Source of the DNA: Aquiflexum balticum DSM 16537
GTDB lineage: Bacteria; Bacteroidota; Bacteroidia; Cytophagales; Cyclobacteriaceae
DNA: 64,000 bases
Assembly (NCBI RefSeq): GCF_900176595.1
Contig: NZ_LT838813.1
Location: forward strand, 2,246,001-2,310,000
Reading direction: 5' to 3'
The translations under genes were made by a program, and so were the position numbers. Within the stretch, counting starts at the first letter, position 1, and each line of letters starts with the position of its first letter. The notes under the pieces are model-generated. The model saw nothing but the letters and a program-made list of their open reading frames with translations, was not told where the DNA came from and did no database searches. Below are positions 1 to 64,000 of the stretch, in pieces.

Positions 1-6
1 GAATAG

Positions 7-69
7 CCCCGTGTGAAACGCGGGGAACTGAAGAGATTAAATCTGGAACATCAACCCTGAATGGGTTGA
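7..69. repeat. pair of short intergenic hairpins
   Basis: Two hairpins lie close together: CCCCGTG (7-13) pairs with CGCGGGG (19-25), and TCAACCC (51-57) pairs with GGGTTGA (63-69). No coding frame is evident from 1 to 390. Their compact form and the lack of a T-tract suggest a dispersed intergenic repeat rather than a terminator. The rest of the gap up to radC shows only the short hexamer run near 280. Confidence 0.45.
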
Positions 70-277
70 ACAGTTCAGGTGATTTTTAAGTAATGTGTCA
101 AGTAATTTCAGGACGAGACAATTGTTTATTTAAATAACTCACCGAGAATTGTACGGAATTACCAAATTAATGACAACATCGTGGTTATGCAGTAGTCAAT
201 ATCGGTATATCGGCAACGATACCATTAAAGAGGAAAATCTACCAGGACCAAGGCCGGACCATGGTTTGCTGCTTACT

Positions 278-304
278 TCCGTCTTCGGTCTTCGGTCTTC
301 CGCC
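278..304 (-). repeat. GACCGA-type hexamer run (reverse orientation)
   Basis: The run CGTCTTCGGTCTTCGGTCTT is, on the other strand, a string of GACCGA / GACGGA hexamers. Similar runs occur at 10006-10029 and 20458-20492, always between genes. It is not part of a reading frame. Confidence 0.5.
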
Positions 305-390
305 TAACTGAATTAGAATGTTAGGTTACTTGCAAAGAAGCGTTGAACCATATATCCAGACTAATATTTCACTTTTCACCAAATTCTTTT

Positions 391-1089
391 ATGGAAGACT
401 ATTCATCAATCAAGATTTCCCAATTGGCAGAAGAGGATCGGCCTCGGGAGAAACTCCTGCTCAAAGGTAAATCCGTTTTGTCGGATGCGGAACTGATTGC
501 CATACTGATAGGTTCAGGGACCAAATACCTGAGCGCGGTGGATTTGGCCAGGTATATCCTCTCGAAAGTCAATAATGATCTGGGAGAGCTGGCAAAAATG
601 AGCATTAACGACCTGAAAAAATTCAAAGGCATAGGGGAAGCTAAGGCCATCAGTATCGTAGCCGGACTGGAGTTGGGCAGAAGAAGGAAACTGATCACCG
701 AACTGGTCAAAAGACCAAGGATCATCTCCTCAGGGGATGTGTTCCATCTGATGAGGTCTGAATTGATAGATGAACCGATTGAGCATTTTTATATTTTGTT
801 GCTGAACCGAGCCAACTATGTCCTCAAAAAAATACTGATCAGCAAAGGCGGGACTACCGGAACTGTTGCGGATCCCAAAATCATTTTCAAACATGCCCTG
901 GACTGCTTGGCATGCTCAATTGTGTTGGTGCACAATCATCCATCCGGAAACCTTAAACCTTCCGACCATGACAAGCACCTGACCAAAAAACTTGTAGATG
1001 CGGGTAAATGTATGGAAGTCCATGTGATAGATCATGTGATTATCACCGATGTTGCCTATTTTAGCTTCGCAGATGAAGGAATATTATAA
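391..1089 (+). CDS. radC: RadC family JAB-domain protein
   Basis: Protein of 232 residues in the RadC (UPF0758) family. The N-terminal half carries helix-hairpin-helix-like sequence (KFKGIGEAKA). The C-terminal half is a JAB/MPN metalloprotease-like domain with the JAMM signature HNHPSG at H181-H183 and the following aspartate near D194, so the metal site looks intact. ATG 391 is chosen because the protein then begins MEDYSSIKISQLAEEDRPRE, close to the usual family start; a TTG at 343 would add 16 unrelated residues. Its role is uncertain: the name comes from an old DNA-repair assignment that is now disputed. The next gene begins directly after the stop codon, so the two are probably co-transcribed. 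Confidence 0.93.
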   Translation: MEDYSSIKISQLAEEDRPREKLLLKGKSVLSDAELIAILIGSGTKYLSAVDLARYILSKVNNDLGELAKMSINDLKKFKGIGEAKAISIVAGLELGRRRKLITELVKRPRIISSGDVFHLMRSELIDEPIEHFYILLLNRANYVLKKILISKGGTTGTVADPKIIFKHALDCLACSIVLVHNHPSGNLKPSDHDKHLTKKLVDAGKCMEVHVIDHVIITDVAYFSFADEGIL

Positions 1090-1713
1090 ATGATGAATAC
1101 AAGAAATATTTTGATTATTGGAGTACTTGCCGTAATCACCCTTGCGGTAGTTTATACACTTACTGGAACAGACGATCCGGAAGTTTATATAGAAAAGATC
1201 GAAAAGGAGCGGGAAAGACAGTATAAGTTTATCCGGTTCAATATCGAATCACCCTTGTCCGAGTTGCAGAAGAGGGATTTCAAAGAGCTTGATTTTTATA
1301 CGGTTGACCCTGCATACAAAGTTAGGGCTAAAATGATTCCTGTGGAAGACCGAAAGATGATGGAACTTCCCATGACCGATGGCACGGTCGAGAAATACCT
1401 CAAGCATTCCTTCGCGGAATTTGAACTGGAAGGGCAAACGCATCGGCTATTGTTGCTTCAGTCCATCAAGGAATTGGATAAACGAAATTTCTTCCTGGCT
1501 TTTGCAGATGGGACAAGCGGCGAGGAGACCTACGGCGGAGGCCGCTATATCAACCTCAGACAGGATGGTAAAAACAGCATCACCATAGACTTCAATATGG
1601 CCTATAATCCCTATTGCGCCTACAACCCTGATTTTGCCTGTCCTTTGCCGCCAAAGGAGAATGTGATGGAGATAGCGATAAGGGCAGGGGAAAAGGATTA
1701 TAAGAAGGACTAG
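1090..1713 (+). CDS. DUF1684 domain protein, membrane-anchored
   Basis: A 207-residue protein with one N-terminal hydrophobic segment (about residues 6-24), so it is probably anchored in the inner membrane or exported. The C-terminal half has the features I associate with DUF1684: GEETYGGGRYI, then DFNMAYNPYCAY, then CPLPPKEN and a final AGEKDY. The biochemical role of DUF1684 is not known to me. The start codon abuts the radC stop, and a second ATG follows at once, so the start could be 3 bases later. A strong hairpin follows the stop. The last codons and this hairpin are duplicated about 840 bases downstream. Confidence 0.85.
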   Translation: MMNTRNILIIGVLAVITLAVVYTLTGTDDPEVYIEKIEKERERQYKFIRFNIESPLSELQKRDFKELDFYTVDPAYKVRAKMIPVEDRKMMELPMTDGTVEKYLKHSFAEFELEGQTHRLLLLQSIKELDKRNFFLAFADGTSGEETYGGGRYINLRQDGKNSITIDFNMAYNPYCAYNPDFACPLPPKENVMEIAIRAGEKDYKKD

Positions 1714-1715
1714 TC

Positions 1716-1753
1716 GACCTTTGGGGTTTTCAAAACCCTGAAGGTCTTTCTTT
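1716..1753 (+). terminator. rho-independent terminator after the DUF1684 gene
   Basis: GACCTTTGGGGTTTT (1716-1730) pairs along its whole length, with two G-T wobbles, with the sequence ending AAGGTC at 1746. A T-rich tail TCTTTCTTT follows. It lies 3 bases past the stop codon. Confidence 0.8.
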
Positions 1754-1767
1754 GGAAAAAGAGCCAA

Positions 1768-2035
1768 GAATCAAGACTGGATGTTACCTACATTTAAGCT
1801 TCCACAATTTAGGAAGGTTTAGAAACCCAAAAGACTTCACCTTGTCATGTCGACGGCAGGAGACATCTAATTACTTAGGGGAACAATAAAATCAAGAACA
1901 AAGACTGGACGATACCTACATTGAAGCTTTCACAATTTTGGAAGGTATAGAAACCCTAAAGACTTCACCTTGTCATGTCGATCCCGACAACTGTACGGGA
2001 AGACATCTATTGCAGAGGGGAAACAAAAGAATCAA
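1768..2035. repeat. two imperfect tandem copies of a ~120-140-base intergenic unit
   Basis: Copy 1 (about 1768-1888) and copy 2 (about 1889-2035) share, in order, a CAAGACTGG-like start, ACCTACATT-AAGCTT-CACAATTT, GGAAGGT-TAGAAACCC, AAGACTTCACCTTGTCATGT and AGACATCTA. Copy 2 is longer because it carries a 19-base palindrome-like segment (1982-2000) where copy 1 has about 7 bases. No reading frame is preserved, so this is non-coding repeat DNA. Confidence 0.75.
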
Positions 2036-2343
2036 GAGCCAAGAATCAATACTGGCTTTTTGTCGAATTCCGGGATAGGTTGGAATGATTAGTAATGTCG
2101 AGTGAGTGATTGAATCTGGAAACAACCGAATCAAGAACTCTTTAATTATAACCGTTATGAATGGGTCATATTTTAAATTAATGGTATATATCCGGGATAA
2201 AAAGTATTATTCTTGATAACCAATCACTTAATGTTTTATCAATAAAAATTTAATATTAAAAAATTAGGACTTTTTTTTTTGATTACTTTTCAAACGCTTT
2301 TAAAAGTTAGTTTTTATTTATTCACTCTTAACTCAATTATTTT

Positions 2344-2544
2344 ATGAAAAGGATTCCTTATGGCATGTATTATGACCTGACAGATTCGGGAGAACCCCTT
2401 TCCACTCTCGTTATTGATAATGTCAACGCATATACTCCTGGTATGATCTTTACCAGCCTTTGGTCAGATGTGGTCACGGTCAATCAGTTCAGAAATGATT
2501 TGTTATTAAGAAATGGAAATGTCCAGTCTGGAGAAGGATTATAA
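2344..2544 (+). CDS. small hypothetical ORF or gene remnant
   Basis: A 66-codon frame that starts MKRIPYGMYYDLTDSGEPLS. I recognise no family. It has no signal peptide and no clear ribosome binding site beyond an AT-rich leader. The last bases (from 2530) belong to a degenerate copy of the 3' end of the DUF1684 gene, read here in a different frame. This suggests a chimeric or decayed locus rather than a working gene. Base composition is slightly more AT-rich than in neighbouring genes. Confidence 0.2.
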   Translation: MKRIPYGMYYDLTDSGEPLSTLVIDNVNAYTPGMIFTSLWSDVVTVNQFRNDLLLRNGNVQSGEGL

Positions 2545-2610
2545 GAGGGACTAGACCTTTGTGGTTTTCAAAACACTGAAGGTCTTTTAGGTAAAAGAAC
2601 CAAGAACCAA
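2530..2610 (+). repeat. decayed duplicate of DUF1684 3' end plus terminator
   Basis: About 80 bases match 1689-1774: the terminal codons encoding EKDYK-D-stop, the hairpin arms GACCTTTG and AAGGTC, and the following CCAAGAA run. In this copy two mismatches interrupt the inner hairpin stem and three bases after the stop codon are missing. It is therefore probably a non-functional relic. Confidence 0.75.
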
Positions 2611-2612
2611 AG

Positions 2613-3213
2613 GGCATAAATTGAACATGTACTTGCTATGGCGAAAAGGATGGCGTGACCATTGATTGGGTCCATGCGGAATTGGAGAACTTACCTTTAG
2701 TCTAATTAGTCCATATGTTTTTTTCTTTCAAATCACTTTTAATTGAGGAGGATCCTAGAATCACGAAATTAGAAAATTAAATTTTTATAACTTTTTAAAC
2801 AATATATATTGAAATATAAATTTTTATATAGAAAAAATACCCTAAACAGGGTATTTTTTTATTCAAATTAACCTATTAAGTTTGGGTATAACTAATTGTC
2901 TAAACATACTTTCCTGATAATAACTTTTAGAAAATATTAGGATCGAATAAGTGGAAAATACTTCTTGTAATAAATGGTGAAATTTTCCAAAAGCTATTTG
3001 ATGGATGATCTTAAAACGGAAGGGATTACAAGGTGATGAATTAGATGGGATTTAATTCAAATTTTGCTTAATAAACTAGTCTTGTAATTGATTAGTTGCT
3101 GGACTTATTCTTAGTTGATTTCCCCATTCTATTTGATGCATATTATTTCAAAATAAGTAAGGAGTTAGCCGAAAATCCTTAAACAGAGTAGGTAAAACAT
3201 AAAACAAATAAAG
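2613..3213. other. intergenic, no gene recognised
   Basis: About 600 bases, AT-rich, with scattered stops in all frames. One short open stretch (about 2628-2702, reading TCYGEKDGVTIDWVHAELEN) could be a gene relic but is too short to assign. Apart from the terminator at 2832-2860 I see nothing else. Confidence 0.4.
2832..2860. terminator. bidirectional hairpin terminator
   Basis: AAAAAATACCCT (2832-2843) pairs with AGGGTATTTTTT across a 4-base AAAC loop. It has an A-run before and a T-run after, so it could work in both directions. Confidence 0.75.
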
Positions 3214-4296
3214 ATGAAAAGTGGAATCACAAATCTGGGTTATGTACTCGGAATTTTCTCTTCTATTATGATGTTAGGATGTCATGATGAGCTGAAGGGG
3301 GAATTTCCCCATCAATCTGAACAAGAAGTTATGAGGATTGAGGGAGGGACTCTGAAATTTGCCAGTATCCTAGACTATGAAAGTTTTTTTGATGACCCGG
3401 AGGTATTTGACATTCCTGACTTCCAAAGTTTAGCGAAAATTTTTTCAAAGCGCCAAACAATAAACACTGTTTACGGTCGTCTATCTGATGTAGGAAAGGA
3501 GTTTCTTGAAGACTTTGAGGATGCCACAATTCTTCAATTGTTGGATAAAGACGGCATGATAGTCATTGGGGAATATTTGATTTATTTGGATTTTGAACTT
3601 AGGGTAGCTGCCGTAACAAAGGACCATAGTCTTAGACAGCATTTGATAGACAGGAATCAGGAAAACCCAGCAATTAGGATTTTTGACTTTGAGGAAGACC
3701 TGCTTAGGGAATTGGAGCCTGAACCCATGATATCAATTGAAGATAAGACAGGTGAGGAAAGTTCTTATAGCCAAAGAATACAATCCTGCCCAGGTTCCTT
3801 TCCACCTGGATCCGGTTATGTTACTCCACTTGTGCCTGTCTTGAGGGCCGATTGTGGTAACCCCGACCGTAAATGTGACTATACAACATCGCCTCCTTAT
3901 CAGGAAGGAGACTTTCAATATAGAGCGATCGCAACACATGTTTACCAGGCGGCGGCCATATATTTCAGATTGAAGTCTGAATTGGTCCATCAAAAAAGGA
4001 ATACCGCAGGCACAAATATTTGGGGAAGCGAGGGTGATCCCAACATGACCATCACCTACTGGGGTAATTTTAAGCCTAATAATAAGCCAGTCGTTTCTTT
4101 GAGTAGTTGTTATGCCAGTTGCCAGGGATGTAGTCCCCCGCCTACCAACACAGAAAAAATACAAAAAATCCATTGGGAAGCAAGTAGGAGACTTACACAA
4201 ATCAATTTATACGGAATATATGAAGGTCATTTAGGGGGAAGTCACGCTCAAAGTGGACAACCTTATTACTTTCAGTTACAGCCAGTTATTAGATAA
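3214..4296 (+). CDS. hypothetical lipoprotein
   Basis: A 360-residue protein beginning with a lipoprotein signal (hydrophobic residues 9-22, lipobox MLGC, lipidated Cys23). It should be a membrane-anchored envelope protein. I do not recognise a domain. The C-terminal half (from about residue 185) has paired cysteines (SCPGSF, DCGNPDRKCDY, SCYASCQGC) that could form disulfides in the periplasm. The downstream barrel gene starts 16 bases after the stop, so the two form an operon and may work as a lipoprotein/outer-membrane-barrel pair. The function is unknown. Confidence 0.75.
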   Translation: MKSGITNLGYVLGIFSSIMMLGCHDELKGEFPHQSEQEVMRIEGGTLKFASILDYESFFDDPEVFDIPDFQSLAKIFSKRQTINTVYGRLSDVGKEFLEDFEDATILQLLDKDGMIVIGEYLIYLDFELRVAAVTKDHSLRQHLIDRNQENPAIRIFDFEEDLLRELEPEPMISIEDKTGEESSYSQRIQSCPGSFPPGSGYVTPLVPVLRADCGNPDRKCDYTTSPPYQEGDFQYRAIATHVYQAAAIYFRLKSELVHQKRNTAGTNIWGSEGDPNMTITYWGNFKPNNKPVVSLSSCYASCQGCSPPPTNTEKIQKIHWEASRRLTQINLYGIYEGHLGGSHAQSGQPYYFQLQPVIR

Positions 4297-4312
4297 TTAA
4301 TTCCAATAGATT

Positions 4313-5062
4313 ATGAAAAAGTTCATTTTATTATTCACATTGGTCATTTTAGCGAATCCGCTTTTGGCTCAAAACAGGTTCGCAGTAGGCTATCAGGGGG
4401 GCATATCCAAGTTAGTTCCCGAAACGGTCACGGTTCCCAACCAATTGCAATCATTTGAAGCTAGGGGTGCAGGGGGTGTACACATGCTTTTGTATGGCAG
4501 GTACTTTCTTAATCACAGTCTAAGCTTTAGACTGGGGGGGGGGATCAATAGCATGATGGCCTCCAATAGAATGGAGAACCAGAACAATTACAACAGCTCA
4601 TTTAGTGGCGTCAAGGGTCAGGCCATGGCGAGCATTGATTATGACATACCTTTTGGCGAAAGCAAGTACGGTGTGATCGCTTCACTTGGTTTGAACATTT
4701 CTAATAATCCCTCCTCCTTGAAAAACCAAGAAATCATCAGTGACGAAGGAGTAGTTTACTCGGGACTTACGATACGACAGGATGACGGTTCGTTGGAGGA
4801 AAGGGTTATCTTGCTTCACGAGATGGAAACATATGGTTCAGGGGGTGACTTTGTATACCATATACGTCCAGAACTGGCCGTTTATAGATTGATGGGGAAA
4901 CACAGAATATTTGCCTCTGTGATCTATGGCCATGCATTGGGAAAGGATTTTTATGTAGTTGATTACAGAGACATCTCGTTTATGGGTGATCACTATTCAG
5001 CTAGGCACCGATTTAGCGGGTCTTTTACTGCCATTCAATTCGGGTATGAATTCAAGTTTTAG
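4313..5062 (+). CDS. outer-membrane beta-barrel protein
   Basis: A 249-residue protein with a Sec signal peptide (MKKFILLFTLVILANPLLAQ, cleavage after about residue 20). It has alternating amphipathic strands and ends FGYEFKF with the C-terminal phenylalanine typical of outer-membrane barrels. GGGINS and GVIASLGLNIS look like barrel strands. No specific family is recognised. It follows the lipoprotein gene by 16 bases and is closed by a terminator at 5105, so these two genes form a complete transcription unit. Confidence 0.75.
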   Translation: MKKFILLFTLVILANPLLAQNRFAVGYQGGISKLVPETVTVPNQLQSFEARGAGGVHMLLYGRYFLNHSLSFRLGGGINSMMASNRMENQNNYNSSFSGVKGQAMASIDYDIPFGESKYGVIASLGLNISNNPSSLKNQEIISDEGVVYSGLTIRQDDGSLEERVILLHEMETYGSGGDFVYHIRPELAVYRLMGKHRIFASVIYGHALGKDFYVVDYRDISFMGDHYSARHRFSGSFTAIQFGYEFKF

Positions 5063-5104
5063 CATAAGGAATCCTCACAAATGAGATCTGTTTAAGTCTT
5101 AGAG

Positions 5105-5137
5105 AACCGGTGGTCGTGTTGGTCACCGGTTTTTTTA
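5105..5137 (+). terminator. rho-independent terminator
   Basis: AACCGGTG (5105-5112) pairs with CACCGGTT (5124-5131), followed by a T-run. It ends the lipoprotein/barrel operon. Confidence 0.85.
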
Positions 5138-5314
5138 GATAGCTAAACTTCTTGAAGGCTCAGAAAAGATGAAATATTGAGCGCATTATTTGTCGGGTCC
5201 TTGGTTTTCTAAAACCCAGAAGTTTTTATAGATTAAAAGTTAAGACATATTTCATTTTTTACCATTGGGTTTCACATTTTTCAGACATCCACTACTTACC
5301 TAAGGCAATTCTCT

Positions 5315-5322
5315 TAAATTTG
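5315..5322 (+). promoter_or_regulatory. candidate -7 box upstream of pheT
   Basis: TAAATTTG matches the Bacteroidota -7 consensus TAnnTTTG and lies 29 bases before the pheT ATG. I do not see a convincing TTG at the -33 position, so this is only a candidate. Confidence 0.35.
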
Positions 5323-5350
5323 TGCCTTATTGCGTATTAGCTGTGTTTTT

Positions 5351-7762
5351 ATGAAAATTTCTATAAATAGATTAAAAGATTTTATTGCCTTAAACCAATC
5401 ACCCGAAGAAATTGCTGACTTGTTGACCGATTCCGGTCTGGAGGTGGAGGGGATTGAGTTGTTTGAATCCATCAAAGGAGGCCTCGAGGGTGTTGTCATT
5501 GGGGAAGTCATCACCTGTGACCGCCATCCCAATGCCGATAAACTCAGCATTACAACTGTCGATATTGGGGAAGGCGTGGTACCCATCGTCTGCGGTGCAC
5601 CTAATGTAGCCAAAGGACAAAAAGTGGTGGTTGCCAAGGAAGGGGCTACACTTTTTCCTGTTTCGGGTGAATCCTTTGAGATCAAAAAAGCAAAAATCCG
5701 TGGGGAAGTTTCCCAAGGTATGATCTGCGCTGAAGATGAAATCGGGATCGGTGCAAGCCATGCCGGAATAATGGTGTTGGATACCGATCTGCCAAATGGA
5801 ACTCCTGCTACTGAGTATTTCAAGGTAGTCCGGGACCATGTGCTGGAAATCGGGCTTACTCCAAACCGAGCCGATGCTGCTTCCCATCTCGGAGTTGCAA
5901 GGGACCTGAAAGCCTTGCTCAAAAAAGAGATTTGTATCCCTTCAGTGGATAATTTCAAGGTTGACAACACCAACAGAATTATCCCTGTAGAAGTGGCAAG
6001 TACTGAGGATTGTCCCCGATATGCAGGCCTGACCATTTCCAATATCAAGATAGGCCCATCCCCGGATTGGCTTCAGAATTATCTGAAAGCCCTTGATTTA
6101 GATCCGATCAACAATATTGTCGATATCACCAACTTTATCCTCCATGACCTGGGACAGCCCCTACATGCCTTTGATGCAGACAAAATCAACGGCGGGAAAA
6201 TCATTGTCAAAAAAGTTCCCAAGGATACTCCTTTTGTCACATTGGATGAGAAGGAAAGAAAACTTTCCGGCGATGAACTGATGATCTGTGATGAAAAGGG
6301 AGGTTTGTGTATTGCAGGTATTTTTGGTGGAAAAGGTTCGGGAGTGTCCGACAATACCACTTCCATCTTTTTGGAAAGTGCCTGTTTTTCTCCGGATGTC
6401 ATCCGAAAAGGGGCACAGTTTCACGGATTGAAAACAGATGCTTCCTTCCGCTTTGAAAGAGGAACAGATCCCAATATGCCTGTTTATGCACTGAAAAGGG
6501 CTGCCATGTTGATCAAAGAATTGGCGGGTGGTGAAATCTCCTCTGAGGTAATTGATGTGTATCCTGCCCCTGTGGAGGACTTGGTCATTGAGGTGAGTTA
6601 TGCCAATATTCATAGACTGATCGGAAAAGAGATTTCAAAAGAAGAAATAAAAGAGACCCTTGAAAATCTGGACATTCTCTATATCGGAGAAACCGAAAAG
6701 AACATCACAGTTTCGGTAAAACCCTACCGGGTAGAAGTTACCCGTGAAGCGGATGTGATAGAGGAAATCCTTAGAATCCATGGTTTTGATAATGTCCCAT
6801 TATCCGAAAACCTGAATTCTGATTATCTGGCAGAACATCCTGTCAAAGACCTCAACAAACTCCAATACAGATTGAGTGAGGTACTTTCAGGATTGGGGTA
6901 TTTTGAGATTATCACCAATTCCCTGACCAAGCCCGTTTATGCGGAGAAATCAGGGTTCCTGAATCCGGCCAACAATGTGGAAATCCTCAACAAACTCAGT
7001 GAGGATTTGGGAGTGATGAGGCAGTCATTGTTGTTTTCAGGATTGGAGGTTTTGGCACATAATATCAACCGCAGACAGAAAGACCTGAAATTATTTGAAT
7101 TCGGCACCGTATATTTCAAGGAAGAAGAGCGTTATAGGGAAGAAAAAAGACTGGCCTTGTTCCTGACGGGAGACAAAGCTGCTGAAAGTTGGTTGGAACC
7201 TTCCAAAGCAGTGGCTTTTCCGGATATGTATTCAACAGTGGAAATGATCCTCGAAAAATTGGGGATTGACAATGTGGAGGTAGAAATCATCCATGCAGCC
7301 CCGTTTGATTATGCATTGCTCTTGAAGTTGGGTACAAAAGAATTGGGGACCATCGGGGTGGTTCAGGAGCATATCGGGAAGTTGGCAGAGGTAAAACAGG
7401 AAGTGTTGTATGCAGACCTGAATTGGGATTTGTTGGCAAAAAAATCCAAAGGTTTGAAAAAGTACTCAGAAATTTCCAAATTTCCGGAGGTAAGAAGGGA
7501 CCTGTCCTTGGTGATAGATAAAAAAATCACCTTTGATCAGATCAAAAAAACAGCTGTCAGGGCAGGCGGGAAATTGTTGCAAAGAATCGGAGTCTTTGAT
7601 GTATATCAGGGAGAAAAGATTGATGCAGACAAAAAGGCCTATGCTTTGAGCTTTTTCCTACAGGATACCGAGAATACTTTGACAGATAAAATAATTGACA
7701 AAACCATGTCCCGGCTTATTCAAAGTTTTGAGAATGAAGTAGGTGCATTTATCAGAAAATAA
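5351..7762 (+). CDS. pheT: phenylalanyl-tRNA synthetase beta subunit
   Basis: An 803-residue protein, the usual length for bacterial PheT. It charges tRNA-Phe as part of an alpha2-beta2 enzyme. The sequence begins MKISINRLKDFI, then has an EMAP/OB-type tRNA-binding domain (about 40-150: DRHPNADKLSI, VVPIVCGAPNV, GMICAEDEIG), the B3/4 editing domain (about 200-370: DITNFILHDLGQPLHAFD, DASFRFERG), a B5 domain, the catalytic-like core, and a C-terminal FDX-ACB anticodon-binding domain (KFPEVRRDLSLVID). ATG 5351 is preferred over an upstream TTG at 5330 because the family starts MKIS. The pheS gene is not in this window. A small coiled-coil gene follows 2 bases after the stop. Confidence 0.97.
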   Translation: MKISINRLKDFIALNQSPEEIADLLTDSGLEVEGIELFESIKGGLEGVVIGEVITCDRHPNADKLSITTVDIGEGVVPIVCGAPNVAKGQKVVVAKEGATLFPVSGESFEIKKAKIRGEVSQGMICAEDEIGIGASHAGIMVLDTDLPNGTPATEYFKVVRDHVLEIGLTPNRADAASHLGVARDLKALLKKEICIPSVDNFKVDNTNRIIPVEVASTEDCPRYAGLTISNIKIGPSPDWLQNYLKALDLDPINNIVDITNFILHDLGQPLHAFDADKINGGKIIVKKVPKDTPFVTLDEKERKLSGDELMICDEKGGLCIAGIFGGKGSGVSDNTTSIFLESACFSPDVIRKGAQFHGLKTDASFRFERGTDPNMPVYALKRAAMLIKELAGGEISSEVIDVYPAPVEDLVIEVSYANIHRLIGKEISKEEIKETLENLDILYIGETEKNITVSVKPYRVEVTREADVIEEILRIHGFDNVPLSENLNSDYLAEHPVKDLNKLQYRLSEVLSGLGYFEIITNSLTKPVYAEKSGFLNPANNVEILNKLSEDLGVMRQSLLFSGLEVLAHNINRRQKDLKLFEFGTVYFKEEERYREEKRLALFLTGDKAAESWLEPSKAVAFPDMYSTVEMILEKLGIDNVEVEIIHAAPFDYALLLKLGTKELGTIGVVQEHIGKLAEVKQEVLYADLNWDLLAKKSKGLKKYSEISKFPEVRRDLSLVIDKKITFDQIKKTAVRAGGKLLQRIGVFDVYQGEKIDADKKAYALSFFLQDTENTLTDKIIDKTMSRLIQSFENEVGAFIRK

Positions 7763-7764
7763 AA

Positions 7765-8049
7765 ATGATTCACGAAGAACTCCAACAAACCGAAAAACTT
7801 GCCATACAGGTTGGCCGCAAACTGCAGCAGCTGGAACAGGAAAATCAATCCCTGAAAGAAGACCTGTTTTCATTGAGAACCAAACTCGAAGACAAAGAGC
7901 GTTCGTTGGAGGATTTTAAAAATCAAATTAAAATAGCTAAACTTGTAAACAGCATACCGGTGGAAGATATGGAGTCTGCCGAATTGAGAGAAAAAATCAA
8001 TAATTATATAAAGGAAATCGATAATATAATTGCCTATTTGTCTGAATAA
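7765..8049 (+). CDS. small coiled-coil protein, possible ZapB-like partner of ZapA
   Basis: A 94-residue, highly charged protein without signal peptide. Residues 1-55 form a continuous heptad pattern (LQQTEKLAIQVGRKLQQLEQEN and on). The C-terminus (EIDNIIAYLSE) resembles the tail of small coiled-coil proteins next to zapA in other Bacteroidota. It is 2 bases after pheT and ends 1 base before the zapA start, so translation is probably coupled. By position and coiled-coil form it may be a division-site partner, but this is inference; I cannot assign a named family with certainty. Confidence 0.8.
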   Translation: MIHEELQQTEKLAIQVGRKLQQLEQENQSLKEDLFSLRTKLEDKERSLEDFKNQIKIAKLVNSIPVEDMESAELREKINNYIKEIDNIIAYLSE

Positions 8050-8050
8050 T

Positions 8051-8335
8051 ATGGAAACACTTTCTATCAGGTTGAAAATCGGAGATCGGGAATACCCCAT
8101 GAAGGTGAAGGCAGAAGATGAAGCCAAAATCAGACATGCAGGAAAATTAATTAATGATAAAATCAAAAGGTACAGAGAAGAATTTGGTTTGGATGACCGT
8201 CAGGACTTGTTGGCTATGGTAGCCTTCGACAGTATGGTCGAATCCATGGAACAAAATACGATCAATACTGAAGACAGTGAATTGATAAAGTCCAGCGTCA
8301 TACGGATCAATGAACAATTGAGTTCCCTTTTATAA
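8051..8335 (+). CDS. zapA: cell division protein ZapA
   Basis: A 94-residue ZapA family protein, a cytosolic FtsZ-ring stabiliser. Features are the N-terminal METLSIRLKIGDREYPMKV strand region, then AEDEAKIRHAGKLINDKI and the DDRQDLLAMVAFDSM helix that are characteristic of the family, then a C-terminal dimerising helix. ATG 8051 is chosen; a GTG/TTG-type start at 8030 would overlap the previous gene and add residues unlike the family. It sits between the small coiled-coil gene and rny. Confidence 0.9.
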   Translation: METLSIRLKIGDREYPMKVKAEDEAKIRHAGKLINDKIKRYREEFGLDDRQDLLAMVAFDSMVESMEQNTINTEDSELIKSSVIRINEQLSSLL

Positions 8336-8401
8336 TTTTCATTCCCCTCTCTTTCGGAGATTTTTCTTTTGCAGGTAGGTTTTAAATATATCAATAAACC
8401 T

Positions 8402-9967
8402 ATGGGAGAATCACTATACATTATTATCGCAGGCATTGTAGGCCTGGGATTGGGCGCTGTCTTGGCGGGCCTTTTTATCAAAAACAATAACAAAAAGCTC
8501 GAAGCAGAAGCCAAGGAAAAAGCAAAAAGCATCATCCGTGAAGCGGAGATAACAGCAGAGGCCACCAAAAAAGACAGGATTCTGGAGGCAAAGGAAAAGT
8601 ACCTGAGACTTAAGTCTGAGTTTGAAGAGGAGATGAACAAAAAGAAAAACATCATCCTTACCAACGAAAACAAAATCAAACAGCGGGAGCAGGTCATGTC
8701 CAAGGAATTGGAACAGATCAAAAGAAAAGAAGCTGAACTCGATAGCAAGAAAGAAAACCTCAGTGCGCAGATGCATGCCGTTCAGGTCAAAAAAGAGGAA
8801 CTGGACCGGGTAACCAATCAGCGTATAGCTGACCTCGAAAAAATAGCAGGACTTACCAGAGAAGAAGCTAAAGAACAATTGGTAGAAATGCTCAAGGATG
8901 AAGCCACCACCAAAGCTTCCTCACAGATCAAGGATATCCTGGACAATGCCAAACTTACCGCCACCAAGCAGGCCAAGAAAATAGTCTTGGATACGATCCA
9001 AAGGACCGCAACAGAACATGCGATTGAGAACTGTGTTTCGGTTTTCAACATTGAGAGTGATGATGTAAAAGGAAAAATCATCGGTAGGGAAGGTAGGAAT
9101 ATCCGTGCTTTGGAAGCGGCTACCGGGGTTGAGATTGTAGTGGACGATACACCTGAGGCAATCATTATTTCCGGCTTTGATCCGGTAAGGAGAGAAGTGG
9201 CGAGATTGTCTTTGCACAGATTGGTGCAGGATGGCAGGATTCACCCTGCAAGGATTGAAGAGGTGGTAGCCAAGACTGAAAAGAATATAGAGGAGGAAAT
9301 TGTGGAGATAGGTGAAAGGACCTGTATTGAATTGGGAGTACATGGGCTGCATCCTGAACTGATCCGGATGATCGGGAGGATGAGGTTCCGTTCTTCTTAC
9401 GGACAAAATCTCCTTCAACACTCCAAAGAAGTAGCCAAATTGTGTGCTACCATGGCCGCTGAAATGGGCCTGAATGCCAAGTTGGCCAAGCGTGCAGGAT
9501 TGCTGCATGATATCGGAAAAGTCTGGCCGGAAGAAGCTGAACTTCCCCATGCGATCCTTGGTATGGAGCTTGCCAAAAAATACAAGGAGAATCCTGAAGT
9601 ATGTAATGCCATAGGTGCCCACCATGATGAAATAGAGATGACTTCGATGATCTCACCGATTGTTCAGGCCTCAGATGCCATATCCGGATCAAGACCTGGG
9701 GCAAGAAGGGAAATCATGGACAGCTATATCAAGCGTCTGAAAGAGTTGGAAGAACTCGCTTTGGCCTTTGATGGTGTCAACAAATGCTTCGCCATGCAGG
9801 CAGGAAGAGAATTACGAGTATTGGTGGATGCCGAGAACGTGGATGATGCCACTGCAAGTAAACTTTCCTTTGACATCTCTCAAAAGATTGAAAAAGAAAT
9901 GCAGTATCCCGGTCAGATTAAGATCACGGTGATCAGGGAGATGCGGGCGGTGAATTATGCGAAGTAG
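8402..9967 (+). CDS. rny: ribonuclease Y
   Basis: A 521-residue membrane-anchored endoribonuclease that starts mRNA decay. An N-terminal membrane helix (about residues 5-27) is followed by a long charged coiled coil (about 30-190), a KH RNA-binding domain (about 210-275, with [15 protein letters not shown]), and an HD metal-dependent phosphohydrolase domain whose catalytic pair is H369-D370 (LLHDIGK). The C-terminus [19 protein letters not shown] is typical. ATG 8402 gives MGESLYII and is preferred over a TTG at 8369. It lies 66 bases after zapA in the same direction. A terminator lies about 180 bases downstream. Confidence 0.97.
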
Positions 9968-10144
9968 GTTGGAAGTTTGAAGTGGGGAGTTGTTTTTAGC
10001 TGAAATCTGTCCGATGACCGATGACGGATGTTAGGTAAGTTAAAACCTTAAGGTTCGTCGTTTTGAAGGAGCTTATTTAGACATTGAAACTGAAAATTGA
10101 CTGTAGTGCGAAGTGAAATCTCTTAGTTAAGAGGCAGAAGTTTA

Positions 10145-10181
10145 AAGAAGGGTTTCCTAGGTTTTAGGAGACCCTTCTTTT
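10145..10181 (+). terminator. rho-independent terminator downstream of rny
   Basis: AAGAAGGGTTTCCT (10145-10158) pairs with AGGAGACCCTTCTT (10166-10179), with one G-T wobble and a 7-base loop, followed by T residues. It probably ends the pheT-zapA-rny transcript. Confidence 0.85.
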
Positions 10182-10220
10182 ATTAGGATGATTGCTGGCG
10201 CAATTTCGTTTTTGTTAAGG

Positions 10221-10419
10221 CAGCCATTTTGGGATAATATTCCAAGGCAGGCTTTATGCGCAGTGAAGGAACTTACTGATGTGAGTGGAGACATTCACTT
10301 TGGCGATCGGATGACAGATTTCCTCATTTTTCAAAAAGCCCTTTTGGGCTAATATTGCAAATAGGCTTTTGTGAAGTGAAGAAGTTTTGTAATGTGAGTG
10401 AAGACACTCACATTGGCGA
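10221..10419. repeat. two imperfect direct repeats (~85 bases) in the rny-mtfA-like gap
   Basis: Copy 1 (10221-10306) and copy 2 (10335-10419) share CCxTTTTGGGxTAATATTxCAA, AGGCTTT, AGTGAAG, AxGTGAGTG, AGACA and TTGGCGA in the same order. Each contains hairpins; in copy 2 TGTGAGTG (10393) pairs with CACTCACA (10405) and AGCCC pairs with GGGCT. The rest of the 690-base gap also contains small palindromes (GGCAATTTATTGCC; GTACCTTAGGTAC near 10570). There is no coding frame. Confidence 0.65.
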
Positions 10420-10660
10420 GCAAAATAAACCAACATTATTACCGATGGATTGTGTAACGTACTTCTGTGTGTGATAATACTCGGATGGGCCAAAAAGTGC
10501 CGTAGGCATGACCGAAATAATAGTGCGGCAATTTATTGCCGGGATCAAGGAGTTCCTGTCCCAACAGAAGTACCTTAGGTACGAACGATTTAGTAAATTC
10601 TAAGAAAAAGGATGATGTAGGTTTAAAGGATTTCTGAAATTAGAATCGTAATTTCATCCC

Positions 10661-11431
10661 ATGCGTAGAAAGGGATTGATTTTAACCTTATTTGATGGCC
10701 TGATTACTTTGGGGCAGGAGTTGTTATTTTTTCTGAGAATCAAATCACTCCATAATGCCGATATTCTATTTTTGGATGAACATTTCCTCTATTACCATAA
10801 GCTTAACCCAAAACATCAAAAAGAATTCAGACAAAGATTAGCCAAATTTTTAGCACAAAAAAGAATGATTCCCCGTGGTGGAATGAAACAGGTGACGCGT
10901 GAGATGCAGTTGCTGATTGGGGCCACAGCCGTGATGGTGACTTTTGGATTCAGGGGAGTTTCGCTCAAGCATTTCAAAAAAATCCTGATCTATCCTGACA
11001 ATTACTTTTCTACCATCAATCAGCAATACCATAAAGGGGAAGTCAATCCCAAACTAGGGGTAATTGTATTGTCTTGGCGAAGTTTTGCAGAGGGCTTTCT
11101 TTATCCAAGTGATGGGGTCAATTTAGGCATCCATGAAATGGCCCATGCCCTCAAACTGGAAAATCAGATCCATTATAATAGGGAGAGTAATTTTTTCAAT
11201 CCTGCTCGTTGGGAGACTTATTCTAAGCTTGCTTCCCTTGAAATCCGCAACATCCAATCAGGTGAAGCATCCATATTCAGATCTTCTGCCGGTAAAAACA
11301 GCCATGAGTTTTTTGCAGTTGCTTTGGAAACATTCTTTGAAAAATCAGCCGAGTTAAAGGAGTATCATCCGGAACTTTATCAGGCACTTGTATTTTTGTT
11401 GAAGCAGGATCCTTTGGTTTTGGGGTCTTAA
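10661..11431 (+). CDS. MtfA-like zinc peptidase
   Basis: A 256-residue member of the MtfA (DUF980) family of zinc peptidases. The metal site is HEMAH at residues 158-162, with a likely third ligand in NSHEFFAVALETFFE near the C-terminus. An N-terminal hydrophobic stretch could be a weak membrane anchor. In Enterobacteria, MtfA binds the glucose repressor Mlc; whether that applies here is unknown, because Mlc-type regulation is not expected in Bacteroidota. The gene is monocistronic, about 690 bases after rny and 97 bases before an M20 peptidase on the same strand. Confidence 0.85.
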   Translation: MRRKGLILTLFDGLITLGQELLFFLRIKSLHNADILFLDEHFLYYHKLNPKHQKEFRQRLAKFLAQKRMIPRGGMKQVTREMQLLIGATAVMVTFGFRGVSLKHFKKILIYPDNYFSTINQQYHKGEVNPKLGVIVLSWRSFAEGFLYPSDGVNLGIHEMAHALKLENQIHYNRESNFFNPARWETYSKLASLEIRNIQSGEASIFRSSAGKNSHEFFAVALETFFEKSAELKEYHPELYQALVFLLKQDPLVLGS

Positions 11432-11528
11432 TAAGTTAAAAATAACATTTTTTGATCAATTGTTTATAAGTGGTATTGCCATCCTTTTTATTTTTCACCT
11501 ATTTCGCTATCAATAGAAACTTCCATTT

Positions 11529-12809
11529 ATGAACATCAAGGCCTTCTTCCCACTATTGGTATTTTTGCTAACCAATCAAATCATCATTGCCCAAACCATA
11601 CAGCCGCAATACCAAAAACAGGTGGAGGAGTTGGTGAATAAACCAACGATCCAAAAGGCTTTTGAGTATATCAAATCCATCGATGATCAGACCATCAAGG
11701 ATATGATTTTCTTGACTGAGATACCTTCGCCTTCTTTTCACGAAAAGGAAAAAGGTTTGGCTTTCGCCGAACTGTTGAAAAAAGCCGGGGCGGATACGGT
11801 ATGGATAGATGAGGTTGGTAATATCATCGGAAAGCGAAAAGGAATCAAGTCGGATAAAACCATCCTCGTGGAGGCGCATTTGGATACGGTATTTCCTTTT
11901 GGTACAGATGTAAAAGTCAAGCAGAAAGGGGACACACTTTTTGCCCCTGGGATCGGTGATGCGACAAGGTCCCTTTCAGTGGTGATTGCTTTGGTCAAGA
12001 CTTTCCATGAATTCAATATCCGTACGGAACATGATATTTGGTTTGCAGGAACAGTAGGAGAGGAAGGATTGGGAGACCTGAAAGGGATGAAGCATCTTTT
12101 AAGGGAAGGCGCACATCCTTTGGCTGCCCATATCGCCATAGATGGGGGCGGATTGGAAGATATTGTGAATGGGGGCATTGGTTCGCTCAGGTATAAGGTC
12201 ATGTTCAAAGGTTCAGGAGGGCATTCTTACGGTGCATTTGGAATCGGAAATCCTCACAATGCCCTGGCCCATGCCATCACAGCTTTTGTCTCAAAGGCAG
12301 ATGTATTTACCAAGGAAGGTCCAAAGACCACTTACAGTGTTTCGGTTTTGGGTGGCGGCACTTCTGTCAACTCCATCCCTTACGAATCTTGGATGTTGGT
12401 GGATATGCGTTCGGAAAGTCAGGAGAAACTGAAAGGCATCAATCAATTGTTTCTGACAGCAATGGAAGAAGGATTGGAAAAGGAGAATGCCATTATCCGA
12501 AGTGGTGATGCTTTGAAACTCAAAATAGAAAAAGTTGGAGATAGGCCAAGCGGTATGGCCGATCCGGATTCACCCATAATCCAACAGACCATGGCTCTTG
12601 CCAAGTTTCTATCAGGAAATGATCCTGTATTGACCTCAGGTTCTACCAATGCCAATATTGCTTTTTCCAAAGGAATTCCTGCCGTAACCATCGGCAAAGG
12701 AGGGATAGGAGGAGCCATACATAGTTTGGGAGAATGGTGGATCAACGAGGACGGTTATCTGGGGGTGCAAAATGCTTTGCTGTTGGTTTTGATGCAGGGA
12801 GGGATGTAG
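11529..12809 (+). CDS. secreted M20-family metallopeptidase
   Basis: A 426-residue protein with an N-terminal signal peptide (hydrophobic residues 5-20, cleavage near IIAQ), so it acts in the periplasm or outside. It has the di-zinc M20 layout: VEAHLDTVF (first metal His and catalytic Asp), GIGDATRS (bridging Asp), GEEGLGD (catalytic and metal Glu), an AIDGGG segment (metal Asp), the dimerisation-domain histidine in GGHSYGAFG, and the final metal His in IHSLGEWW. The substrate is probably a peptide or acyl-amino acid, but it cannot be told from sequence. An AAGAnnC heptamer run follows the stop. Confidence 0.9.
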   Translation: MNIKAFFPLLVFLLTNQIIIAQTIQPQYQKQVEELVNKPTIQKAFEYIKSIDDQTIKDMIFLTEIPSPSFHEKEKGLAFAELLKKAGADTVWIDEVGNIIGKRKGIKSDKTILVEAHLDTVFPFGTDVKVKQKGDTLFAPGIGDATRSLSVVIALVKTFHEFNIRTEHDIWFAGTVGEEGLGDLKGMKHLLREGAHPLAAHIAIDGGGLEDIVNGGIGSLRYKVMFKGSGGHSYGAFGIGNPHNALAHAITAFVSKADVFTKEGPKTTYSVSVLGGGTSVNSIPYESWMLVDMRSESQEKLKGINQLFLTAMEEGLEKENAIIRSGDALKLKIEKVGDRPSGMADPDSPIIQQTMALAKFLSGNDPVLTSGSTNANIAFSKGIPAVTIGKGGIGGAIHSLGEWWINEDGYLGVQNALLLVLMQGGM

Positions 12810-12841
12810 ATGTGAGAGATTAGAAGCGAGAAGTTAGACGA

Positions 12842-12886
12842 AAGATGCAAGAGCCAAGAAACAAGAAACAAGAGCCAAGAAGACTT
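12842..12886 (+). repeat. AAGAnnC heptamer run
   Basis: Consecutive degenerate heptamers of the type AAGAGCC / AAGAAAC follow the M20 stop codon. Similar runs occur at 1758-1775, 2027-2048, 2597-2612 and 46400-46460, all in gaps and usually just after stop codons. Confidence 0.6.
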
Positions 12887-12911
12887 TTCATTGTCTAAAA
12901 AAATATTAGCC

Positions 12912-13133
12912 TCAATCAACAAGAAGGGACAACTCGAGGCTGTTTGTATCATCAGGTATTGGTTCACCATTGGCTTGAAGCTCTTCAAGATAAACATCTA
13001 TGGCTTCTCTGGCCATTAATTTTGCATGTTCAATATTCTCTCCCCATGTGATGCAACCTGGAAGAGAAGGAACCATAACAGTAAATCCGCCTTCACTTTC
13101 CGGTGTTAGTATAATTCTAAATGATTTTTTCAT
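12912..13133 (-). CDS. HicB-family antitoxin-like protein (no HicA seen)
   Basis: A 73-residue HicB-like protein with the family's RNase-H-like fold signature: FRIILTPESEGGFTVMVPSLPGCITWGEN followed by EHAKLMAREAIDVYLEEL. In classic systems HicB neutralises the HicA RNase. Here no HicA-size frame with the HPS/DEG-binding pattern lies on either side: the downstream gap is about 100 bases to the convergent M20 gene, and the upstream gap is 230 bases to a divergent gene. It also lacks the C-terminal DNA-binding extension found in longer HicB proteins. It is probably an orphan. Confidence 0.85.
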   Translation of the reverse strand: MKKSFRIILTPESEGGFTVMVPSLPGCITWGENIEHAKLMAREAIDVYLEELQANGEPIPDDTNSLELSLLVD

Positions 13134-13321
13134 TTACTGTGTAATTTAACTTTTAAGCTAAAGATAGGAAAAATGTTTGGCCATAAATAAAACTCCGGAT
13201 CATTATCAGGACCATTAGAGTAAAATCTACAATTATAGTGGTAAATAAAGATGAATACGTATGAAATCAAAACACCTACCTTTAGGTACAGAAAGGATTT
13301 TGATATTGATGATTCTTTGGT

Positions 13322-13353
13322 TTTTAAACTAAAATTATTAGTTTAGTTTAAAA
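13322..13353. promoter_or_regulatory. perfect 12-base inverted repeat before a lipoprotein gene
   Basis: TTTTAAACTAAA (13322-13333) and TTTAGTTTAAAA (13342-13353) form a perfect inverted repeat with an 8-base spacer. It ends 9 bases before the ATG at 13363. It could be an operator or an mRNA hairpin covering the ribosome binding site. There is no T-run, so a terminator is unlikely. Confidence 0.5.
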
Positions 13354-13362
13354 TTGGAAATC

Positions 13363-14556
13363 ATGGTTAAAGGGGTTGGTTTAAGATTGTTTGTCGGGTA
13401 TTTCATGTCAGCCCCTTTGTTGGGCAATTTTTCATGTACTCAAAAAGGAAAGGATATTCAAGAGATAGGAAGTCTTCCTGAATCAAAAACAATAAGTCTG
13501 ACCCTTATAGATTCTATTCAAATTCCATTTTTAGGCAATCCAATGGTTCAGGATATTTCACCCAGTCAGCAGCGTGTAGTATTTATGGACCAAAAGGTGT
13601 TCACAGAGGATATTTTTATAGCGGATTTTGAGGGGAATATTTTATCTACTTTTTCCAAACTCGGAGACATGCCGGATAATCATGGAGGAATCCGCTCGCC
13701 TGTTTTTATTTCTGGCGAGGACAGCATATTGATTTATGGCAATCGAGGCTATCTAAGTTTTGATATGGAAGGCAAGATGCTTTCTTTGGTTAAACCTCAG
13801 GAATTTACCGGTTACAGCTTTGCTTCATTTGGCATGGGCCGAAATTTCGAAAAGTATAAGAATAAATTACTCTATTTCGATCAAGGCTCAAGAAAAGAAG
13901 ATTATACCCAAATCAGCCTTTATGATGAATTGCAGGTGCTTAATTGGCATCATCCCAAAACCGGCAAGAAAATCCCTTTCAATCCATTGCCTGAAAGCAG
14001 CATTTTTAAATCGGGAAAGTATTTTTTCAGACAAGCTTGGTTTCCTGCCTTTTCCATAGGAGATAACCTGATTTATGTGGTTTATGGTATAGAGCCGATA
14101 ATCTATGCCTTTGATGTTGAGGAGCCCCATGAACTCAAAAAAAGCATTCCTTTGAATCTGAATGATTATGAATTGTTTCCTGGATTGGGGGAATATACTG
14201 ACGATTTCAGGAAATTAGGATTGGGATTTGAATGGGGGAAAATAGAAAATATCAAAAGAATAGGAGATTACTTTGTTCTTGCCTACTTCCCGGGATATGA
14301 TGCTACAGACAGAGAATTGCAATGGGAAAATAAAACTCCTGAGGAAGCGATTGCTTTTAGAGAAAGTATACCGAAAAAATATCCCAAGAGAATTCAAGTG
14401 ACAGACTTGGAAGGAAATCGACTTCTTGACTTTGCCCCTTATCACTACCATCCCGAAACGATGTTGCTAAGAGAAGGTCAATTATGGGTGATGGCCAAAC
14501 CCAACCCTGATGTTGAGGAAGATTTTTTTAAGGTTTATAGGTTAGTATTAGAATAA
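13363..14556 (+). CDS. DUF4221-like lipoprotein (beta-propeller type)
   Basis: A 397-residue protein with an N-terminal export signal and a possible lipidation Cys25 (GNFSC, a weak lipobox). The mature part has repeated beta-rich blocks typical of 6-bladed propellers, and the C-terminal half (YFVLAYFPGYDA, KRIQVTDLEGNRLLDF, HPETMLLREGQLWVM) fits DUF4221 lipoproteins of Bacteroidota as I remember them. The role is unknown. ATG 13363 is preferred over a TTG at 13354. A perfect inverted repeat sits immediately upstream. Confidence 0.75.
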   Translation: MVKGVGLRLFVGYFMSAPLLGNFSCTQKGKDIQEIGSLPESKTISLTLIDSIQIPFLGNPMVQDISPSQQRVVFMDQKVFTEDIFIADFEGNILSTFSKLGDMPDNHGGIRSPVFISGEDSILIYGNRGYLSFDMEGKMLSLVKPQEFTGYSFASFGMGRNFEKYKNKLLYFDQGSRKEDYTQISLYDELQVLNWHHPKTGKKIPFNPLPESSIFKSGKYFFRQAWFPAFSIGDNLIYVVYGIEPIIYAFDVEEPHELKKSIPLNLNDYELFPGLGEYTDDFRKLGLGFEWGKIENIKRIGDYFVLAYFPGYDATDRELQWENKTPEEAIAFRESIPKKYPKRIQVTDLEGNRLLDFAPYHYHPETMLLREGQLWVMAKPNPDVEEDFFKVYRLVLE

Positions 14557-14579
14557 AAAACTTCTCTGTAATTCTTGGT

Positions 14580-14931
14580 AGTAGGTATTGAAATATTTGA
14601 AATAAGGTAGAAATATGGTTTAAATAAGATTGAAATATTTTGCCTCATTACAAAGTCAAATATTTCCTTCAAATCCCTTTTAATACTATCCATAAATATC
14701 ATTCTTCAAATATCCATAAGTATCGCTTAAGGCATATTTCAAATTATATCGCCGAAGGCATATATCCATATATATCGCTGAGCATATTTCAATCATTTTT
14801 CTTTTCAATACCTCATCACCAATATCAACTAATATCGCAAAGCATAGATCCATCAATATCTCCAAAAGCATACCCGGCCGCCGTAGGAGGGTATCCATTT
14901 ATATCACGAAGTAAATATCACAAAGTATATA
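14580..14931. repeat. degenerate ATATCGC / AAGCATAT repeat array
   Basis: From about 14690 to 14930 there are six or seven loosely spaced units of 22-30 bases built from A(T)TATCGC, an A-rich linker, GCATAT and TTC or ATCCAT. From 14580 to 14645 the related word GAAATAT recurs. Frames across this region encode only low-complexity Ile/Ser/Tyr/His strings and are not believed. The array fills the whole gap between two convergent genes. Confidence 0.65.
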
Positions 14932-16572
14932 TCATTTAGAACCCCTTTCCACCTCCCTCAAATTCTCCATCTTCTTATTCCGTAAAAATCCATTGATGTC
15001 CTCAAAGTGTTCCTTGACACGCTTGTTGCCAAATTCAAATACCTTGGTCACCAATCCATCCAAGAAGTCCCTATCGTGGGAAACCACAATCAGGGTTCCG
15101 TCAAAGGCTTTTAGCGCATCCTTGATGATATCTTTGGTGCGCATGTCCAAGTGATTAGTGGGTTCATCGAGGATCAAGAGGTTTACAGGTTCCAGCAAAA
15201 GTTTCACCATGGCCAAGCGGGTTTTTTCTCCGCCGGATAGGACTTTGACTTTTTTGTTGATATCATCACCTTTGAACATAAAGGCACCCAAGAGGTCCTT
15301 GATTTTGGTTCTGATCTCGCCTACGGCAATCTGATCTATGGTTTCGAAGATAGTCAGGGTCTCATCCAGCAGTGAAGCTTGGTTTTGGGCAAAGTAGCCA
15401 ACCATGGCATTGTGTCCCAACTCACATTTCCCTTCAAATTCGATTTCACCCATAATGGCCTTGATCATGGTGGATTTTCCTTCTCCGTTTTTCCCTACAA
15501 AAGCTAGCTTCTGACCACTTTCAATGATCATGCTGGCATCTTTGAATACCACATGGTCTCCATAGGATTTGGTAAGGTCTTCCACGATCACGGGATATTT
15601 TCCGGATCTGGGAGAAGGTGGAAAACGTAGTTTCAATGCCGAAGTATCCACCTCGTCCACTTCGATGATTTCCATTTTTTCGAGCATCTTTACCCTAGAT
15701 TGTACCTGTAGGGTTTTGGAATAAGTTCCTTTGAAACGGTCTATGAACTCTTGAATATCCGCTATCGTACGCTGTTGCTCTTCGTAATGCTTCTGCTGCT
15801 GCTCGCGGCGTTCTTTTCTGAGTTCAAGGTAATGGCTGTATTTGGCTTTGTAATCATAGATTCTACCCATAGTAACCTCAATGGTCCGGTTGGTGATGTT
15901 GTCCACAAAAGCCCTATCGTGGGAGATGACCACGACAGCCTTGGCTTTTTCCATCAGGAATTCTTCCAGCCATTGTATGGATTCAATATCAAGGTGATTG
16001 GTAGGTTCATCCAAGAGGATCAGGTCAGGTTTTTGAAGCAGGATCTTGGCGAGTTCAATCCGCATCCTCCAGCCCCCTGAGAATTCGGTAGTGGGTCTAT
16101 GAAAGTCCGCTCTCAGGAATCCCAAGCCCAACAATACTTTTTCCACTTCAGCTTCATAATTGACCTCTTCTATGGCGTAGAATTTCTCACTCAGTTCGGA
16201 TACCTGCTCAATGATTTTGTAGTAATCCTCCGAATCATAATCTGTTCGGACGGTCAATTCCTCGTTGAGTCTTTCTATTTCGGTTTTCATGTCAAGATAG
16301 GAAGCAAAGGCTTTGGCAGTTTCATCGAAAACAGAACAGTCATCGGCGGTCAGCAAATGCTGTGGCAGGTAGGCGATGATGGCATCCTTTGGCGCAGAAA
16401 CACCACCTGTTGTGGCTTTTGTGGCGCCTGCGATGATTTTGAGCATGGTGGATTTGCCTGCACCGTTTTTACCCATCAGGGCGATTTTATCATTTTCATT
16501 GATGGAAAAGGATACATTGCTGAACAGGGCCTGCCCGCCATGCATGACGGAGATATTGTCTACTGAAATCAT
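14932..16572 (-). CDS. ABC-F family ATPase
   Basis: A 546-residue soluble protein with two ABC ATPase domains and no membrane segments, which places it in the ABC-F group (ribosome-associated translation factors or resistance proteins). Domain 1 has Walker A GKNGAGKST (about residues 34-42) and FSGGWRMR with LDEPTNHLD; domain 2 has Walker A GKNGEGKST, LSGGEKTR and LDEPTNHLD. A charged linker (about 240-310, KERREQQQKHYEEQQ) joins them, as expected for the tRNA-interacting arm. The lack of a long C-terminal extension makes it closer to YbiT/EttA types than Uup. It probably acts on the ribosomal E site; no resistance role can be inferred. Confidence 0.93.
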   Translation of the reverse strand: MISVDNISVMHGGQALFSNVSFSINENDKIALMGKNGAGKSTMLKIIAGATKATTGGVSAPKDAIIAYLPQHLLTADDCSVFDETAKAFASYLDMKTEIERLNEELTVRTDYDSEDYYKIIEQVSELSEKFYAIEEVNYEAEVEKVLLGLGFLRADFHRPTTEFSGGWRMRIELAKILLQKPDLILLDEPTNHLDIESIQWLEEFLMEKAKAVVVISHDRAFVDNITNRTIEVTMGRIYDYKAKYSHYLELRKERREQQQKHYEEQQRTIADIQEFIDRFKGTYSKTLQVQSRVKMLEKMEIIEVDEVDTSALKLRFPPSPRSGKYPVIVEDLTKSYGDHVVFKDASMIIESGQKLAFVGKNGEGKSTMIKAIMGEIEFEGKCELGHNAMVGYFAQNQASLLDETLTIFETIDQIAVGEIRTKIKDLLGAFMFKGDDINKKVKVLSGGEKTRLAMVKLLLEPVNLLILDEPTNHLDMRTKDIIKDALKAFDGTLIVVSHDRDFLDGLVTKVFEFGNKRVKEHFEDINGFLRNKKMENLREVERGSK

Positions 16573-16746
16573 GAGAAGAAAATTGAAGCGGCAAAGGTAG
16601 GGAATTGGAAGATAGGAAGATTGGAAAATTCCAAAATTGTAAAATAACCATTGGGGATTCCTGCTGCCATTTAATTTTATTTATTGATGCGAATAATTCT
16701 AAGGAACGATTTTTGTACTAATCCAATAAAAAACAATCAAAAAGCT

Positions 16747-17034
16747 ATGAATAATTATCAAAAATTAGAAAAAATGGATAGGGCTTTAAGGATGATGGAA
16801 GACCTTAAAAACAGTCAGGTGGCCATGGTGGAAAAGTCTTCAAAGCTTCAGATGGATGCCATGGAATTCAACTTCTCAGAGATGGAAAAGAATATGGGGG
16901 ATTTGTTCTCCAGGTTTAATGAAACACTTGATATCATCAATGCTGAGATTGACCGCTTCGAAATCAAAAGGAACAAGTTTGAAGAAAAGCATGGATTGGA
17001 TAAAGAGGAAGAGTTAAATACAGGAAGTAATTAA
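16747..17034 (+). CDS. small coiled-coil hypothetical protein
   Basis: A 95-residue charged protein without signal or membrane segment: MNNYQKLEKMDRALRMMEDL and so on, with helical heptads across most of its length and an acidic tail. ATG 16747 is chosen because the codons before it (back to 16684) give an unlikely Asn/Ile/Lys leader. No family is recognised. It is divergent from the ABC-F gene and stands alone. Confidence 0.6.
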   Translation: MNNYQKLEKMDRALRMMEDLKNSQVAMVEKSSKLQMDAMEFNFSEMEKNMGDLFSRFNETLDIINAEIDRFEIKRNKFEEKHGLDKEEELNTGSN

Positions 17035-17087
17035 TTGAACTTGTATATCCGCAAATTCACCAGTAGCAATATATCATTTTCTACAAC

Positions 17088-17167
17088 CTCGGCAGGCTCG
17101 GTGAACGGAATAGCTTAAGATTAAAAGGGGATGGTCGAGCCTGCCATCAGCAGACAGGCTTGCCGAG
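17088..17167. repeat. nested inverted repeats (REP-like)
   Basis: GGCAGGCTCG (17091-17100) is the exact reverse complement of CGAGCCTGCC (17136-17145). A second partner, GGCTTGCCGAG (17157-17167), can pair with the CTCGGCAGGC arm with one mismatch. The GC-rich bases stand out from the AT-rich surroundings. It could fold as a cruciform or be a relic of a mobile repeat. Confidence 0.5.
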
Positions 17168-17255
17168 ACCAGTCTGTAAAATATTCTATACTTGAAAGAA
17201 AGCGAATTCCAATAATTTGTAATTGACATTTTGAAAACAAACTTCATAGGAAATA

Positions 17256-18464
17256 TCAATTAACCATTTTCAAACAAAAGTCTTTAATGTGCATTCGGTT
17301 TATTCCTTTGTGAGTTGATGTCTCAGTCAATTCATCCATTGTTACAACATATTTGGGGAAATTATCCTGGATTTCAAGTAAATTCCCGTATTCTCGATTT
17401 ATTGTCTCCTCATTTGTCAGCAAATATGCCACTTGTACATAAATTTTTTCTCCTGATTTCTGAGCGATAAAATCGATTTCTTTCTTCCCTTCCAAGCCAA
17501 CAGATACTTCGTATCCTGCCATTCGCAAGTGCAGGTAAACCACGTTTTCAAGGATTTTATGTATGTCATTGGCTTTATAACCAACAATTGAATTCCTGAT
17601 TCCAATATCCTCAAAGAAATATTTTTCTCCTATTTCGAATACTTTTTTCCCCTCTATTCCTGTTCGTTTTACCTTGAAAATCAAAAATGATGCTTCAAGA
17701 TATCCTAGATAATCGATTACCACCTGAGTTGAAATATTTATTTTCTGAGATTTTAAATAATCGCTAATTTTTTTTGAGGAGACGATGCTACCCAAATTAT
17801 CTGCTAAAAATGTAATTAGGTTTTCAAGGAATTTTACGTTTCTAACATTAAATCTTGATACTACATCTTTGAGCAATATGGTGTTATAAATATTTTTCAG
17901 GTATTCATAGGCTATTTGTATTTCAGGATCCAAATTGATTAGGTAAGGTAAACCTCCAAATTTTAAATAATTCTGAAAGGTATTCACAGAATCCTGTAAA
18001 TTGTAAAATATCAAATACTCTGCGTAACTAAGTCCAAAAACCTTTATTTCAATATACCTTCCACCCAAAAAAGTTGCGAGCTCGCTTGAAAGCAAATTAG
18101 CATTGCTCCCGGTACAGTAAATATCGAAATTACCTCTAGTGACAAGGTCTCTTAATGTAATCTCAAATGATTCAATATCCTGAATTTCATCTATAAATAG
18201 CGCTACTTTTCCGTTTCCTTTTACATTTTCTTTCAAATAGTTAAATAGGTCATTCGAATTCCTTATTTCTGAAAACTCATATTGCTCTTTATTGATAAAG
18301 ATTATTTCGATATCAGGACTTGCTTTCTTAATAAGGTCTCTCAGTTGCATCAATAGAAAGCTTTTACCAACCCTTCGCTGTCCAATTAACACCTTGATCA
18401 ATGATTTTCCGATAAAGGGTTTCAAACGATCAATATAAAGAGGTCTTTCGATGTATTCAATCAT
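17256..18464 (-). CDS. AAA ATPase with DUF4143 C-terminus
   Basis: A 402-residue protein of the AAA_14/DUF4143 type. Walker A is GQRRVGKS at residues 28-35, Walker B is VALFIDEIQDI, and TGSNANLLSSELATFLGGRY is the typical sensor/arginine region. The C-terminal DUF4143 part ends with EIDFIAQKSGEKIYVQVAY, which resembles a degenerate PD-(D/E)xK nuclease core. Proteins of this type are widespread and often acquired horizontally; their substrate is unknown. It stands alone, flanked by an inverted repeat downstream and a MutS relic upstream, and codon use looks more AT-rich than the neighbours. Confidence 0.9.
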   Translation of the reverse strand: MIEYIERPLYIDRLKPFIGKSLIKVLIGQRRVGKSFLLMQLRDLIKKASPDIEIIFINKEQYEFSEIRNSNDLFNYLKENVKGNGKVALFIDEIQDIESFEITLRDLVTRGNFDIYCTGSNANLLSSELATFLGGRYIEIKVFGLSYAEYLIFYNLQDSVNTFQNYLKFGGLPYLINLDPEIQIAYEYLKNIYNTILLKDVVSRFNVRNVKFLENLITFLADNLGSIVSSKKISDYLKSQKINISTQVVIDYLGYLEASFLIFKVKRTGIEGKKVFEIGEKYFFEDIGIRNSIVGYKANDIHKILENVVYLHLRMAGYEVSVGLEGKKEIDFIAQKSGEKIYVQVAYLLTNEETINREYGNLLEIQDNFPKYVVTMDELTETSTHKGINRMHIKDFCLKMVN

Positions 18465-18600
18465 TTCAATTATAGGATATACTTATGGCAAATATACAAT
18501 AAACTTCAATTATAATTGAAAGTTATGCTTAAATATTTGAATCTATCAATCATAATAGTATTATATGCCTAACCTAGTTGGAAAATAATTTTAAATTATC

Positions 18601-18790
18601 TCAATCTTTAAAACTCCCTGCTCCTAAAGAAGAACTGATCTCCTGCGCTTCCCTAATCAAATCAGCCGGATAATTGGACAATTCCAAAATCTTAATCGCA
18701 TTTCTAGTTCTTTTTCCATCTTCAATCTCAAACTTTTCAATAAATCAATGGATTTTCAAATAACAATTCTGGGATTTCAATGGAAACATG
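18601..18790 (-). pseudogene. remnant of a MutS-family C-terminus
   Basis: On the minus strand, 18744 to 18601 reads about 47 codons ending at a TGA, including FEIEDGKRTRNAIKILEL and NYPADLIREAQEI, a pattern typical of the C-terminal end of MutS-type ATPases. Just upstream (about 18790-18737) the adjacent frame reads EIPELLFENPLIY, which continues the same protein after a frameshift. Everything further upstream, including the ATPase core, is missing and replaced by the flavoprotein gene whose stop is at 18794. I read this as a truncated, frameshifted relic. Confidence 0.65.
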
Positions 18791-18793
18791 CTT

Positions 18794-20389
18794 TCATTTC
18801 ATAATAGTTTTGATCAGGTTTTTCTTCAAAATAGCCGATGAAGTAATCAGACCGCTCATCAATGCCCCTCCTATTCCACAGGAAACGATATCCTGCCCAG
18901 TGAGGTAAAGGTTTTTAAATGGCGTATGGGGAGTGAGGTGTTCATTTCGAAATCTGCTCGGACTATGTTCCAGACCATATATTTCACCTGATTGGTATCC
19001 TGTAAAGTTTTTAGTGGATAAGGGCGTAGAAAGCTCGTAATAATCTATCTGTCCTCTCAGGTGCGGAAGTTGTTGGTAGAGACTTTCCAATAACTTTAAA
19101 GACCATTTCTCTTTCAGGGCTTCATAATCCTCTCCCCTTTTCCCCCATCGGGTATTTTCCCAGGCTTTAAACCAATCATAGGGGGCAAGCGAGATAATCT
19201 CGATGGTGGAGGACCCGGGATATCGCTTTTCCCAATCCGGATCTTTGGACGAAGGAAAAGAAATATATACCACGGGAAATGGCTTGTCATCCGGATTGGT
19301 GAGGTATTCACTGACATTTTTATCGTGGTCATAACCTGGATAAATCCAAAAATTAGAAGTAGGCAATTGAAGTTCCTTACTGTTTTTCTTCAAACCGATA
19401 TACAGACAACTATGTGCTACTGATGCACGCAATCCATCAAAATGCCGTTCCAGCTTAGGATAAAGGGGATGCTCCTTGGGGATGAGTTTTTGAAAGGTAT
19501 TGAACACTCCCGCATTGCTGATGATTCTATCTGCTTTTAGTTCGTGGTCATCTGGCATTCGAACCCCAACCGCTTTATTTCCTTCAAAAATAATCCCCTT
19601 TACCTCCGCATTGGAATACACATCTCCTCCTGCTGCTCTGACAAGGGGATAAATGCTCTCTGCAATTTTTGCAGAACCCCCCACAGGGAAGTATCCTCCG
19701 TTGAAATAGTGATTGACAAGAATTGCATGCATGGCAAAACTGCTTTGTGCCGGAGGAAGCCCATAATCCCCATATTGGCCACAAAGTACTCCAATCAGTT
19801 TTTCATTATCAGTTAAGGATTTTAGCATTTCCAGTGTGCTGATATCCGAGAATTTGTGGAATTTTCTTGAAGTCCATTTTCGAATCCATTTCCCGACCAA
19901 TCCGGGAACCACTTTCATGCTATAGAAATCTTTGCTGCTTACAATTACATTTTTCACTGCCTCCATATAGCGGTCAATGGCAGCATGATTCTCAGGAGTA
20001 TCAAATTCAGATTTTAGTTTGGCAACGAGGTTTTTACGGCCTTTTACCAGATCATAGGTTTTATCCCCAAAGACAATTTTATCATACACCTCTCCCATGT
20101 CCTGCCACTCGAGTTTTCCCTGCGTGATATATCCGAAAAGACGGGGCATAAGTTTTCGGTCATTGTGCATATCACCGACATAGTGAATACCCACATCCCA
20201 TTCATAATCCTTTCTTTTAAAAACATGGGTAAAACCTCCGATAGTATAGTGCTTTTCAAGTACCAACACTTTTTGCCCCTGCTTGGAAAGAAGTGCGGCG
20301 GTGGTTAGCCCGCCCAAGCCCGATCCGATGACAATGGCATCATAATGACCGGAAGGTTTGTTTTGTTTGTAGGAAGGGAAATTGCGCAC
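18794..20389 (-). CDS. retinol-saturase-like FAD-dependent oxidoreductase
   Basis: A 531-residue flavoprotein related to phytoene desaturases (CrtI) and all-trans-retinol 13,14-reductases. The FAD-binding Rossmann motif is VIGSGLGGLTTAALL (about residues 20-34), followed by VLVLEKHYTIGG; EWDVGIHYVGDM is typical of the retinol-saturase branch. The C-terminal FAD segment is NLYLTGQDIVSCGIGGALMSG. It could saturate or desaturate an isoprenoid or carotenoid-like lipid, but no carotenoid genes are adjacent, so the substrate is open. It lies at the end of a long gap containing a GACCGA run. Confidence 0.9.
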   Translation of the reverse strand: MRNFPSYKQNKPSGHYDAIVIGSGLGGLTTAALLSKQGQKVLVLEKHYTIGGFTHVFKRKDYEWDVGIHYVGDMHNDRKLMPRLFGYITQGKLEWQDMGEVYDKIVFGDKTYDLVKGRKNLVAKLKSEFDTPENHAAIDRYMEAVKNVIVSSKDFYSMKVVPGLVGKWIRKWTSRKFHKFSDISTLEMLKSLTDNEKLIGVLCGQYGDYGLPPAQSSFAMHAILVNHYFNGGYFPVGGSAKIAESIYPLVRAAGGDVYSNAEVKGIIFEGNKAVGVRMPDDHELKADRIISNAGVFNTFQKLIPKEHPLYPKLERHFDGLRASVAHSCLYIGLKKNSKELQLPTSNFWIYPGYDHDKNVSEYLTNPDDKPFPVVYISFPSSKDPDWEKRYPGSSTIEIISLAPYDWFKAWENTRWGKRGEDYEALKEKWSLKLLESLYQQLPHLRGQIDYYELSTPLSTKNFTGYQSGEIYGLEHSPSRFRNEHLTPHTPFKNLYLTGQDIVSCGIGGALMSGLITSSAILKKNLIKTIMK

Positions 20390-20457
20390 GATGAAGCTTT
20401 TATTTAAATATTATGATTATCCGCAATCATGCCAGTTCGCCTATCTAATTCTGTAAA

Positions 20458-20492
20458 CGGGACCGAAGACCGAAGACCGATGACCGAAGAAT
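20458..20492 (+). repeat. GACCGA hexamer run
   Basis: Five consecutive degenerate GACCGA-type hexamers (GACCGAAGACCGAAGACCGA and on) lie in a 460-base gap between divergent genes. They match the runs at 278-304 (opposite strand) and 10006-10029. Confidence 0.6.
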
Positions 20493-20573
20493 CCAAAATT
20501 CAAGCATTTTTTCAGACATTTCAATTGGTTATTAAGCTTACTGGTAAGAAAGCGGATATACAGATTAAATATA

Positions 20574-20711
20574 ATGCAATTGAAGGATATCGCAGATAAA
20601 AAATTCTTTTTAATTCCTTTTTTAGGTGCTTTGGATTATAGCCAAGATTATTTTGATAAACCAATAGAAAACAATGGGTCCTTTATCAACGTTTTACTTT
20701 TCAAACGATAA
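20574..20711 (+). CDS. possible 45-residue ORF
   Basis: An open frame starting MQLKDIADKKFFLIPFLG and ending VLLFKR. No ribosome binding site is convincing and no family is recognised. It is the only notable open frame in the gap between the flavoprotein and the Crp-type regulator and may be a random frame or a relic. Confidence 0.15.
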   Translation: MQLKDIADKKFFLIPFLGALDYSQDYFDKPIENNGSFINVLLFKR

Positions 20712-20849
20712 AATTAAGTTCAACGGATTTTCTTCAAAAAATAAGAGTTAACTGTATACTTTAAATTTTTTTGAATGTTTTAAATTAACTATGCCAAAAT
20801 AACGCAGGAATACCTAAAAACCCTTTATTGCACCAACATTAAAAAACAA

Positions 20850-21413
20850 ATGGAACAAATCAGAGCTTATTTTAATAATTTCCTGCCCCTTACAGACAAT
20901 GAATGGAATGACTTTGCTCCTTGTTTCCAAAAAGAAGAATTAAAAAAAAAGGATTTTTTGATTAGGCAGGGGGAAAGCTGCGACTTCATTGCTTTTATTG
21001 CAGAAGGCATTTTTCGGTTTTACTATGTACAGGAAGGAGAGGAAAAAGTAACAGCGTTCTTTTTTCCAGGAGATTTTGTGACCAATTACAGGAGCTTTCT
21101 GACTGGTAAACCATCTGAACATTATATAGAATCCCTGAAACCCTCAGTGATTTACAAGATCAAAAAAACAGATCTTAATCTACTTTACGAAAAGCATAAA
21201 AACATGGAAAGGCTGGGCAGGTTTATTGCAGAAAATTTATATTTAACCGTAGCTAAAAGACTTGATTCTTTTTTACATAGTACACCGGAGAGTAGATACC
21301 AGGAATTATTGGACCGTAATTCCAAGTTGCTTCAGGAAGTGCCCCAGTACATGCTCGCTTCCTATTTGGGTATACAACCGGAAACTTTAAGTAGAATACG
21401 GGCAAGAAAATAA
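20850..21413 (+). CDS. Crp/Fnr family transcriptional regulator
   Basis: A 187-residue regulator with an N-terminal cyclic-nucleotide-binding-like domain (about residues 25-115; QGESCDFIAFIAEGIFRFYY, FFPGDFVTNYRSFLTG) and a C-terminal winged helix ending ASYLGIQPETLSRIRARK. The short C-terminus is normal for this Bacteroidota group (about 190 residues). There is no FNR-type cysteine cluster, so oxygen sensing is unlikely. The ligand is unknown. The next gene, 94 bases downstream on the same strand, encodes a secreted barrel-like protein. Confidence 0.93.
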   Translation: MEQIRAYFNNFLPLTDNEWNDFAPCFQKEELKKKDFLIRQGESCDFIAFIAEGIFRFYYVQEGEEKVTAFFFPGDFVTNYRSFLTGKPSEHYIESLKPSVIYKIKKTDLNLLYEKHKNMERLGRFIAENLYLTVAKRLDSFLHSTPESRYQELLDRNSKLLQEVPQYMLASYLGIQPETLSRIRARK

Positions 21414-21506
21414 TCCTACAAAAGGCCTTTCTTGACCAAAGTCAATCATTTTTCTTTCCTCGCACCCGACTTTCGTACCAGTATTAACTATTAAAATATT
21501 GGTATA

Positions 21507-22085
21507 ATGAGAAAAATCACAATTGCAGTTTTATTATTTTTCAGCCTGGTGCAGTATGCACAGGCACAAAATGAAGGTTATCAAGGTAAAAAATGGGGGG
21601 CGGAAGTCAATATTCTATGGCCGATTTTTCCGGGAAATATTTACAAAGGACAGGTAACTTATGAAACCTGGAGACAAAACGACCTTGCCGGTGATGTTTA
21701 CGTCGGTTTTCATATCAGGCCATTTGAATTCCGGGAAGATGAAGGCGAATTTTCCAATTATGCCCTGACATTTGGCTACCGACAATTTTTTTGGAAAGGG
21801 CTTCACGCTGAAATCTATCAGGCTATCGGTCCGGGTTTCAACAGAAACAACGTGATAGATGGGAAAGATTATAACAGCTGGGATTATGAAGTCGGTCTAT
21901 TGTTGGGATATCGGCTCGAACTTTTCAGGAAGGAAAAGAGAGATAAAATGAAATTTAGTCCCTATCTGAGTACCCAACACGGTTTTTATTATCTGGCCGC
22001 ACAAAGCAATCCGCATCCGATCCGGAATTTTGAAGGTGAGCAACCGATTTATTTCGGTACGATCAACCTTGGTGTCAGGTTTTAG
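21507..22085 (+). CDS. secreted, probably outer-membrane, hypothetical protein
   Basis: A 192-residue protein with a Sec signal peptide (MRKITIAVLLFFSLVQYAQAQ, cut near residue 21). The mature part alternates polar and aromatic residues and ends TINLGVRF with a terminal phenylalanine, which suggests a small beta-barrel. No family is recognised. It follows the Crp-type regulator and may be its target, but this is only position-based inference. Confidence 0.7.
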   Translation: MRKITIAVLLFFSLVQYAQAQNEGYQGKKWGAEVNILWPIFPGNIYKGQVTYETWRQNDLAGDVYVGFHIRPFEFREDEGEFSNYALTFGYRQFFWKGLHAEIYQAIGPGFNRNNVIDGKDYNSWDYEVGLLLGYRLELFRKEKRDKMKFSPYLSTQHGFYYLAAQSNPHPIRNFEGEQPIYFGTINLGVRF

Positions 22086-22280
22086 ACATTCCGATTTGGG
22101 GCAGGTCAAGCCGCTCTTCTTTGGCTGTAGCTTGGTTTATCAATGATCCATCTATCTCCATTAAACTTTGATATCGAGAAATTTCTAATGCAATAAAAAA
22201 AGTGGAGACCAGAAACCACAATTCAAAAAACGGGGCGAAACCGAAAAGCCTGATGAGTAGGACAGTTAAATCTAAATATT

Positions 22281-22574
22281 ATGAAAAAAAACTTTGTGAA
22301 CCTTGCTTTCATTTTAACCCTGGCATTTCTCTTACCATCTTGTTATTCTCTTACTTATTCGGTGGGAGAGGGACCACAATCAGGAATTGAAGTAAAGGAA
22401 AAAAATCATTTCTTTATTTATGGTTTGGCGACAGGTAAAACTTCTGACCCAACCGCAATGGCAGGAGACGCCACAGATTATGAGGTATCTATTTCACATA
22501 CCTTTGTGGATGGGCTCATCAGTGCTGTGACATTTGGAATTTACAATCCAACTACAACAAAAATCACAAAATAA
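22281..22574 (+). CDS. Bor-like lipoprotein
   Basis: A 97-residue lipoprotein: signal peptide to residue 20, lipobox LPSC with Cys21. The mature part follows the lambda Bor family pattern: KEKNHFFIYGLATGKTSDPTAM, then an AGDATDYEVSISHTFVDGLI segment, then TFGIYNPTTT. In lambda lysogens Bor is an outer-membrane serum-resistance lipoprotein; homologues in free-living Bacteroidota have no known role. No phage genes are nearby. A clear terminator follows. Confidence 0.85.
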   Translation: MKKNFVNLAFILTLAFLLPSCYSLTYSVGEGPQSGIEVKEKNHFFIYGLATGKTSDPTAMAGDATDYEVSISHTFVDGLISAVTFGIYNPTTTKITK

Positions 22575-22589
22575 ACTGAGCGATAAGGC

Positions 22590-22623
22590 ACGGAGTCATA
22601 AATAATAATGACTCCGTTTTCTT
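22590..22623 (+). terminator. rho-independent terminator after the Bor-like gene
   Basis: ACGGAGTCAT (22590-22599) pairs with ATGACTCCGT (22608-22617), followed by TTTTCTTTTT. It lies between two convergent genes; the T-run is only on the plus-strand side. Confidence 0.85.
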
Positions 22624-22635
22624 TTTGAAATAAAA

Positions 22636-23271
22636 TCACCTGACTATAATGCTGTTTTCATCAAACAAAGGTGCTTCTTGCCCTATTTCAATAAATAAAG
22701 CTTTTTTGGGGTTACTTTGGTGAATTTCAAAATACCTGATACCACTGTTACCCATACCCCAGCTGCCACAGGTTGTCGTAATCGGTTCGTTTGCGGCTTT
22801 TTCCTCATATTCCTGGAGGGCTTTGCCCGTAGGCCTCAATACATACCTGTCAACTCCCTTACGCGGGGATTCAATTTTTTCGAAGGCACAAAGTTCCTCC
22901 TCATCCCAATCTTCAAAGTCTTTGAGATACTCCAACACATCTTCAATTTCGCCGTTTTTAAGATCAAAGACCTGAATGGCCAATCCTATGGCTACGGGCT
23001 GGCCGTTTTCGATTTTCTCAATAAAAGCTCCCGGTAATGTTTCGCTTATTCCAACTTGAAGCTCTTCGTTTTTCTGTGCCCAAAACTCTATTCCTGCACC
23101 TGATACTTTTTCCCACTTAAGTCCGTGATAAGGTTCTCTCGAAGGCATTTCATCCAAAAACAATTCCCTATCAAAATTTGAAGACTGCTTTCGTTCTGTA
23201 TTTTGGCAACCGAAAAAAAAGAACAATAGTAGGCACATTAGCCCCATCTCTTTGAAGTGATATTTTGTCAT
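22636..23271 (-). CDS. hypothetical lipoprotein
   Basis: A 211-residue protein with a lipoprotein signal (hydrophobic residues 10-20, FFGC, Cys22). No domain is recognised. The mature sequence is acidic with a central EDVLEYLKDFEDWDEEEL stretch and a C-terminal TTTCGSWGMGNSG segment. Its ATG overlaps the stop of the upstream barrel gene (ATGA), which indicates translational coupling, so the two products probably act together in the envelope. Confidence 0.65.
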   Translation of the reverse strand: MTKYHFKEMGLMCLLLFFFFGCQNTERKQSSNFDRELFLDEMPSREPYHGLKWEKVSGAGIEFWAQKNEELQVGISETLPGAFIEKIENGQPVAIGLAIQVFDLKNGEIEDVLEYLKDFEDWDEEELCAFEKIESPRKGVDRYVLRPTGKALQEYEEKAANEPITTTCGSWGMGNSGIRYFEIHQSNPKKALFIEIGQEAPLFDENSIIVR

Positions 23272-23816
23272 AACCCGATGGCTAAACCGATTTGTAAGTA
23301 GGAATTTTTGTTGCCGTCGTTGACATCCAAAAATCCCTGATGATATCTTGCTTCTAATTCAAAGATCAGTACTTTTATCCCTAGACCAATATGGGCCGGA
23401 AGATCAAATGAATTGGTTTCATTGCTGCTGGTCAGGGCATCTGAACCGTTGACTTCATACGTTTCAGACAGTTTGAAATTCCCGTTGACACCTACTTGGG
23501 CAAACATAGGACCGAACTTTGTCCTAAGGCCAACAGGTATACTCAAATAATCCATTTTTCTGAAATTGGCATCATCTGTCCTATGTCCTTTTTGCATGTA
23601 TTCCACACCCGTATGCAGCATCAACAAACTTCCAATACCTAATTTATTATTTCTAAAAGCCCCTAGATAGAAATGCCCTAGACCATCGCCTATCCGGTTT
23701 CCATTATTATTTGTATAGGCAACCTGGTAGCCTGACCTGACTCCAAAGCCCTGGGCATTTGCCTCGATTCCCAAAAATAAAAGGCAAGCCACAATCCCTA
23801 AAACAAATACTCTCAT
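23268..23816 (-). CDS. outer-membrane beta-barrel protein
   Basis: About 182 residues from MRVFVLGIVACLLFLGIEANAQ, which is a good Sec signal peptide; further in-frame ATGs at 23831 and 23906 would only lengthen the leader. The mature part looks like the 'outer membrane protein beta-barrel' family of Bacteroidota (GVRSGYQVAYT, LHTGVEYMQKGHR, LSIPVGLRTKFG, HIGLGIKVLIFELEARYHQG) and ends LQIGLAIGL. The stop overlaps the start of the lipoprotein gene downstream. Confidence 0.75.
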   Translation of the reverse strand: MRVFVLGIVACLLFLGIEANAQGFGVRSGYQVAYTNNNGNRIGDGLGHFYLGAFRNNKLGIGSLLMLHTGVEYMQKGHRTDDANFRKMDYLSIPVGLRTKFGPMFAQVGVNGNFKLSETYEVNGSDALTSSNETNSFDLPAHIGLGIKVLIFELEARYHQGFLDVNDGNKNSYLQIGLAIGL

Positions 23817-24096
23817 ATTACAAAGCTTCATGAATTTTTTACCTACTCTTTTGGCTTTTCGGTTTCCGCCTATTTTGCAGAACAATTTATTGATTATCGG
23901 GGTCATTCAAAATATACCAGATGTTTTTTAAGAAAAAAATTAGATTATCCGAAAATGGACCACTTGCTAAGTTTCCTTTGCTTTTTGGAAGGGAATGGTG
24001 TGAGATGTGCGTCACCGATGATCGATAACCTAAGATCGAAGAAGTCGAGGAAAATTGACCTAAGCAAGGGTAAATGGCAATCTCCTGCATGATTAC

Positions 24097-24675
24097 TTAT
24101 CTGAACTGTTTTGGTTTTAGGTTTTGGCCCGCCAGTTCTACGATTTCTTCAATTCGTCTCTGTCTTGTTTCCTGACGTTTGGCAAGAACAAGCCATTGCA
24201 GAATATTCCGTTTGTCTGATCTGCTTAACCCTATGAAATAGTCTTTTGCATTTGGCCTTTTTTGAAATTCATCTTCTAAATCTTTAGGGATGATCAGCGC
24301 TTCAGCTTGGTCTAAAATTGTCCAAGATCCGTTTTGTTTTGCCTTCTCTATGATTGCAAAACCCGCTTCTGTCATCAGACCTTCTTGAATTAGGCGTTCG
24401 ACTTTTTCTTTATTCACTTTTGACCAAACGCTATTCTCTTTCCTTTTGCTGAAAAACTGCATAAATTTATCCTTGTCGATCGGTTTTGCTTTGCTATCTA
24501 TCCAACCAAAGCAAAGCGCCTCATCAACCGCTTCCCCATAGGCTATTGTTGGGACTTTGGCTTTCTTTTTATAGTAGATCAGCCAAACAGACTCTTTTTT
24601 ATGGTGATTGCTTTGTAGCCATTCCCGCCATTCTTTGCGGGATGTGGGATAAAATGTTTCCAGCTCTTTTTCCAT
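24097..24675 (-). CDS. YdeI/OmpD-associated family protein
   Basis: A 192-residue cytosolic protein of the YdeI group (bacteriocin-protection-like): FYPTSRKEWREWL, SVWLIYYKKKAK, YGEAVDEALCFGWIDSKAK, KFMQFFSKRKENSVWSKVN and a C-terminal bacteriocin-protection helix (SDKRNILQWLVLAKRQETR). The molecular function of the family is not established. The gene stands alone on the minus strand. Confidence 0.9.
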   Translation of the reverse strand: MEKELETFYPTSRKEWREWLQSNHHKKESVWLIYYKKKAKVPTIAYGEAVDEALCFGWIDSKAKPIDKDKFMQFFSKRKENSVWSKVNKEKVERLIQEGLMTEAGFAIIEKAKQNGSWTILDQAEALIIPKDLEDEFQKRPNAKDYFIGLSRSDKRNILQWLVLAKRQETRQRRIEEIVELAGQNLKPKQFR

Positions 24676-24819
24676 CTTTGATTGGCCAATTTAATTCTTA
24701 TACTAATATTAGAGGTAATTAAGGCTTGAAGAAAAAAACATCATTATCAAGCAAATTATTATGGAAAGATATAAAGATAGGTAAATAACAATCCAACGGT
24801 TTTTATGATAAAATCAAAA

Positions 24820-25890
24820 TCACACCATTTTTGTATTCGGAAAAATCACCTTTTCCGGATTTTTCTTGAGTTCTTCCATCACACTTTCAAAAAGTACTTT
24901 CTTTACAGGTCCTGAGTTTTTCGGTTCTACCAAATACCGCACTATCACTTCTATCCATGTGTTTTCATGGGCCTTTAAAATAACAGATGGATATTCATTT
25001 ACATGCAGTTCATCTACAGGAGTGTCAGCCAGGATTTTTTTGAAGCGCTTAACCCTTCGGACCATTGCTTCACCTATTTCTTTTTCGACAGTTCGTTTTA
25101 TGGTTTCGCTGGTAAATTTAAAATCGCTATTATAAGCTATGAAAAAACTGAGTTCATTCCAGATGAAAGGGAATAGGGGCCACGAATAATTATAGACATA
25201 TTCACTGAATACTTTTGAGTTGGCAAATCTTATAATACGGCCACTCGGATGGTCTGCGGATAGATAGTCGCCATTAAATTCCCACAAGGTTGTATCCAAA
25301 TAGCTAACATTGATTACATCGCCAAAGACATTTCCAATCCGTATCCGATCACCGACTTCATAAGGCTTTCGAATGAGAATGTATAGCCATCCAAAGAAAC
25401 TCGTGATGAGATTTTGTAAAGCAAAGCCGAGTACAAGCGATACAATACCAAATGAAACCGCGGCTGCATACCAGTTTGCAAACAACAGTGAAAGGATGAT
25501 GATAAGTATAAACAGAGCTCCGAAAAAGTCAGCAATCCGATTGAAATTAAATTCCTTGGTTTTATCTTCTATCTTACGGTCAACTATTTTTTTTAATAGT
25601 CTTGTCGCCAACAACACCAAGGAAATCAACATGACCGCAAGCACAATTTTCTGGGCCAAGGGAATATAACTGCTGGTTATTGGTATTCGTTTCCAACCTA
25701 ATAGAAAATAAAGAACACCACAGCCCAAAAAAATAATTATGGTTATGCCCATTATAGGAGCTTCTTTTTTTAAAGCAACAGCGCTTCCTTTTTGAGCAGA
25801 AACTGAAGTCTCAATCAATGCCCTTTGGACTTTCTCATCCTTTTTTATTTCTTCTAATGCTTTTTCTTCTAAAGGGTCCGATGTTTCCAT
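24820..25890 (-). CDS. mechanosensitive ion channel (MscS family)
   Basis: A 356-residue membrane protein. Three or four hydrophobic segments (about residues 45-65, 80-100, 120-165) precede the MscS pore helix and beta domain (VSLVLGFALQNLITSFFGWLYIL, then KPYEVGDRIRIGNVFGDV and the RFANSKVFSE turn). The cytoplasmic C-terminal domain ends PNTKMV. It should open under membrane tension to release solutes. Promoter and partner genes are not evident. Confidence 0.92.
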   Translation of the reverse strand: METSDPLEEKALEEIKKDEKVQRALIETSVSAQKGSAVALKKEAPIMGITIIIFLGCGVLYFLLGWKRIPITSSYIPLAQKIVLAVMLISLVLLATRLLKKIVDRKIEDKTKEFNFNRIADFFGALFILIIILSLLFANWYAAAVSFGIVSLVLGFALQNLITSFFGWLYILIRKPYEVGDRIRIGNVFGDVINVSYLDTTLWEFNGDYLSADHPSGRIIRFANSKVFSEYVYNYSWPLFPFIWNELSFFIAYNSDFKFTSETIKRTVEKEIGEAMVRRVKRFKKILADTPVDELHVNEYPSVILKAHENTWIEVIVRYLVEPKNSGPVKKVLFESVMEELKKNPEKVIFPNTKMV

Positions 25891-26092
25891 ATTTGATTTA
25901 ATTTAAGTTAAAATATTCATAATCAGCTTTTTTTAGAACCTTTATTCTTTTACAATTTGATTTTTTTTCATCTCATATTAAAAAACTAAAATTTGGGTTT
26001 TGAAAATGATATAATATGTGTTCCCTTTAATCATCGAAAAATAATTCTCTTCAGAAAATTCTTTTAACCAACCTTACCATTTACAATAAGCA

Positions 26093-26126
26093 CAAAAAAA
26101 CCGCCCCAAATTTCTCAGAGCGGTTT
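26093..26126 (-). terminator. rho-independent terminator for sucD
   Basis: Read on the minus strand, AAACCGC (26126-26120) pairs with GCGGTTT (26104-26098), followed by TTTT. It lies about 40 bases past the sucD stop codon. Confidence 0.8.
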
Positions 26127-26141
26127 CAAATCTAAATTCTA

Positions 26142-26159
26142 TCCCGATAGCTATCGGGA
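26142..26159. repeat. perfect 18-base palindrome
   Basis: TCCCGATAGCTATCGGGA lies between the sucD stop and its terminator. A related imperfect element, TCCCGACAACTGTACGGGA, occurs at 1982-2000, so this looks like a dispersed short palindromic element. Confidence 0.65.
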
Positions 26160-26165
26160 CTAAAA

Positions 26166-27047
26166 TCAAGCAACAACACCCAACACCTTCGCCATCACCG
26201 CGCCGATTTCGGCAGGGCTTTCAGCTACATGGATGCCGTTTTCGGCCATAATTCTCATTTTGGCAGCAGCAGTATCGTCAGCACCTCCTATGATGGCGCC
26301 GGCATGACCCATCCTACGTCCGGGAGGGGCTGTCTGTCCTGCGATAAATCCTACCACAGGTTTTTTATTACCGTTTTCTCTGATCCATTTGGCGGCATCA
26401 GCTTCATAATTTCCACCGATTTCACCGATCATCACGATGGCATCTGTTTCAGGATCTTCCATCAACAGCTGAACAGCGTCTTTGGTGGAGGTTCCAATGA
26501 TAGGATCCCCGCCAATACCTATGGCAGTGGAAACTCCCATTCCTGCCTTAGCAACCTGATCTGCTGCTTCGTAAGTCAAAGTTCCTGATTTGGAAACAAT
26601 ACCTATCCTGCCTTTTTTGAACACAAATCCTGGCATTATGCCCACTTTGGCTTCTCCCGGAGTAATAACGCCCGGACAATTTGGACCAATCAATATAGCG
26701 CCTTTTTCTTTGATATATGGTTTGGCTTTCATCATGTCAGCTACAGGAATTCCCTCAGTAATGGCAATGATTACTTTGATGCCCGCCTCGGCTGCTTCCA
26801 TGATGGCATCTGCCGCAAATGCAGGCGGAACGAAAATAATGGAGGTATTTGCGCCTGTCTTGGTCACAGCCTCTTCTACAGAATTAAAAACCGGTTTTTC
26901 CAAATGGATGGTGCCGCCTTTTCCTGGGGTCACCCCGCCGACAACATTGGTACCGTATTCTATCATTTGCTGTGCGTGGAAGGAACCTTCTGATCCAGTA
27001 AAGCCCTGCACGATCACTTTGGAATCTTTATTGACTAAAACACTCAT
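26166..27047 (-). CDS. sucD: succinate-CoA ligase, alpha subunit
   Basis: A 293-residue protein of the usual length. It catalyses the TCA-cycle interconversion of succinyl-CoA and succinate with ATP/GTP formation, as a complex with SucB/SucC. The CoA-binding N-terminal domain has [16 protein letters not shown] and [19 protein letters not shown] follows, then the ligase domain with the active-site phosphohistidine in [10 protein letters not shown]. The beta subunit gene is not adjacent here. It has its own terminator. Confidence 0.97.
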
Positions 27048-27176
27048 GTATCGATATTTAAAGTTTGCACAAAATTAAAAGAATAAGCCCCACGACAAAA
27101 AGAATTAGGAAACAATATCCATTTAATTTATTCTATCCATATCTTTTTATAATTTACGCGGTATTGTAGTCCCCTT

Positions 27177-30100
27177 ATGCAAAAGAAAGCACTCCTTTAT
27201 TTATTTCTTTTAGCCAGCCATTTTGGCCTTGCCCAGAATTTTCTTTTTAATAATCAAATAAAAGGGGTGGAACTGCCTACTGATATGATTTCAGAGGTCA
27301 TACAGGATGAAAAAGGTTTGGTTTGGTTCAATACTTCTTTGGGAATTTTTTATTCTGATGGATTTTTCACTTATCCGGTTCCTGATTCTATTCAAAGCCA
27401 ACTTTCAAGTTCTGCGGCCATGTTCCAGGATGAAATGAATCAAATTTGGGTGTATAACCAAACTAATATTCCAAAAGTATACTTCTTCTCAGGGGCCAAA
27501 TGGCATGAGGTGGAAATTCCCGAATCTATCCTGAAGGGGATGGAACTGAATTATTTCAGATTTTCAAAGAACAGGATTTTGGAGGGGGAAGTCCTCTTTT
27601 TCATCAATGAAAAAAATATTGTTTTTGGAAGTTCGGAATCGGGAACATGGAGCAATTATCCCTACACTTATGGAGAATTGGGAGAATTTTCCGCATCCTA
27701 TAATTGGGGAGAATCCGTACTTCTGTTTTTTAGAAATGGCTCTTTGCAATATAAAAATGGTGTTTTGAGTTCTTTTTATTTTGAAGGAATAGAGCTTCCG
27801 TCTCCTGTCCAACATTTAGTCTATGAAGAAACAGCCAATTCATACTATTATTTAGGGGATGATTTTCTTGCGGTAGGTAAAAACATCCTTGAACCGGATA
27901 AGGTAGTAGCAAAGGGATTTGTCAGGGATATTTTCAGTCTGGCAAATTATAGTAATCTCCAGGTTTTTGAAGGAGATGTTTATTTCAATTTCAATTCCCA
28001 ACTGTATAAATACAATCCCGAAACAGGGTTGGTCCTGGAAATAGATGCTTATGAAAGTTTAAAAGCATACCATATCAATAGTTTTCTGGTAGATCGGGAG
28101 GGAATTATTTGGATAAGCAGTGACAGAGGCTTGGTAAATATCAATTCTTTGAGATTTTTAAATTATGATTCTAAATTTTTGATGGATGATGAGGTTTCGG
28201 CTATTTTAAAGTTGGATGGCCAATCCTATTTACTTGGATTCAATAATGGGCTACAGTATTGGCAAAAGGATAAATTGAGGACTCTTTTAGGCGACACCAA
28301 AATTATAGGTCACCCAAAATTCAGAATTACGAATTTTGATCAGGACAAAAATGGGATCGTTTGGTTTTCCTCAAATCTGAACGGTATGGGCAGGATAAAT
28401 CCCAAAACAATGGAACTGGAATTTCAGCCCAGTCCTGACTTGAAATTTGTGTCTGCTGTAAAATCCATAGGAGATAGTCTTTTCATTGTAACTAGGGACA
28501 GGATTTACCTTTCTACCATATACAGCAGAAAGGGACAGCATTTTCAAAATGAAATAATGGATACTTTTTTGAAGGAATTAAATCAATCCGTGGCTTATGT
28601 AAGAAAGGTGGATAAGTTGCAGGATGGCAGAATGATCATCATGCAAGGAGGGAACCTGCCGGAGGATCAAAATTTTGTAGCTACGGATCAGGTATTCAGT
28701 ACTGTAGGTTATGATTTTTTGGAAGACGGGGATTGCCTTATTTTGGGAACTGAAAAAGGATTGAAAAAGTACTGTAATGGTATTTTTGATTTTTATATGG
28801 TCAACAATGAAAAAATCGATAGACCTGTTTATGCCATATTAAAAGATTCCCAAGGATACCTTTGGGCCGGCACTGACCTTGGCCTTTACAGAATAGGAGA
28901 GGAAGATATTATAAATTTCAATGAGAAAAATGGATTGATAGGTTCTGAGGTCAACAGAGGCGCATTATTGGAAGGGGATGCTGGGGAGATTTTGATTGGT
29001 ACCAGTAAGGGGCTTTCTGTTTTTTTTCCAGGGGAAAATAAAGAATACCAAAATTACCCGCTGACTGACATCATTAAGGTAGAAGTTCTTGGCTTCAAAG
29101 AAGGTGAAGTTGATTTAGAACGCATTCCATTTGGAAACAATAATATTCAGATTACTTTTCAAGCAGTCAGTTTCCTTCAATCCAATGATTTGGTGGTAAG
29201 GTATCTTTTGGAAGGATTTCACGAGGACTGGATTGAACTGGTTAATCCAAGGACCAATGTTTTGACTTTCAATAATCTTCCGGCAGGAGAGTACAAGCTG
29301 AAGCTTCAGGCGGGGTTCGATGGGGTATATGGCGAGAGAGAGGTAAATTCGGACAGTTTCAGGATCCTTAGACCCATTTACCTGCAGTTTTGGTTTGTTA
29401 TAACTTTATTATTGGTTTTTCTGCTCATCGGATTTCTTTTGAACTCCTTGCTCAATTCATTTCGAAAACAAGGTGTTCTCAAAAAGGCAGTGGATGAGAA
29501 GAGTAAGCAAGTAATCAATATTGAAGATCAGTTTAAAAATGTCTGGCAAAGTTCCAAAGATGGTTTGATGCTGTCTGATGACAAAGGTAAAGTGCTTGCA
29601 ATTAATCCGAGTTTGGAAAAAATGGCAGAAATAACCTCAGAGGAAATTGAAAAAAGATGGGTACATGAATTATTTGCCGAACCTGAATTTTATTTTAAAA
29701 CAAGTCCTTCAATCATCAAATCCATCAATAATCCTGACAGCAACGGGGAAGTTTTTGAATTGGACATTCCGTTTAGGAGCGGATCAAAGCAAATTGAGCT
29801 ATATGTCGTCAAGCTTAAGTCTGAATTTGAAGGGGTTAAGTTGAATTTATCTGTTTTCAGAGATATCACAGTAAAAAAGGCTTATGAAGTCGGTTTGGAG
29901 AAAGCCAAAGAAAAAGCAGAAGAAGCCAATCGTCTCAAATCCAATTTCCTTTCCAATATCAGCCACGAAATCAGGACACCCTTAAACGGTATTTTGGGTA
30001 TAACTGAAAACATCCTGATCCAAAAGAATAAAGATGATGGGTTAGTTTCGCAGCTTGAAATCATTCAGGAATCAGGAGAAAGGCTGCTGAGTACCATCAA

Positions 30101-30611
30101 CAGTATTTTGGATCTATCCAAATTGGAAGCAAAAAAAATGGAGGTTGTTTATAAGGAAACCAATATCAATGATTTGTTGGCCAAAATCCTGCTGCCGCTA
30201 AAAGAAATGGCTGTAAGGAAAGGTTTATTGCTTTCAACAAAATACGAGACACAACCCCTGATTGGGCTGATTGACGGACGGTATTTTGAAATGATATTGA
30301 ACAATCTCGTAGGCAATGCCATCAAGTATTCCAATGAAGGAATGATTTCCGTCAAACTGAGAGGCAACTCTGACCAAATTGAACTGGAGGTAAAAGATCA
30401 GGGAATCGGGATGAGTGAGGATTTTCAAAAAATTCTCTTCAGTCCATTTGAACAGGAAAGCAGTGGGTATGGTAGGAGTTTTGAAGGCACAGGCCTAGGA
30501 TTAACAATTACAAAAAATCTAGTTGATATCCTTGGTGGTGAGATTTTTATTAAAAGTGTTAAAAATCAGGGTACAAAGGTTAAAGTAATCTTGCCTTTAG
30601 GTAAAAAATGA
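27177..30611 (+). CDS. periplasmic-propeller sensor histidine kinase
   Basis: A 1144-residue sensor kinase. Residues 1-20 are a signal peptide. A large periplasmic sensor of two-component-type propeller repeats follows (about 25-650; repeated GLVWFNTSLGIF, GIIWISSDRGLV, GIVWFSSNLNGM, GYLWAGTDLGLY). Then come a Y_Y_Y domain (about 665-735; FHEDWIELVNPRTNVLTF), one membrane helix (about 738-760), a PAS domain (about 785-900), HisKA with His930 in ISHEIRTPLNG, and HATPase_c (N box NLVGNAIKYS, DQGIGM, GTGLGLTI). Unlike classic hybrid (HTCS) proteins it has no receiver or AraC domain. The next gene, 51 bases on, supplies a receiver, so phosphotransfer between them is plausible. Confidence 0.95.
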   Translation: MQKKALLYLFLLASHFGLAQNFLFNNQIKGVELPTDMISEVIQDEKGLVWFNTSLGIFYSDGFFTYPVPDSIQSQLSSSAAMFQDEMNQIWVYNQTNIPKVYFFSGAKWHEVEIPESILKGMELNYFRFSKNRILEGEVLFFINEKNIVFGSSESGTWSNYPYTYGELGEFSASYNWGESVLLFFRNGSLQYKNGVLSSFYFEGIELPSPVQHLVYEETANSYYYLGDDFLAVGKNILEPDKVVAKGFVRDIFSLANYSNLQVFEGDVYFNFNSQLYKYNPETGLVLEIDAYESLKAYHINSFLVDREGIIWISSDRGLVNINSLRFLNYDSKFLMDDEVSAILKLDGQSYLLGFNNGLQYWQKDKLRTLLGDTKIIGHPKFRITNFDQDKNGIVWFSSNLNGMGRINPKTMELEFQPSPDLKFVSAVKSIGDSLFIVTRDRIYLSTIYSRKGQHFQNEIMDTFLKELNQSVAYVRKVDKLQDGRMIIMQGGNLPEDQNFVATDQVFSTVGYDFLEDGDCLILGTEKGLKKYCNGIFDFYMVNNEKIDRPVYAILKDSQGYLWAGTDLGLYRIGEEDIINFNEKNGLIGSEVNRGALLEGDAGEILIGTSKGLSVFFPGENKEYQNYPLTDIIKVEVLGFKEGEVDLERIPFGNNNIQITFQAVSFLQSNDLVVRYLLEGFHEDWIELVNPRTNVLTFNNLPAGEYKLKLQAGFDGVYGEREVNSDSFRILRPIYLQFWFVITLLLVFLLIGFLLNSLLNSFRKQGVLKKAVDEKSKQVINIEDQFKNVWQSSKDGLMLSDDKGKVLAINPSLEKMAEITSEEIEKRWVHELFAEPEFYFKTSPSIIKSINNPDSNGEVFELDIPFRSGSKQIELYVVKLKSEFEGVKLNLSVFRDITVKKAYEVGLEKAKEKAEEANRLKSNFLSNISHEIRTPLNGILGITENILIQKNKDDGLVSQLEIIQESGERLLSTINSILDLSKLEAKKMEVVYKETNINDLLAKILLPLKEMAVRKGLLLSTKYETQPLIGLIDGRYFEMILNNLVGNAIKYSNEGMISVKLRGNSDQIELEVKDQGIGMSEDFQKILFSPFEQESSGYGRSFEGTGLGLTITKNLVDILGGEIFIKSVKNQGTKVKVILPLGKK

Positions 30612-30662
30612 TTTTCGTAAATGATTTAAACTTGTAATTTGCGTCCTCAATAAATAGCAAAC

Positions 30663-31841
30663 ATGTTCCCACTCCGGATTTTAATTACAGAAGACGATCA
30701 CGTCTCAGCCTTGTTGCTCAAAAAAGCATTAGAAAAAAATAATCATCAGATCATTGGTATTTCAGACTCCGGAGAAAGAGCATTGGAGATCCTTGAAGAA
30801 AACCAAGCAGATATTGTGATGATGGATATCAACTTGGCCGGTGAGTTGGATGGAATCAAAACTACTGAAATCATCAATGAAAAGTATGATATTCCCGTAG
30901 TCTACCTGAGTGCAAGTTCAGATGCAGAAACACTCACCAAAGTAGTGGGGACCAATCCAAGTGCTTATGTGATCAAGCCCTTTAATATCCGGGAACTCAA
31001 TATGGTTATTGAATTGGCGATTTTTAAGGACAGAAAAGAGAAAGAGCTTCAAAAACTCAATAACGAGTTGGAAGAAAAGGTAAGGCAAAGGACAAAAGAT
31101 CTTGCTGACGCCAATAAGGAACTGACCAGGGCATTGGAAAAAGAAAGAGAAGTAGGTGAATTGAAATCAAGAATCGTACTCAACGTCTCCCATGGATTCA
31201 AAACACCTTTGACTTCAATTCTAAGTTCTGCCCAACTGCTCGCCAATTATGCCGAAAGGGATCACCCTTTTAAGGCAAAAATCATGAAACATGCGCAGAA
31301 AATCGAAAATTCTGTTCGGAACCTGAACAGTCTTCTGACATCCGTGTTGTTTTTTGGAAAAGCCGATGCAAATAAAATTGACTTCAAGCCAAAAAAGATG
31401 TTTGTCATGGCAATGCTAAATGAGGTGATCGATGTGGTAAAAGCCGGGTCAGAACATGACGTCAAAATAAACACCAAATTCAATAATCTTCCCAAGACAA
31501 TTGTTTCAGATTCGGATCTTCTATATCAGATATTTGAAAATCTGCTATCCAATGCCTGTAAATATTCCAAGGATGGACAAGAAGTCAACTTTACTGTATG
31601 GGAGGAAGCCGGAATGCTGAAAGCCACCATTGAAGACAAAGGAATAGGTATTCCGAAAAAAGAACAGGATCAGCTTTTTGACAGGTTTTTCAGAGCAAAA
31701 AATGTAGGCATTATAGAAGGTTCAGGGTTGGGTCTCTCGATTGTGAAAAAAAGTATCGAAGTGCTGAATGGTGATATTACCTTTGAAAGTGATCAGGGAA
31801 AAGGAACTACGTTTAATATTTCAATTCCAGTGAAAATCTAA
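30663..31841 (+). CDS. receiver-histidine kinase fusion (response regulator + HK)
   Basis: A 392-residue cytosolic protein. The N-terminal receiver (1-120) has the acidic pair EDD, the phospho-acceptor Asp in VMMDINL and the conserved Lys in VIKPFN. A coiled coil (about 125-165) leads to HisKA with His177 and an HATPase_c domain (NLLSNACKYS, DKGIGIPKKEQ, GSGLGLSIV). The residue after the phospho-His is Gly (SHGFKTP), not the usual Glu/Asp, while Thr at H+4 is kept. This could weaken kinase activity. The gene follows the propeller kinase by 51 bases and overlaps the ABC ATPase start by 1 base. Confidence 0.93.
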   Translation: MFPLRILITEDDHVSALLLKKALEKNNHQIIGISDSGERALEILEENQADIVMMDINLAGELDGIKTTEIINEKYDIPVVYLSASSDAETLTKVVGTNPSAYVIKPFNIRELNMVIELAIFKDRKEKELQKLNNELEEKVRQRTKDLADANKELTRALEKEREVGELKSRIVLNVSHGFKTPLTSILSSAQLLANYAERDHPFKAKIMKHAQKIENSVRNLNSLLTSVLFFGKADANKIDFKPKKMFVMAMLNEVIDVVKAGSEHDVKINTKFNNLPKTIVSDSDLLYQIFENLLSNACKYSKDGQEVNFTVWEEAGMLKATIEDKGIGIPKKEQDQLFDRFFRAKNVGIIEGSGLGLSIVKKSIEVLNGDITFESDQGKGTTFNISIPVKI

Positions 31842-32476
31842 TGATACTCCAAGCTAATAATATTGATTTCTACTATAATTCGGACCAAAAATTCAAAATA
31901 CCTGACATCAACTTGGATGCAGGGGATCAATTATTGATAATTGGAAAATCAGGAAGTGGAAAAACCACCATTCTCAATATCCTTGGGGGATTGTTGAAAC
32001 CAAAATCAGGTGAGGTTAAAATCAACGGAACCTCAGTTTATTCCCTCAGCGGTGCTACACTCGATAAATTCAGAGGAAAAAATGTAGGGATAATTTTTCA
32101 AAAACCCCATATTCTTTCCGCACTCAATGTGGAAGAAAATCTGAAGATCGCGAATTTTTTTGCCGGAGAATCAAACCGGTTGATTGAACCCCTATTGAAG
32201 GAACTGGGGATATATGAAAAGAGAAAAGCCAATGTCAATACATTGAGTGAAGGGGAAGCACAGAGAGTTTCGATTGCAAGGGCACTGGTCAACAATCCAA
32301 AAGTAATCCTGGCAGATGAGCCTACAGCAAGCCTTGATGATGAAAATGCAGATAATGTCATTAAGCTTCTACAACAGGAAGCTGAAAAATACAAAGCAGT
32401 TTTGATCATCGTTACCCACGACCAAAGGGTTAAAGACCATATTTCCAACCAAATACTCATAGGAGCCAAATTATGA
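31841..32476 (+). CDS. ABC transporter ATPase (MacB/LolD type)
   Basis: A 211-residue ATPase with Walker A GKSGSGKT (residues 35-42), a Q-loop, Walker B VILADEPTASLD and the switch His in VTHD. The signature is LSEGE instead of the usual LSGGQ. The size and similarity place it with LolD/MacB-type ATPases that pair with FtsX-like permeases. It starts on the last base of the preceding stop and its own stop overlaps the permease start (ATGA), so the three genes are translationally coupled. By context it is the equivalent of PA4064 in a zinc-linked system, which is inference. Confidence 0.93.
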   Translation: MILQANNIDFYYNSDQKFKIPDINLDAGDQLLIIGKSGSGKTTILNILGGLLKPKSGEVKINGTSVYSLSGATLDKFRGKNVGIIFQKPHILSALNVEENLKIANFFAGESNRLIEPLLKELGIYEKRKANVNTLSEGEAQRVSIARALVNNPKVILADEPTASLDDENADNVIKLLQQEAEKYKAVLIIVTHDQRVKDHISNQILIGAKL

Positions 32477-33696
32477 ACATGATCAAACTGAGTTGGAAAT
32501 ACCTGATTGCCAAACCACTGAATACTGGACTCAACATCCTTTTATTGGCTTTGGGCCTTGCCATCATTACCGTTCTGATTTTGATTCAGGATCAGTTTGA
32601 AAATAAGATGACCAAAGATGCCGAGGGTATTGACTTGGTCGTAGGCGCCAAAGGAAGTCCCTTGCAACTTATCCTTTCAAGCATTTATCACATTGATTTT
32701 CCAACCGGCAATATTGATATGGCGGATGCCATAGCTCTTTCCAAAAACCGACTGGTGAAAAACATCATTCCTTTGGGTATGGGTGACAATTACCAAGGTT
32801 ATAGAATTGTCGGGACCAATCACGATTATCTTGAACTCTATAATGCCCAAATGTCTGCGGGGGCTGCTTGGGATAAACCTTTCGAAGTGGTTTTGGGCAG
32901 TGAAACAGCTGTTAAACTGGGTCTGGGTATTGGAGATACATTTATAGGTTCTCATGGGATTGGCAGTAGCAGCCATGAACATGATGAACACCCCTATAAG
33001 GTTTCTGGAATTTTGAATCCAATGGGAAATGTCTTGGATAAATTGATCCTGACAAGTATTGAGTCTGTCTGGTATACCCACGATGAAGGTCATGACCATG
33101 AAATATTTGAGAAACCTGTAGCAAAAACAGGATTTCCTGAAACGGATGATGATCGGGAAGTTACCTCGCTACTCATTCAATATAGAAATCCAATAGCTGC
33201 GGTGCAGTTACCAAGATTTATCAACAGTAAAAGTGCTTTACAGGCAGCTTCTCCTTCCTTTGAAATTTCAAGACTTTTTGAATTGCTTGGGATAGGAGTG
33301 AAACTTATTCAGGGACTTGCCATCGTTATCATCATCATAGCAGGACTTGGGATATTCATTGCGCTGTTCAATTCTCTTAAAGAAAGAAAATATGATTTGG
33401 CTGTAATGAGAACATTGGGAGCTTCAAGTGGGCAGTTGTTTTTACACATTGTATTGGAAGGTGTAATCCTAACAGTTTTGGGAGCGATAGTTGGGATTGT
33501 GATGGGGCACCTTTTTTTGGCGGTTCTCGTTATGCAGAATGAACAAGGAGCAATAAGCGGTTTGACAGCTATGGTCTTTCTTACTGAAGAACTTTGGATA
33601 CTGGTTTATGCGGTGTTAGTGGGAATTATTGCCTCTCTTATACCAGCATGGAACGCTTATCAAACTGATATTGCCAAACAGCTTACTAAAGCATAA
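32473..33696 (+). CDS. FtsX-like ABC permease with histidine-rich periplasmic loop
   Basis: A 407-residue permease with the MacB/LolC layout: one N-terminal membrane helix (about 18-40), a large periplasmic domain (about 45-275), and three C-terminal helices (about 283-305, 325-350, 375-395). The periplasmic domain has two His/Asp/Glu-rich stretches, SHGIGSSSHEHDEHPYK (about 160-175) and THDEGHDHE (about 201-209). They could bind zinc or other divalent metal. Together with the ATPase and the DUF3299-like gene this resembles PA4064-PA4066 of Pseudomonas, part of the Zrg-type zinc system. Confidence 0.9.
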   Translation: MNMIKLSWKYLIAKPLNTGLNILLLALGLAIITVLILIQDQFENKMTKDAEGIDLVVGAKGSPLQLILSSIYHIDFPTGNIDMADAIALSKNRLVKNIIPLGMGDNYQGYRIVGTNHDYLELYNAQMSAGAAWDKPFEVVLGSETAVKLGLGIGDTFIGSHGIGSSSHEHDEHPYKVSGILNPMGNVLDKLILTSIESVWYTHDEGHDHEIFEKPVAKTGFPETDDDREVTSLLIQYRNPIAAVQLPRFINSKSALQAASPSFEISRLFELLGIGVKLIQGLAIVIIIIAGLGIFIALFNSLKERKYDLAVMRTLGASSGQLFLHIVLEGVILTVLGAIVGIVMGHLFLAVLVMQNEQGAISGLTAMVFLTEELWILVYAVLVGIIASLIPAWNAYQTDIAKQLTKA

Positions 33697-33743
33697 ATTT
33701 GAAGATTGCTTTGAAAAAATCTTACTGTTAATAAACTATTCAA

Positions 33744-34181
33744 ATGAAATTAAATAGAACAATTTCCACATTCATTTTACTGATTTTAATCTCTGTGTCT
33801 TATGCCCAGACGGTCCCTAGTGTTTGGCGGGATTTATCTGATGTAACCTATAAAATCGGCCAAGACGAATTCGGGGAATTATATATTCCTGTTTTCAGTG
33901 AAAAGATAAAAAAGCTGGAAGGGAAAGAAGTAGAAGCAGATGGTTACATCATTCCTTTTGAAGGGATGTTCAAGCCAGAACATATCATTTTGTCTTCCCT
34001 GCCTTTGGCGGAATGTTTTTTTTGCGGATCAGGCGGGCCAGAAACCGTAATGGAAGTAATGTTGACAGACCCAATTAAATATACCTCTAAACGGGTCAAA
34101 GTAAAGGGTATTTTGACCCTCAATGATAAAGACCCCGAAAAACTGATGTATATCCTAAAAGACGCAAGGTTATTGAATTAA
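33744..34181 (+). CDS. secreted DUF3299-like protein
   Basis: A 145-residue protein with a Sec signal peptide (about residues 1-21). The mature part is OB-fold-like: KLEGKEVEADGYIIPFEG, then FFCGSGGPETVMEV with a CxxC-like AECFFCG, then KVKGILTLNDKD. This fits the DUF3299-type periplasmic proteins found beside MacB-like transporters in zinc-associated operons. It starts 47 bases after the permease and is followed by a strong terminator, so it closes the operon. Confidence 0.8.
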   Translation: MKLNRTISTFILLILISVSYAQTVPSVWRDLSDVTYKIGQDEFGELYIPVFSEKIKKLEGKEVEADGYIIPFEGMFKPEHIILSSLPLAECFFCGSGGPETVMEVMLTDPIKYTSKRVKVKGILTLNDKDPEKLMYILKDARLLN

Positions 34182-34185
34182 TATC

Positions 34186-34212
34186 AGCTCCGGAAAACCG
34201 GAGCTTTTTTTT
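34186..34212 (+). terminator. rho-independent terminator after the ABC/DUF3299 operon
   Basis: AGCTCCGG (34186-34193) pairs with CCGGAGCT (34198-34205) around an AAAA loop, followed by a run of seven T residues. Confidence 0.9.
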
Positions 34213-34386
34213 GAATTTTCAGAAGACTTTATTCCTCATTGTTGAAAACTTTTTTTCAGCTTCCTCCATAGGATTGATTTATTCAAAACGTTTTTCCAAA
34301 TCACTAGGCGGTTGATTTGGACTTGACAAGTATTTCAAAGCAAAAGCCAAATAGAGAAAATGAAATTTTCCTAAAAAATTTTGGCC

Positions 34387-35877
34387 TTAGAAATAAGTAC
34401 CTCTTTCTAAATGAATCTTTATTCCCGGATTGTAAGCCTTAATCGCATCTATAACCTCTTTCGAAATCAATGTTTCATTGATATAAACATCTTGGAGTGC
34501 AGGTAGCATCAAAATGTTCAAGAGATTTCCATCATTGACCTTAGTCTTTGAAAGATCCAATAATTGGAGATTTGACAATTTTGAAAGCTGTGCCAATCCT
34601 TCGCCATTAATTTGAGTTTGCTGCAGATATAATTCCTTTAAAGAGCTCATTTGACCAAGATGATAAAATCCATCGTCTGTAATATCACTGCCAATAAATG
34701 ATGCTTTGGTTATATTTTGGAAAACAGGCTGAAGGTTTATCAGATCTTTATCCCCAAAGGAAGAGGGCGGGAATTTCATGGAAATGAAAATTGATTTTTC
34801 ATCATAAGGATCTATTTTCATCTCAATATTTTCTACGTTTTCCAGAGAGTTAATCAGATTCTCTGTGCTGAGTTTTTGAAGATGCCGATTGCGTTGTTGG
34901 GTTTTGAGCTCTGTCAGATAAACCTGGACTATGGACTCTATCTCTGGATTTAGAGATGCTTCCGTTATCCTGAGTTCAGGGTCAGCACCATTGTCTATCC
35001 ACCATTTTAATAGGGAGACTTCGTTTTCATTTAGAGGTGATTTACCTTCAGGCGGCATAAAATCATCATCATTGACAGGAAGCGTTACTCTTCGGTAAAC
35101 CTCACTTTCAAGGGAAGAATTTTTCACCAAAGAAGGATGGTCTCCTTTTCCGCCTTTTACAAGATCTTCAAAGGAAGTCAAAATCAATCCACCCTTGGCC
35201 TTGTTTTCATTATGACAGCTCATGCACTTCCTGTCCATAAATGCCACAATAACATCATCATATACCAGCATCTCTTCGACTGGTTTTGGTTGCCAATCGG
35301 GTTCCTGCGATTTTATCGGAAAATATTCAGTTAGGAATTCTTTCCCATGAGTCAATGAACCTCCTTGATGACTTGTATAAATCAATGTTCCGTTTGCAAA
35401 TATCAGGGCTATAATATATCCAGTGCTGAAATATTGAGCTTTAGATTGACCGTAAGACAAGAGAAAAAACACTGCCAATGAAACAGCAGCACTCAATAGC
35501 ACTCCGCCCCATAAATGTTGTTGGGCAATCTCTCCTGTATATTCGCCGGTAGAATACAGTAAAAAACCCAAACCTAAGGAAACCAAACAACTGATAAGAC
35601 TTGCACCCAATAATAGGCCTATCACATTTTTGGGAACTTCAAGAAGTTTATATTTTTTAAATACTTCGATTATCAACACCAATAGGATCAGGACTATTGG
35701 AAAATGTATGATCAGGGGATGGAATCTTCCCAAGAAAAAAACAAATTCTGAAGGAGGGTCCTCTTGTGGTCCAATAAAGGGTAAGAATAAAACTGCAATA
35801 GCAAGGAACAAAAAAACAAATCTGTACTTGAGGCAAATATTTTTCAGCCTGATCATTAGAGAATTCGAACGCATCAT
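34387..35877 (-). CDS. membrane protein with PSCyt1 cytochrome-c domain and leucine-rich segment
   Basis: A 496-residue inner-membrane protein. The N-terminal half has about five hydrophobic segments (residues 18-195) of the DUF2231 type. A planctomycete-type cytochrome C (PSCyt1) domain follows, with the heme motif CMSCH at about 218-222 and FEDLVKGG and MPPEGKSPL sequences. The C-terminal 150 residues are leucine-rich-repeat-like (SSLKELYLQQTQINGEG, LSNLQLLDLSKTKVNDGN). It is the last gene of a three-gene minus-strand operon with DUF1552 and DUF1592 proteins. The role is unknown; heme binding in the periplasm is likely. Confidence 0.85.
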   Translation of the reverse strand: MMRSNSLMIRLKNICLKYRFVFLFLAIAVLFLPFIGPQEDPPSEFVFFLGRFHPLIIHFPIVLILLVLIIEVFKKYKLLEVPKNVIGLLLGASLISCLVSLGLGFLLYSTGEYTGEIAQQHLWGGVLLSAAVSLAVFFLLSYGQSKAQYFSTGYIIALIFANGTLIYTSHQGGSLTHGKEFLTEYFPIKSQEPDWQPKPVEEMLVYDDVIVAFMDRKCMSCHNENKAKGGLILTSFEDLVKGGKGDHPSLVKNSSLESEVYRRVTLPVNDDDFMPPEGKSPLNENEVSLLKWWIDNGADPELRITEASLNPEIESIVQVYLTELKTQQRNRHLQKLSTENLINSLENVENIEMKIDPYDEKSIFISMKFPPSSFGDKDLINLQPVFQNITKASFIGSDITDDGFYHLGQMSSLKELYLQQTQINGEGLAQLSKLSNLQLLDLSKTKVNDGNLLNILMLPALQDVYINETLISKEVIDAIKAYNPGIKIHLERGTYF

Positions 35878-35892
35878 GAACTATGGTTAAAC

Positions 35893-37272
35893 CTATACAT
35901 GGATTTCACATAATTCACCTGTACTGTCCGCAAAGCATTCAAGTGGCATATCCAGTACTCTGGCCATGGAAAGATAAAGATTTGCCAGTGGAGTGTCTTT
36001 TCCGAAATCCAAATTTTGACCGGGTTTGAGCCCGCCGCCGCCTTTTCCTCCAACCAAAATCGGTAAGTTGTAAGGAGAGTGGGAATTCCCATCCCTTAAA
36101 CCCGAACAGAACATGACCATCGAATTGTCCAAAAGATTGCTATCTCCATCTGGAAGAGATTTCAATTTTTCCAGAAAATAGGCATATTGGTTGACATGCC
36201 ATTCATTGATGATCCTGTACTGTTCCATTTGATCTTCAAGATTTTGGTGATGGGACAATTGGTGATGACTTCCCTGTACGCCTGGGAGAAAAGAAAAATT
36301 TCTGTTACTTACAGAATTTCCAAACATAAATGTGCCAACCCTAGTAGCATCTGTCCAAAAAGCCAAGGCCATGATATCTAGCATTTGCCTCGTTTTCTCG
36401 GTAATATCCACCCCAATGAAGGTTTCGTTGAATTCATCAATCCGCATATTCAGGCCGATAAGTTCTTTTTGTATTTCGGGAGTAATCTGTTTTTCGAAAG
36501 CCTTGATTTTTTCTTCATTGTCTATGCGCTTTTCTATAGACCGTATAGACTCCAGGTATTCCTCCAATTTGTCCTGATCAGACCTTCCCAATTTTCTTTG
36601 TAGGGCATCTGCGTCTTCCTTGACAATGTCCAGTACGCTTTTCTTCCATTTTTCATTCTTTGGTTTAGAGTCGGGAAGACTGCTGCGGAACAACCTGTCA
36701 AAGGCCATTCTTGGTTCTATTTCTCTCGAACATGGTTGAGTTGGGGTTTTCCAGGAAATGACAGACCCATAGAGTCTGGTGAATCCAACAGCTCCGTCGA
36801 TACCTGCATTGATCCGCTCCATACCATACTGAACAGAATCAAGCAAAGTGTCTTGGCCAATATGCTTTGCTATCAGCTGATCAAATGAAATTCCCCCACT
36901 ATGTAAATTGTCACCAACAGTCTGATAAATTGGAAGTCCTGTCAATAAGTTGGCTGTTTTGGCATAATGTCCATCTGCACCAGGAAAAATGGAGCCTTTA
37001 TTCATCAGATTATTCAGAACGAGAATGTCATCTTTTACATTGGACAATGGCCTCAAGGTTGAGCTCAGTTCAAAATTCCTTCCGTACTGTTCGGGTGTCC
37101 AATGGAATTTATTGACCCCATTGGGCATAAACAAGCAGGCGAATCGGATAGGTTTCTTCTCCATATTATACATGCTCATCCCCGGGGGGACCATAGCCTG
37201 TAAAAAAGGCAGCGCAATAGTTGCTCCTAAGCCTTTTAGCATTCGTCGACGTGAAATATGCCAATTTCCCAT
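35893..37272 (-). CDS. DUF1552 protein, Tat-exported
   Basis: A 459-residue protein with a Tat signal (SRRRMLKGLGATIALPFLQ) at residues 8-27. The rest is DUF1552 throughout: RFACLFMPNGVNKFHWTPE, DGHYAKTANLLTG, GGISFDQLIAKHIG, and a C-terminal SGLRDGNSHSPYNLPILVGG. DUF1552 is related to sulfatase/alkaline-phosphatase-like folds, but I know no proven activity. It starts 6 bases after the DUF1592 gene and is 15 bases before the PSCyt1 gene. DUF1592/DUF1552 pairs are common in Planctomycetes and some Bacteroidota. Confidence 0.93.
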   Translation of the reverse strand: MGNWHISRRRMLKGLGATIALPFLQAMVPPGMSMYNMEKKPIRFACLFMPNGVNKFHWTPEQYGRNFELSSTLRPLSNVKDDILVLNNLMNKGSIFPGADGHYAKTANLLTGLPIYQTVGDNLHSGGISFDQLIAKHIGQDTLLDSVQYGMERINAGIDGAVGFTRLYGSVISWKTPTQPCSREIEPRMAFDRLFRSSLPDSKPKNEKWKKSVLDIVKEDADALQRKLGRSDQDKLEEYLESIRSIEKRIDNEEKIKAFEKQITPEIQKELIGLNMRIDEFNETFIGVDITEKTRQMLDIMALAFWTDATRVGTFMFGNSVSNRNFSFLPGVQGSHHQLSHHQNLEDQMEQYRIINEWHVNQYAYFLEKLKSLPDGDSNLLDNSMVMFCSGLRDGNSHSPYNLPILVGGKGGGGLKPGQNLDFGKDTPLANLYLSMARVLDMPLECFADSTGELCEIHV

Positions 37273-37278
37273 AATTCG

Positions 37279-39258
37279 TTAGTTTTTAGCCAATATTTTG
37301 AATTTTTCCGCTCCATCATTCACTTTGTACCGGAAAGGGTAACTCGTTGCCAAAGCAATGATGAATTGTTCTGTATTAAAATCATTTTCTATCAGATTCT
37401 TAATGAGACCTTGAATGTAAAGTTCATCCTTGAATTCGACATTTCTGCCAATGGCATAAGTGAAAGTTTTTTCCGAAAGTGTCCTTGCAAACAATTCCTT
37501 TTTAGTGGCCAGGATTTTTTTCAATTCACTTGGGCCGTTGAATATTTCTCCACTTGGCAAGGTATCCCATGCCACTATGGGATCAAATCCATAGCTGTCC
37601 CGCCATCTGCCTACCGCATCAAAATTTTCAAGGCCAAAGCCGATAGGGTCCATCTTTTGATGACAGTTTATACAGGCAGGCTTGGATCGGTGAAAAGTCA
37701 ATAAATCCCTGATACTAGCATTCTTATCAGCAGCAGCTTCTTCCGGCAATTCTCCCGCATCTGGTGGAGGTGGAGGCGCCGGAGTTCCAAGGATTTCTTC
37801 CAAAACCCATTTCCCCCTTAGCACGGGGCTCGTTCTGATGGGTAAGGAGGTAGCCGTTAAGACACTTCCCATCCCCAATATCCCTCCTCTTGGGTTATTA
37901 TGGAGTGCTACTTTTCGAAATTCAGCACCCTTAACATCCGCTATTCCATAATGATTTGCGAGTTCTTCGTTCAAAAAAGTATAATCACTATCGATCAGAT
38001 CCAGAAAGTTTTTGCTACCAGTAAGTACATGGTGAAAATATTCCACTAATTCATTGTACATCGCCTCTCTCAAAGAAGCCGTCATTTCAGGATATCTTTC
38101 AGGATCAGCTGTGACGTCTTCTCTAAATCTGTTCACACCAAACCACTGTGTAGCAAAACTTTCGGAAAAGTGCTTTGATTTTTCGTCATTCAACATTCTA
38201 ATGACCTGATTTCTGATTACCACAGGATCTTGTAAGTTTCCCCTATAGGCCACTTCAAAAAGTTCTTTATCAGGAAAAGTTGACCATAAAAAGAAGGACA
38301 GTCTGCTAGCCAATTCAAAGTTACTGAGGGGATAGGCGTGATCCACAGGTTGCTCTTCTTCATAACGGTACAAGAAATTAGGCGATATCAACACTGCTTT
38401 CAAGGTTTCTTTAATAGCAACATTGAATCTGTTATTTCCGGGTGTTCCATCATATACTTCCTCGAATAGTGACAGGTAAGTTTGTTTTTCTTCCGGTTTC
38501 AAAAATCTTCTGAAGGCATTGCTTGCAAATGGTACAATAACTTCCTCAGCTGCGACCACATGTTTACCAACATAATTATCCCCTGCAAACAATTTTGCAA
38601 TCCAATTGGTGAGGCGGTTCCAAAGACTGACCTTATAAGGACGAGGGACAATACTCTTCCAGATTTCAGGGTCGGCATAGGCCATGTCCATAATTTCTTC
38701 TGCCGCATCGTAGTAGCGTTCCATTTTGAGCGGAGTGACAAACAAAGTGTTTGGGAAGTTATCAAATCCTGCGCCTCCGGAGCCGTCGCTAGGAAATCTT
38801 GACTTGGCATCAAACTTAACTCCTACCAAATTCAAAATGGTGTATTCATACTCTGTGTGGCTCAACCTTCTGATGACAACCCTGCCAGGGTCATTGGCAG
38901 AAAGTGATTTGAGCAATATGGAATTGACAGAATAGATGAAGGCTTCCCGTTCCTCTGAAGTCATGAGGGGTTCCCCGGCAGGAGGCATTTCTCCAGACTG
39001 TACGGTTTGGATGATATGTGTCCATACTTTTCCTCCCCTAACAATTCTTTTCTCAAAATCGTTGATCCCCATGAAATAACTTCTGATGCTAAGTCCACCT
39101 GATCGTTTGGTATCATGATGGCAGGAAAAACAATGCTTTTCAGCCAAGGGCATCAGTATTTCAATATGATCAACATCAGATTCCTCAACAGCCAGTGTTG
39201 CTGCGTTGGCAGCGGCTGCAAAAGCAAGAAAGGCTGTAAAGTAGATCCAGGTTTTCAT
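37279..39258 (-). CDS. DUF1592/PSCyt1 domain protein
   Basis: A 659-residue secreted protein. It has a signal peptide (1-19), an N-terminal PSCyt1-type heme motif CFSCH (about 41-45), the DUF1587 segment (RRLSHTEYEYTILNLVG), DUF1592 (DHAYPLSNFELASRLSFFLW), DUF1588 (RGGILGMGSVLTATSLPIRTSP with a CINCH-like second heme motif, PACINCHQKMDPIGFGLENFD) and a C-terminal DUF1585. This is the standard planctomycete-type multi-domain array. It is the first gene of the DUF1592 - DUF1552 - PSCyt1 operon. The function is unknown; two heme sites suggest periplasmic electron transfer. Confidence 0.93.
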   Translation of the reverse strand: MKTWIYFTAFLAFAAAANAATLAVEESDVDHIEILMPLAEKHCFSCHHDTKRSGGLSIRSYFMGINDFEKRIVRGGKVWTHIIQTVQSGEMPPAGEPLMTSEEREAFIYSVNSILLKSLSANDPGRVVIRRLSHTEYEYTILNLVGVKFDAKSRFPSDGSGGAGFDNFPNTLFVTPLKMERYYDAAEEIMDMAYADPEIWKSIVPRPYKVSLWNRLTNWIAKLFAGDNYVGKHVVAAEEVIVPFASNAFRRFLKPEEKQTYLSLFEEVYDGTPGNNRFNVAIKETLKAVLISPNFLYRYEEEQPVDHAYPLSNFELASRLSFFLWSTFPDKELFEVAYRGNLQDPVVIRNQVIRMLNDEKSKHFSESFATQWFGVNRFREDVTADPERYPEMTASLREAMYNELVEYFHHVLTGSKNFLDLIDSDYTFLNEELANHYGIADVKGAEFRKVALHNNPRGGILGMGSVLTATSLPIRTSPVLRGKWVLEEILGTPAPPPPPDAGELPEEAAADKNASIRDLLTFHRSKPACINCHQKMDPIGFGLENFDAVGRWRDSYGFDPIVAWDTLPSGEIFNGPSELKKILATKKELFARTLSEKTFTYAIGRNVEFKDELYIQGLIKNLIENDFNTEQFIIALATSYPFRYKVNDGAEKFKILAKN

Positions 39259-39519
39259 TTCATTTCAAATTACGAAAAAATAGAATATTTTATTTATTTA
39301 AACTACCATTCTTACTTATTCGGTTTTCTATTCGGATGGGTAGATGTATATGCTGGGTAGATAAAAATAACATTAATTATATTATTGTTCCTTTTGATCT
39401 TTGAACCAGGTAAAAAATGGGGAATAATTAAAAAAACGTTTCGTTCAAATTATTCTATTTCAAATAAAATTGAATCTCCAAATGATAAAAATCTGATTTT
39501 TGAAATGAACGAATATTGA

Positions 39520-39561
39520 AATGCATTATCCAATTCCTTTTCAAAGGTTGGATAATGCATT
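39520..39561. other. long perfect hairpin downstream of a TIM-barrel gene
   Basis: AATGCATTATCCAA (39520-39533) pairs with TTGGATAATGCATT (39548-39561), and inside it CCTTT pairs with AAAGG. The stem is about 19 pairs. It lies 11 bases past the stop of the minus-strand gene ending at 39573 but has no T-run, so it may protect the mRNA end or act as a factor-dependent terminator. Confidence 0.6.
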
Positions 39562-39572
39562 CAAAATTGAAA

Positions 39573-40475
39573 TCAGAAAACTATATTTTTCATAAAAGAA
39601 GCATTTTTTTCCGCCGCTTCCATGGGGGTAGTTCCTTCAAACCTTTCCTGTTCCACGATGAAGTATTTCATGCCATTGTCCATACCGGTACGTAGAATTG
39701 CAGGAAAGTCCATGATTCCTTTTCCGACCAAGATAGAACCATTTGGTTCTGAAAAATCCAAGTCTCCGTCTTTATCTTTGACATGTCCAAGTTTGAATCT
39801 GTTTGGATATTTTTTGATATAGGCTATTGGGTCGAAGCCGGCGGTATATACCCAATAGGTATCCATTTCAAAATCCACCAGATCGGGATCTGTATTTTCC
39901 ATCAGGTAATCCTGTGGGATTTGTCCTTCCAGTTCTTCGAATGTATATCCGTGATTGTGATAGGCAAAACGAAGACCGTGCTGCTTGCATATTTCACCTT
40001 GTTTATTGAAATCATCTGCCAATTTCTTGAACGCATCCATGGATTTTTGTGGACCAACCCAAGGATTGATAAGATACTTCATCCCAATGGCACCGGCTTG
40101 TTCTGCCTGAGTTTCCAGGTCTTTAAAGGTGTCTGCATGGGAAGCAATGAAATTCAAACCAAGGTCATCTGTTAGAGATTTGAATTCTGTGTTTTTCATT
40201 CCCCAGAAAATCCCTTTGCCCCCATCAAAACCTTCTATTTGTGTATAGCCGAATGAGGCAACGGCTTTGATGGTAGCGACCGGGTCTTCAGCCATATTTT
40301 CTTTTACTGAATAAAGCTGAAGTCCAAAATCATCCAGAATACCTTTAGCAGCTCCCAATAATGCTTCGGTACCTTCTACTGTTTCTTTTTTTGGAGAAGC
40401 GCAAAACTGCAATGGGAGTAGCGCACCTGTTCCCAATACAGCACTCATTTTAATAAATTTTCTTCTGTTTTTCAT
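39573..40475 (-). CDS. sugar phosphate isomerase/epimerase-like protein, Tat-exported
   Basis: A 300-residue xylose-isomerase-like TIM barrel with a twin-arginine leader (MKNRRKFIKMSAVLGTGALLPLQFCAS) and a possible lipobox at Cys25. Metal-ligand candidates include the Glu in QIEGFDGG, the His of FAYHNHGYTFEE, the Asp/Glu of DLVDFEMDTYW and HVKDKDGDLDF, and the late Glu in YFIVEQERFEG. In 3-keto-glycoside clusters, exported members of this family process 3-keto sugars. It is the last gene of a five-gene minus-strand operon. Confidence 0.9.
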   Translation of the reverse strand: MKNRRKFIKMSAVLGTGALLPLQFCASPKKETVEGTEALLGAAKGILDDFGLQLYSVKENMAEDPVATIKAVASFGYTQIEGFDGGKGIFWGMKNTEFKSLTDDLGLNFIASHADTFKDLETQAEQAGAIGMKYLINPWVGPQKSMDAFKKLADDFNKQGEICKQHGLRFAYHNHGYTFEELEGQIPQDYLMENTDPDLVDFEMDTYWVYTAGFDPIAYIKKYPNRFKLGHVKDKDGDLDFSEPNGSILVGKGIMDFPAILRTGMDNGMKYFIVEQERFEGTTPMEAAEKNASFMKNIVF

Positions 40476-40491
40476 GCTGGGTTTAAATTAA

Positions 40492-40517
40492 AAGAGACTG
40501 TGGATATACAGTCTCTT
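40492..40517 (-). other. intra-operon hairpin (possible attenuator)
   Basis: AAGAGACTGT and ACAGTCTCTT form a perfect 10-pair stem with a 6-base loop in the 59-base gap between two operon genes. On the minus strand it is followed by TTTTAATTT. It could be a partial terminator or mRNA stability element that lowers expression of the downstream TIM-barrel gene. Confidence 0.6.
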
Positions 40518-40534
40518 AGGTTAATTGATTTAAA

Positions 40535-41092
40535 TTAAATGGCATAGGCTTTATCTCCTGGCTTATATTCGATGCAGCCTTCATATCTTCCTGGAATTTC
40601 GACATAATTCAATTGCTGGGTTGCGCCTATTTCAGAAGTAAAATACCCCAATACTGTCAAATCCTGAAGCATTCCGATTACAGCAGGGCCTTTTTCTTGC
40701 GTATCTTTGGCCTTTACTTTAAGCTCATTGAGATATTCTGTCCTCTCATCAACACTGGCATCCATGAAGTCTTTACCCTTGGAAGTTTTGAAATCCTTTT
40801 TGATGTAGTTTAAGCCATCCAAAAAGGTTTGCTGTTGTTCTGCGTTGTAAGTGTCTTTGACCATCATTTGCATGAACTCACCGATCTTGGTGGCTTTTGC
40901 ACCTGGTGTATCTGTGGTAGGAATGATAGCCTCGCCGATTTCATCCAAAAAAGCGATGTCTTTGGGAGAAAATTCAAGACCTACTATCTGGTCATCTGGC
41001 GCACAACCGGTAAGGATGGTATTGGCTCCCACCATTGCTCCTCCCATCATTAATGCGACACTTTTTATTGCATCTCTTCTATTCATTGCCAT
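40535..41092 (-). CDS. gluconate 2-dehydrogenase subunit 3 family protein
   Basis: A 185-residue Tat-exported protein: NRRDAIKSVALMMGG near the N-terminus, then lipobox LTGC with Cys30. The mature part (FLDEIGEAIIPTTDTPGAK, then a C-terminal GYFTSEIGATQQLNYVEIPGRYEGC) is typical of the small subunit of membrane-bound FAD sugar dehydrogenases. This subunit carries the Tat signal for the whole complex. The partner GMC gene is 17 bases upstream and has no signal peptide of its own, so it is probably exported by hitch-hiking. Confidence 0.93.
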   Translation of the reverse strand: MAMNRRDAIKSVALMMGGAMVGANTILTGCAPDDQIVGLEFSPKDIAFLDEIGEAIIPTTDTPGAKATKIGEFMQMMVKDTYNAEQQQTFLDGLNYIKKDFKTSKGKDFMDASVDERTEYLNELKVKAKDTQEKGPAVIGMLQDLTVLGYFTSEIGATQQLNYVEIPGRYEGCIEYKPGDKAYAI

Positions 41093-41109
41093 GATTCAAT
41101 TTTTTTAAA

Positions 41110-42789
41110 TTATAGATTTCCTTTTTTCAATTCATTGACTGCAAAGTCAGCAGCCCTTGCTGTCAATGCCATATAAGTCAAAGATGGATTTTGTGCTGCA
41201 GCTGAAGTCATACATGCCCCATCTGTCACAAAAACATTTTTGGCATCCCATACCTGATTGTTTCCATTGAGTACTGAAGTTTTTGGGTCTCTTCCCATCC
41301 TTGCAGTTCCCATTTCATGAATACCCTGACCGAATGTATATCCGGAATCAAAAGTTTTGACGTTTTTCAATCCGGCAGCTTCCAGCATCTCAGCAGCATC
41401 ATTCATCATGTCCACTCTCATTTTCTTTTCATTTTCCTTGATTTCAGCATCCATTTCCAATACAGGAATCCCCCATTTATCTTTCACGTCTTTACTCAAC
41501 TTGATGTGGTTTTCATGGTAGGGAAGAATTTCTCCGAAACCTGTCATACCCATACTCCATGGTCCTGGTTCGCTGAGGGCCTCTTTAAGTGGTGCTCCAA
41601 AACCCATTTCGGCCACATTTCTGCTCCAACCCGAGCGACTAGCTCCGCCTTGATAACCAAATCCACGGATATAATCTCTCTTGTCTCCATCAACATTTCG
41701 GAACCTTGGGATGTAGATCCCATTGGGTCTTCTACCAAAATAGTATTTATCTTCATAACCTTCTGCAATACCATTCGCTCCCAATCTAAAATGATGGTCC
41801 ATCACATTATGTCCCAGTTCACCGGAACTACTGCCCAATCCTTCTGGCCAGATATCTGTGGCAGAGCGCATCAAAATAGAAGCTGAATTCAATGCCGATG
41901 CACAGAGAAATATGATTTTAGCATTGAACTCATAGGTTTTGTTGTCCTCTCCATCTATAATTTCAACTCCTGTGGCTTTCTTACTGTCTTTGTCATAGAT
42001 AAGTTTTGTTACTATTGACCAAGGTCTTAGTGTCAGGTTACCGGTTTTCATTGCTGCGGGCAATGTTGACGCTTGGGTACTGAAATAGCCACCAAATGGA
42101 CAGCCTAAGGAACATTTGTTTCTAAATTGGCATTGGGTTCTTCCTTCCAAAGGTTGAGTCAAATTGGCAACTCTTCCTATGGTAACCAATCTTTTGCCAT
42201 CAAATGCTTTCTTCACCCTTTCTGCAACATCCTTTTCCACACAATTAAGAGGCATGGGTGGCTGAAAATCACCGTCGGGCAGTTGCGGTAAGCCATCTTT
42301 GTTCCCTGATATACCGGCAAATTTTTCCACATGGCTGTACCAGGGTGCCAGATCTTTATATCTGATCGGCCAATCAACAGCAATACCTTCCTTTAAATTG
42401 GCCTCAAAATCAATATCTCCGATTCTATAACTTTGCCTTCCCCAAAGAAGAGACCTTCCTCCAACCTGATACCCTCTAAACCATGTAAATGGCTTTTTTT
42501 CTATATAAGGTGAATCTGACTCATGTGCCCACCAATCAAGGTTCAATTCATTCAATACATAATCTCTTCTCAAATTGGGATGGTTTTCCAACATCTGAAT
42601 TGTTCTTCTGCCGCGATGTGGAACTTCCCATGGCGCCAAAGTGGCTGTTTTGTAATCTGTCCTGTGTTCTACATTAGGTCCTCTTTCAAGCAATAGGACT
42701 TTCAGTCCTTTTTCTGTTAATTCTTTTGCTGCCCAACCACCGCTTATTCCGGAACCGACAACAATTGCATCATAATTTTGATCTGCCAT
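41110..42789 (-). CDS. GMC-family FAD sugar/glycoside dehydrogenase
   Basis: A 559-residue GMC oxidoreductase. The FAD motif is VVGSGISGGWAAKEL (about 9-23), with the second signature GGRSLLWGRQ and the C-terminal catalytic region HEMGTARMGRDPKTSVLN and QNPSLTYMALTARAA. Three cysteines with C-x5-C-x3-C spacing (C220, C226, C230) sit in a cysteine-rich loop where FAD-glucose dehydrogenases carry a 3Fe-4S cluster. It lacks a signal peptide; the adjacent subunit 3 has one. The likely reaction is oxidation of a sugar hydroxyl, probably C3, with electrons to cytochrome c. Confidence 0.93.
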   Translation of the reverse strand: MADQNYDAIVVGSGISGGWAAKELTEKGLKVLLLERGPNVEHRTDYKTATLAPWEVPHRGRRTIQMLENHPNLRRDYVLNELNLDWWAHESDSPYIEKKPFTWFRGYQVGGRSLLWGRQSYRIGDIDFEANLKEGIAVDWPIRYKDLAPWYSHVEKFAGISGNKDGLPQLPDGDFQPPMPLNCVEKDVAERVKKAFDGKRLVTIGRVANLTQPLEGRTQCQFRNKCSLGCPFGGYFSTQASTLPAAMKTGNLTLRPWSIVTKLIYDKDSKKATGVEIIDGEDNKTYEFNAKIIFLCASALNSASILMRSATDIWPEGLGSSSGELGHNVMDHHFRLGANGIAEGYEDKYYFGRRPNGIYIPRFRNVDGDKRDYIRGFGYQGGASRSGWSRNVAEMGFGAPLKEALSEPGPWSMGMTGFGEILPYHENHIKLSKDVKDKWGIPVLEMDAEIKENEKKMRVDMMNDAAEMLEAAGLKNVKTFDSGYTFGQGIHEMGTARMGRDPKTSVLNGNNQVWDAKNVFVTDGACMTSAAAQNPSLTYMALTARAADFAVNELKKGNL

Positions 42790-42816
42790 AATTTATACTT
42801 TTCAATTCAATAATTC

Positions 42817-43689
42817 TTATAAGTCACAAATTCTAATCGCCTGCTCCAAAGAGGCCATTTTATCTTTTGATTTGGGAATGAATTCCTGACAAAAATAGCC
42901 TTTGTATCCTGTGTCCAAAACTGCTCTTACCACAGCAGGATAATTGATTTCCTGGGTTTCATCTATTTCATTTCTGCCCGGATTGCCGGCAGTATGGTAA
43001 TGTCCAATATATTGGTGGTCTCTTTTAATAGTCCTGATCAGATCACCCTCCATAATCTGCATATGGTAGATATCATAGAGCAATTTTAGGTTTGGGGATC
43101 CCACCATTTTACAGAGTTCCACTCCCCAAGCACTTTTGTCACACATGTAATCCGGATGATCTACCCTGCTGTTCAGTAATTCCATAATGATGGTCACATT
43201 GTTTTTTTCTGCGAGGGCCATTATTTTTTTCAGGCCTTCAGCTGAATTTTTGAGACCGGTTTCATCGTCCATTCCATTTCGGTTGCCACTAAAAGCAATA
43301 AGATTTTTATAGCCGGCTTTTGAAACCAGCGGGATTACTTCTGTATAACCTTTAATCAATTGTTCATGGTTTTGTTTGTCGTTCCAGCCCTTGACGATAC
43401 CCATATCAGCGCCATTGCAAAGGGAACATTCCACACCATTTGATTTCAAAATGTGCCAATTGTTTGGTCCAACCAGATCGATGGCGTTGAAGCCGATTTT
43501 TTTGATACCAACACACAGTTCTTCTATTGACATAGGATTAAATGGCCAATGACAGACAGCATGGTTGACATTTCCTTTCAATGGAGAATTATATTCTTGG
43601 GCTTGCACATCGATAAGTGGGAGACTTCCAGCTGCTGCTGTGCCTAAAATGATTTTTTTCAAGCTGTTCCTTCGGCTGAGTATGGTCAT
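42817..43689 (-). CDS. hydroxypyruvate-isomerase-like TIM barrel, Tat-exported
   Basis: A 290-residue protein of the sugar phosphate isomerase/hydroxypyruvate isomerase family. The leader SRRNSLKKIILGTAAAGSLPL with IDVQAQ is a Tat signal, so it acts in the periplasm. Metal-site candidates are the Glu of NVTIIMELLNS, the Asp and His of LKLLYDIYHMQIM, the His of IGHYHTAG and the Glu of GYFCQEFIPKS. Its stop is 27 bases before the GMC gene, and its start overlaps the transporter stop (ATGA). Confidence 0.92.
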   Translation of the reverse strand: MTILSRRNSLKKIILGTAAAGSLPLIDVQAQEYNSPLKGNVNHAVCHWPFNPMSIEELCVGIKKIGFNAIDLVGPNNWHILKSNGVECSLCNGADMGIVKGWNDKQNHEQLIKGYTEVIPLVSKAGYKNLIAFSGNRNGMDDETGLKNSAEGLKKIMALAEKNNVTIIMELLNSRVDHPDYMCDKSAWGVELCKMVGSPNLKLLYDIYHMQIMEGDLIRTIKRDHQYIGHYHTAGNPGRNEIDETQEINYPAVVRAVLDTGYKGYFCQEFIPKSKDKMASLEQAIRICDL

Positions 43690-44936
43690 GATTTTATTGT
43701 ATTGGTTATGGGTTTAATGTTTCTGAGTTCATCCTTGAAAAGAATCAAAAAGAACAGGACTACTAATATAGCAATCCCCGATGGAATCATCCAGATTGAC
43801 TGCCAATCATGTGTACCATCTGACTGTAAATATAAATCAGTGACAAATCCGGCAATACCAAAACCAATCAACATCCCTATGCCATAAGTAGCAAGGGTGA
43901 TAAGTCCTTGAGCAGCAGACTGGAATTTTGGTCCCGCTTTGGAATCTGTGTAAATCTGTCCGGAAACAAAAAAGAAATCATAACAGATCCCATGAAGCGC
44001 TATCCCTACAATCAACAACCAAAGTCCGCCACCTGCATCCCCTATTGCAAATAGGGCATACCGTACCACCCATGCCATCATACCCACGAGTAAGGTTGTT
44101 TTAAACCCAAATCTTTTGAAGAAAAAGGGGAGAAGCAAAAGGAAAAAAGCTTCTGAAATTTGACCGATTGTCATTTTGCCAGTTGGATCAGTAACTCCGA
44201 TTTCTGCCAGGAAAGGATTGGCATTCTGATAATAAAACGCCAATGGGATACAAATCAATATAGAAGCGATGAAGAAAACAGCAAAATTGCGGTCTTTCAA
44301 TAATCTGATAGCATCGAGACCCAATAGATCAGATACTTTTACTTTTTCACTCTTATCAGCCCTTGGAGGTGTCTTGGGTAATGTAAAGCTGAAAAGCCCC
44401 AAAACCAAAGAGGCAATAGAAGCCATCAGAAATGTGTTTTTCAATAGGCCATCTTTCATACTGTCGACCGAGTCCCAATAAAAAAGGTAACTGATAGCCA
44501 ATCCTGCAGCTATCCAGCCGATAGTGCCCCACACCCTGATTGGTGCAAACTCTTTGGTATTGTCCTTCATTTGCCTGAAGGAAATGGAATTGACCAAGGC
44601 CAATGTGGGCATGTACAATACCATATACATGAAAATAAATGGATAGAAGCTAACGAATGAATTGGAGCTGTAGCAAAAATATAATAATGCCGCTCCTGTT
44701 AAATGAAGAATGCCAAGGATTTTCTCTGCATTAAAATACCTATCTGCAATCAATCCAATAATGAAAGGGGCTATGATCGCCCCGAAAGATTGGGTAGAAA
44801 AAGCTGCTCCGATTTGGGTCCCTGTTGCACTGAGATTGGCCCCTAAAAAGGTACCCATGGTTACATACCAAGAGCCCCAAACAAAAAATTCAAGAAACAT
44901 CATGAAAGAAAGCCGGGCTTTGATTCCAGTTATCAT
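43686..44936 (-). CDS. MFS transporter, nucleoside:H+ symporter family
   Basis: A 416-residue transporter with about 12 membrane segments. The N-terminal KARLSFMMFLEFFVWGSWYVTMGTF and IIGLIADRYFNAEKIL are characteristic of the NupG/XapB branch. The family imports nucleosides in E. coli, but members in sugar clusters of Bacteroidota probably carry a sugar derivative. It is the first gene of the five-gene minus-strand operon and overlaps the next gene by 4 bases. A 280-base divergent promoter region separates it from the Gfo/Idh/MocA gene. Confidence 0.92.
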   Translation of the reverse strand: MITGIKARLSFMMFLEFFVWGSWYVTMGTFLGANLSATGTQIGAAFSTQSFGAIIAPFIIGLIADRYFNAEKILGILHLTGAALLYFCYSSNSFVSFYPFIFMYMVLYMPTLALVNSISFRQMKDNTKEFAPIRVWGTIGWIAAGLAISYLFYWDSVDSMKDGLLKNTFLMASIASLVLGLFSFTLPKTPPRADKSEKVKVSDLLGLDAIRLLKDRNFAVFFIASILICIPLAFYYQNANPFLAEIGVTDPTGKMTIGQISEAFFLLLLPFFFKRFGFKTTLLVGMMAWVVRYALFAIGDAGGGLWLLIVGIALHGICYDFFFVSGQIYTDSKAGPKFQSAAQGLITLATYGIGMLIGFGIAGFVTDLYLQSDGTHDWQSIWMIPSGIAILVVLFFLILFKDELRNIKPITNTIKS

Positions 44937-45216
44937 AGGGAATAATTTTTAGGTTTATTGTGGGCTTTTTTCAAATACCGAAGTGACAAACTATTATTTT
45001 TATGTTTAAAATTCAGGCTTTTTCCCTTAATTTTAATTTTTGTGAATCTGATACACAAATAAGGTATTATGAAATTGAGTTCTCTACCATTCATAACATC
45101 TTACTGCAATTGATCATTTATTTGATTTCGTCTTTATAGGAATAAAGAGGATAAATTATCTTTCAGGAAAATTAAAGGAAAATAATAAACTTTAAAACCA
45201 ATATACCTAAAAACCA

Positions 45217-46383
45217 ATGGCAACTCAGAAAAAACTGAAAATGGGAATGGTCGGAGGAGGGCCGGGAGCCTTTATCGGCGCTATCCACCGCAATGCTGCA
45301 TTGATGGATGGGCTGATTGAATTGACAGCAGGGGCTTTTAGCGGTAATCCGGAAAAATCCAAACAGGCAGGAGAGGATTTGATGCTCGATCCATCTAGGG
45401 TTTATTCCTCTTATGATGAGATGATCTCTAAAGAACTTGCTTTGCCCGAATCAGAAAGAATTGACATCATCAGTATCGTCACTCCAAATAATGTACATTT
45501 TGACCCGGCCAAGAAAGCTCTGGAAAATGGATTTCATGTTGTTTTGGACAAACCCATGACTTTAAATTATGATGAAGCCAAGGAACTCTATAAGATCATC
45601 AAAAAAACTGATAAACTGTTTTGTTTGACCCATACCTACACAGGTTATCCCATGATCAAACAAATGAAGCAGATGATCGCGGATGGAGCAATTGGTGAAG
45701 TCAGGAAAGTATATGTGGAATATCCCCAAGGATGGCTTCATAAGCTTTTGGAGTATGAAAACAAACAAGCAGAGTGGAGAACTGACCCTGCAAGGAATGG
45801 TAAAGCCGGCTGTTTTGGTGATATTGGAACGCACGCTTTTAATCTGGCTGAATATGTCGCAGGAATCAAAGTGGCGAAAATATGTGCCGATTTGGACATC
45901 AAGGTTGACGGCAGGCCGATTGATGATGATGGCGCAGTTCTAATGAGATTTGAAAACAATGCCTCTGGAATTCTTACAGCTTCGCAAATTGATGCAGGTT
46001 GTGAAAATAACCTGAAAATCCGGGTTTTTGGAGAAAAAGCCGGTCTTGAATGGCAGCAAGAGGATAATAATACCTTGAGGTTGAGATGGCCTGACAAACC
46101 GGATGAAATCTATAGAGCGGGGACAGGTTATTTAGGGTCTTTGGCCAATGAAAATATCAGAACTCCCGCGGGGCATCCGGAGGGCTATATCGAGGCTTTT
46201 GCCAATATTTATAGGAACTTTGCCAGGTGTATTTATGCGCTTAGAAAAGGAGAGGAGCCCAAACCTGAATGGTGGGATTTCCCCGGAGCAGAAGACGGAA
46301 TCAGAGGAATGGCATTTATTGAGAATGTTTTAAAAAGCTCAGCCTCTGATAAGAAATGGACACCTTTTGAGGTGGAATATTGA
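45217..46383 (+). CDS. Gfo/Idh/MocA family oxidoreductase
   Basis: A 388-residue cytosolic NAD(P)-dependent sugar oxidoreductase. The Rossmann motif is MGMVGGGPGAFIGAIHR (about 9-25). The family substrate motif is seen as DKPMTLNYDEAK, and the catalytic-region pattern as GDIGTHAFNLAEYV. No signal peptide is present. In 3-keto-glycoside pathways such enzymes reduce 3-keto sugars in the cytosol or catalyse related steps. It is the first gene of a plus-strand operon divergent from the transporter operon. Confidence 0.93.
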   Translation: MATQKKLKMGMVGGGPGAFIGAIHRNAALMDGLIELTAGAFSGNPEKSKQAGEDLMLDPSRVYSSYDEMISKELALPESERIDIISIVTPNNVHFDPAKKALENGFHVVLDKPMTLNYDEAKELYKIIKKTDKLFCLTHTYTGYPMIKQMKQMIADGAIGEVRKVYVEYPQGWLHKLLEYENKQAEWRTDPARNGKAGCFGDIGTHAFNLAEYVAGIKVAKICADLDIKVDGRPIDDDGAVLMRFENNASGILTASQIDAGCENNLKIRVFGEKAGLEWQQEDNNTLRLRWPDKPDEIYRAGTGYLGSLANENIRTPAGHPEGYIEAFANIYRNFARCIYALRKGEEPKPEWWDFPGAEDGIRGMAFIENVLKSSASDKKWTPFEVEY

Positions 46384-46392
46384 GGGGGAGAG

Positions 46393-46462
46393 GCGAGATG
46401 CGAGAGACAAGAATCAAGAATCAAGAAGCGAGAGCCGAGATCCAAGAAACAAGAGCCAAGAA
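46393..46462 (+). repeat. AAGAnnC heptamer run
   Basis: About ten degenerate heptamers (AAGAATC, AAGAAGC, GAGAGCC, AAGAAAC and others) lie just after the stop codon of the Gfo/Idh/MocA gene. The run is of the same type as that at 12842-12886. It stretches the gap inside an otherwise tight operon to 219 bases. Confidence 0.6.
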
Positions 46463-46602
46463 ATAGCATAAAGCGAGATCCTAGAAGCGCAAGGACAAAG
46501 GCGGGGAAATCTTTCCAATCTTATAATCTGTAATTTTCAATCCGCCAAGGCGGACAAGTAATTAAAATTTTAAAATCTTTCAATCATAAATAAAATAAAC
46601 CT

Positions 46603-47655
46603 ATGAAAACCATTAAAGGACCGGCGATATTTTTGGCGCAATTTGCTGATGATGTGGCGCCATTCAATAATTTAAAAAGTATTTGTGAATGGATGTCTAA
46701 TGTAGGCTATAAAGGTGTGCAGATTCCATCTTGGGACGGAAGGATGATAGACCTTCAAAAAGCTGCTGAAAGTAAGACCTATGCCGATGAAATCAAAGGC
46801 GTAGTCAATGATGCTGGGATGGAAATCACCGAACTGTCCACTCACCTCCAAGGTCAATTGGTGGCAGTTCATCCTGCTTACAATGAGTTATTTGATGGTT
46901 TTGCGCCTTCTAATTTAGCAGGGAATATCAAAGGGAAATCCGAATGGGCTACCCAACAATTGAAATTTGCAGCTAAGGCTTCGGCTAACCTCGGATTGAA
47001 GGCACACGCAACTTTCTCAGGTGCTTTGATGTGGCATACGGTATATCCCTGGCCGCAGCGACCTGCGGGATTGGTGGAGACTGGATTCACTGAACTGGCA
47101 AAACGTTGGACCCCGATTTTGGATACTTTTGATGAATATGGGGTTGATGTCTGTTATGAGCTTCATCCCGGGGAAGATCTTCATGATGGCATTACCTTCG
47201 AAATGTTTTTGGAAAAAGTGAATAACCACAAGCGGGCAAATATTCTCTATGATCCGAGCCACTTTGTTTTGCAGTGCTTGGACTATCTACAATTCATTGA
47301 TTTTTATCATGATAGGATCAAAATGTTCCATGTGAAAGATGCCGAATTTAACCCTACTGGAAAACAGGGGGTATACGGCGGTTTCCAAGGATGGGTAGAC
47401 CGTGCGGGAAGATTCCGTTCCTTGGGAGATGGTCAAGTAGATTTTAGTGGTATCTTTAGCAAACTTTCCCAATACAATTATGATGGTTGGGCAGTTTTGG
47501 AATGGGAATGTGCTATCAAGCATCCTGAACAAGGCGCCATAGAAGGTGCTCCGTTTATAGAAGACCATATCATAAGGGTCACAGAAAAAGCCTTTGATGA
47601 TTTTGCGGGAACAGGTGCTGATGAGGCATTTAACAAAAAAATATTAGGAATTTAA
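46603..47655 (+). CDS. sugar phosphate isomerase/epimerase (cytosolic TIM barrel)
   Basis: A 350-residue xylose-isomerase-like TIM barrel without a signal peptide: FLAQFADDVAPFNN at the start, then the metal-site candidates VCYELHPGEDLHDG (Glu), ILYDPSHFVLQCLD (Asp/His), MFHVKDAEF (His/Asp) and AVLEWECA (Glu). In related clusters this type of enzyme isomerises or cleaves the keto-sugar after import. It follows the Gfo/Idh/MocA gene and precedes cytochrome c by 25 bases. Confidence 0.92.
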   Translation: MKTIKGPAIFLAQFADDVAPFNNLKSICEWMSNVGYKGVQIPSWDGRMIDLQKAAESKTYADEIKGVVNDAGMEITELSTHLQGQLVAVHPAYNELFDGFAPSNLAGNIKGKSEWATQQLKFAAKASANLGLKAHATFSGALMWHTVYPWPQRPAGLVETGFTELAKRWTPILDTFDEYGVDVCYELHPGEDLHDGITFEMFLEKVNNHKRANILYDPSHFVLQCLDYLQFIDFYHDRIKMFHVKDAEFNPTGKQGVYGGFQGWVDRAGRFRSLGDGQVDFSGIFSKLSQYNYDGWAVLEWECAIKHPEQGAIEGAPFIEDHIIRVTEKAFDDFAGTGADEAFNKKILGI

Positions 47656-47680
47656 CTTATTATCCATATTTATATCAATT

Positions 47681-48100
47681 ATGAAAATTATTAGATCATT
47701 GACCATTGGCTTAATTGCCGTTTCAGCTTTGACTTACTCTTGTGGTGGTGGGGGATCAAGTTCTTCCACAGAAACAAGTACTTCTACTCCACCTCCTGCA
47801 GCAGCCCCTGTCAGCTTAGAGGAGAAATATAAAGACGATCCTGTTTTTGTTGCAGGTTCCGCTAAAGCAAAAGAAGCAGGATGCACGGCTTGCCATATGA
47901 TCCAGAGGAAAATCGTTGGGCCTTCTTATGCTGATGTCGCTGCCAAATATGAAAATACTGAGGAAAATGTGGAATTGTTGACCTCCCATGTTATTCAAGG
48001 AAATGTAGGAGTTTGGGGAGAAGTGCCTATGCCTGCGCATCCACATTTGAGTAAGGAAGACGTGGAAACTATTGTCAGATACGTTTTGATTTTGAAGTAA
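47681..48100 (+). CDS. lipoprotein c-type cytochrome
   Basis: A 139-residue lipoprotein: signal peptide to residue 20, Cys21 lipidated, then a Ser/Thr/Pro-rich linker. The heme motif is CTACH (68-72), GPSYADVAAKY follows, and the sixth-ligand Met lies in the PMPAHPHLS segment. It is probably the electron acceptor for the GMC dehydrogenases of this region, by analogy with the cytochrome subunit of gluconate 2-dehydrogenase. Its stop overlaps the next start by one base. Confidence 0.93.
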   Translation: MKIIRSLTIGLIAVSALTYSCGGGGSSSSTETSTSTPPPAAAPVSLEEKYKDDPVFVAGSAKAKEAGCTACHMIQRKIVGPSYADVAAKYENTEENVELLTSHVIQGNVGVWGEVPMPAHPHLSKEDVETIVRYVLILK

Positions 48101-48837
48101 TGAGCTATTCGAAATCATTATTCATATTATTTGCAACAGCTTTTTCAGCTTTTGCCTGTGGCGGAGGAGAAAAGCAAGTGGATGAAGTAACCGAAACAGT
48201 TGTGGAAGAAAGTGATTGGGAAAGTCTATTTGATGGGCAGACATTTGAAGGTTGGTCCAAATATGGAGGTGGAGAAGTTGGTAAGGCATGGAAAGTCCAA
48301 GACGGTGCCATCTATCTGGATGCCAAAAACAAAGACGGTTGGCAAACAGGAGATGGCGGTGATATCGTGACCAACGAGGAATTTGAAAATTATCATTTTC
48401 AAGTAGAATGGAAAATTGCTCCAAATGGAAATTCCGGTATTATTTTCTTTGTGAAAGATTCTTCTGAATATGCATATCCTTGGATGACCGGTCCGGAAAT
48501 GCAGGTTTTGGACAACGATGGACATCCTGATGCCAAAATTACAACTCACCGTGCAGGAGATCTTTATGACCTGATCGAATCAAGTGAGGAAACGGTCAAA
48601 CCTGTCGGAGAATGGAATCTTGCTGAAATCATTGCAAAAGACGGTAAATTGGAATTGCATTTGAATGGAGTGATGGTGGTATCTACCACGATGTGGACTC
48701 CTGAATGGGAAGAGATGGTAGCCAATTCAAAATTCAAAGACATGCCTGGTTTTGGTAAATACAAAAAAGGGAAAATTGCCCTTCAAGACCATGGAGATGA
48801 AGTTTGGTTCAGAAATATCAGGATCAAGAGGCTTTAA
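48100..48837 (+). CDS. DUF1080 lipoprotein (3-keto-disaccharide hydrolase family)
   Basis: A 245-residue lipoprotein with lipidated Cys20 (SAFACGGG). The mature part is DUF1080: WESLFDGQTFEGWSKYGGG, then FQVEWKIAPNGNSGIIFFV, MTGPEMQVLDNDGHPDAK and the C-terminal GKIALQDHGDEVWFRNIRIK. DUF1080 proteins are now known as 3-keto-glycoside (disaccharide) hydrolases, which cleave glycosides after C3 oxidation. This fits the GMC dehydrogenases beside it. It is the last gene of the plus-strand operon, closed by a strong terminator. Confidence 0.95.
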   Translation: MSYSKSLFILFATAFSAFACGGGEKQVDEVTETVVEESDWESLFDGQTFEGWSKYGGGEVGKAWKVQDGAIYLDAKNKDGWQTGDGGDIVTNEEFENYHFQVEWKIAPNGNSGIIFFVKDSSEYAYPWMTGPEMQVLDNDGHPDAKITTHRAGDLYDLIESSEETVKPVGEWNLAEIIAKDGKLELHLNGVMVVSTTMWTPEWEEMVANSKFKDMPGFGKYKKGKIALQDHGDEVWFRNIRIKRL

Positions 48838-48850
48838 TCCTCAAGTCGCA

Positions 48851-48891
48851 TTAAATCAAAAAACCCGGTATTTCCGGGTTTTTTGATTTAA
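48851..48891. terminator. bidirectional rho-independent terminator
   Basis: An 18-pair perfect stem, TTAAATCAAAAAACCCGG (48851-48868) with its complement (48874-48891), has a 5-base loop. Both strands carry T-runs, so it serves the DUF1080 operon and the convergent minus-strand gene. Confidence 0.9.
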
Positions 48892-48902
48892 TGAACTTTC
48901 TT

Positions 48903-49271
48903 TCAATCAGTCTTTTTCTTCTTTCCTGTAAAAGTTCCTTCAGCCATTGATCCCAATTTTACTTTACCTTTCAATTCGTCTCCATCTACTACACCTTCAT
49001 ACTCAATGGTTTCGCCACTGATTTTGAATTCCAAATGAATGATATTGCCTTTAAGTGTCCCCTTTACATCAGAACTTCCCAATAGACCTGAATAGGTCCC
49101 TTTCAGATTAGTGGCATCTACCTGCTCTAGAACAAAAGTCGGTGAACCGCTTCCGGCATCAGTCTCTACCTGCATGATCCATGTTCCATTTACATTGGGG
49201 GTCGTTTGAGCCAAAAGGAAACTGGGGTCTCCCAAAAGCAACAGAATAAAAATAACGCTTAACTTTTTCAT
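48903..49271 (-). CDS. small secreted hypothetical protein
   Basis: A 122-residue protein from MKKLSVIFILLLLG (a signal peptide cut near LLAQ). The first possible start, at 49298, would add nine residues before the signal. The mature sequence is a regular beta-rich repeat (NGTWIMQVETDAGS, LKGTYSGLLGSSDVKGTLKG, YEGVVDGDELKGKVKLG, EGTFTGKKK), with short strands as in lipocalin-like folds. No function is known. It ends in a basic KKKKTD tail. Confidence 0.75.
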   Translation of the reverse strand: MKKLSVIFILLLLGDPSFLLAQTTPNVNGTWIMQVETDAGSGSPTFVLEQVDATNLKGTYSGLLGSSDVKGTLKGNIIHLEFKISGETIEYEGVVDGDELKGKVKLGSMAEGTFTGKKKKTD

Positions 49272-49385
49272 AAGATTGGATTTATTTTGAATATTCAATT
49301 TAAAGATTTATTAGAGGATCAATATTTAGTATCCCAAGAAATATAAAGCATCATTGCAATATTCTCTTTTTTTTGTTTTAATCTC

Positions 49386-50225
49386 TCAGGATTTTGACTT
49401 GACTTTTTCAAGATCTTTCTTCGAGGTATGGTCAATAAAACGCTGCACAAAACCAGGATCTTCTGTACGCATCCATACATCCCAGAATGTGAAATATAGG
49501 CCATAATTGCATCGGTATTTCAAATGATGCATGTCGTGGTGGGTAGCACCGACCATCCACCTGGATATTGGAGACTGGATAGCCGAACTGGAATATATTT
49601 CCACACCGGCATGATTGATCACTGCTGTGATGGACATAGTCACCAACAATGCCAGTAAAACTGTAAAATGCATTGGAAGGAAGAGAACTAAAACCGGTAA
49701 AAATACCGCCTGAAAAACCGCCTCTATCGGATGAAAAGAAAAAGAAGTAAAGGAACTCGTATAAAGACTATTGTGGTGAATGTGATGAAAGTGTCGGAGC
49801 ACCTTTGGTCGGTGCATCCACCTGTGGAGCCAATAGTAATAAGTTTCATGGATAAAAAGCGCTAAGAAAAAGCTGCCGGGTATCCATATCAAATCCTTAA
49901 CCTTAAGGTCTGTATACAACTTGGTAAATCCCTGCTGCCAAAAAATCAGTAATAATGTACCTGAGATTGCAAAAATAACCGCTCCCAAAAAAGAATACCA
50001 AATTTCCTTTTTCACCTGCGGTATTTTGATTTGTTGGTGTAGCCTTCGATAAGGTTGGTAATCACCAATTTTTTTGTAAACCAACTCATGGTAGACCATG
50101 GCCAAAATTAAATACCGTATAAAAATCCCTGAAAACAAGAGTAAGGCAATGATCAGAAAATTCATGGGTTGCATATAGTCAGTACCCAATAGCCAATCCA
50201 AGTTAAAATCTATTTTCCCCGTCAT
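49386..50225 (-). CDS. sterol desaturase family membrane hydroxylase
   Basis: A 279-residue membrane protein with four or five hydrophobic segments and the di-iron histidine motifs of the fatty acid hydroxylase/sterol desaturase superfamily: HETYYYWLHRWMH, HHIHHNS and HHDMHH. The substrate is unknown; in Bacteroidota relatives act on fatty acids or carotenoids. It is minus-strand, divergent from the second GMC operon (190 bases). Confidence 0.93.
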   Translation of the reverse strand: MTGKIDFNLDWLLGTDYMQPMNFLIIALLLFSGIFIRYLILAMVYHELVYKKIGDYQPYRRLHQQIKIPQVKKEIWYSFLGAVIFAISGTLLLIFWQQGFTKLYTDLKVKDLIWIPGSFFLALFIHETYYYWLHRWMHRPKVLRHFHHIHHNSLYTSSFTSFSFHPIEAVFQAVFLPVLVLFLPMHFTVLLALLVTMSITAVINHAGVEIYSSSAIQSPISRWMVGATHHDMHHLKYRCNYGLYFTFWDVWMRTEDPGFVQRFIDHTSKKDLEKVKSKS

Positions 50226-50415
50226 ATTTAGCAGTAAATTTAATTAAAAATTGAAATCGGGGGATTCTTAGGCGGGCTTTATTTTTGAAGTTCCCAAGTT
50301 CATTCCTCCCATCAGTCCCTTCCATTTTCCATTGATAGATTTTAGGTTTTAGAATATACTATTTTAAAAAGCTATACCTTATCTTACATACTAATTACAT
50401 CCCAAAATAACACTT

Positions 50416-50973
50416 ATGGACAGAAGAAAATCACTTAAAATCCTCGGTGGTACTTTAACAGGTATTGCCGGATTGGTGATAGTAGATTGGAAATGGCAAC
50501 TTATTGACCAATTGACCCATAAAGGCTTTTTCACTTTCATGGAAGAAAAACTGATTTCCGCTATCGCAGATACGATTATTCCTGAAGGTCTTCCTCCTAA
50601 AGTCCCAACCCCTGATTCGAAGCCTATTGGTGCCTTAAGTACCGGAACTGACAAGTTTTTAATACGGCTTTTCGAGCATTGCTACGAAAAAGAACAACAG
50701 GATATGATCAAGGCGCTGCTGGCCTCATTGTCCAAAAAATCAAGAACCGATTTGGGGAAATCATTTGATAGCGCTAGCCAGGATGAGCGGGAAAGGATGT
50801 TGCTTTCTTTGGATTCTTCTTTGATTGAAGAAGAGAAAAAATTCTTTGATCTGATAAAATCCCAGACCATTACAGGATTTACTACCGTGAAGGAGGTGAT
50901 GGCTGACTATAGAGGCTATCAGGTTGCTCCTGGTTTTTTCAATGGATGTATAGAAGTTCCTTCTCAAGCTTAA
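50416..50973 (+). CDS. gluconate 2-dehydrogenase subunit 3 family protein (second copy)
   Basis: A 185-residue small subunit with a twin-arginine N-terminus (MDRRKSLKILGGTLTGIAG) and a mature part of the same family as the gene at 40535-41092 (FFTFMEEKLISAIADTIIPE, then the C-terminal MADYRGYQVAPGFFNGC). It lacks a lipobox. It starts the short plus-strand operon and is followed 8 bases later by its GMC partner. It probably guides the partner through the Tat pathway. Confidence 0.92.
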   Translation: MDRRKSLKILGGTLTGIAGLVIVDWKWQLIDQLTHKGFFTFMEEKLISAIADTIIPEGLPPKVPTPDSKPIGALSTGTDKFLIRLFEHCYEKEQQDMIKALLASLSKKSRTDLGKSFDSASQDERERMLLSLDSSLIEEEKKFFDLIKSQTITGFTTVKEVMADYRGYQVAPGFFNGCIEVPSQA

Positions 50974-50981
50974 CCTAAATT

Positions 50982-52679
50982 ATGATGTTGCAAAATTCAA
51001 AAGAAAAACGCACCTATGATGCCATAGTAATAGGTTCAGGCGCAAGTGGTGGCTGGGCTGCCAAGGAACTCACTGAAAAAGGATTAAAAACCCTTGTCCT
51101 TGAAAGAGGTCGGATGGTCCGTCATGTGGAGGATTATCCAACTGCTTCCAAAGCGCCTTGGGAGTTTGAATTCAGAGGTACAGTGCCAATCGAGAAGCGG
51201 TCGGGATTAGGAGGTGGGAGATGGTTAAGAGAGGAAACATTACATTGGGCCATGGCTGATGATGAGCAGCCAATAATAGAAGAAAAGCCTTTCCGCTGGT
51301 TTAGGGGCTACCATGTGGGCGGAAAATCCCTACTTTGGGCAAGGGCAACCCAAAGATGGTCTGATTATGATTTTGAAGGTCCTGCGAGGGATGGTTTTGC
51401 GGTAGACTGGCCAATTCGGTACAAAGACCTTGAACCATGGTTGGATTATGTGGAGACCTTTGCGGGTATAGCAGGAAGCAGGGATGGTTTACCAGAACTC
51501 CCGGATTCTATCGTTCAGCCAGGATTTGAATTGAGTTGCATTGAAAACCACTATAAGGAACAGTTAAAGAAAAATTATGGGAATCGCCACCTGATCCAAG
51601 GCAGGTGCGCCCATCTGACAGATCCTCAAGAAATCCACCGACAGCAAGGTAGGTATAAATGTCAGAATCAGGGAATGTGTAACAGAGGCTGTGTTTATGG
51701 AGGATACTTCTCTGCCAATGCATCCACTTTGCCTTGGGCGGAAAAGACGGGGAATCTGACAATTCGGCCGGACGCTGTAGTGGAATCCATCCTATATGAT
51801 GAGTCCAAGGGGCGCGCAGTAGGGGTTAGGATAATTGATCGACATTCCAAGGAGGCGATGGAATTTTATGCCAAAATTATTTTTGTCAATGCTTCAACCA
51901 TTGCTTCCAATGCAATTTTGTTGAATTCCAAATCTTCCAGATTTCCTAACGGACTTGGAAATGACAACGGTTTGATGGGTAAGTTTTTGGCTTGCCATAA
52001 TTATAGAGGAAAGGGGAATGCCACTTTTGAAGGGTATTTCGATAAGGCTACGGCAGGAAGGCATGCCGGACATGCTTATGTTCCGAGATTCCGAAATGTT
52101 TTCAAACAGGAGACGGATTTTCTTCGGGGATATTCCATAGGGATGTCAGGAGGTAGAGGTTTAGGTTCAGATACCAGTATGATCGGACATGAATTGAGAG
52201 ATAATTTGCTGAACCAAAAATATGGGAACTGGCACCTAGCAGCATGGATGCAAGGGGAGACGGTTCCCATAGAATCCAACCATATGCGTCTCAGTACAGA
52301 TCAAACAGATAAATATGGTATTCCAAAAATCATCCTTTCGGTGGAATGGAAGGACAATGATGATAAAATGACAGCTGATTTTATCGAGCAGCAAACCGAA
52401 ATGTATGAGAAGGCTGGATTTACAAATATCAAAGTAGAAGACTCCCATGCCGCACCTGGATCTGATATCCACGAAATGGGCGGAGTTCGAATGGGAAAAG
52501 ATCCAAAAACATCGCTTTTGAATAAATGGAATCAGCTGCACAGTTGCAAAAATGTTTTCGTTACCGATGGTGCCAGTTTTACCAGCACCAGTACCCAAAA
52601 TCCGACTCTGATGTTTATGGCCATCACTGCAAGGGCAGCAAATCATGCAGTGGAGGAATTGAATAAGAGGAATTTGTAA
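50982..52679 (+). CDS. GMC-family FAD sugar/glycoside dehydrogenase (second copy)
   Basis: A 565-residue GMC oxidoreductase, paralogous to the gene at 41110-42789. FAD motif VIGSGASGGWAAKEL (about 16-30), GGKSLLWARATQR, C-terminal HEMGGVRMGKDPKTSLLN and QNPTLMFMAITARAA. The three cysteines C227, C233 and C237 have the same C-x5-C-x3-C spacing as in the first copy. It has no signal peptide. It forms a pair with subunit 3 and may have a different substrate range from the first pair. Confidence 0.93.
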   Translation: MMLQNSKEKRTYDAIVIGSGASGGWAAKELTEKGLKTLVLERGRMVRHVEDYPTASKAPWEFEFRGTVPIEKRSGLGGGRWLREETLHWAMADDEQPIIEEKPFRWFRGYHVGGKSLLWARATQRWSDYDFEGPARDGFAVDWPIRYKDLEPWLDYVETFAGIAGSRDGLPELPDSIVQPGFELSCIENHYKEQLKKNYGNRHLIQGRCAHLTDPQEIHRQQGRYKCQNQGMCNRGCVYGGYFSANASTLPWAEKTGNLTIRPDAVVESILYDESKGRAVGVRIIDRHSKEAMEFYAKIIFVNASTIASNAILLNSKSSRFPNGLGNDNGLMGKFLACHNYRGKGNATFEGYFDKATAGRHAGHAYVPRFRNVFKQETDFLRGYSIGMSGGRGLGSDTSMIGHELRDNLLNQKYGNWHLAAWMQGETVPIESNHMRLSTDQTDKYGIPKIILSVEWKDNDDKMTADFIEQQTEMYEKAGFTNIKVEDSHAAPGSDIHEMGGVRMGKDPKTSLLNKWNQLHSCKNVFVTDGASFTSTSTQNPTLMFMAITARAANHAVEELNKRNL

Positions 52680-52816
52680 AAAAAAGTATACTGTAAAAAT
52701 GATATTGGTTCTGATTAAGAATCCACTTTATGTCCTTGAGCCGCATTTTGCAATCCATATTATTAGCAAATGGTACTTGGAATAGATTTTTCGTTTTTTC
52801 AGAAAATGAGAAAAAG

Positions 52817-52844
52817 CAACCCTCCTGAATTTTGGGGAGGGTTG
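52817..52844 (-). terminator. rho-independent terminator for the disordered-protein gene
   Basis: CAACCCTCC (52817-52825) pairs with GGAGGGTTG (52836-52844). On the minus strand CTTTTTCTC follows the stem. It also lies beyond the convergent GMC gene. Confidence 0.75.
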
Positions 52845-52859
52845 GGCAATCACGACTCT

Positions 52860-53201
52860 CTATTTATCCGACCCAACTGACCTTTTATTGGGTTGATTTC
52901 TCATCGTTCCGAATTTTTCATTACGACGTGCCTTATCGGCATTAACGTTTGGATCCTCATGAGAAGGTAGTTCTCTTCCTGTATCCTTGTCGCTTCTGTT
53001 TCTATCTTTGTCAGAATCTTTGGATTTAGAAATAATATCAAGGTTTCTCTCTTTATCTTCATCAAGTTCAAATTCGCGGTCAGAGTCTCTTTCATCGCGA
53101 TCAGTTGGATTCAGGTCATTTCGTCCGCTTTCTTCATTGGTTTTCTGAATAGACTTGTCCTCATGCTGAGAATTGCGGTTTTCGTTTTCTTGTTGGTTCA
53201 C
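52860..53201 (-). CDS. highly charged, probably disordered protein
   Basis: A 113-residue protein with almost no hydrophobic residues: about three quarters are Asn, Asp, Glu, Lys, Arg, Ser, Gln or Pro (ENENRNSQHEDKSIQKT, RDERDSDREFELDEDKERN). It has no signal peptide, membrane segment or cysteine, so it should be intrinsically disordered. The minus strand has its own terminator. Comparable hydrophilins exist in Bacteroidota, but I cannot name a family. Confidence 0.65.
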   Translation of the reverse strand: MNQQENENRNSQHEDKSIQKTNEESGRNDLNPTDRDERDSDREFELDEDKERNLDIISKSKDSDKDRNRSDKDTGRELPSHEDPNVNADKARRNEKFGTMRNQPNKRSVGSDK

Positions 53202-53410
53202 GTTTCCTCGGGTTTATATTCTGAATAAATTATTTTCAAATTTACCTTACTCAATCAATCATTGCATTACATGAAATTTCAAAAAAGATGTAAAAATCGC
53301 AGTAAGTTTTAATTTTGGATTGTTCACAAACTTGAGGGCAGGAAAATATTTGAGCGTGTTAGGACTCATAAATCAAAAATAATATTAAAAATTTCTGTGA
53401 ATGGTGGTAA

Positions 53411-54643
53411 TTATTTCTCCAGTTTTTCCAGTCTTTGAAGTAAAGGCGGATGGCTGTAGTTGAGAAAAACATAGAGGGGGTGCGGATTGATGTTGCTCAG
53501 GGTATTGACAGAAAGTGTTTTGAGGGCTTCTGCCAAAGGTTTTCCATCATAAGTTTCCTTGGCATAAGCATCAGCTTCAAATTCGTTTTTCCTACTCAGC
53601 AAGTTCATTCCGATTCCTAAAATGGAGGATATTGGTGAGAAAAGGATGGTAAAACCTATGATATTAAGATGAATTGCCATTTGGCTGCCACCTAATGCGA
53701 GGCTCATGTTTTCGCTGTGAATAAACTGGGCAAGAATGAAAAGTAATATACCAACTTGAACCACCGACACTAACATTCCCCAGATGATGTGTCTTTTTTT
53801 ATAGTGACCTATTTCATGGGCAAGGACAGCCACCAGTTCGTCAGGCGGATGCTGTTCGATTAAAGTGTCGTAAAGGACAACTTTTTTTCTCTTGCCAAAC
53901 CCTGAAAAGAAAGCATTGGCTTTGGAAGATCTTTTGCTCCCATCCATTACAAGAATATTGTCTAAGGGAAAGTTGACCGATTTGGCATAATTGACAATAA
54001 GCTTCTTTAATTCCCCATCTTCCAAAGGAGTAAGTTTATTGAACAAGGGTAAAATCCAAGCTGTATAAAAAAGATTTACAGCGATCATAAAAAATGCTGA
54101 AATCAACCAAAACTGCCACCAAAAATCTTTGCCCATTTGATGTATCAATACCAACAACAATCCCAAAAGGCCTCCGCCCACAACAATCGAAATTACGTAG
54201 GCTTTTAGTTTATCGAGTAGATATGTTTTTTTTGTGGATTTGTTAAATCCAAATTTCTCTTCGATTGTAAAGGTATGATAATAATCAAAAGGAATAGAAA
54301 GTAAATCTGATCCTATAAATACAACAGCAAAATAAACCAAAGAAAGAATTATGGGATGGCTTATTTTATCAGCCAACCACGCATCAAGCCATCCAAAAAA
54401 TCCAAAATATATAAAAGCAAAAGTAATGATAAAAACAACAGTACTTGTCAGAACTCCAAATTCAAAATTGGCCCAATGATAAGACTTGGCTTCTTTGAGT
54501 TTTTTCAGACTTACATACTGTTCCAAGGTTTTTGGTATTGCAGGAACAGGTCTTTTGATATTTAGATAACTGATTGTTTTTTCTGAGATAAAACCAAAGC
54601 TAATAATACCCAATATCAGGTATTTGATCCAAATTGGCTCCAT
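53411..54643 (-). CDS. M48-family membrane metallopeptidase (Ste24-like)
   Basis: A 410-residue protein with about six hydrophobic segments around a zinc metallopeptidase core. The active site is HEIGH (about 274-278, AVLAHEIGHYKKRH), and the third ligand is probably in NEFEADAYA. The N-terminal CAAX-protease-1-type domain (SLVYFAVVFIGSDLLSIPFDYYHTFTIEEKFGFNKST) marks the Ste24/HtpX group. In bacteria such proteins have quality-control roles. It is followed closely (by 7 bases) by the upstream end of the PorP/SprF gene. Confidence 0.93.
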   Translation of the reverse strand: MEPIWIKYLILGIISFGFISEKTISYLNIKRPVPAIPKTLEQYVSLKKLKEAKSYHWANFEFGVLTSTVVFIITFAFIYFGFFGWLDAWLADKISHPIILSLVYFAVVFIGSDLLSIPFDYYHTFTIEEKFGFNKSTKKTYLLDKLKAYVISIVVGGGLLGLLLVLIHQMGKDFWWQFWLISAFFMIAVNLFYTAWILPLFNKLTPLEDGELKKLIVNYAKSVNFPLDNILVMDGSKRSSKANAFFSGFGKRKKVVLYDTLIEQHPPDELVAVLAHEIGHYKKRHIIWGMLVSVVQVGILLFILAQFIHSENMSLALGGSQMAIHLNIIGFTILFSPISSILGIGMNLLSRKNEFEADAYAKETYDGKPLAEALKTLSVNTLSNINPHPLYVFLNYSHPPLLQRLEKLEK

Positions 54644-54650
54644 TTTACAA

Positions 54651-55700
54651 TTAGAATTTAGGACAGGGAAGCATTGTATCTCTTTTTCTGGTTTTGGATT
54701 GGTTTCTGTCGGCTAATAGGAAAGCAATACTGACTTCATGTGCCCCTCCGGATTGTATACCCAACTGGGATACTGTATAATCAAAGCTGTATCCCATACT
54801 CATTCCTGAAGGTAAGTTGAATCCGACCATAAATACAATGGCATCTCTATTATTTTGTTGTTCGACTGGTTTGTAGGGAAGCCCCCTATACCATATGCCG
54901 AGATTCAACGGCTCCATATGTAAATAGGCTCCGATGTCCAATTGTTCAAAAGGACCCTGTTTTTTATAATTTATTGTTGGGAGCAAGAACCTTTCTTTGC
55001 GCATATGGGTGAAGTCACTGCGGTAACTTCCTGATCCAAGAGATATCCTATAGCCGGTATGGACAGAAAATTTTGCAGGTAAATTACTTACACCTTCAAT
55101 AAAAGACTGATTGGGTTCGTTAACATGATGCGCGGATACGCCGAGCCAAAATTTGTCAGTGAAAAAGAGGCCTCCAAAAGACAGAGAGACTAAGTTGACA
55201 GGTTCTCCTGAACCCGGCAAATCTGTACTTGGCAGAAGATCTCCAAACGGGTCAGATGGATTGATTTGATTTGCAAAAACAAGGTTGTCAAAAAAGCCAA
55301 TATCTCTTCTGATATAAGCTGCCTGGAACCCTGGTCTAAAGTAAGCATTTTCACCCACTCTTAATTCATAAGAGTATAATCCTGCTGCAGTAAAGGACCT
55401 TAAATTGGCTCCTCCTTCCACATCATTCATTACCATAAAACCTACACCACTGTTGTAGTCATCCAGATATGTATCAAAATATGCAGAAAAAGTTGTAAAC
55501 TGCGCATCCAAACCGGGCCATTGATTTCGGTAATTGGCGCCAAATCTTGGCATCAATTCAGAACCTGCAAAAGCCGGATTTAGATATAAAGGAGCTGCGT
55601 AATATTGGCTATATTGCGGATCCTGTGCTGCGAGATTACCCGTCCCAAGACCTAAAATCAAGGGAATAAAAAAAAGACGAAGTAAATAAGACCTTTGCAA
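54651..55700 (-). CDS. PorP/SprF family T9SS protein
   Basis: A 349-residue outer-membrane protein with a signal peptide (to about residue 25), then the family hallmark QDPQYSQYYAAPLYLNPAFAGSE. Barrel strands follow, with GTGNL, GVGFMVMNDVEGG and GYRISLGSG, and the C-terminus ends CPKF. PorP/SprF proteins dock or anchor T9SS-exported proteins; SprF partners SprB in gliding. It is divergent (82 bases) from a giant T9SS cargo gene, which is the usual cargo-partner arrangement. Confidence 0.95.
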   Translation of the reverse strand: MQRSYLLRLFFIPLILGLGTGNLAAQDPQYSQYYAAPLYLNPAFAGSELMPRFGANYRNQWPGLDAQFTTFSAYFDTYLDDYNSGVGFMVMNDVEGGANLRSFTAAGLYSYELRVGENAYFRPGFQAAYIRRDIGFFDNLVFANQINPSDPFGDLLPSTDLPGSGEPVNLVSLSFGGLFFTDKFWLGVSAHHVNEPNQSFIEGVSNLPAKFSVHTGYRISLGSGSYRSDFTHMRKERFLLPTINYKKQGPFEQLDIGAYLHMEPLNLGIWYRGLPYKPVEQQNNRDAIVFMVGFNLPSGMSMGYSFDYTVSQLGIQSGGAHEVSIAFLLADRNQSKTRKRDTMLPCPKF

Positions 55701-55782
55701 GTAGTTATTCGTTATGTTAGTGATTAAACCCAGCTTCTAAACGTTTGCAACATTTTGTTGTTTAGTAAGCAACGTGTAAATT

Positions 55783-58700
55783 ATGAAAAGCCTTATAAAT
55801 TCCATAAAATTTATTTTATTTTTTAGGTTAGTTATTTTACTAAGCTTTTTCCTGTATTCGAGCAACTCTTTTTCGCAGGGATTTAATAACAATGAATGGA
55901 TTTTTGGAGAGTGCGGAACAGGTCAGAACAATATTCTTTCTTTTGGAAAGGGTGGTGACCCTATTGTGAGGGAGCTTCCAGCAGGAGTTATTATCGGACA
56001 AAACAACAATATAGTCGCCATTGATCCCATCTCGGGAAATGTGGTTTTTTACTCCAACGGAGTTTTGGTATATGACGCCAACAATGAAATTCTCGAGGGA
56101 GTGGCGCCCGGGATAAACGGCAATATTAACGGGCATCAGGATTTGGCAGTCGGAGTATTGGATTATGACCCAAACGGAGATAGATTATATTACATTTTTT
56201 ATCTAAATCCTGCAGGTGATATGCAATATGCGCTAATCGATATGAATGCACCTGGACAAGCAGTCGGGAATGAACCTCCTTTGGGTGAAATCATTGCAAA
56301 AGACCAAGTGATTTCAGGAGCGGTTTCTGGGCCCATCTTGGTGGTTAAAACCCCACAATCACCTTCATACCTGATCAGTTTTGAAGGAGGCAGTTTGGTT
56401 TCCAGAAGATTAGGGGATAATGAGGGGGAATTTATTCTGACTTCAAATACAGGTATTTCTTTCACGCCAAAAGCGATGATTTTTGACGAGTCCTCTCAAA
56501 AAATCATATTAATTCCAGAAGACCCTAATCAGGACATTCAAGTAATTGATTTTGATACCGCAAGCGGAAATTTTGGAGCAGTTGAGTCTATTTCCGAATC
56601 AAGCAATGGAAGTGATTTTGGTGGGGCATCATTTTCACCGGATGGGGATTTTATTTATTTCTCCAGAGAAGATGAATTGGTAAGAGTTCCTTCCAACGAC
56701 CTCTCCGCAAATCCTGAAGTGATTCCCCTTGAGAATAATGTCTATCAAATTTATGATGTCAAAGTAGGCCCTGATGGCAATTTATATTATATCTATGAAG
56801 AAGTAATTGGTGGTCCTCAACTCATTGGCAGGGTAGAAAATCCTGATATTGAGGATTTGGCTGAGATGGAATTGGATGAAGACCCATTTGATGGGACTGA
56901 TTTCTGTGGGCGGATTTTCCCTCAATTTGCACCGAATCAAGATGTCAACCCGACCGTAGATTTTACTTGGACGCCAGATGAGCCTTGTGCCAATAATCCG
57001 ATTCAGTTAACCAGCTTAATCACTCCGGAAAATTATAGACCTGTTAGTTTTGAATGGACTTTTACGCCACCATTGGTTGATGAAGATGGAGTTCCTATAG
57101 ACATTGACTTTACCCAAGAACATCTCCTTATTCCCGAAGAAGCTACATCAGAACAAAGTATAGAGGTTAGTCTTACAGTTACATTTGCTGATGGATCCAC
57201 AACTACAGTAGATAAAACAATAACTCTTAAACCCAACGATCTTCAGGTACAATTCAGTACACAGGACACTACTGTCTGTGAGGGTGCTTGCGTAGATATA
57301 GGCTCACTTTTGGAAGTTCAACAAGGTGAAGGACAGGGCGGACAAGGCGGGCAAGGTGGTCAAACTGAAAACTATGAATACTTCTGGTCCAATATAAGGG
57401 AGTGGAGAAGTGATAAGGACAATTGTGTGGATCTTCCCGGTCTTTATTGGGTTCTTGTAAGAGAACCCGGCTCTGAATGCTATGCTTATGGTAGTATAAG
57501 GGTCAGAATTTGGGATTTGGATGATCAAAGTAATAATGTTTGGTATTTTGGTGACGGTGCAGGGCTTGATTTCAATCCTGACCCCAATGATCCAAATGGT
57601 CCTGTCCCCAGGCCTGTTGGTCACAACCAGAATATCCCGGCAGGTACCACCACTATTTCTGATGAATCCGGCCAGGTACTTTTCTTTACAGATGGAGAAT
57701 CCGTGTGGGACCTTAATGGAAACCTTATGGCAAACGGGGATAGCATTGGAGGGAGCAATCAATCTACCCAAAGTGTTTTGGCAGTCCCTGTTCCTCAGGA
57801 TGAAACTATTTTTTACCTATTTACGACACAACAGGCCTCAGATGGAAGCAATCAGGTTAAGTTTTCAGTGGTTGATATTAAAGTGGAGAATCCAACGGGT
57901 GTTGGGAATGTGGTAACAAAAGATAACTTTCTTTTTAGCCCAAGTACAGAGCACTCTGCTGCTTTGGCATCAGGTGATACAACATGGGTTTTATTTCATG
58001 AATTGGGAAACAATACCTTTAGAGCATATCCTGTATCAATCCATGGCATCGGTAGCCCTGTTTTTTCCTCCGTTGGGTCCAATCACGGATTCAATACAGG
58101 TGTAGGCACCATGAAGTTCAGTCCCGATGGAAGTAAAGTGGCTGTCACCATTCAGGATGGAAGTTGCAGTAGATTGGAGATTTTTGATTTTGATCAGAGT
58201 ACCGGCATCATGACAGAGTATGCATTATTGGATTTGGGATGTAATAATGATGAGATATACGGACTTGAATTTTCAAATGACGGAAGCAGGGCTTATGTTT
58301 CCTACCGTGGAGGCAGTGGAAAGGTTGAGGAGTTTTTGATCCAAAGCCCGGAAAGTACCAGTGATACGCCCCCTGCTTGTGGTCAATGTTTCGAAAATGC
58401 AAATACAAGAGCAGCTAGAGAAAATTGCATTTTAAATTCTTCGGTTAGAAATGTTTTGAGCACCTCGGGTCCATTTGGAGCTTTACAGATAGGTCCTGAT
58501 GGCCAGATTTATGTTGCAAGACCAGGACAAAATGTGTTAGGGACCATCAATTCCGGCCAAGATTGTAATAACAGCACCTATACTGAAAATGGTACTTCCA
58601 CGCTTTTAGGCACCACCAATTTGGGTCTACCTTCCTTTGTCCAACAATCAGGCAGCAGTATTCCTGAACCACAATTAGGAGGAACTGACAGACTTTGCCT

Positions 58701-61287
58701 AGATCCCAATTCAGGAGCTTTGGGCTTATTTGAAGGTGGGGGCGAGCCCGATATTGACAGTTATTTCTGGACAATAGTCCATGAAGATGGAGAGGCTGAT
58801 TTGACCAATTTCGGAGGGCCCGGTGAGAATTTTCAAAGCTTGGAGCATGATTTTTCGCGCCCAGGAAATTACACTGTGACTTTGCGTGTGGATAGGTGTG
58901 GAGATCCGGATTTTTATGAAGCATTTTTGGAAGTTTTGGTAGTAGCACCACCTGAACTCACCTTGCCACAGGCCGAGACACTTTGCCTGGGCAACCCAAT
59001 AAGTCTGACTGCTATAGATGGATATGATCCGGCAGAAGGATTATATGATTTTGAGTGGAGAAATGCGGCAGGCCAATTGTTTGGTGATGTAAATTCCAAT
59101 ACCATTTTTGTCAATGAAGAAAGTATTTTCACAGTTATAGTTTCTCACCGAATTCCTGCAGATGCAGATCCTGAATTCTTTGATCCCTGCCCTTCGACCG
59201 CTTCGGTTTTTGTTGGGCCTGCATTTGAGTTTGAACTCACCCAAAGTGCAGAAGAAGTCTGCTACGATGAATCTTTGGTGGTGTTTGCTCCGGACACTCC
59301 TGTATCCGGAGAATGGTTTTATCAGGCCCAAGGAACCCAAAACAGAGTTCCTTTAGGCGAATTCTTTGAACTGCAATTAGTTCCAAGTACTCTACCATCT
59401 CCTGGTATTTATGAAATCATTTTTGTGACAGAAGATCCGATATTAGCTGGATGCGTGGTGGAAAAAATGTTAGAGCTGCTGGTATGGCCTTTGCCTGCAA
59501 TGGAAGCTGTGGTACTGACAGATGCCGATGATTGTCTTGCGGCTAATGGAAGCTTCGAAGTAACAATGTTGGGAGATGCTGATTTGGTGACGGTACTCGA
59601 AACCGGTCAGTCATTCACCAATGTAAGTGCAGGTGATGTTTTGCCGGTTTTTACAGATCTTGAGCCCGGATTGTATACAATACAAGCTTTAAATGATGCA
59701 GGTTGTGAATTTACACTTCCTGTAGTTGTACAGAATTTGAATCCTCCTACTGGTATCTCAGATTACGAAGTGTCAGTAACACCTGAGACATGCTCGCCCA
59801 CGGGAATAAACAATGGTGAACTTGTTGTTCGGTTTACCCAAGGTCCCCAATCGGGATCATATCGTATCATCAGACAGGAAGATGGACAGGAAATCACAGA
59901 TACTTTTGCTAATGTAGATAGTTTGAACATTGAGTTGGCAGGAGGAAGTTATCTGCTGGTATTGGAGGATGAACTGGGCTGCGCAGTTACTGATACTGAA
60001 ACCTATATCATTGAAATAGCAGAAAGGGTGGTTTTTTCAGTTCCCACTGATTTGAATGCTTGTGGTAGGTTTGTCTATGAGCCTCCAACAGGTCAAGACC
60101 TTACCTTTACAGTAATCGGACCAACAGGAAACCCCATTCAGCAAGAACAAGATGGTAGCTTTATTTTGGAATTTACCGGTATATATACTTTCCAGGCATT
60201 CGATCCGAATGGGATTTTATGTCCTAGTGAAATAGTATTGGTGCAGGTTCAGATATCTGACCCTATAGATTTCTCATTAACCGAACCTATTGTAGATTGT
60301 GACTTGGGTGTTTCTTATAGTGTTGTTTTGTTTGGTTTCAATCCGAACAATGCCAATTTCTTTTGGAGAGACGAATCAGGACAAATCGTGGGCAGGGATC
60401 AGCAGTTTTTTCCGCCCAATGCAGGTTTGTATTCCGTAGAAGTTCAACCAAGAAGTGGAGGGCTTTGTCCAACAAACATCATTGAGTTTGAAGTTGAGGA
60501 ATTTATTGACAGTGTGGATCTTGAATTAGAAGCTTTGCCATTCTGTGCCGAAGATACCTTTACTGTTATTACTGCTGTAGCCGACTTTACTTTGGTAACC
60601 GAGATTAATTGGTTTAGAGTTGAAGGGAATACCCAAATTCCTCTGCCTGAAGAAGATGGCTCGGAATCAATTACTGTATTTGAAGATGGAGTTTTCCAAG
60701 TTGTACTTACAAGTATTTATGGATGTGAATTGGCTAGAGAGCAGATTCAAATTACCCAATCATTTGTTGAACCACCAGTGCTTTTGCCGAGTTATACTAT
60801 TTGTGCGATAGAAGATGTTGTGACCATACTTGATCCGGGGAGCTTTGATAACTATGCTTGGATTTTGGATGGCGATACCCTTGCCACATCAGCAAATTTC
60901 ACTCCAACACTTCCTGGAATTTATGAATTGGTAGTATCAGATGTATTGGGTTGCGAGTTTATCATCAACTTTGAAATAATTGAAGATTGTGCTTTGAGAG
61001 TCAGATTCCCTGATGCGATTGTTCCTACCGATCCGAACAAACATTTTGTGGTTTACACCAATGATTTTATTGATGAATTGGAGGTGTTTATTTTCAATAG
61101 ATGGGGAGAACTGATTTTCTATTGTGAGCAAAGAAACATTAACGGAGAAGTTGGCATCTGTTTTTGGGATGGGACTGTCAATGGACAGATTGTACCTATT
61201 GGGACATACCCCGTGGTTGTTCAATATAAAAGCAATAAACAAAACGTATCAAATAAAATTATTAAATCAATAGTGGTTATTGATTAA
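55783..61287 (+). CDS. giant T9SS type B cargo protein with two propeller modules
   Basis: An 1834-residue secreted protein. Signal peptide about 1-31. Module 1 is a beta-propeller-like region (about 35-370); a PKD-like/Ig segment with a Gly-Gln stretch follows (about 390-575). Module 2 (about 584-920) repeats module 1. Further PKD and Ig-like beta domains follow (to about 1735), and the C-terminus is a gliding-motility-associated (type B) sorting domain (VFIFNRWGELIFY and PIGTYPVVVQYKS). It should cross the outer membrane via T9SS and be attached or released. It is divergent from PorP/SprF. A paralogous protein begins at 62261. Confidence 0.93.
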   Translation: MKSLINSIKFILFFRLVILLSFFLYSSNSFSQGFNNNEWIFGECGTGQNNILSFGKGGDPIVRELPAGVIIGQNNNIVAIDPISGNVVFYSNGVLVYDANNEILEGVAPGINGNINGHQDLAVGVLDYDPNGDRLYYIFYLNPAGDMQYALIDMNAPGQAVGNEPPLGEIIAKDQVISGAVSGPILVVKTPQSPSYLISFEGGSLVSRRLGDNEGEFILTSNTGISFTPKAMIFDESSQKIILIPEDPNQDIQVIDFDTASGNFGAVESISESSNGSDFGGASFSPDGDFIYFSREDELVRVPSNDLSANPEVIPLENNVYQIYDVKVGPDGNLYYIYEEVIGGPQLIGRVENPDIEDLAEMELDEDPFDGTDFCGRIFPQFAPNQDVNPTVDFTWTPDEPCANNPIQLTSLITPENYRPVSFEWTFTPPLVDEDGVPIDIDFTQEHLLIPEEATSEQSIEVSLTVTFADGSTTTVDKTITLKPNDLQVQFSTQDTTVCEGACVDIGSLLEVQQGEGQGGQGGQGGQTENYEYFWSNIREWRSDKDNCVDLPGLYWVLVREPGSECYAYGSIRVRIWDLDDQSNNVWYFGDGAGLDFNPDPNDPNGPVPRPVGHNQNIPAGTTTISDESGQVLFFTDGESVWDLNGNLMANGDSIGGSNQSTQSVLAVPVPQDETIFYLFTTQQASDGSNQVKFSVVDIKVENPTGVGNVVTKDNFLFSPSTEHSAALASGDTTWVLFHELGNNTFRAYPVSIHGIGSPVFSSVGSNHGFNTGVGTMKFSPDGSKVAVTIQDGSCSRLEIFDFDQSTGIMTEYALLDLGCNNDEIYGLEFSNDGSRAYVSYRGGSGKVEEFLIQSPESTSDTPPACGQCFENANTRAARENCILNSSVRNVLSTSGPFGALQIGPDGQIYVARPGQNVLGTINSGQDCNNSTYTENGTSTLLGTTNLGLPSFVQQSGSSIPEPQLGGTDRLCLDPNSGALGLFEGGGEPDIDSYFWTIVHEDGEADLTNFGGPGENFQSLEHDFSRPGNYTVTLRVDRCGDPDFYEAFLEVLVVAPPELTLPQAETLCLGNPISLTAIDGYDPAEGLYDFEWRNAAGQLFGDVNSNTIFVNEESIFTVIVSHRIPADADPEFFDPCPSTASVFVGPAFEFELTQSAEEVCYDESLVVFAPDTPVSGEWFYQAQGTQNRVPLGEFFELQLVPSTLPSPGIYEIIFVTEDPILAGCVVEKMLELLVWPLPAMEAVVLTDADDCLAANGSFEVTMLGDADLVTVLETGQSFTNVSAGDVLPVFTDLEPGLYTIQALNDAGCEFTLPVVVQNLNPPTGISDYEVSVTPETCSPTGINNGELVVRFTQGPQSGSYRIIRQEDGQEITDTFANVDSLNIELAGGSYLLVLEDELGCAVTDTETYIIEIAERVVFSVPTDLNACGRFVYEPPTGQDLTFTVIGPTGNPIQQEQDGSFILEFTGIYTFQAFDPNGILCPSEIVLVQVQISDPIDFSLTEPIVDCDLGVSYSVVLFGFNPNNANFFWRDESGQIVGRDQQFFPPNAGLYSVEVQPRSGGLCPTNIIEFEVEEFIDSVDLELEALPFCAEDTFTVITAVADFTLVTEINWFRVEGNTQIPLPEEDGSESITVFEDGVFQVVLTSIYGCELAREQIQITQSFVEPPVLLPSYTICAIEDVVTILDPGSFDNYAWILDGDTLATSANFTPTLPGIYELVVSDVLGCEFIINFEIIEDCALRVRFPDAIVPTDPNKHFVVYTNDFIDELEVFIFNRWGELIFYCEQRNINGEVGICFWDGTVNGQIVPIGTYPVVVQYKSNKQNVSNKIIKSIVVID
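57322..57363 (+). repeat. 9-base minisatellite within the cargo gene
   Basis: Tandem 9-base units of the GGACAAGGC type (about four to five copies) encode a Gly-Gln run (GEGQGGQGGQGGQ). Copy number could vary by slipped replication without breaking the frame. Confidence 0.6.
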
Positions 61288-61304
61288 TTATCAAAAGTAG
61301 TATT

Positions 61305-62054
61305 ATGATTACTCTTATTTCACCTGCAAAAACTTTAGATCTAAGTACAACCAATATCGAATTTCACTCGCTTCCGGATTTTCAAAAAGACACTTTGGAA
61401 CTTGTGTCAATTTTGAAAAAAAAATCTGTTCATGATTTAAAAAAGATGATGGACATCAGTGACAATCTTGCTGAATTGAATAAAAAAAGGTACATCGAAT
61501 TTCAAAATTTTTTTGATTTGAATAATTCCAAACAGGCACTTTTGGCTTTTAAGGGGGATGTTTATACACATATTGATGTGGAGAATTTTTCAAAAGATGA
61601 GTTTGATTTTGCTCAAAATAATTTAAGGATTTTATCGGGGCTTTATGGACTTCTAAAGCCTTTGGATCTGATGCAGCCTTATAGGTTGGAAATGGGAATA
61701 AGGCTGGAAAACAAAAATGGGAAAAACCTTTATGAGTTTTGGGGGAAAAGGATTTCAAAAGCAATCAATGAAGTAGCTAAAGGTGACCCGATCATTAATC
61801 TGGCATCCCAGGAATATTTTAAATCCGTGGATCAAAAGGAGATAAAAAGCCCGATTATCACGCCTGTTTTTCAGGAGTTTAGAAACGGGAAATACCAGGT
61901 GGTCGGATTTTTTGCCAAACAGGCAAGGGGAATGATGGTAAACCATATCATAAAAAATAAAATCACTGAACCCGAATTGCTGAAAGGGTTTAATGATGAA
62001 AAATATGAATTTGCCGGAGAAGATTCCAAAGGTGTTTGGAGATTTGTCAGGTAA
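61305..62054 (+). CDS. yaaA: YaaA (DUF328) peroxide-stress protein
   Basis: A 249-residue YaaA-family protein: MITLISPAKTLDLS at the N-terminus, AFKGDVYTHIDV, RILSGLYGLLKPLDLMQPYRLEMG and the C-terminal GFNDEKYEFAGEDSKGVWRFVR. In E. coli YaaA limits intracellular iron under H2O2 stress; it has a DNA-binding helix-hairpin-helix. It starts 17 bases after the cargo gene stop, so it may be co-transcribed, but functional linkage is doubtful. A terminator-like hairpin follows. Confidence 0.95.
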   Translation: MITLISPAKTLDLSTTNIEFHSLPDFQKDTLELVSILKKKSVHDLKKMMDISDNLAELNKKRYIEFQNFFDLNNSKQALLAFKGDVYTHIDVENFSKDEFDFAQNNLRILSGLYGLLKPLDLMQPYRLEMGIRLENKNGKNLYEFWGKRISKAINEVAKGDPIINLASQEYFKSVDQKEIKSPIITPVFQEFRNGKYQVVGFFAKQARGMMVNHIIKNKITEPELLKGFNDEKYEFAGEDSKGVWRFVR

Positions 62055-62165
62055 TTTTTTCGTGCGAAACCTAATCACTTAATTTATTGAATTACAATAG
62101 GTTAAAAGTGCCTGGTTTAGGTTTAAAATTAAATAAAAATCCAGTAAAATGTTTTTCAAATAAAA

Positions 62166-62197
62166 AAAAATGTATTTTAAATAACATTTTTCTTTTT
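62166..62197 (+). terminator. hairpin terminator after yaaA
   Basis: AAAAATGT (62166-62173) pairs with ACATTTTT (62184-62191), followed by CTTTTTT. It lies between yaaA and the next gene; the AT-rich stem makes it a weak terminator. Confidence 0.5.
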
Positions 62198-62215
62198 TAG
62201 TTTGATAAAATCATG

Positions 62216-62223
62216 TAGATTTG
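62216..62223 (+). promoter_or_regulatory. candidate -7 box before the second cargo gene
   Basis: TAGATTTG fits TAnnTTTG and lies 37 bases before the ATG at 62261. A TTTG at about 62201 is too close to be the -33 element, so support is moderate. Confidence 0.35.
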
Positions 62224-62260
62224 AAATCTATTCTCGCAGAAAATAAATTTACAGATATAC

Positions 62261-64000
62261 ATGAAAAAGTCACTTTTCATTATTGTCCTTTTTGGTTTAT
62301 TTACTAATGGAGGTTTCGCATCCATTCTGAAAACTGCCTTCGAAAAAGAAGAATTCGAGTCTGTACATGCTATGTTTTATCAGACGGATGAAAATTTTTC
62401 CATCACAGGTCCGAATGAATTGTGTATGTATAATGGAAATGTAATTGGAGAATTCTTTGGAGGAGGTTTGTCTACAGATGTTTTTAGGTGGAGAGTCATT
62501 CATTCCGATGGAAGTATTTTGGTGGATAGGGTTGGGGCTTTTCAAACTTTTAACCATACTTTCTCTGAGGCGGGTTTTTTTGATATAGAATTGACAGTAA
62601 GGAGAGGCGCAAATCAGATGTTTTCCGGCACAAAAACAATCAAAATCAATCCTGATCCTGATTTGGTCTTGGCGGGTTCGTATTTGCTTTGCGAGAATGG
62701 AACAGCTACCCTGACATTGCTCAATCCTGAATCTGATGTGAGTTCCTATCAAATTGAATGGTTTGATGGTAATGGAAATACTATTGGAACCGAAAATTCG
62801 ATAGTAGTTGATAAACCTGATAATTACAGGGTAGATTTCAACAAAACAAGCGGAGAACTAGGTACTCCAGTTTGCCATTTAAGTCTTTCTACTTTTGTGT
62901 ATCAGCCAAAAGATTATTCTATTTCCATAAGTGAATCTGAGGTTTGTTTTTCCGGAACGGATATTACCGTGTCAGCAAGTGGTGGAGCTTTCGGAAGTTG
63001 GTTTTATCAAAAGGAAGGAACTGAAGTGAAGGAATTATTGGGTGAAGGTAATGAATTGGTATTTAGAAGAGGTGTTTTGGATGGTCCAGGTAATTACGAT
63101 ATTATTTTTGAAGTTGATAATAGCGCTAATGAATATTGCAAATTATCAGATTCAGTAACTTTAAATTTAATTGTGCAGCCAAGTTTCCGTTTTTATTTTG
63201 AAAGTGGGTCTGAAACCTGTGGTAGCGAAGATGGAGTTTTGGTCATTCTTCCTTCAGTGGATTTGGATTATGTGCAATTAAGGAAAGATAATGAAAATCT
63301 TACCCGTTTATTTAATCTCAAGCAAGGTGAGGAATTTAGGATATCGGGCTTGAAAGCTGGGGTATATAGAGCATCCGGAGGAATAGGCTCCTGTACCACT
63401 GGAAGGTCTGCAGCTGTACCCCATTCAAATCCAGGACCTGATTTGCTTTATTCACTTGAAGAAATCATTGGTGAAACCTGCAATGAAACAGGGAAGATAA
63501 ATGGAAGTTTTAAAGTTAAAATGCTGGAGGAAGGGGTAGGCAGGAATTTTATAATTTACAATTCGAATGGAGTTTCAATACAGTCAGGAGCAATAGAAAA
63601 TAATGAGTTTGAATTCACGGGTCCTTCCGGGAATTTTTATTTTGAAATTATAAATCAAGAAGGTTGTGTAAATCCAAGTCCTGAAAGAATCAGAATTGAA
63701 AGTAAGGGACAGGTTTCTTTTTCAGTGCCAACAAGGATTACCGTTTGTGAAACATTTGATTTTATCCCCGATACCAATGAGGATCTGATTTTCACCTTGA
63801 CATTTCCCGATAATTCAACAGAAATCAAAAAAGCAGGAGAATCATTTGTTCTGAATCAAGAAGGTACTTATACCCTGAAAGGTATTGATGCTGATTTAGA
63901 GAGAGCTTTCTGTCCCAGAGAATCCAGTTTTATAGTCAATTTGACTTCTCCTGTAGCATATGAACCTGAATTGGTTTCAAAGGATTGTTTTGGCAATCAG
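62261..64000 (+). CDS. T9SS-type secreted protein, 3' end outside the window
   Basis: An open frame of 580 codons without a stop to the last base; the gene continues beyond the window. It begins with a signal peptide (MKKSLFIIVLFGLFTNGGFA). The rest consists of repeated beta-sandwich (PKD/Ig-like) blocks with paired cysteines. Blocks such as SWFYQKEGTEVKELLGEGNE and VSFSVPTRITVCETFDF match in order EWFYQAQGTQNRVPLGEFF and VVFSVPTDLNACGRFVY of the 1834-residue protein, so the two are paralogues. A C-terminal sorting domain is expected but unseen. Confidence 0.85.
   Translation, partial: MKKSLFIIVLFGLFTNGGFASILKTAFEKEEFESVHAMFYQTDENFSITGPNELCMYNGNVIGEFFGGGLSTDVFRWRVIHSDGSILVDRVGAFQTFNHTFSEAGFFDIELTVRRGANQMFSGTKTIKINPDPDLVLAGSYLLCENGTATLTLLNPESDVSSYQIEWFDGNGNTIGTENSIVVDKPDNYRVDFNKTSGELGTPVCHLSLSTFVYQPKDYSISISESEVCFSGTDITVSASGGAFGSWFYQKEGTEVKELLGEGNELVFRRGVLDGPGNYDIIFEVDNSANEYCKLSDSVTLNLIVQPSFRFYFESGSETCGSEDGVLVILPSVDLDYVQLRKDNENLTRLFNLKQGEEFRISGLKAGVYRASGGIGSCTTGRSAAVPHSNPGPDLLYSLEEIIGETCNETGKINGSFKVKMLEEGVGRNFIIYNSNGVSIQSGAIENNEFEFTGPSGNFYFEIINQEGCVNPSPERIRIESKGQVSFSVPTRITVCETFDFIPDTNEDLIFTLTFPDNSTEIKKAGESFVLNQEGTYTLKGIDADLERAFCPRESSFIVNLTSPVAYEPELVSKDCFGNQ

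Follow-up and report, generated by a model that had tools for sequence, protein, structure and literature searches.

Introduction

Zrg-type ABC machines, known as ZrgABCDE in Vibrio and as PA4063-PA4066 in Pseudomonas aeruginosa, comprise an ABC ATPase, a MacB-like permease, and a secreted protein of the DUF3299 superfamily, encoded in that order, together with ZrgA (DUF2796), which is required for Zrg function in V. cholerae. MacB and LolCDE, which are type VII ABC machines, act on periplasmic substrates. The role of Zrg-type machines is disputed, as they are viewed either as zinc importers with ZrgA as the binding protein or as exporters of a cobalt-metallophore. PMC11481552 reports pyochelin-dependent cobalt accumulation in P. 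aeruginosa PA4065 mutants and describes MacB as having a fused ATPase, with MacA and TolC as partners.

The window analyzed here, a stretch of 64,000 nt from Aquiflexum balticum DSM 16537 (NZ_LT838813.1, 2,246,001-2,310,000) in which all positions are counted, contains a trio of the same gene order, with a separate ABC ATPase adjoining the permease as in the Zrg systems. A first-pass annotation, made from the sequence, had recognized a Zrg operon minus ZrgA, and this comparison holds, the full order DUF2796-ATPase-permease-DUF3299 being present in named Alphaproteobacteria. With a probability of about one half, we consider the trio to be a ZrgA-independent branch of the Zrg/PA4064-PA4066-type MacB-like (type VII) ABC machines, acting in periplasmic handling of a metal that is probably zinc.

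Results and discussion

Open reading frames confirmed the trio at the positions given by the first-pass annotation, and Pfam matches identified the ABC ATPase and the FtsX-like permease (Table 1).

Table 1 Features of the five-gene block in the window.
Feature	Position	Strand	Remarks
Sensor kinase, 1144 aa	27177..30611	+	Reg_prop repeats, Y_Y_Y, PAS, HisKA, HATPase (Pfam)
REC-HisKA-HATPase protein, 392 aa	30663..31841	+	Pfam
ABC ATPase, 211 aa, ZrgC/PA4064-like position	31841..32476	+	ABC_tran E 7.6e-34 (Pfam)
MacB/FtsX-like permease	32473..33696	+	MacB_PCD 2e-12, FtsX 2.7e-15 (Pfam)
H161 codon (start of the near-invariant His triad)	32953..32955	+	H161 in 251/255 loci
H/D/E stretch 1, residues 167-173 (SHEHDEH), with H170	32971..32991	+	H170 in 248/255
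H/D/E stretch 2, residues 203-210 (HDEGHDHE), with near-invariant H203 and start of hypervariable loop	33079..33102	+	H203 in 251/255
Secreted DUF3299-like protein, 145 aa	33744..34181	+	Signal-peptide-like N-terminus, by eye
CFFC (C91-C94), CxxC of the branch	34014..34025	+	Aligned to CIHV of canonical DUF3299

Permease relatives were found in 61 of the 148 genomes of the window organism's order, in 51 of 296 genomes of the phylum (Bacteroidota), and in 99 of 398 Pseudomonadota genomes; at 42 of the 62 Bacteroidota loci, a related ATPase is encoded no more than 3.5 kb from the permease. The window permease shares 25-30% identity with 34 canonical Zrg permeases, with 42 invariant columns, and homology is indicated by a single profile, built from window-type and canonical permeases, which retrieves both groups.

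The 11 histidines of the permease are clustered, 7 of them lying at residues 161-211 (hypergeometric P 7e-5), and the H161/H170/H203 triad is common to the window permease and the true Zrg permeases. Among the order-level permeases longer than 380 aa (60 out of 62, including that of the window), H161 and H203 are present in 60 and H170 in 58. The combination HHDH at positions 161/170/189/203 occurs in 247 of 255 permeases; four of the eight exceptions lack all three histidines jointly and four deviate at a single position. The two H/D/E-rich stretches proposed from the sequence are indeed present, and they set the window permease apart from the canonical Zrg systems. The first is conserved in close relatives, since the motif SH[ED]HD[EQ]H was found in 5/5 cases (the window permease and its four closest permeases).

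An AlphaFold2 model of the permease contains four transmembrane helices (15-50, 263-304, 319-355, and 369-406), with the periplasmic domain at residues 51-262. Its best Foldseek matches are MacB (5gko, E 3e-16) and LolCDE, in keeping with the MacB_PCD and FtsX domains and the topology of the type VII machines. To our knowledge, neither the His triad nor the H/D/E loop exists in MacB or LolCDE. The locus further differs from MacAB-TolC in that its ATPase is separate and from LolCDE in its NCBIfam scores, which remain far below the cut-offs (LolD, 169.6 vs 307.75 bits; LolCE, 59.1 vs 362.45 bits). This fold, together with the cobalt build-up in PA4065 mutants, could also point to a MacB-like machine that exports a small molecule or a metallophore, as has been proposed for PA4064-PA4065 and pyochelin-cobalt, with the histidines binding a metal-chelator complex or being structural. 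We regard such an exporter as unlikely: none of the block's five proteins matched a MacA-like adaptor family, no siderophore gene was recognized by eye among the ORFs of the 26-40 kb region, and the near-invariant triad with its H/D/E loop suggests a metal over a large organic substrate.

For a ZrgA-independent metal-handling machine, we favor a periplasmic hand-off over ion transport into the cytoplasm because MacB and LolCDE work on periplasmic substrates. In such a mechanism, the variable H/D/E loop would collect a divalent metal, most likely zinc, which could be held by a putative H161/H170/H203 site; ATP use by the ATPase and the permease dimer would move the periplasmic domain, and this motion may hand the metal over to the secreted CxxC protein or take it from there, with a periplasmic client or partner as the next recipient.

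The identity of the secreted protein is less obvious. No Pfam family was matched at E 0.001, DUF3299 was absent from the Pfam matches even at E 10, the PF11736 (DUF3299) model did not score above its cut-off, and direct search gave no NCBIfam name. Nevertheless, iterated HMMs started from this protein alone converge on the same neighbors as canonical DUF3299, and in the alignment its CxxC takes the place of the canonical CIHVPPPPxNQ, and CxxC is present in 35/35 Bacteroidota DUF3299-like neighbors, including that of the window. The structural model has 4hsp/PA4066 as its best PDB match; the alignment behind the model consists mostly of DUF3299 rows, to which the profile match to 4hsp is mostly owed, and a phmmer comparison of just the window protein with the PDB returned nothing credible. 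The DUF3299-like assignment of the first-pass annotation thus survives in the form of a remote relationship, as suggested by iterated profiles and alignment, but not as a match to the Pfam model.

The coupling of the trio to two-component genes is real: the REC-kinase gene overlaps the start of the ATPase gene by 1 nt, and the ATPase and permease genes overlap by 4 nt. The five-gene block, made of the kinase pair and the trio, also occurs in four relatives of the same family, so that 5 of the 10 same-family genomes with the permease have the two kinase genes and the transporter genes tightly packed in a single block. Counterparts in these four relatives are 77-79% identical for the REC-HisKA-HATPase protein and 37-39% identical for the 1144-aa sensor kinase. 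In the lineage of the window, the trio and the kinase pair are probably co-transcribed. Across the whole set, only 5 of 255 loci, including that of the window, have a close REC-kinase homolog beside the permease, and neither kinase contains a DNA-binding or other recognized output domain (Pfam, E 0.001).

These genes, packed behind a kinase pair, also differ from the canonical operons in their control region. Using GTTATANNATAAC, which we take to be the Zur-type box consensus, the best site in the window has four mismatches and no box was detected, the Zur box of Bacteroidota possibly differing in sequence. The same scan yielded boxes at 36/77 and 35/60 members of two canonical ZrgA operon sets, versus about 2 in shuffled sequences, while the Bacteroidota trios showed no enrichment of Zur-type (4/62 versus a shuffled mean of 9.4) or Fur-type boxes. 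Metal sensing by phosphorelay, which had been put forward from the operon structure, therefore finds nothing in its favor beyond that structure. Alternatively, the linkage of the kinase pair with a MacB/FtsX transporter, together with the BceAB structures among the Foldseek matches, may suggest a Bce-like detoxification or sensing module, i.e. a flux sensor for an envelope-active compound, with no metal involved. This is very unlikely, given that BceB has ten transmembrane helices instead of four, that the REC-kinase linkage is rare, and that recognized output domains are absent.

Another difference from the Zrg systems is the absence of ZrgA. The search for DUF2796 elsewhere in the genome, proposed with the first-pass annotation, found no PF10986 match in the whole 6.0-Mb genome of the window organism. 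Among 76 permease-bearing Bacteroidota genomes, this one included, none was over the cut-off and two had sub-threshold fragments, whereas 4 of 4 positive controls were detected by the same search. As for MerC and COG0523 below, the search covered the order's 61 genomes except G110 and G134, and, outside the order, all but 24 of 41 phylum genomes that had a permease match.

In order to compare ZrgA with the segment behind H203 (here the loop, termed His-rich with at least 3 His and loop-poor with fewer), we classed the 255 loci by their neighbors within 3.5 kb. A follow-up genome search found ZrgA in 6 of 41 genomes; four loci (L296, L321, L322, and L338) were reclassed as ZrgA-positive because ZrgA lay about 5 kb away, while L332 and L349, which are extra copies from genomes with ZrgA at their other copy, were kept as ZrgA-less. 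We included 18 of 30 additional loci, the other 12 belonging to genomes already represented. The order of these loci has ZrgA in 58 of 80 genomes, ten of its 22 ZrgA-less genomes standing outside the counts (G871, G886, G899, G954, G944, G924, G934, G973, G1017, and G925; the G925 permease looks loop-poor, judged from match coordinates). Three loci (L081, L340, and L341) were left out of the tree because they were too short.

The number of loop histidines varies from 0 to 44 across the permease relatives. Loops with at least 3 His were found in 0 of 164 ZrgA-associated permeases versus 69 of 109 ZrgA-less ones, absence of ZrgA from plasmid rows meaning absence nearby, with the plasmids' host chromosomes outside the search. 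His makes up 15.4% of loop residues without ZrgA and 1.8% with it, indicating that a His-rich loop and ZrgA tend to exclude each other. This exclusion is partly one ancient split because most rows sit in few large clades, and we therefore report two tests. In the smallest clade that includes every ZrgA row, 5 of 5 inferred loop gains fall on ZrgA-less branches, which make up 20% of the branch length of the clade (binomial p 3e-4, assuming the FastTree tree, the outgroup root, a loop-poor root state with ZrgA present, and gains occurring at the same rate per unit of branch length throughout). In a stricter, conservative independent-pairs test, the loop differed as expected in two to four of the six starred pairs (mean 3.4) and never in the opposite sense, which is not significant (p 0.125-0.5). 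In the window permease itself, H203 is followed by two loop His, which places it below the three-His threshold and among the loop-poor rows. The proposal that permease His stretches replace the metal-binding partner gains support across the family from the counts and the within-clade gains, but it is weakened by the two-His loop of the window and by the non-significant pairs test.

The longer loops could also have grown near-neutrally, as low-complexity extensions of a disordered segment, if docking of ZrgA keeps the loop short and loss of ZrgA relaxes this constraint. Such drift would agree with the loop lengths (17-31 with ZrgA, 9-138 without) and with the 40 of 109 ZrgA-less rows that are loop-poor; moreover, in V. 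cholerae, deletion of the His-rich loop of ZrgA did not abolish function according to PMC9820375, so that His-rich loops can be dispensable. We nevertheless judge drift improbable, as the strong bias of ZrgA-less loops (H 15.4%, D 11.3%, E 17.6%) includes a His preference too specific to be expected from it, other disordered loops being outside the comparison.

No paper on ZrgA-less Zrg systems or His-rich permease loops appeared among the best matches listed from the open literature. A widespread ZrgA-less branch that retains the permease's His triad, and in which His-rich loops are frequent, offers a natural experiment on Zrg-type machines; it pinpoints permease residues for mutation and suggests that the periplasmic domain of the permease itself handles metal.

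In another ZrgA-less clade, each of the 17 loci has a gene for PhoA-type alkaline phosphatase, which is a zinc enzyme, no more than 3.5 kb from the permease, and this linkage makes a role in periplasmic metallation directly testable. Operons of the type alkaline phosphatase-CxxC protein-ATPase-permease occur in Deinococcus (L094) and Alphaproteobacteria (L098, L208-L212). Like the window, they have no ZrgA nearby and a CxxC-type third protein, often along with a His-rich loop; unlike them, the window showed neither a third gene placed before the ATPase gene nor a PhoA-type phosphatase gene nearby. In the accessible main text of a zinc RNA-seq study of Paracoccus denitrificans (PMC5387054), the term "alkaline phosphatase" is absent, and the strain may not carry the trio. 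It is possible, albeit doubtful, that the metal-gathering function of ZrgA moved repeatedly and independently into the permease, as an H/D/E loop feeding the three-His site, in Bacteroidota and in Alphaproteobacteria as well as in several other lineages of Pseudomonadota, and that the machine serves periplasmic metallation, e.g. of PhoA-type alkaline phosphatase, rather than cytoplasmic uptake.

Other metal-related genes were found near the permease. We read MerC as a metal gene because of its family name and its linkage in this analysis; the accessible part of Haas 2009 (PMC2770081) contains no MerC-zinc link. For the neighbor test, the nearest 150 of 235 near genes and a random 150 of 202 far genes were taken; once the longer genes had been set aside, 115 of each group were scanned. 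In the window genome, the sole MerC and COG0523 matches are far from the trio, and its closest relative (L032) carries a MerC gene 1.2 kb past the block, with one opposite-strand gene in between. Overall, 19 of the 71 MerC genes sit no more than 5 kb from the permease, far more than the 0.16 expected by chance, and COG0523 (CobW_C) genes were near it in 3 of 72 (P 6e-4).

The trio and its missing partner

The trio, composed of an ABC ATPase, a permease, and a small secreted protein, is best regarded as a branch of the Zrg/PA4064-66 machine that lacks ZrgA and is of the CxxC type, and it probably works like that machine. The trio is not a Zrg member in the strict sense because the defining part is absent: Zrg/PA4063-PA4066 includes ZrgA (DUF2796, PF10986), whereas the window trio lacks it. 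This absence had been claimed in the first-pass annotation and was borne out by profile searches, as PF10986 gave no match across the 5,987,095-base Aquiflexum genome, whereas all four canonical-operon genomes used as positive controls (Pseudomonas, Aeromonas, Vibrio, and Desulfosarcina) exceeded the cut-off. Among 76 permease-bearing Bacteroidota, including the window genome, none exceeded this cut-off, and two (G152 and G231) contained sub-threshold PF10986 fragments.

The trio follows two kinase genes on the same strand, with a 1-nt overlap between the REC-HisKA-HATPase and ATPase genes and a 4-nt overlap between the ATPase and permease genes. The complete five-gene block occurs at four relatives' permease loci (L032, L033, L069, and L071), where the gaps between genes range from -4 to 51 nt, and thus in 5 of the 10 permease-positive genomes of the same family (window included). 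The DUF1552/DUF1592 pair, resembled by two proteins beyond the trio, is typical of Planctomycetes.

Features of the window and of related loci (L-numbers denote permease loci of relatives)
Feature	Position	Strand	Basis
Sensor kinase, 1144 aa (propeller repeats, Y_Y_Y, PAS, HisKA, HATPase)	upstream of trio	same as trio	
REC-HisKA-HATPase protein, 392 aa	upstream of trio	same as trio	
ABC ATPase	31841-32476	+	domain match
Permease, MacB_PCD and FtsX domains	32473-33696	+	domain match
Third protein, 145 aa, signal-peptide-like start	33744-34181	+	start by eye
Membrane protein with haem-binding-like motif and leucine-rich repeats, then two proteins like the DUF1552/DUF1592 pair	34387-39258	-	by eye
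MerC/TonB receptor/lipoprotein set	L055:9235-14899		lipoprotein His-rich by eye
MerC/TonB receptor/lipoprotein set	L084:4572-10806		
Second relative of third protein	L034:12421-12852		
Second relative of third protein	L035:6634-7077		

Permease family and histidines

Relatives of the permease were found in 61/148 genomes of the order, 51/296 of the phylum, and 99/398 Pseudomonadota. Annotated plasmid records of Sulfitobacter, Phaeobacter, and strain SC52 hold the complete DUF2796-ATPase-permease-DUF3299 set, in that order, and such records of Rhizobium, Deinococcus, Paracoccus, Shinella, Azospirillum, Qingshengfaniella, and Cereibacter hold a second operon type, with no DUF2796 nearby. Modelled with AlphaFold (35-row alignment, mean pLDDT 74.8, pTM 0.55), the window permease has four long helices, the first two of which are separated by a large domain, and the best structural matches of this model are MacB and LolCDE. 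For PA4064-PA4065, a role in exporting pyochelin-cobalt as a MacB-type system has been proposed (available portion of PMC11481552). At 20 of 62 Bacteroidota loci (L041, L044, L045, L046, L048, L054, L058, L059, L061, L063, L065, L067, L068, L073, L074, L077, L085, L086, L088, and L092), the permease has no related ATPase gene within 3.5 kb; the ATPase may be encoded elsewhere or off the contig, since a few contigs or regions end nearby (e.g. L045 and L054).

Seven of the 11 histidines of the window permease fall within residues 161-211 (P 7e-5). Among 255 permeases, H161 is conserved in 251, H170 in 248, H203 in 251, and the HHDH pattern, which includes D189, in 247; L094, L078, L083, and L088 deviate at a single position, and L313, L347, L348, and L349 have lost all three histidines together. 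GHGHE is still present in the loop of L347-L349 despite this loss. The first histidine stretch (residues 167-173) reads SH[ED]HD[EQ]H in the window and in L032, L033, L069, and L071 (5/5), so that the conservation in close relatives expected of it holds.

Canonical Zrg permeases also keep H161, H170, and H203, and the contrast with ZrgA-bearing permeases lies instead in the loop from H203 to T231. This loop contains 1.8% His over a length of 17-31 in 164 rows with ZrgA, versus 15.4% over 9-138 in 109 rows without it, and at least three loop histidines occur in 0/164 versus 69/109 rows, respectively (the Fisher P of 2e-36 ignores kinship and is not usable as a probability). The window's own loop has two histidines, as do L032, L069, and L071, and that of L033 has four. 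In V. cholerae, ZrgA is required for the system but its His loop is not (available portion of PMC9820375).

Kinship was considered with a FastTree tree of 152 dereplicated permease rows, in which the smallest clade holding all ZrgA rows comprises 76 rows with seven ZrgA-loss events by parsimony. All five His-loop gains inferred in this clade fall on ZrgA-less branches, which make up 20% of its branch length (p 3e-4), whereas in a stricter independent-pairs test the loop differed as expected in two to four of six starred pairs (mean 3.4) and never in reverse (p 0.125-0.5). Given these two outcomes, the pattern of exclusion between His loop and ZrgA is clear; that it arose repeatedly is likely, though short of proof.

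The third protein

The proposed DUF3299-like nature of the third protein is supported, as a remote relationship, by iterated profiles, although the protein has no family match in Pfam or NCBIfam. Profiles started from it alone gathered 57, then 204, and finally 228 neighbours, and those started from canonical DUF3299 reached the identical 228, in 214/255 loci. In a direct alignment, C91 of the window protein aligns with the Cys of GACIHVPPPPPNQ. As scored by regular expression, 155 of 156 DUF3299-like neighbours at ZrgA-positive loci carry the PPP-type motif (4 of them with CxxC in addition) and one carries neither, whereas the 72 at ZrgA-less loci divide into 60 with CxxC only, 5 with PPP, and 7 with neither. 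The best PDB match of the predicted structure (29-row alignment, mean pLDDT 81.4) is 4hsp (PA4066; E 9.5e-4, TM 0.43), a match that is not independent because the alignment consisted mostly of DUF3299 rows. Structures of PA4063 and PA4066 have been discussed, with no function given for PA4066 in the available portion of PMC8561739. At L034 and L035, the second relative of the third protein is encoded next to a gene resembling a signal peptidase, in divergent orientation to the trio.

Gene neighbourhood and metal linkage

From the permease histidines and the linkage in relatives, we infer a metal role for the trio, probably involving zinc. The V. parahaemolyticus operon, whose zrgE is annotated as DUF3299, is strongly induced under zinc deficiency (available portion of PMC9817125). 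A Zur-type box lies upstream of canonical operons in 36/77 and 35/60 cases, versus about 2 in shuffles, and is weakly enriched (9/48 versus 3) at non-Bacteroidota loci without ZrgA within 3.5 kb, a set that includes Deinococcus and four loci later reclassed as ZrgA-positive. Bacteroidota showed no enrichment (4/62 versus 9.4), and no such box was found at the window.

Among 115 Bacteroidota genes at most 2.2 kb from the permease, 13 encode MerC and 3 CobW, whereas the 25 commonest families listed for 115 control genes at distances above 5.5 kb include neither. Across the 76 genomes, 19/71 MerC genes, against an expectation of 0.16, and 3/72 COG0523 genes lie no more than 5 kb from the permease; the MerC and COG0523 matches of the window genome itself are located away from the trio. 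At L055 and L084, genes for MerC, a TonB receptor, and a lipoprotein adjoin those for the ATPase and permease, an arrangement resembling an outer-membrane set for metal uptake. In L033, L034, L035, and L069, the first or second gene after the trio encodes a small lipoprotein with the motif VHDEVMP(K/L)xG; its L034 copy has no clear Pfam family.

The available main text of a Paracoccus denitrificans zinc study does not contain the term "alkaline phosphatase" (PMC5387054). A PhoA-type alkaline phosphatase gene (identity Pfam-checked in L208 only) lies at most 3.5 kb from the permease at 17/17 loci (L094, L098, L208-L212, L316, L330, L331, L336, L337, L339, L342, L343, L345, and L346) of a further clade without ZrgA, in which the named members belong to Alphaproteobacteria and Deinococcus, versus 1/238 other loci, suggesting a tie to the metallation of a zinc enzyme.
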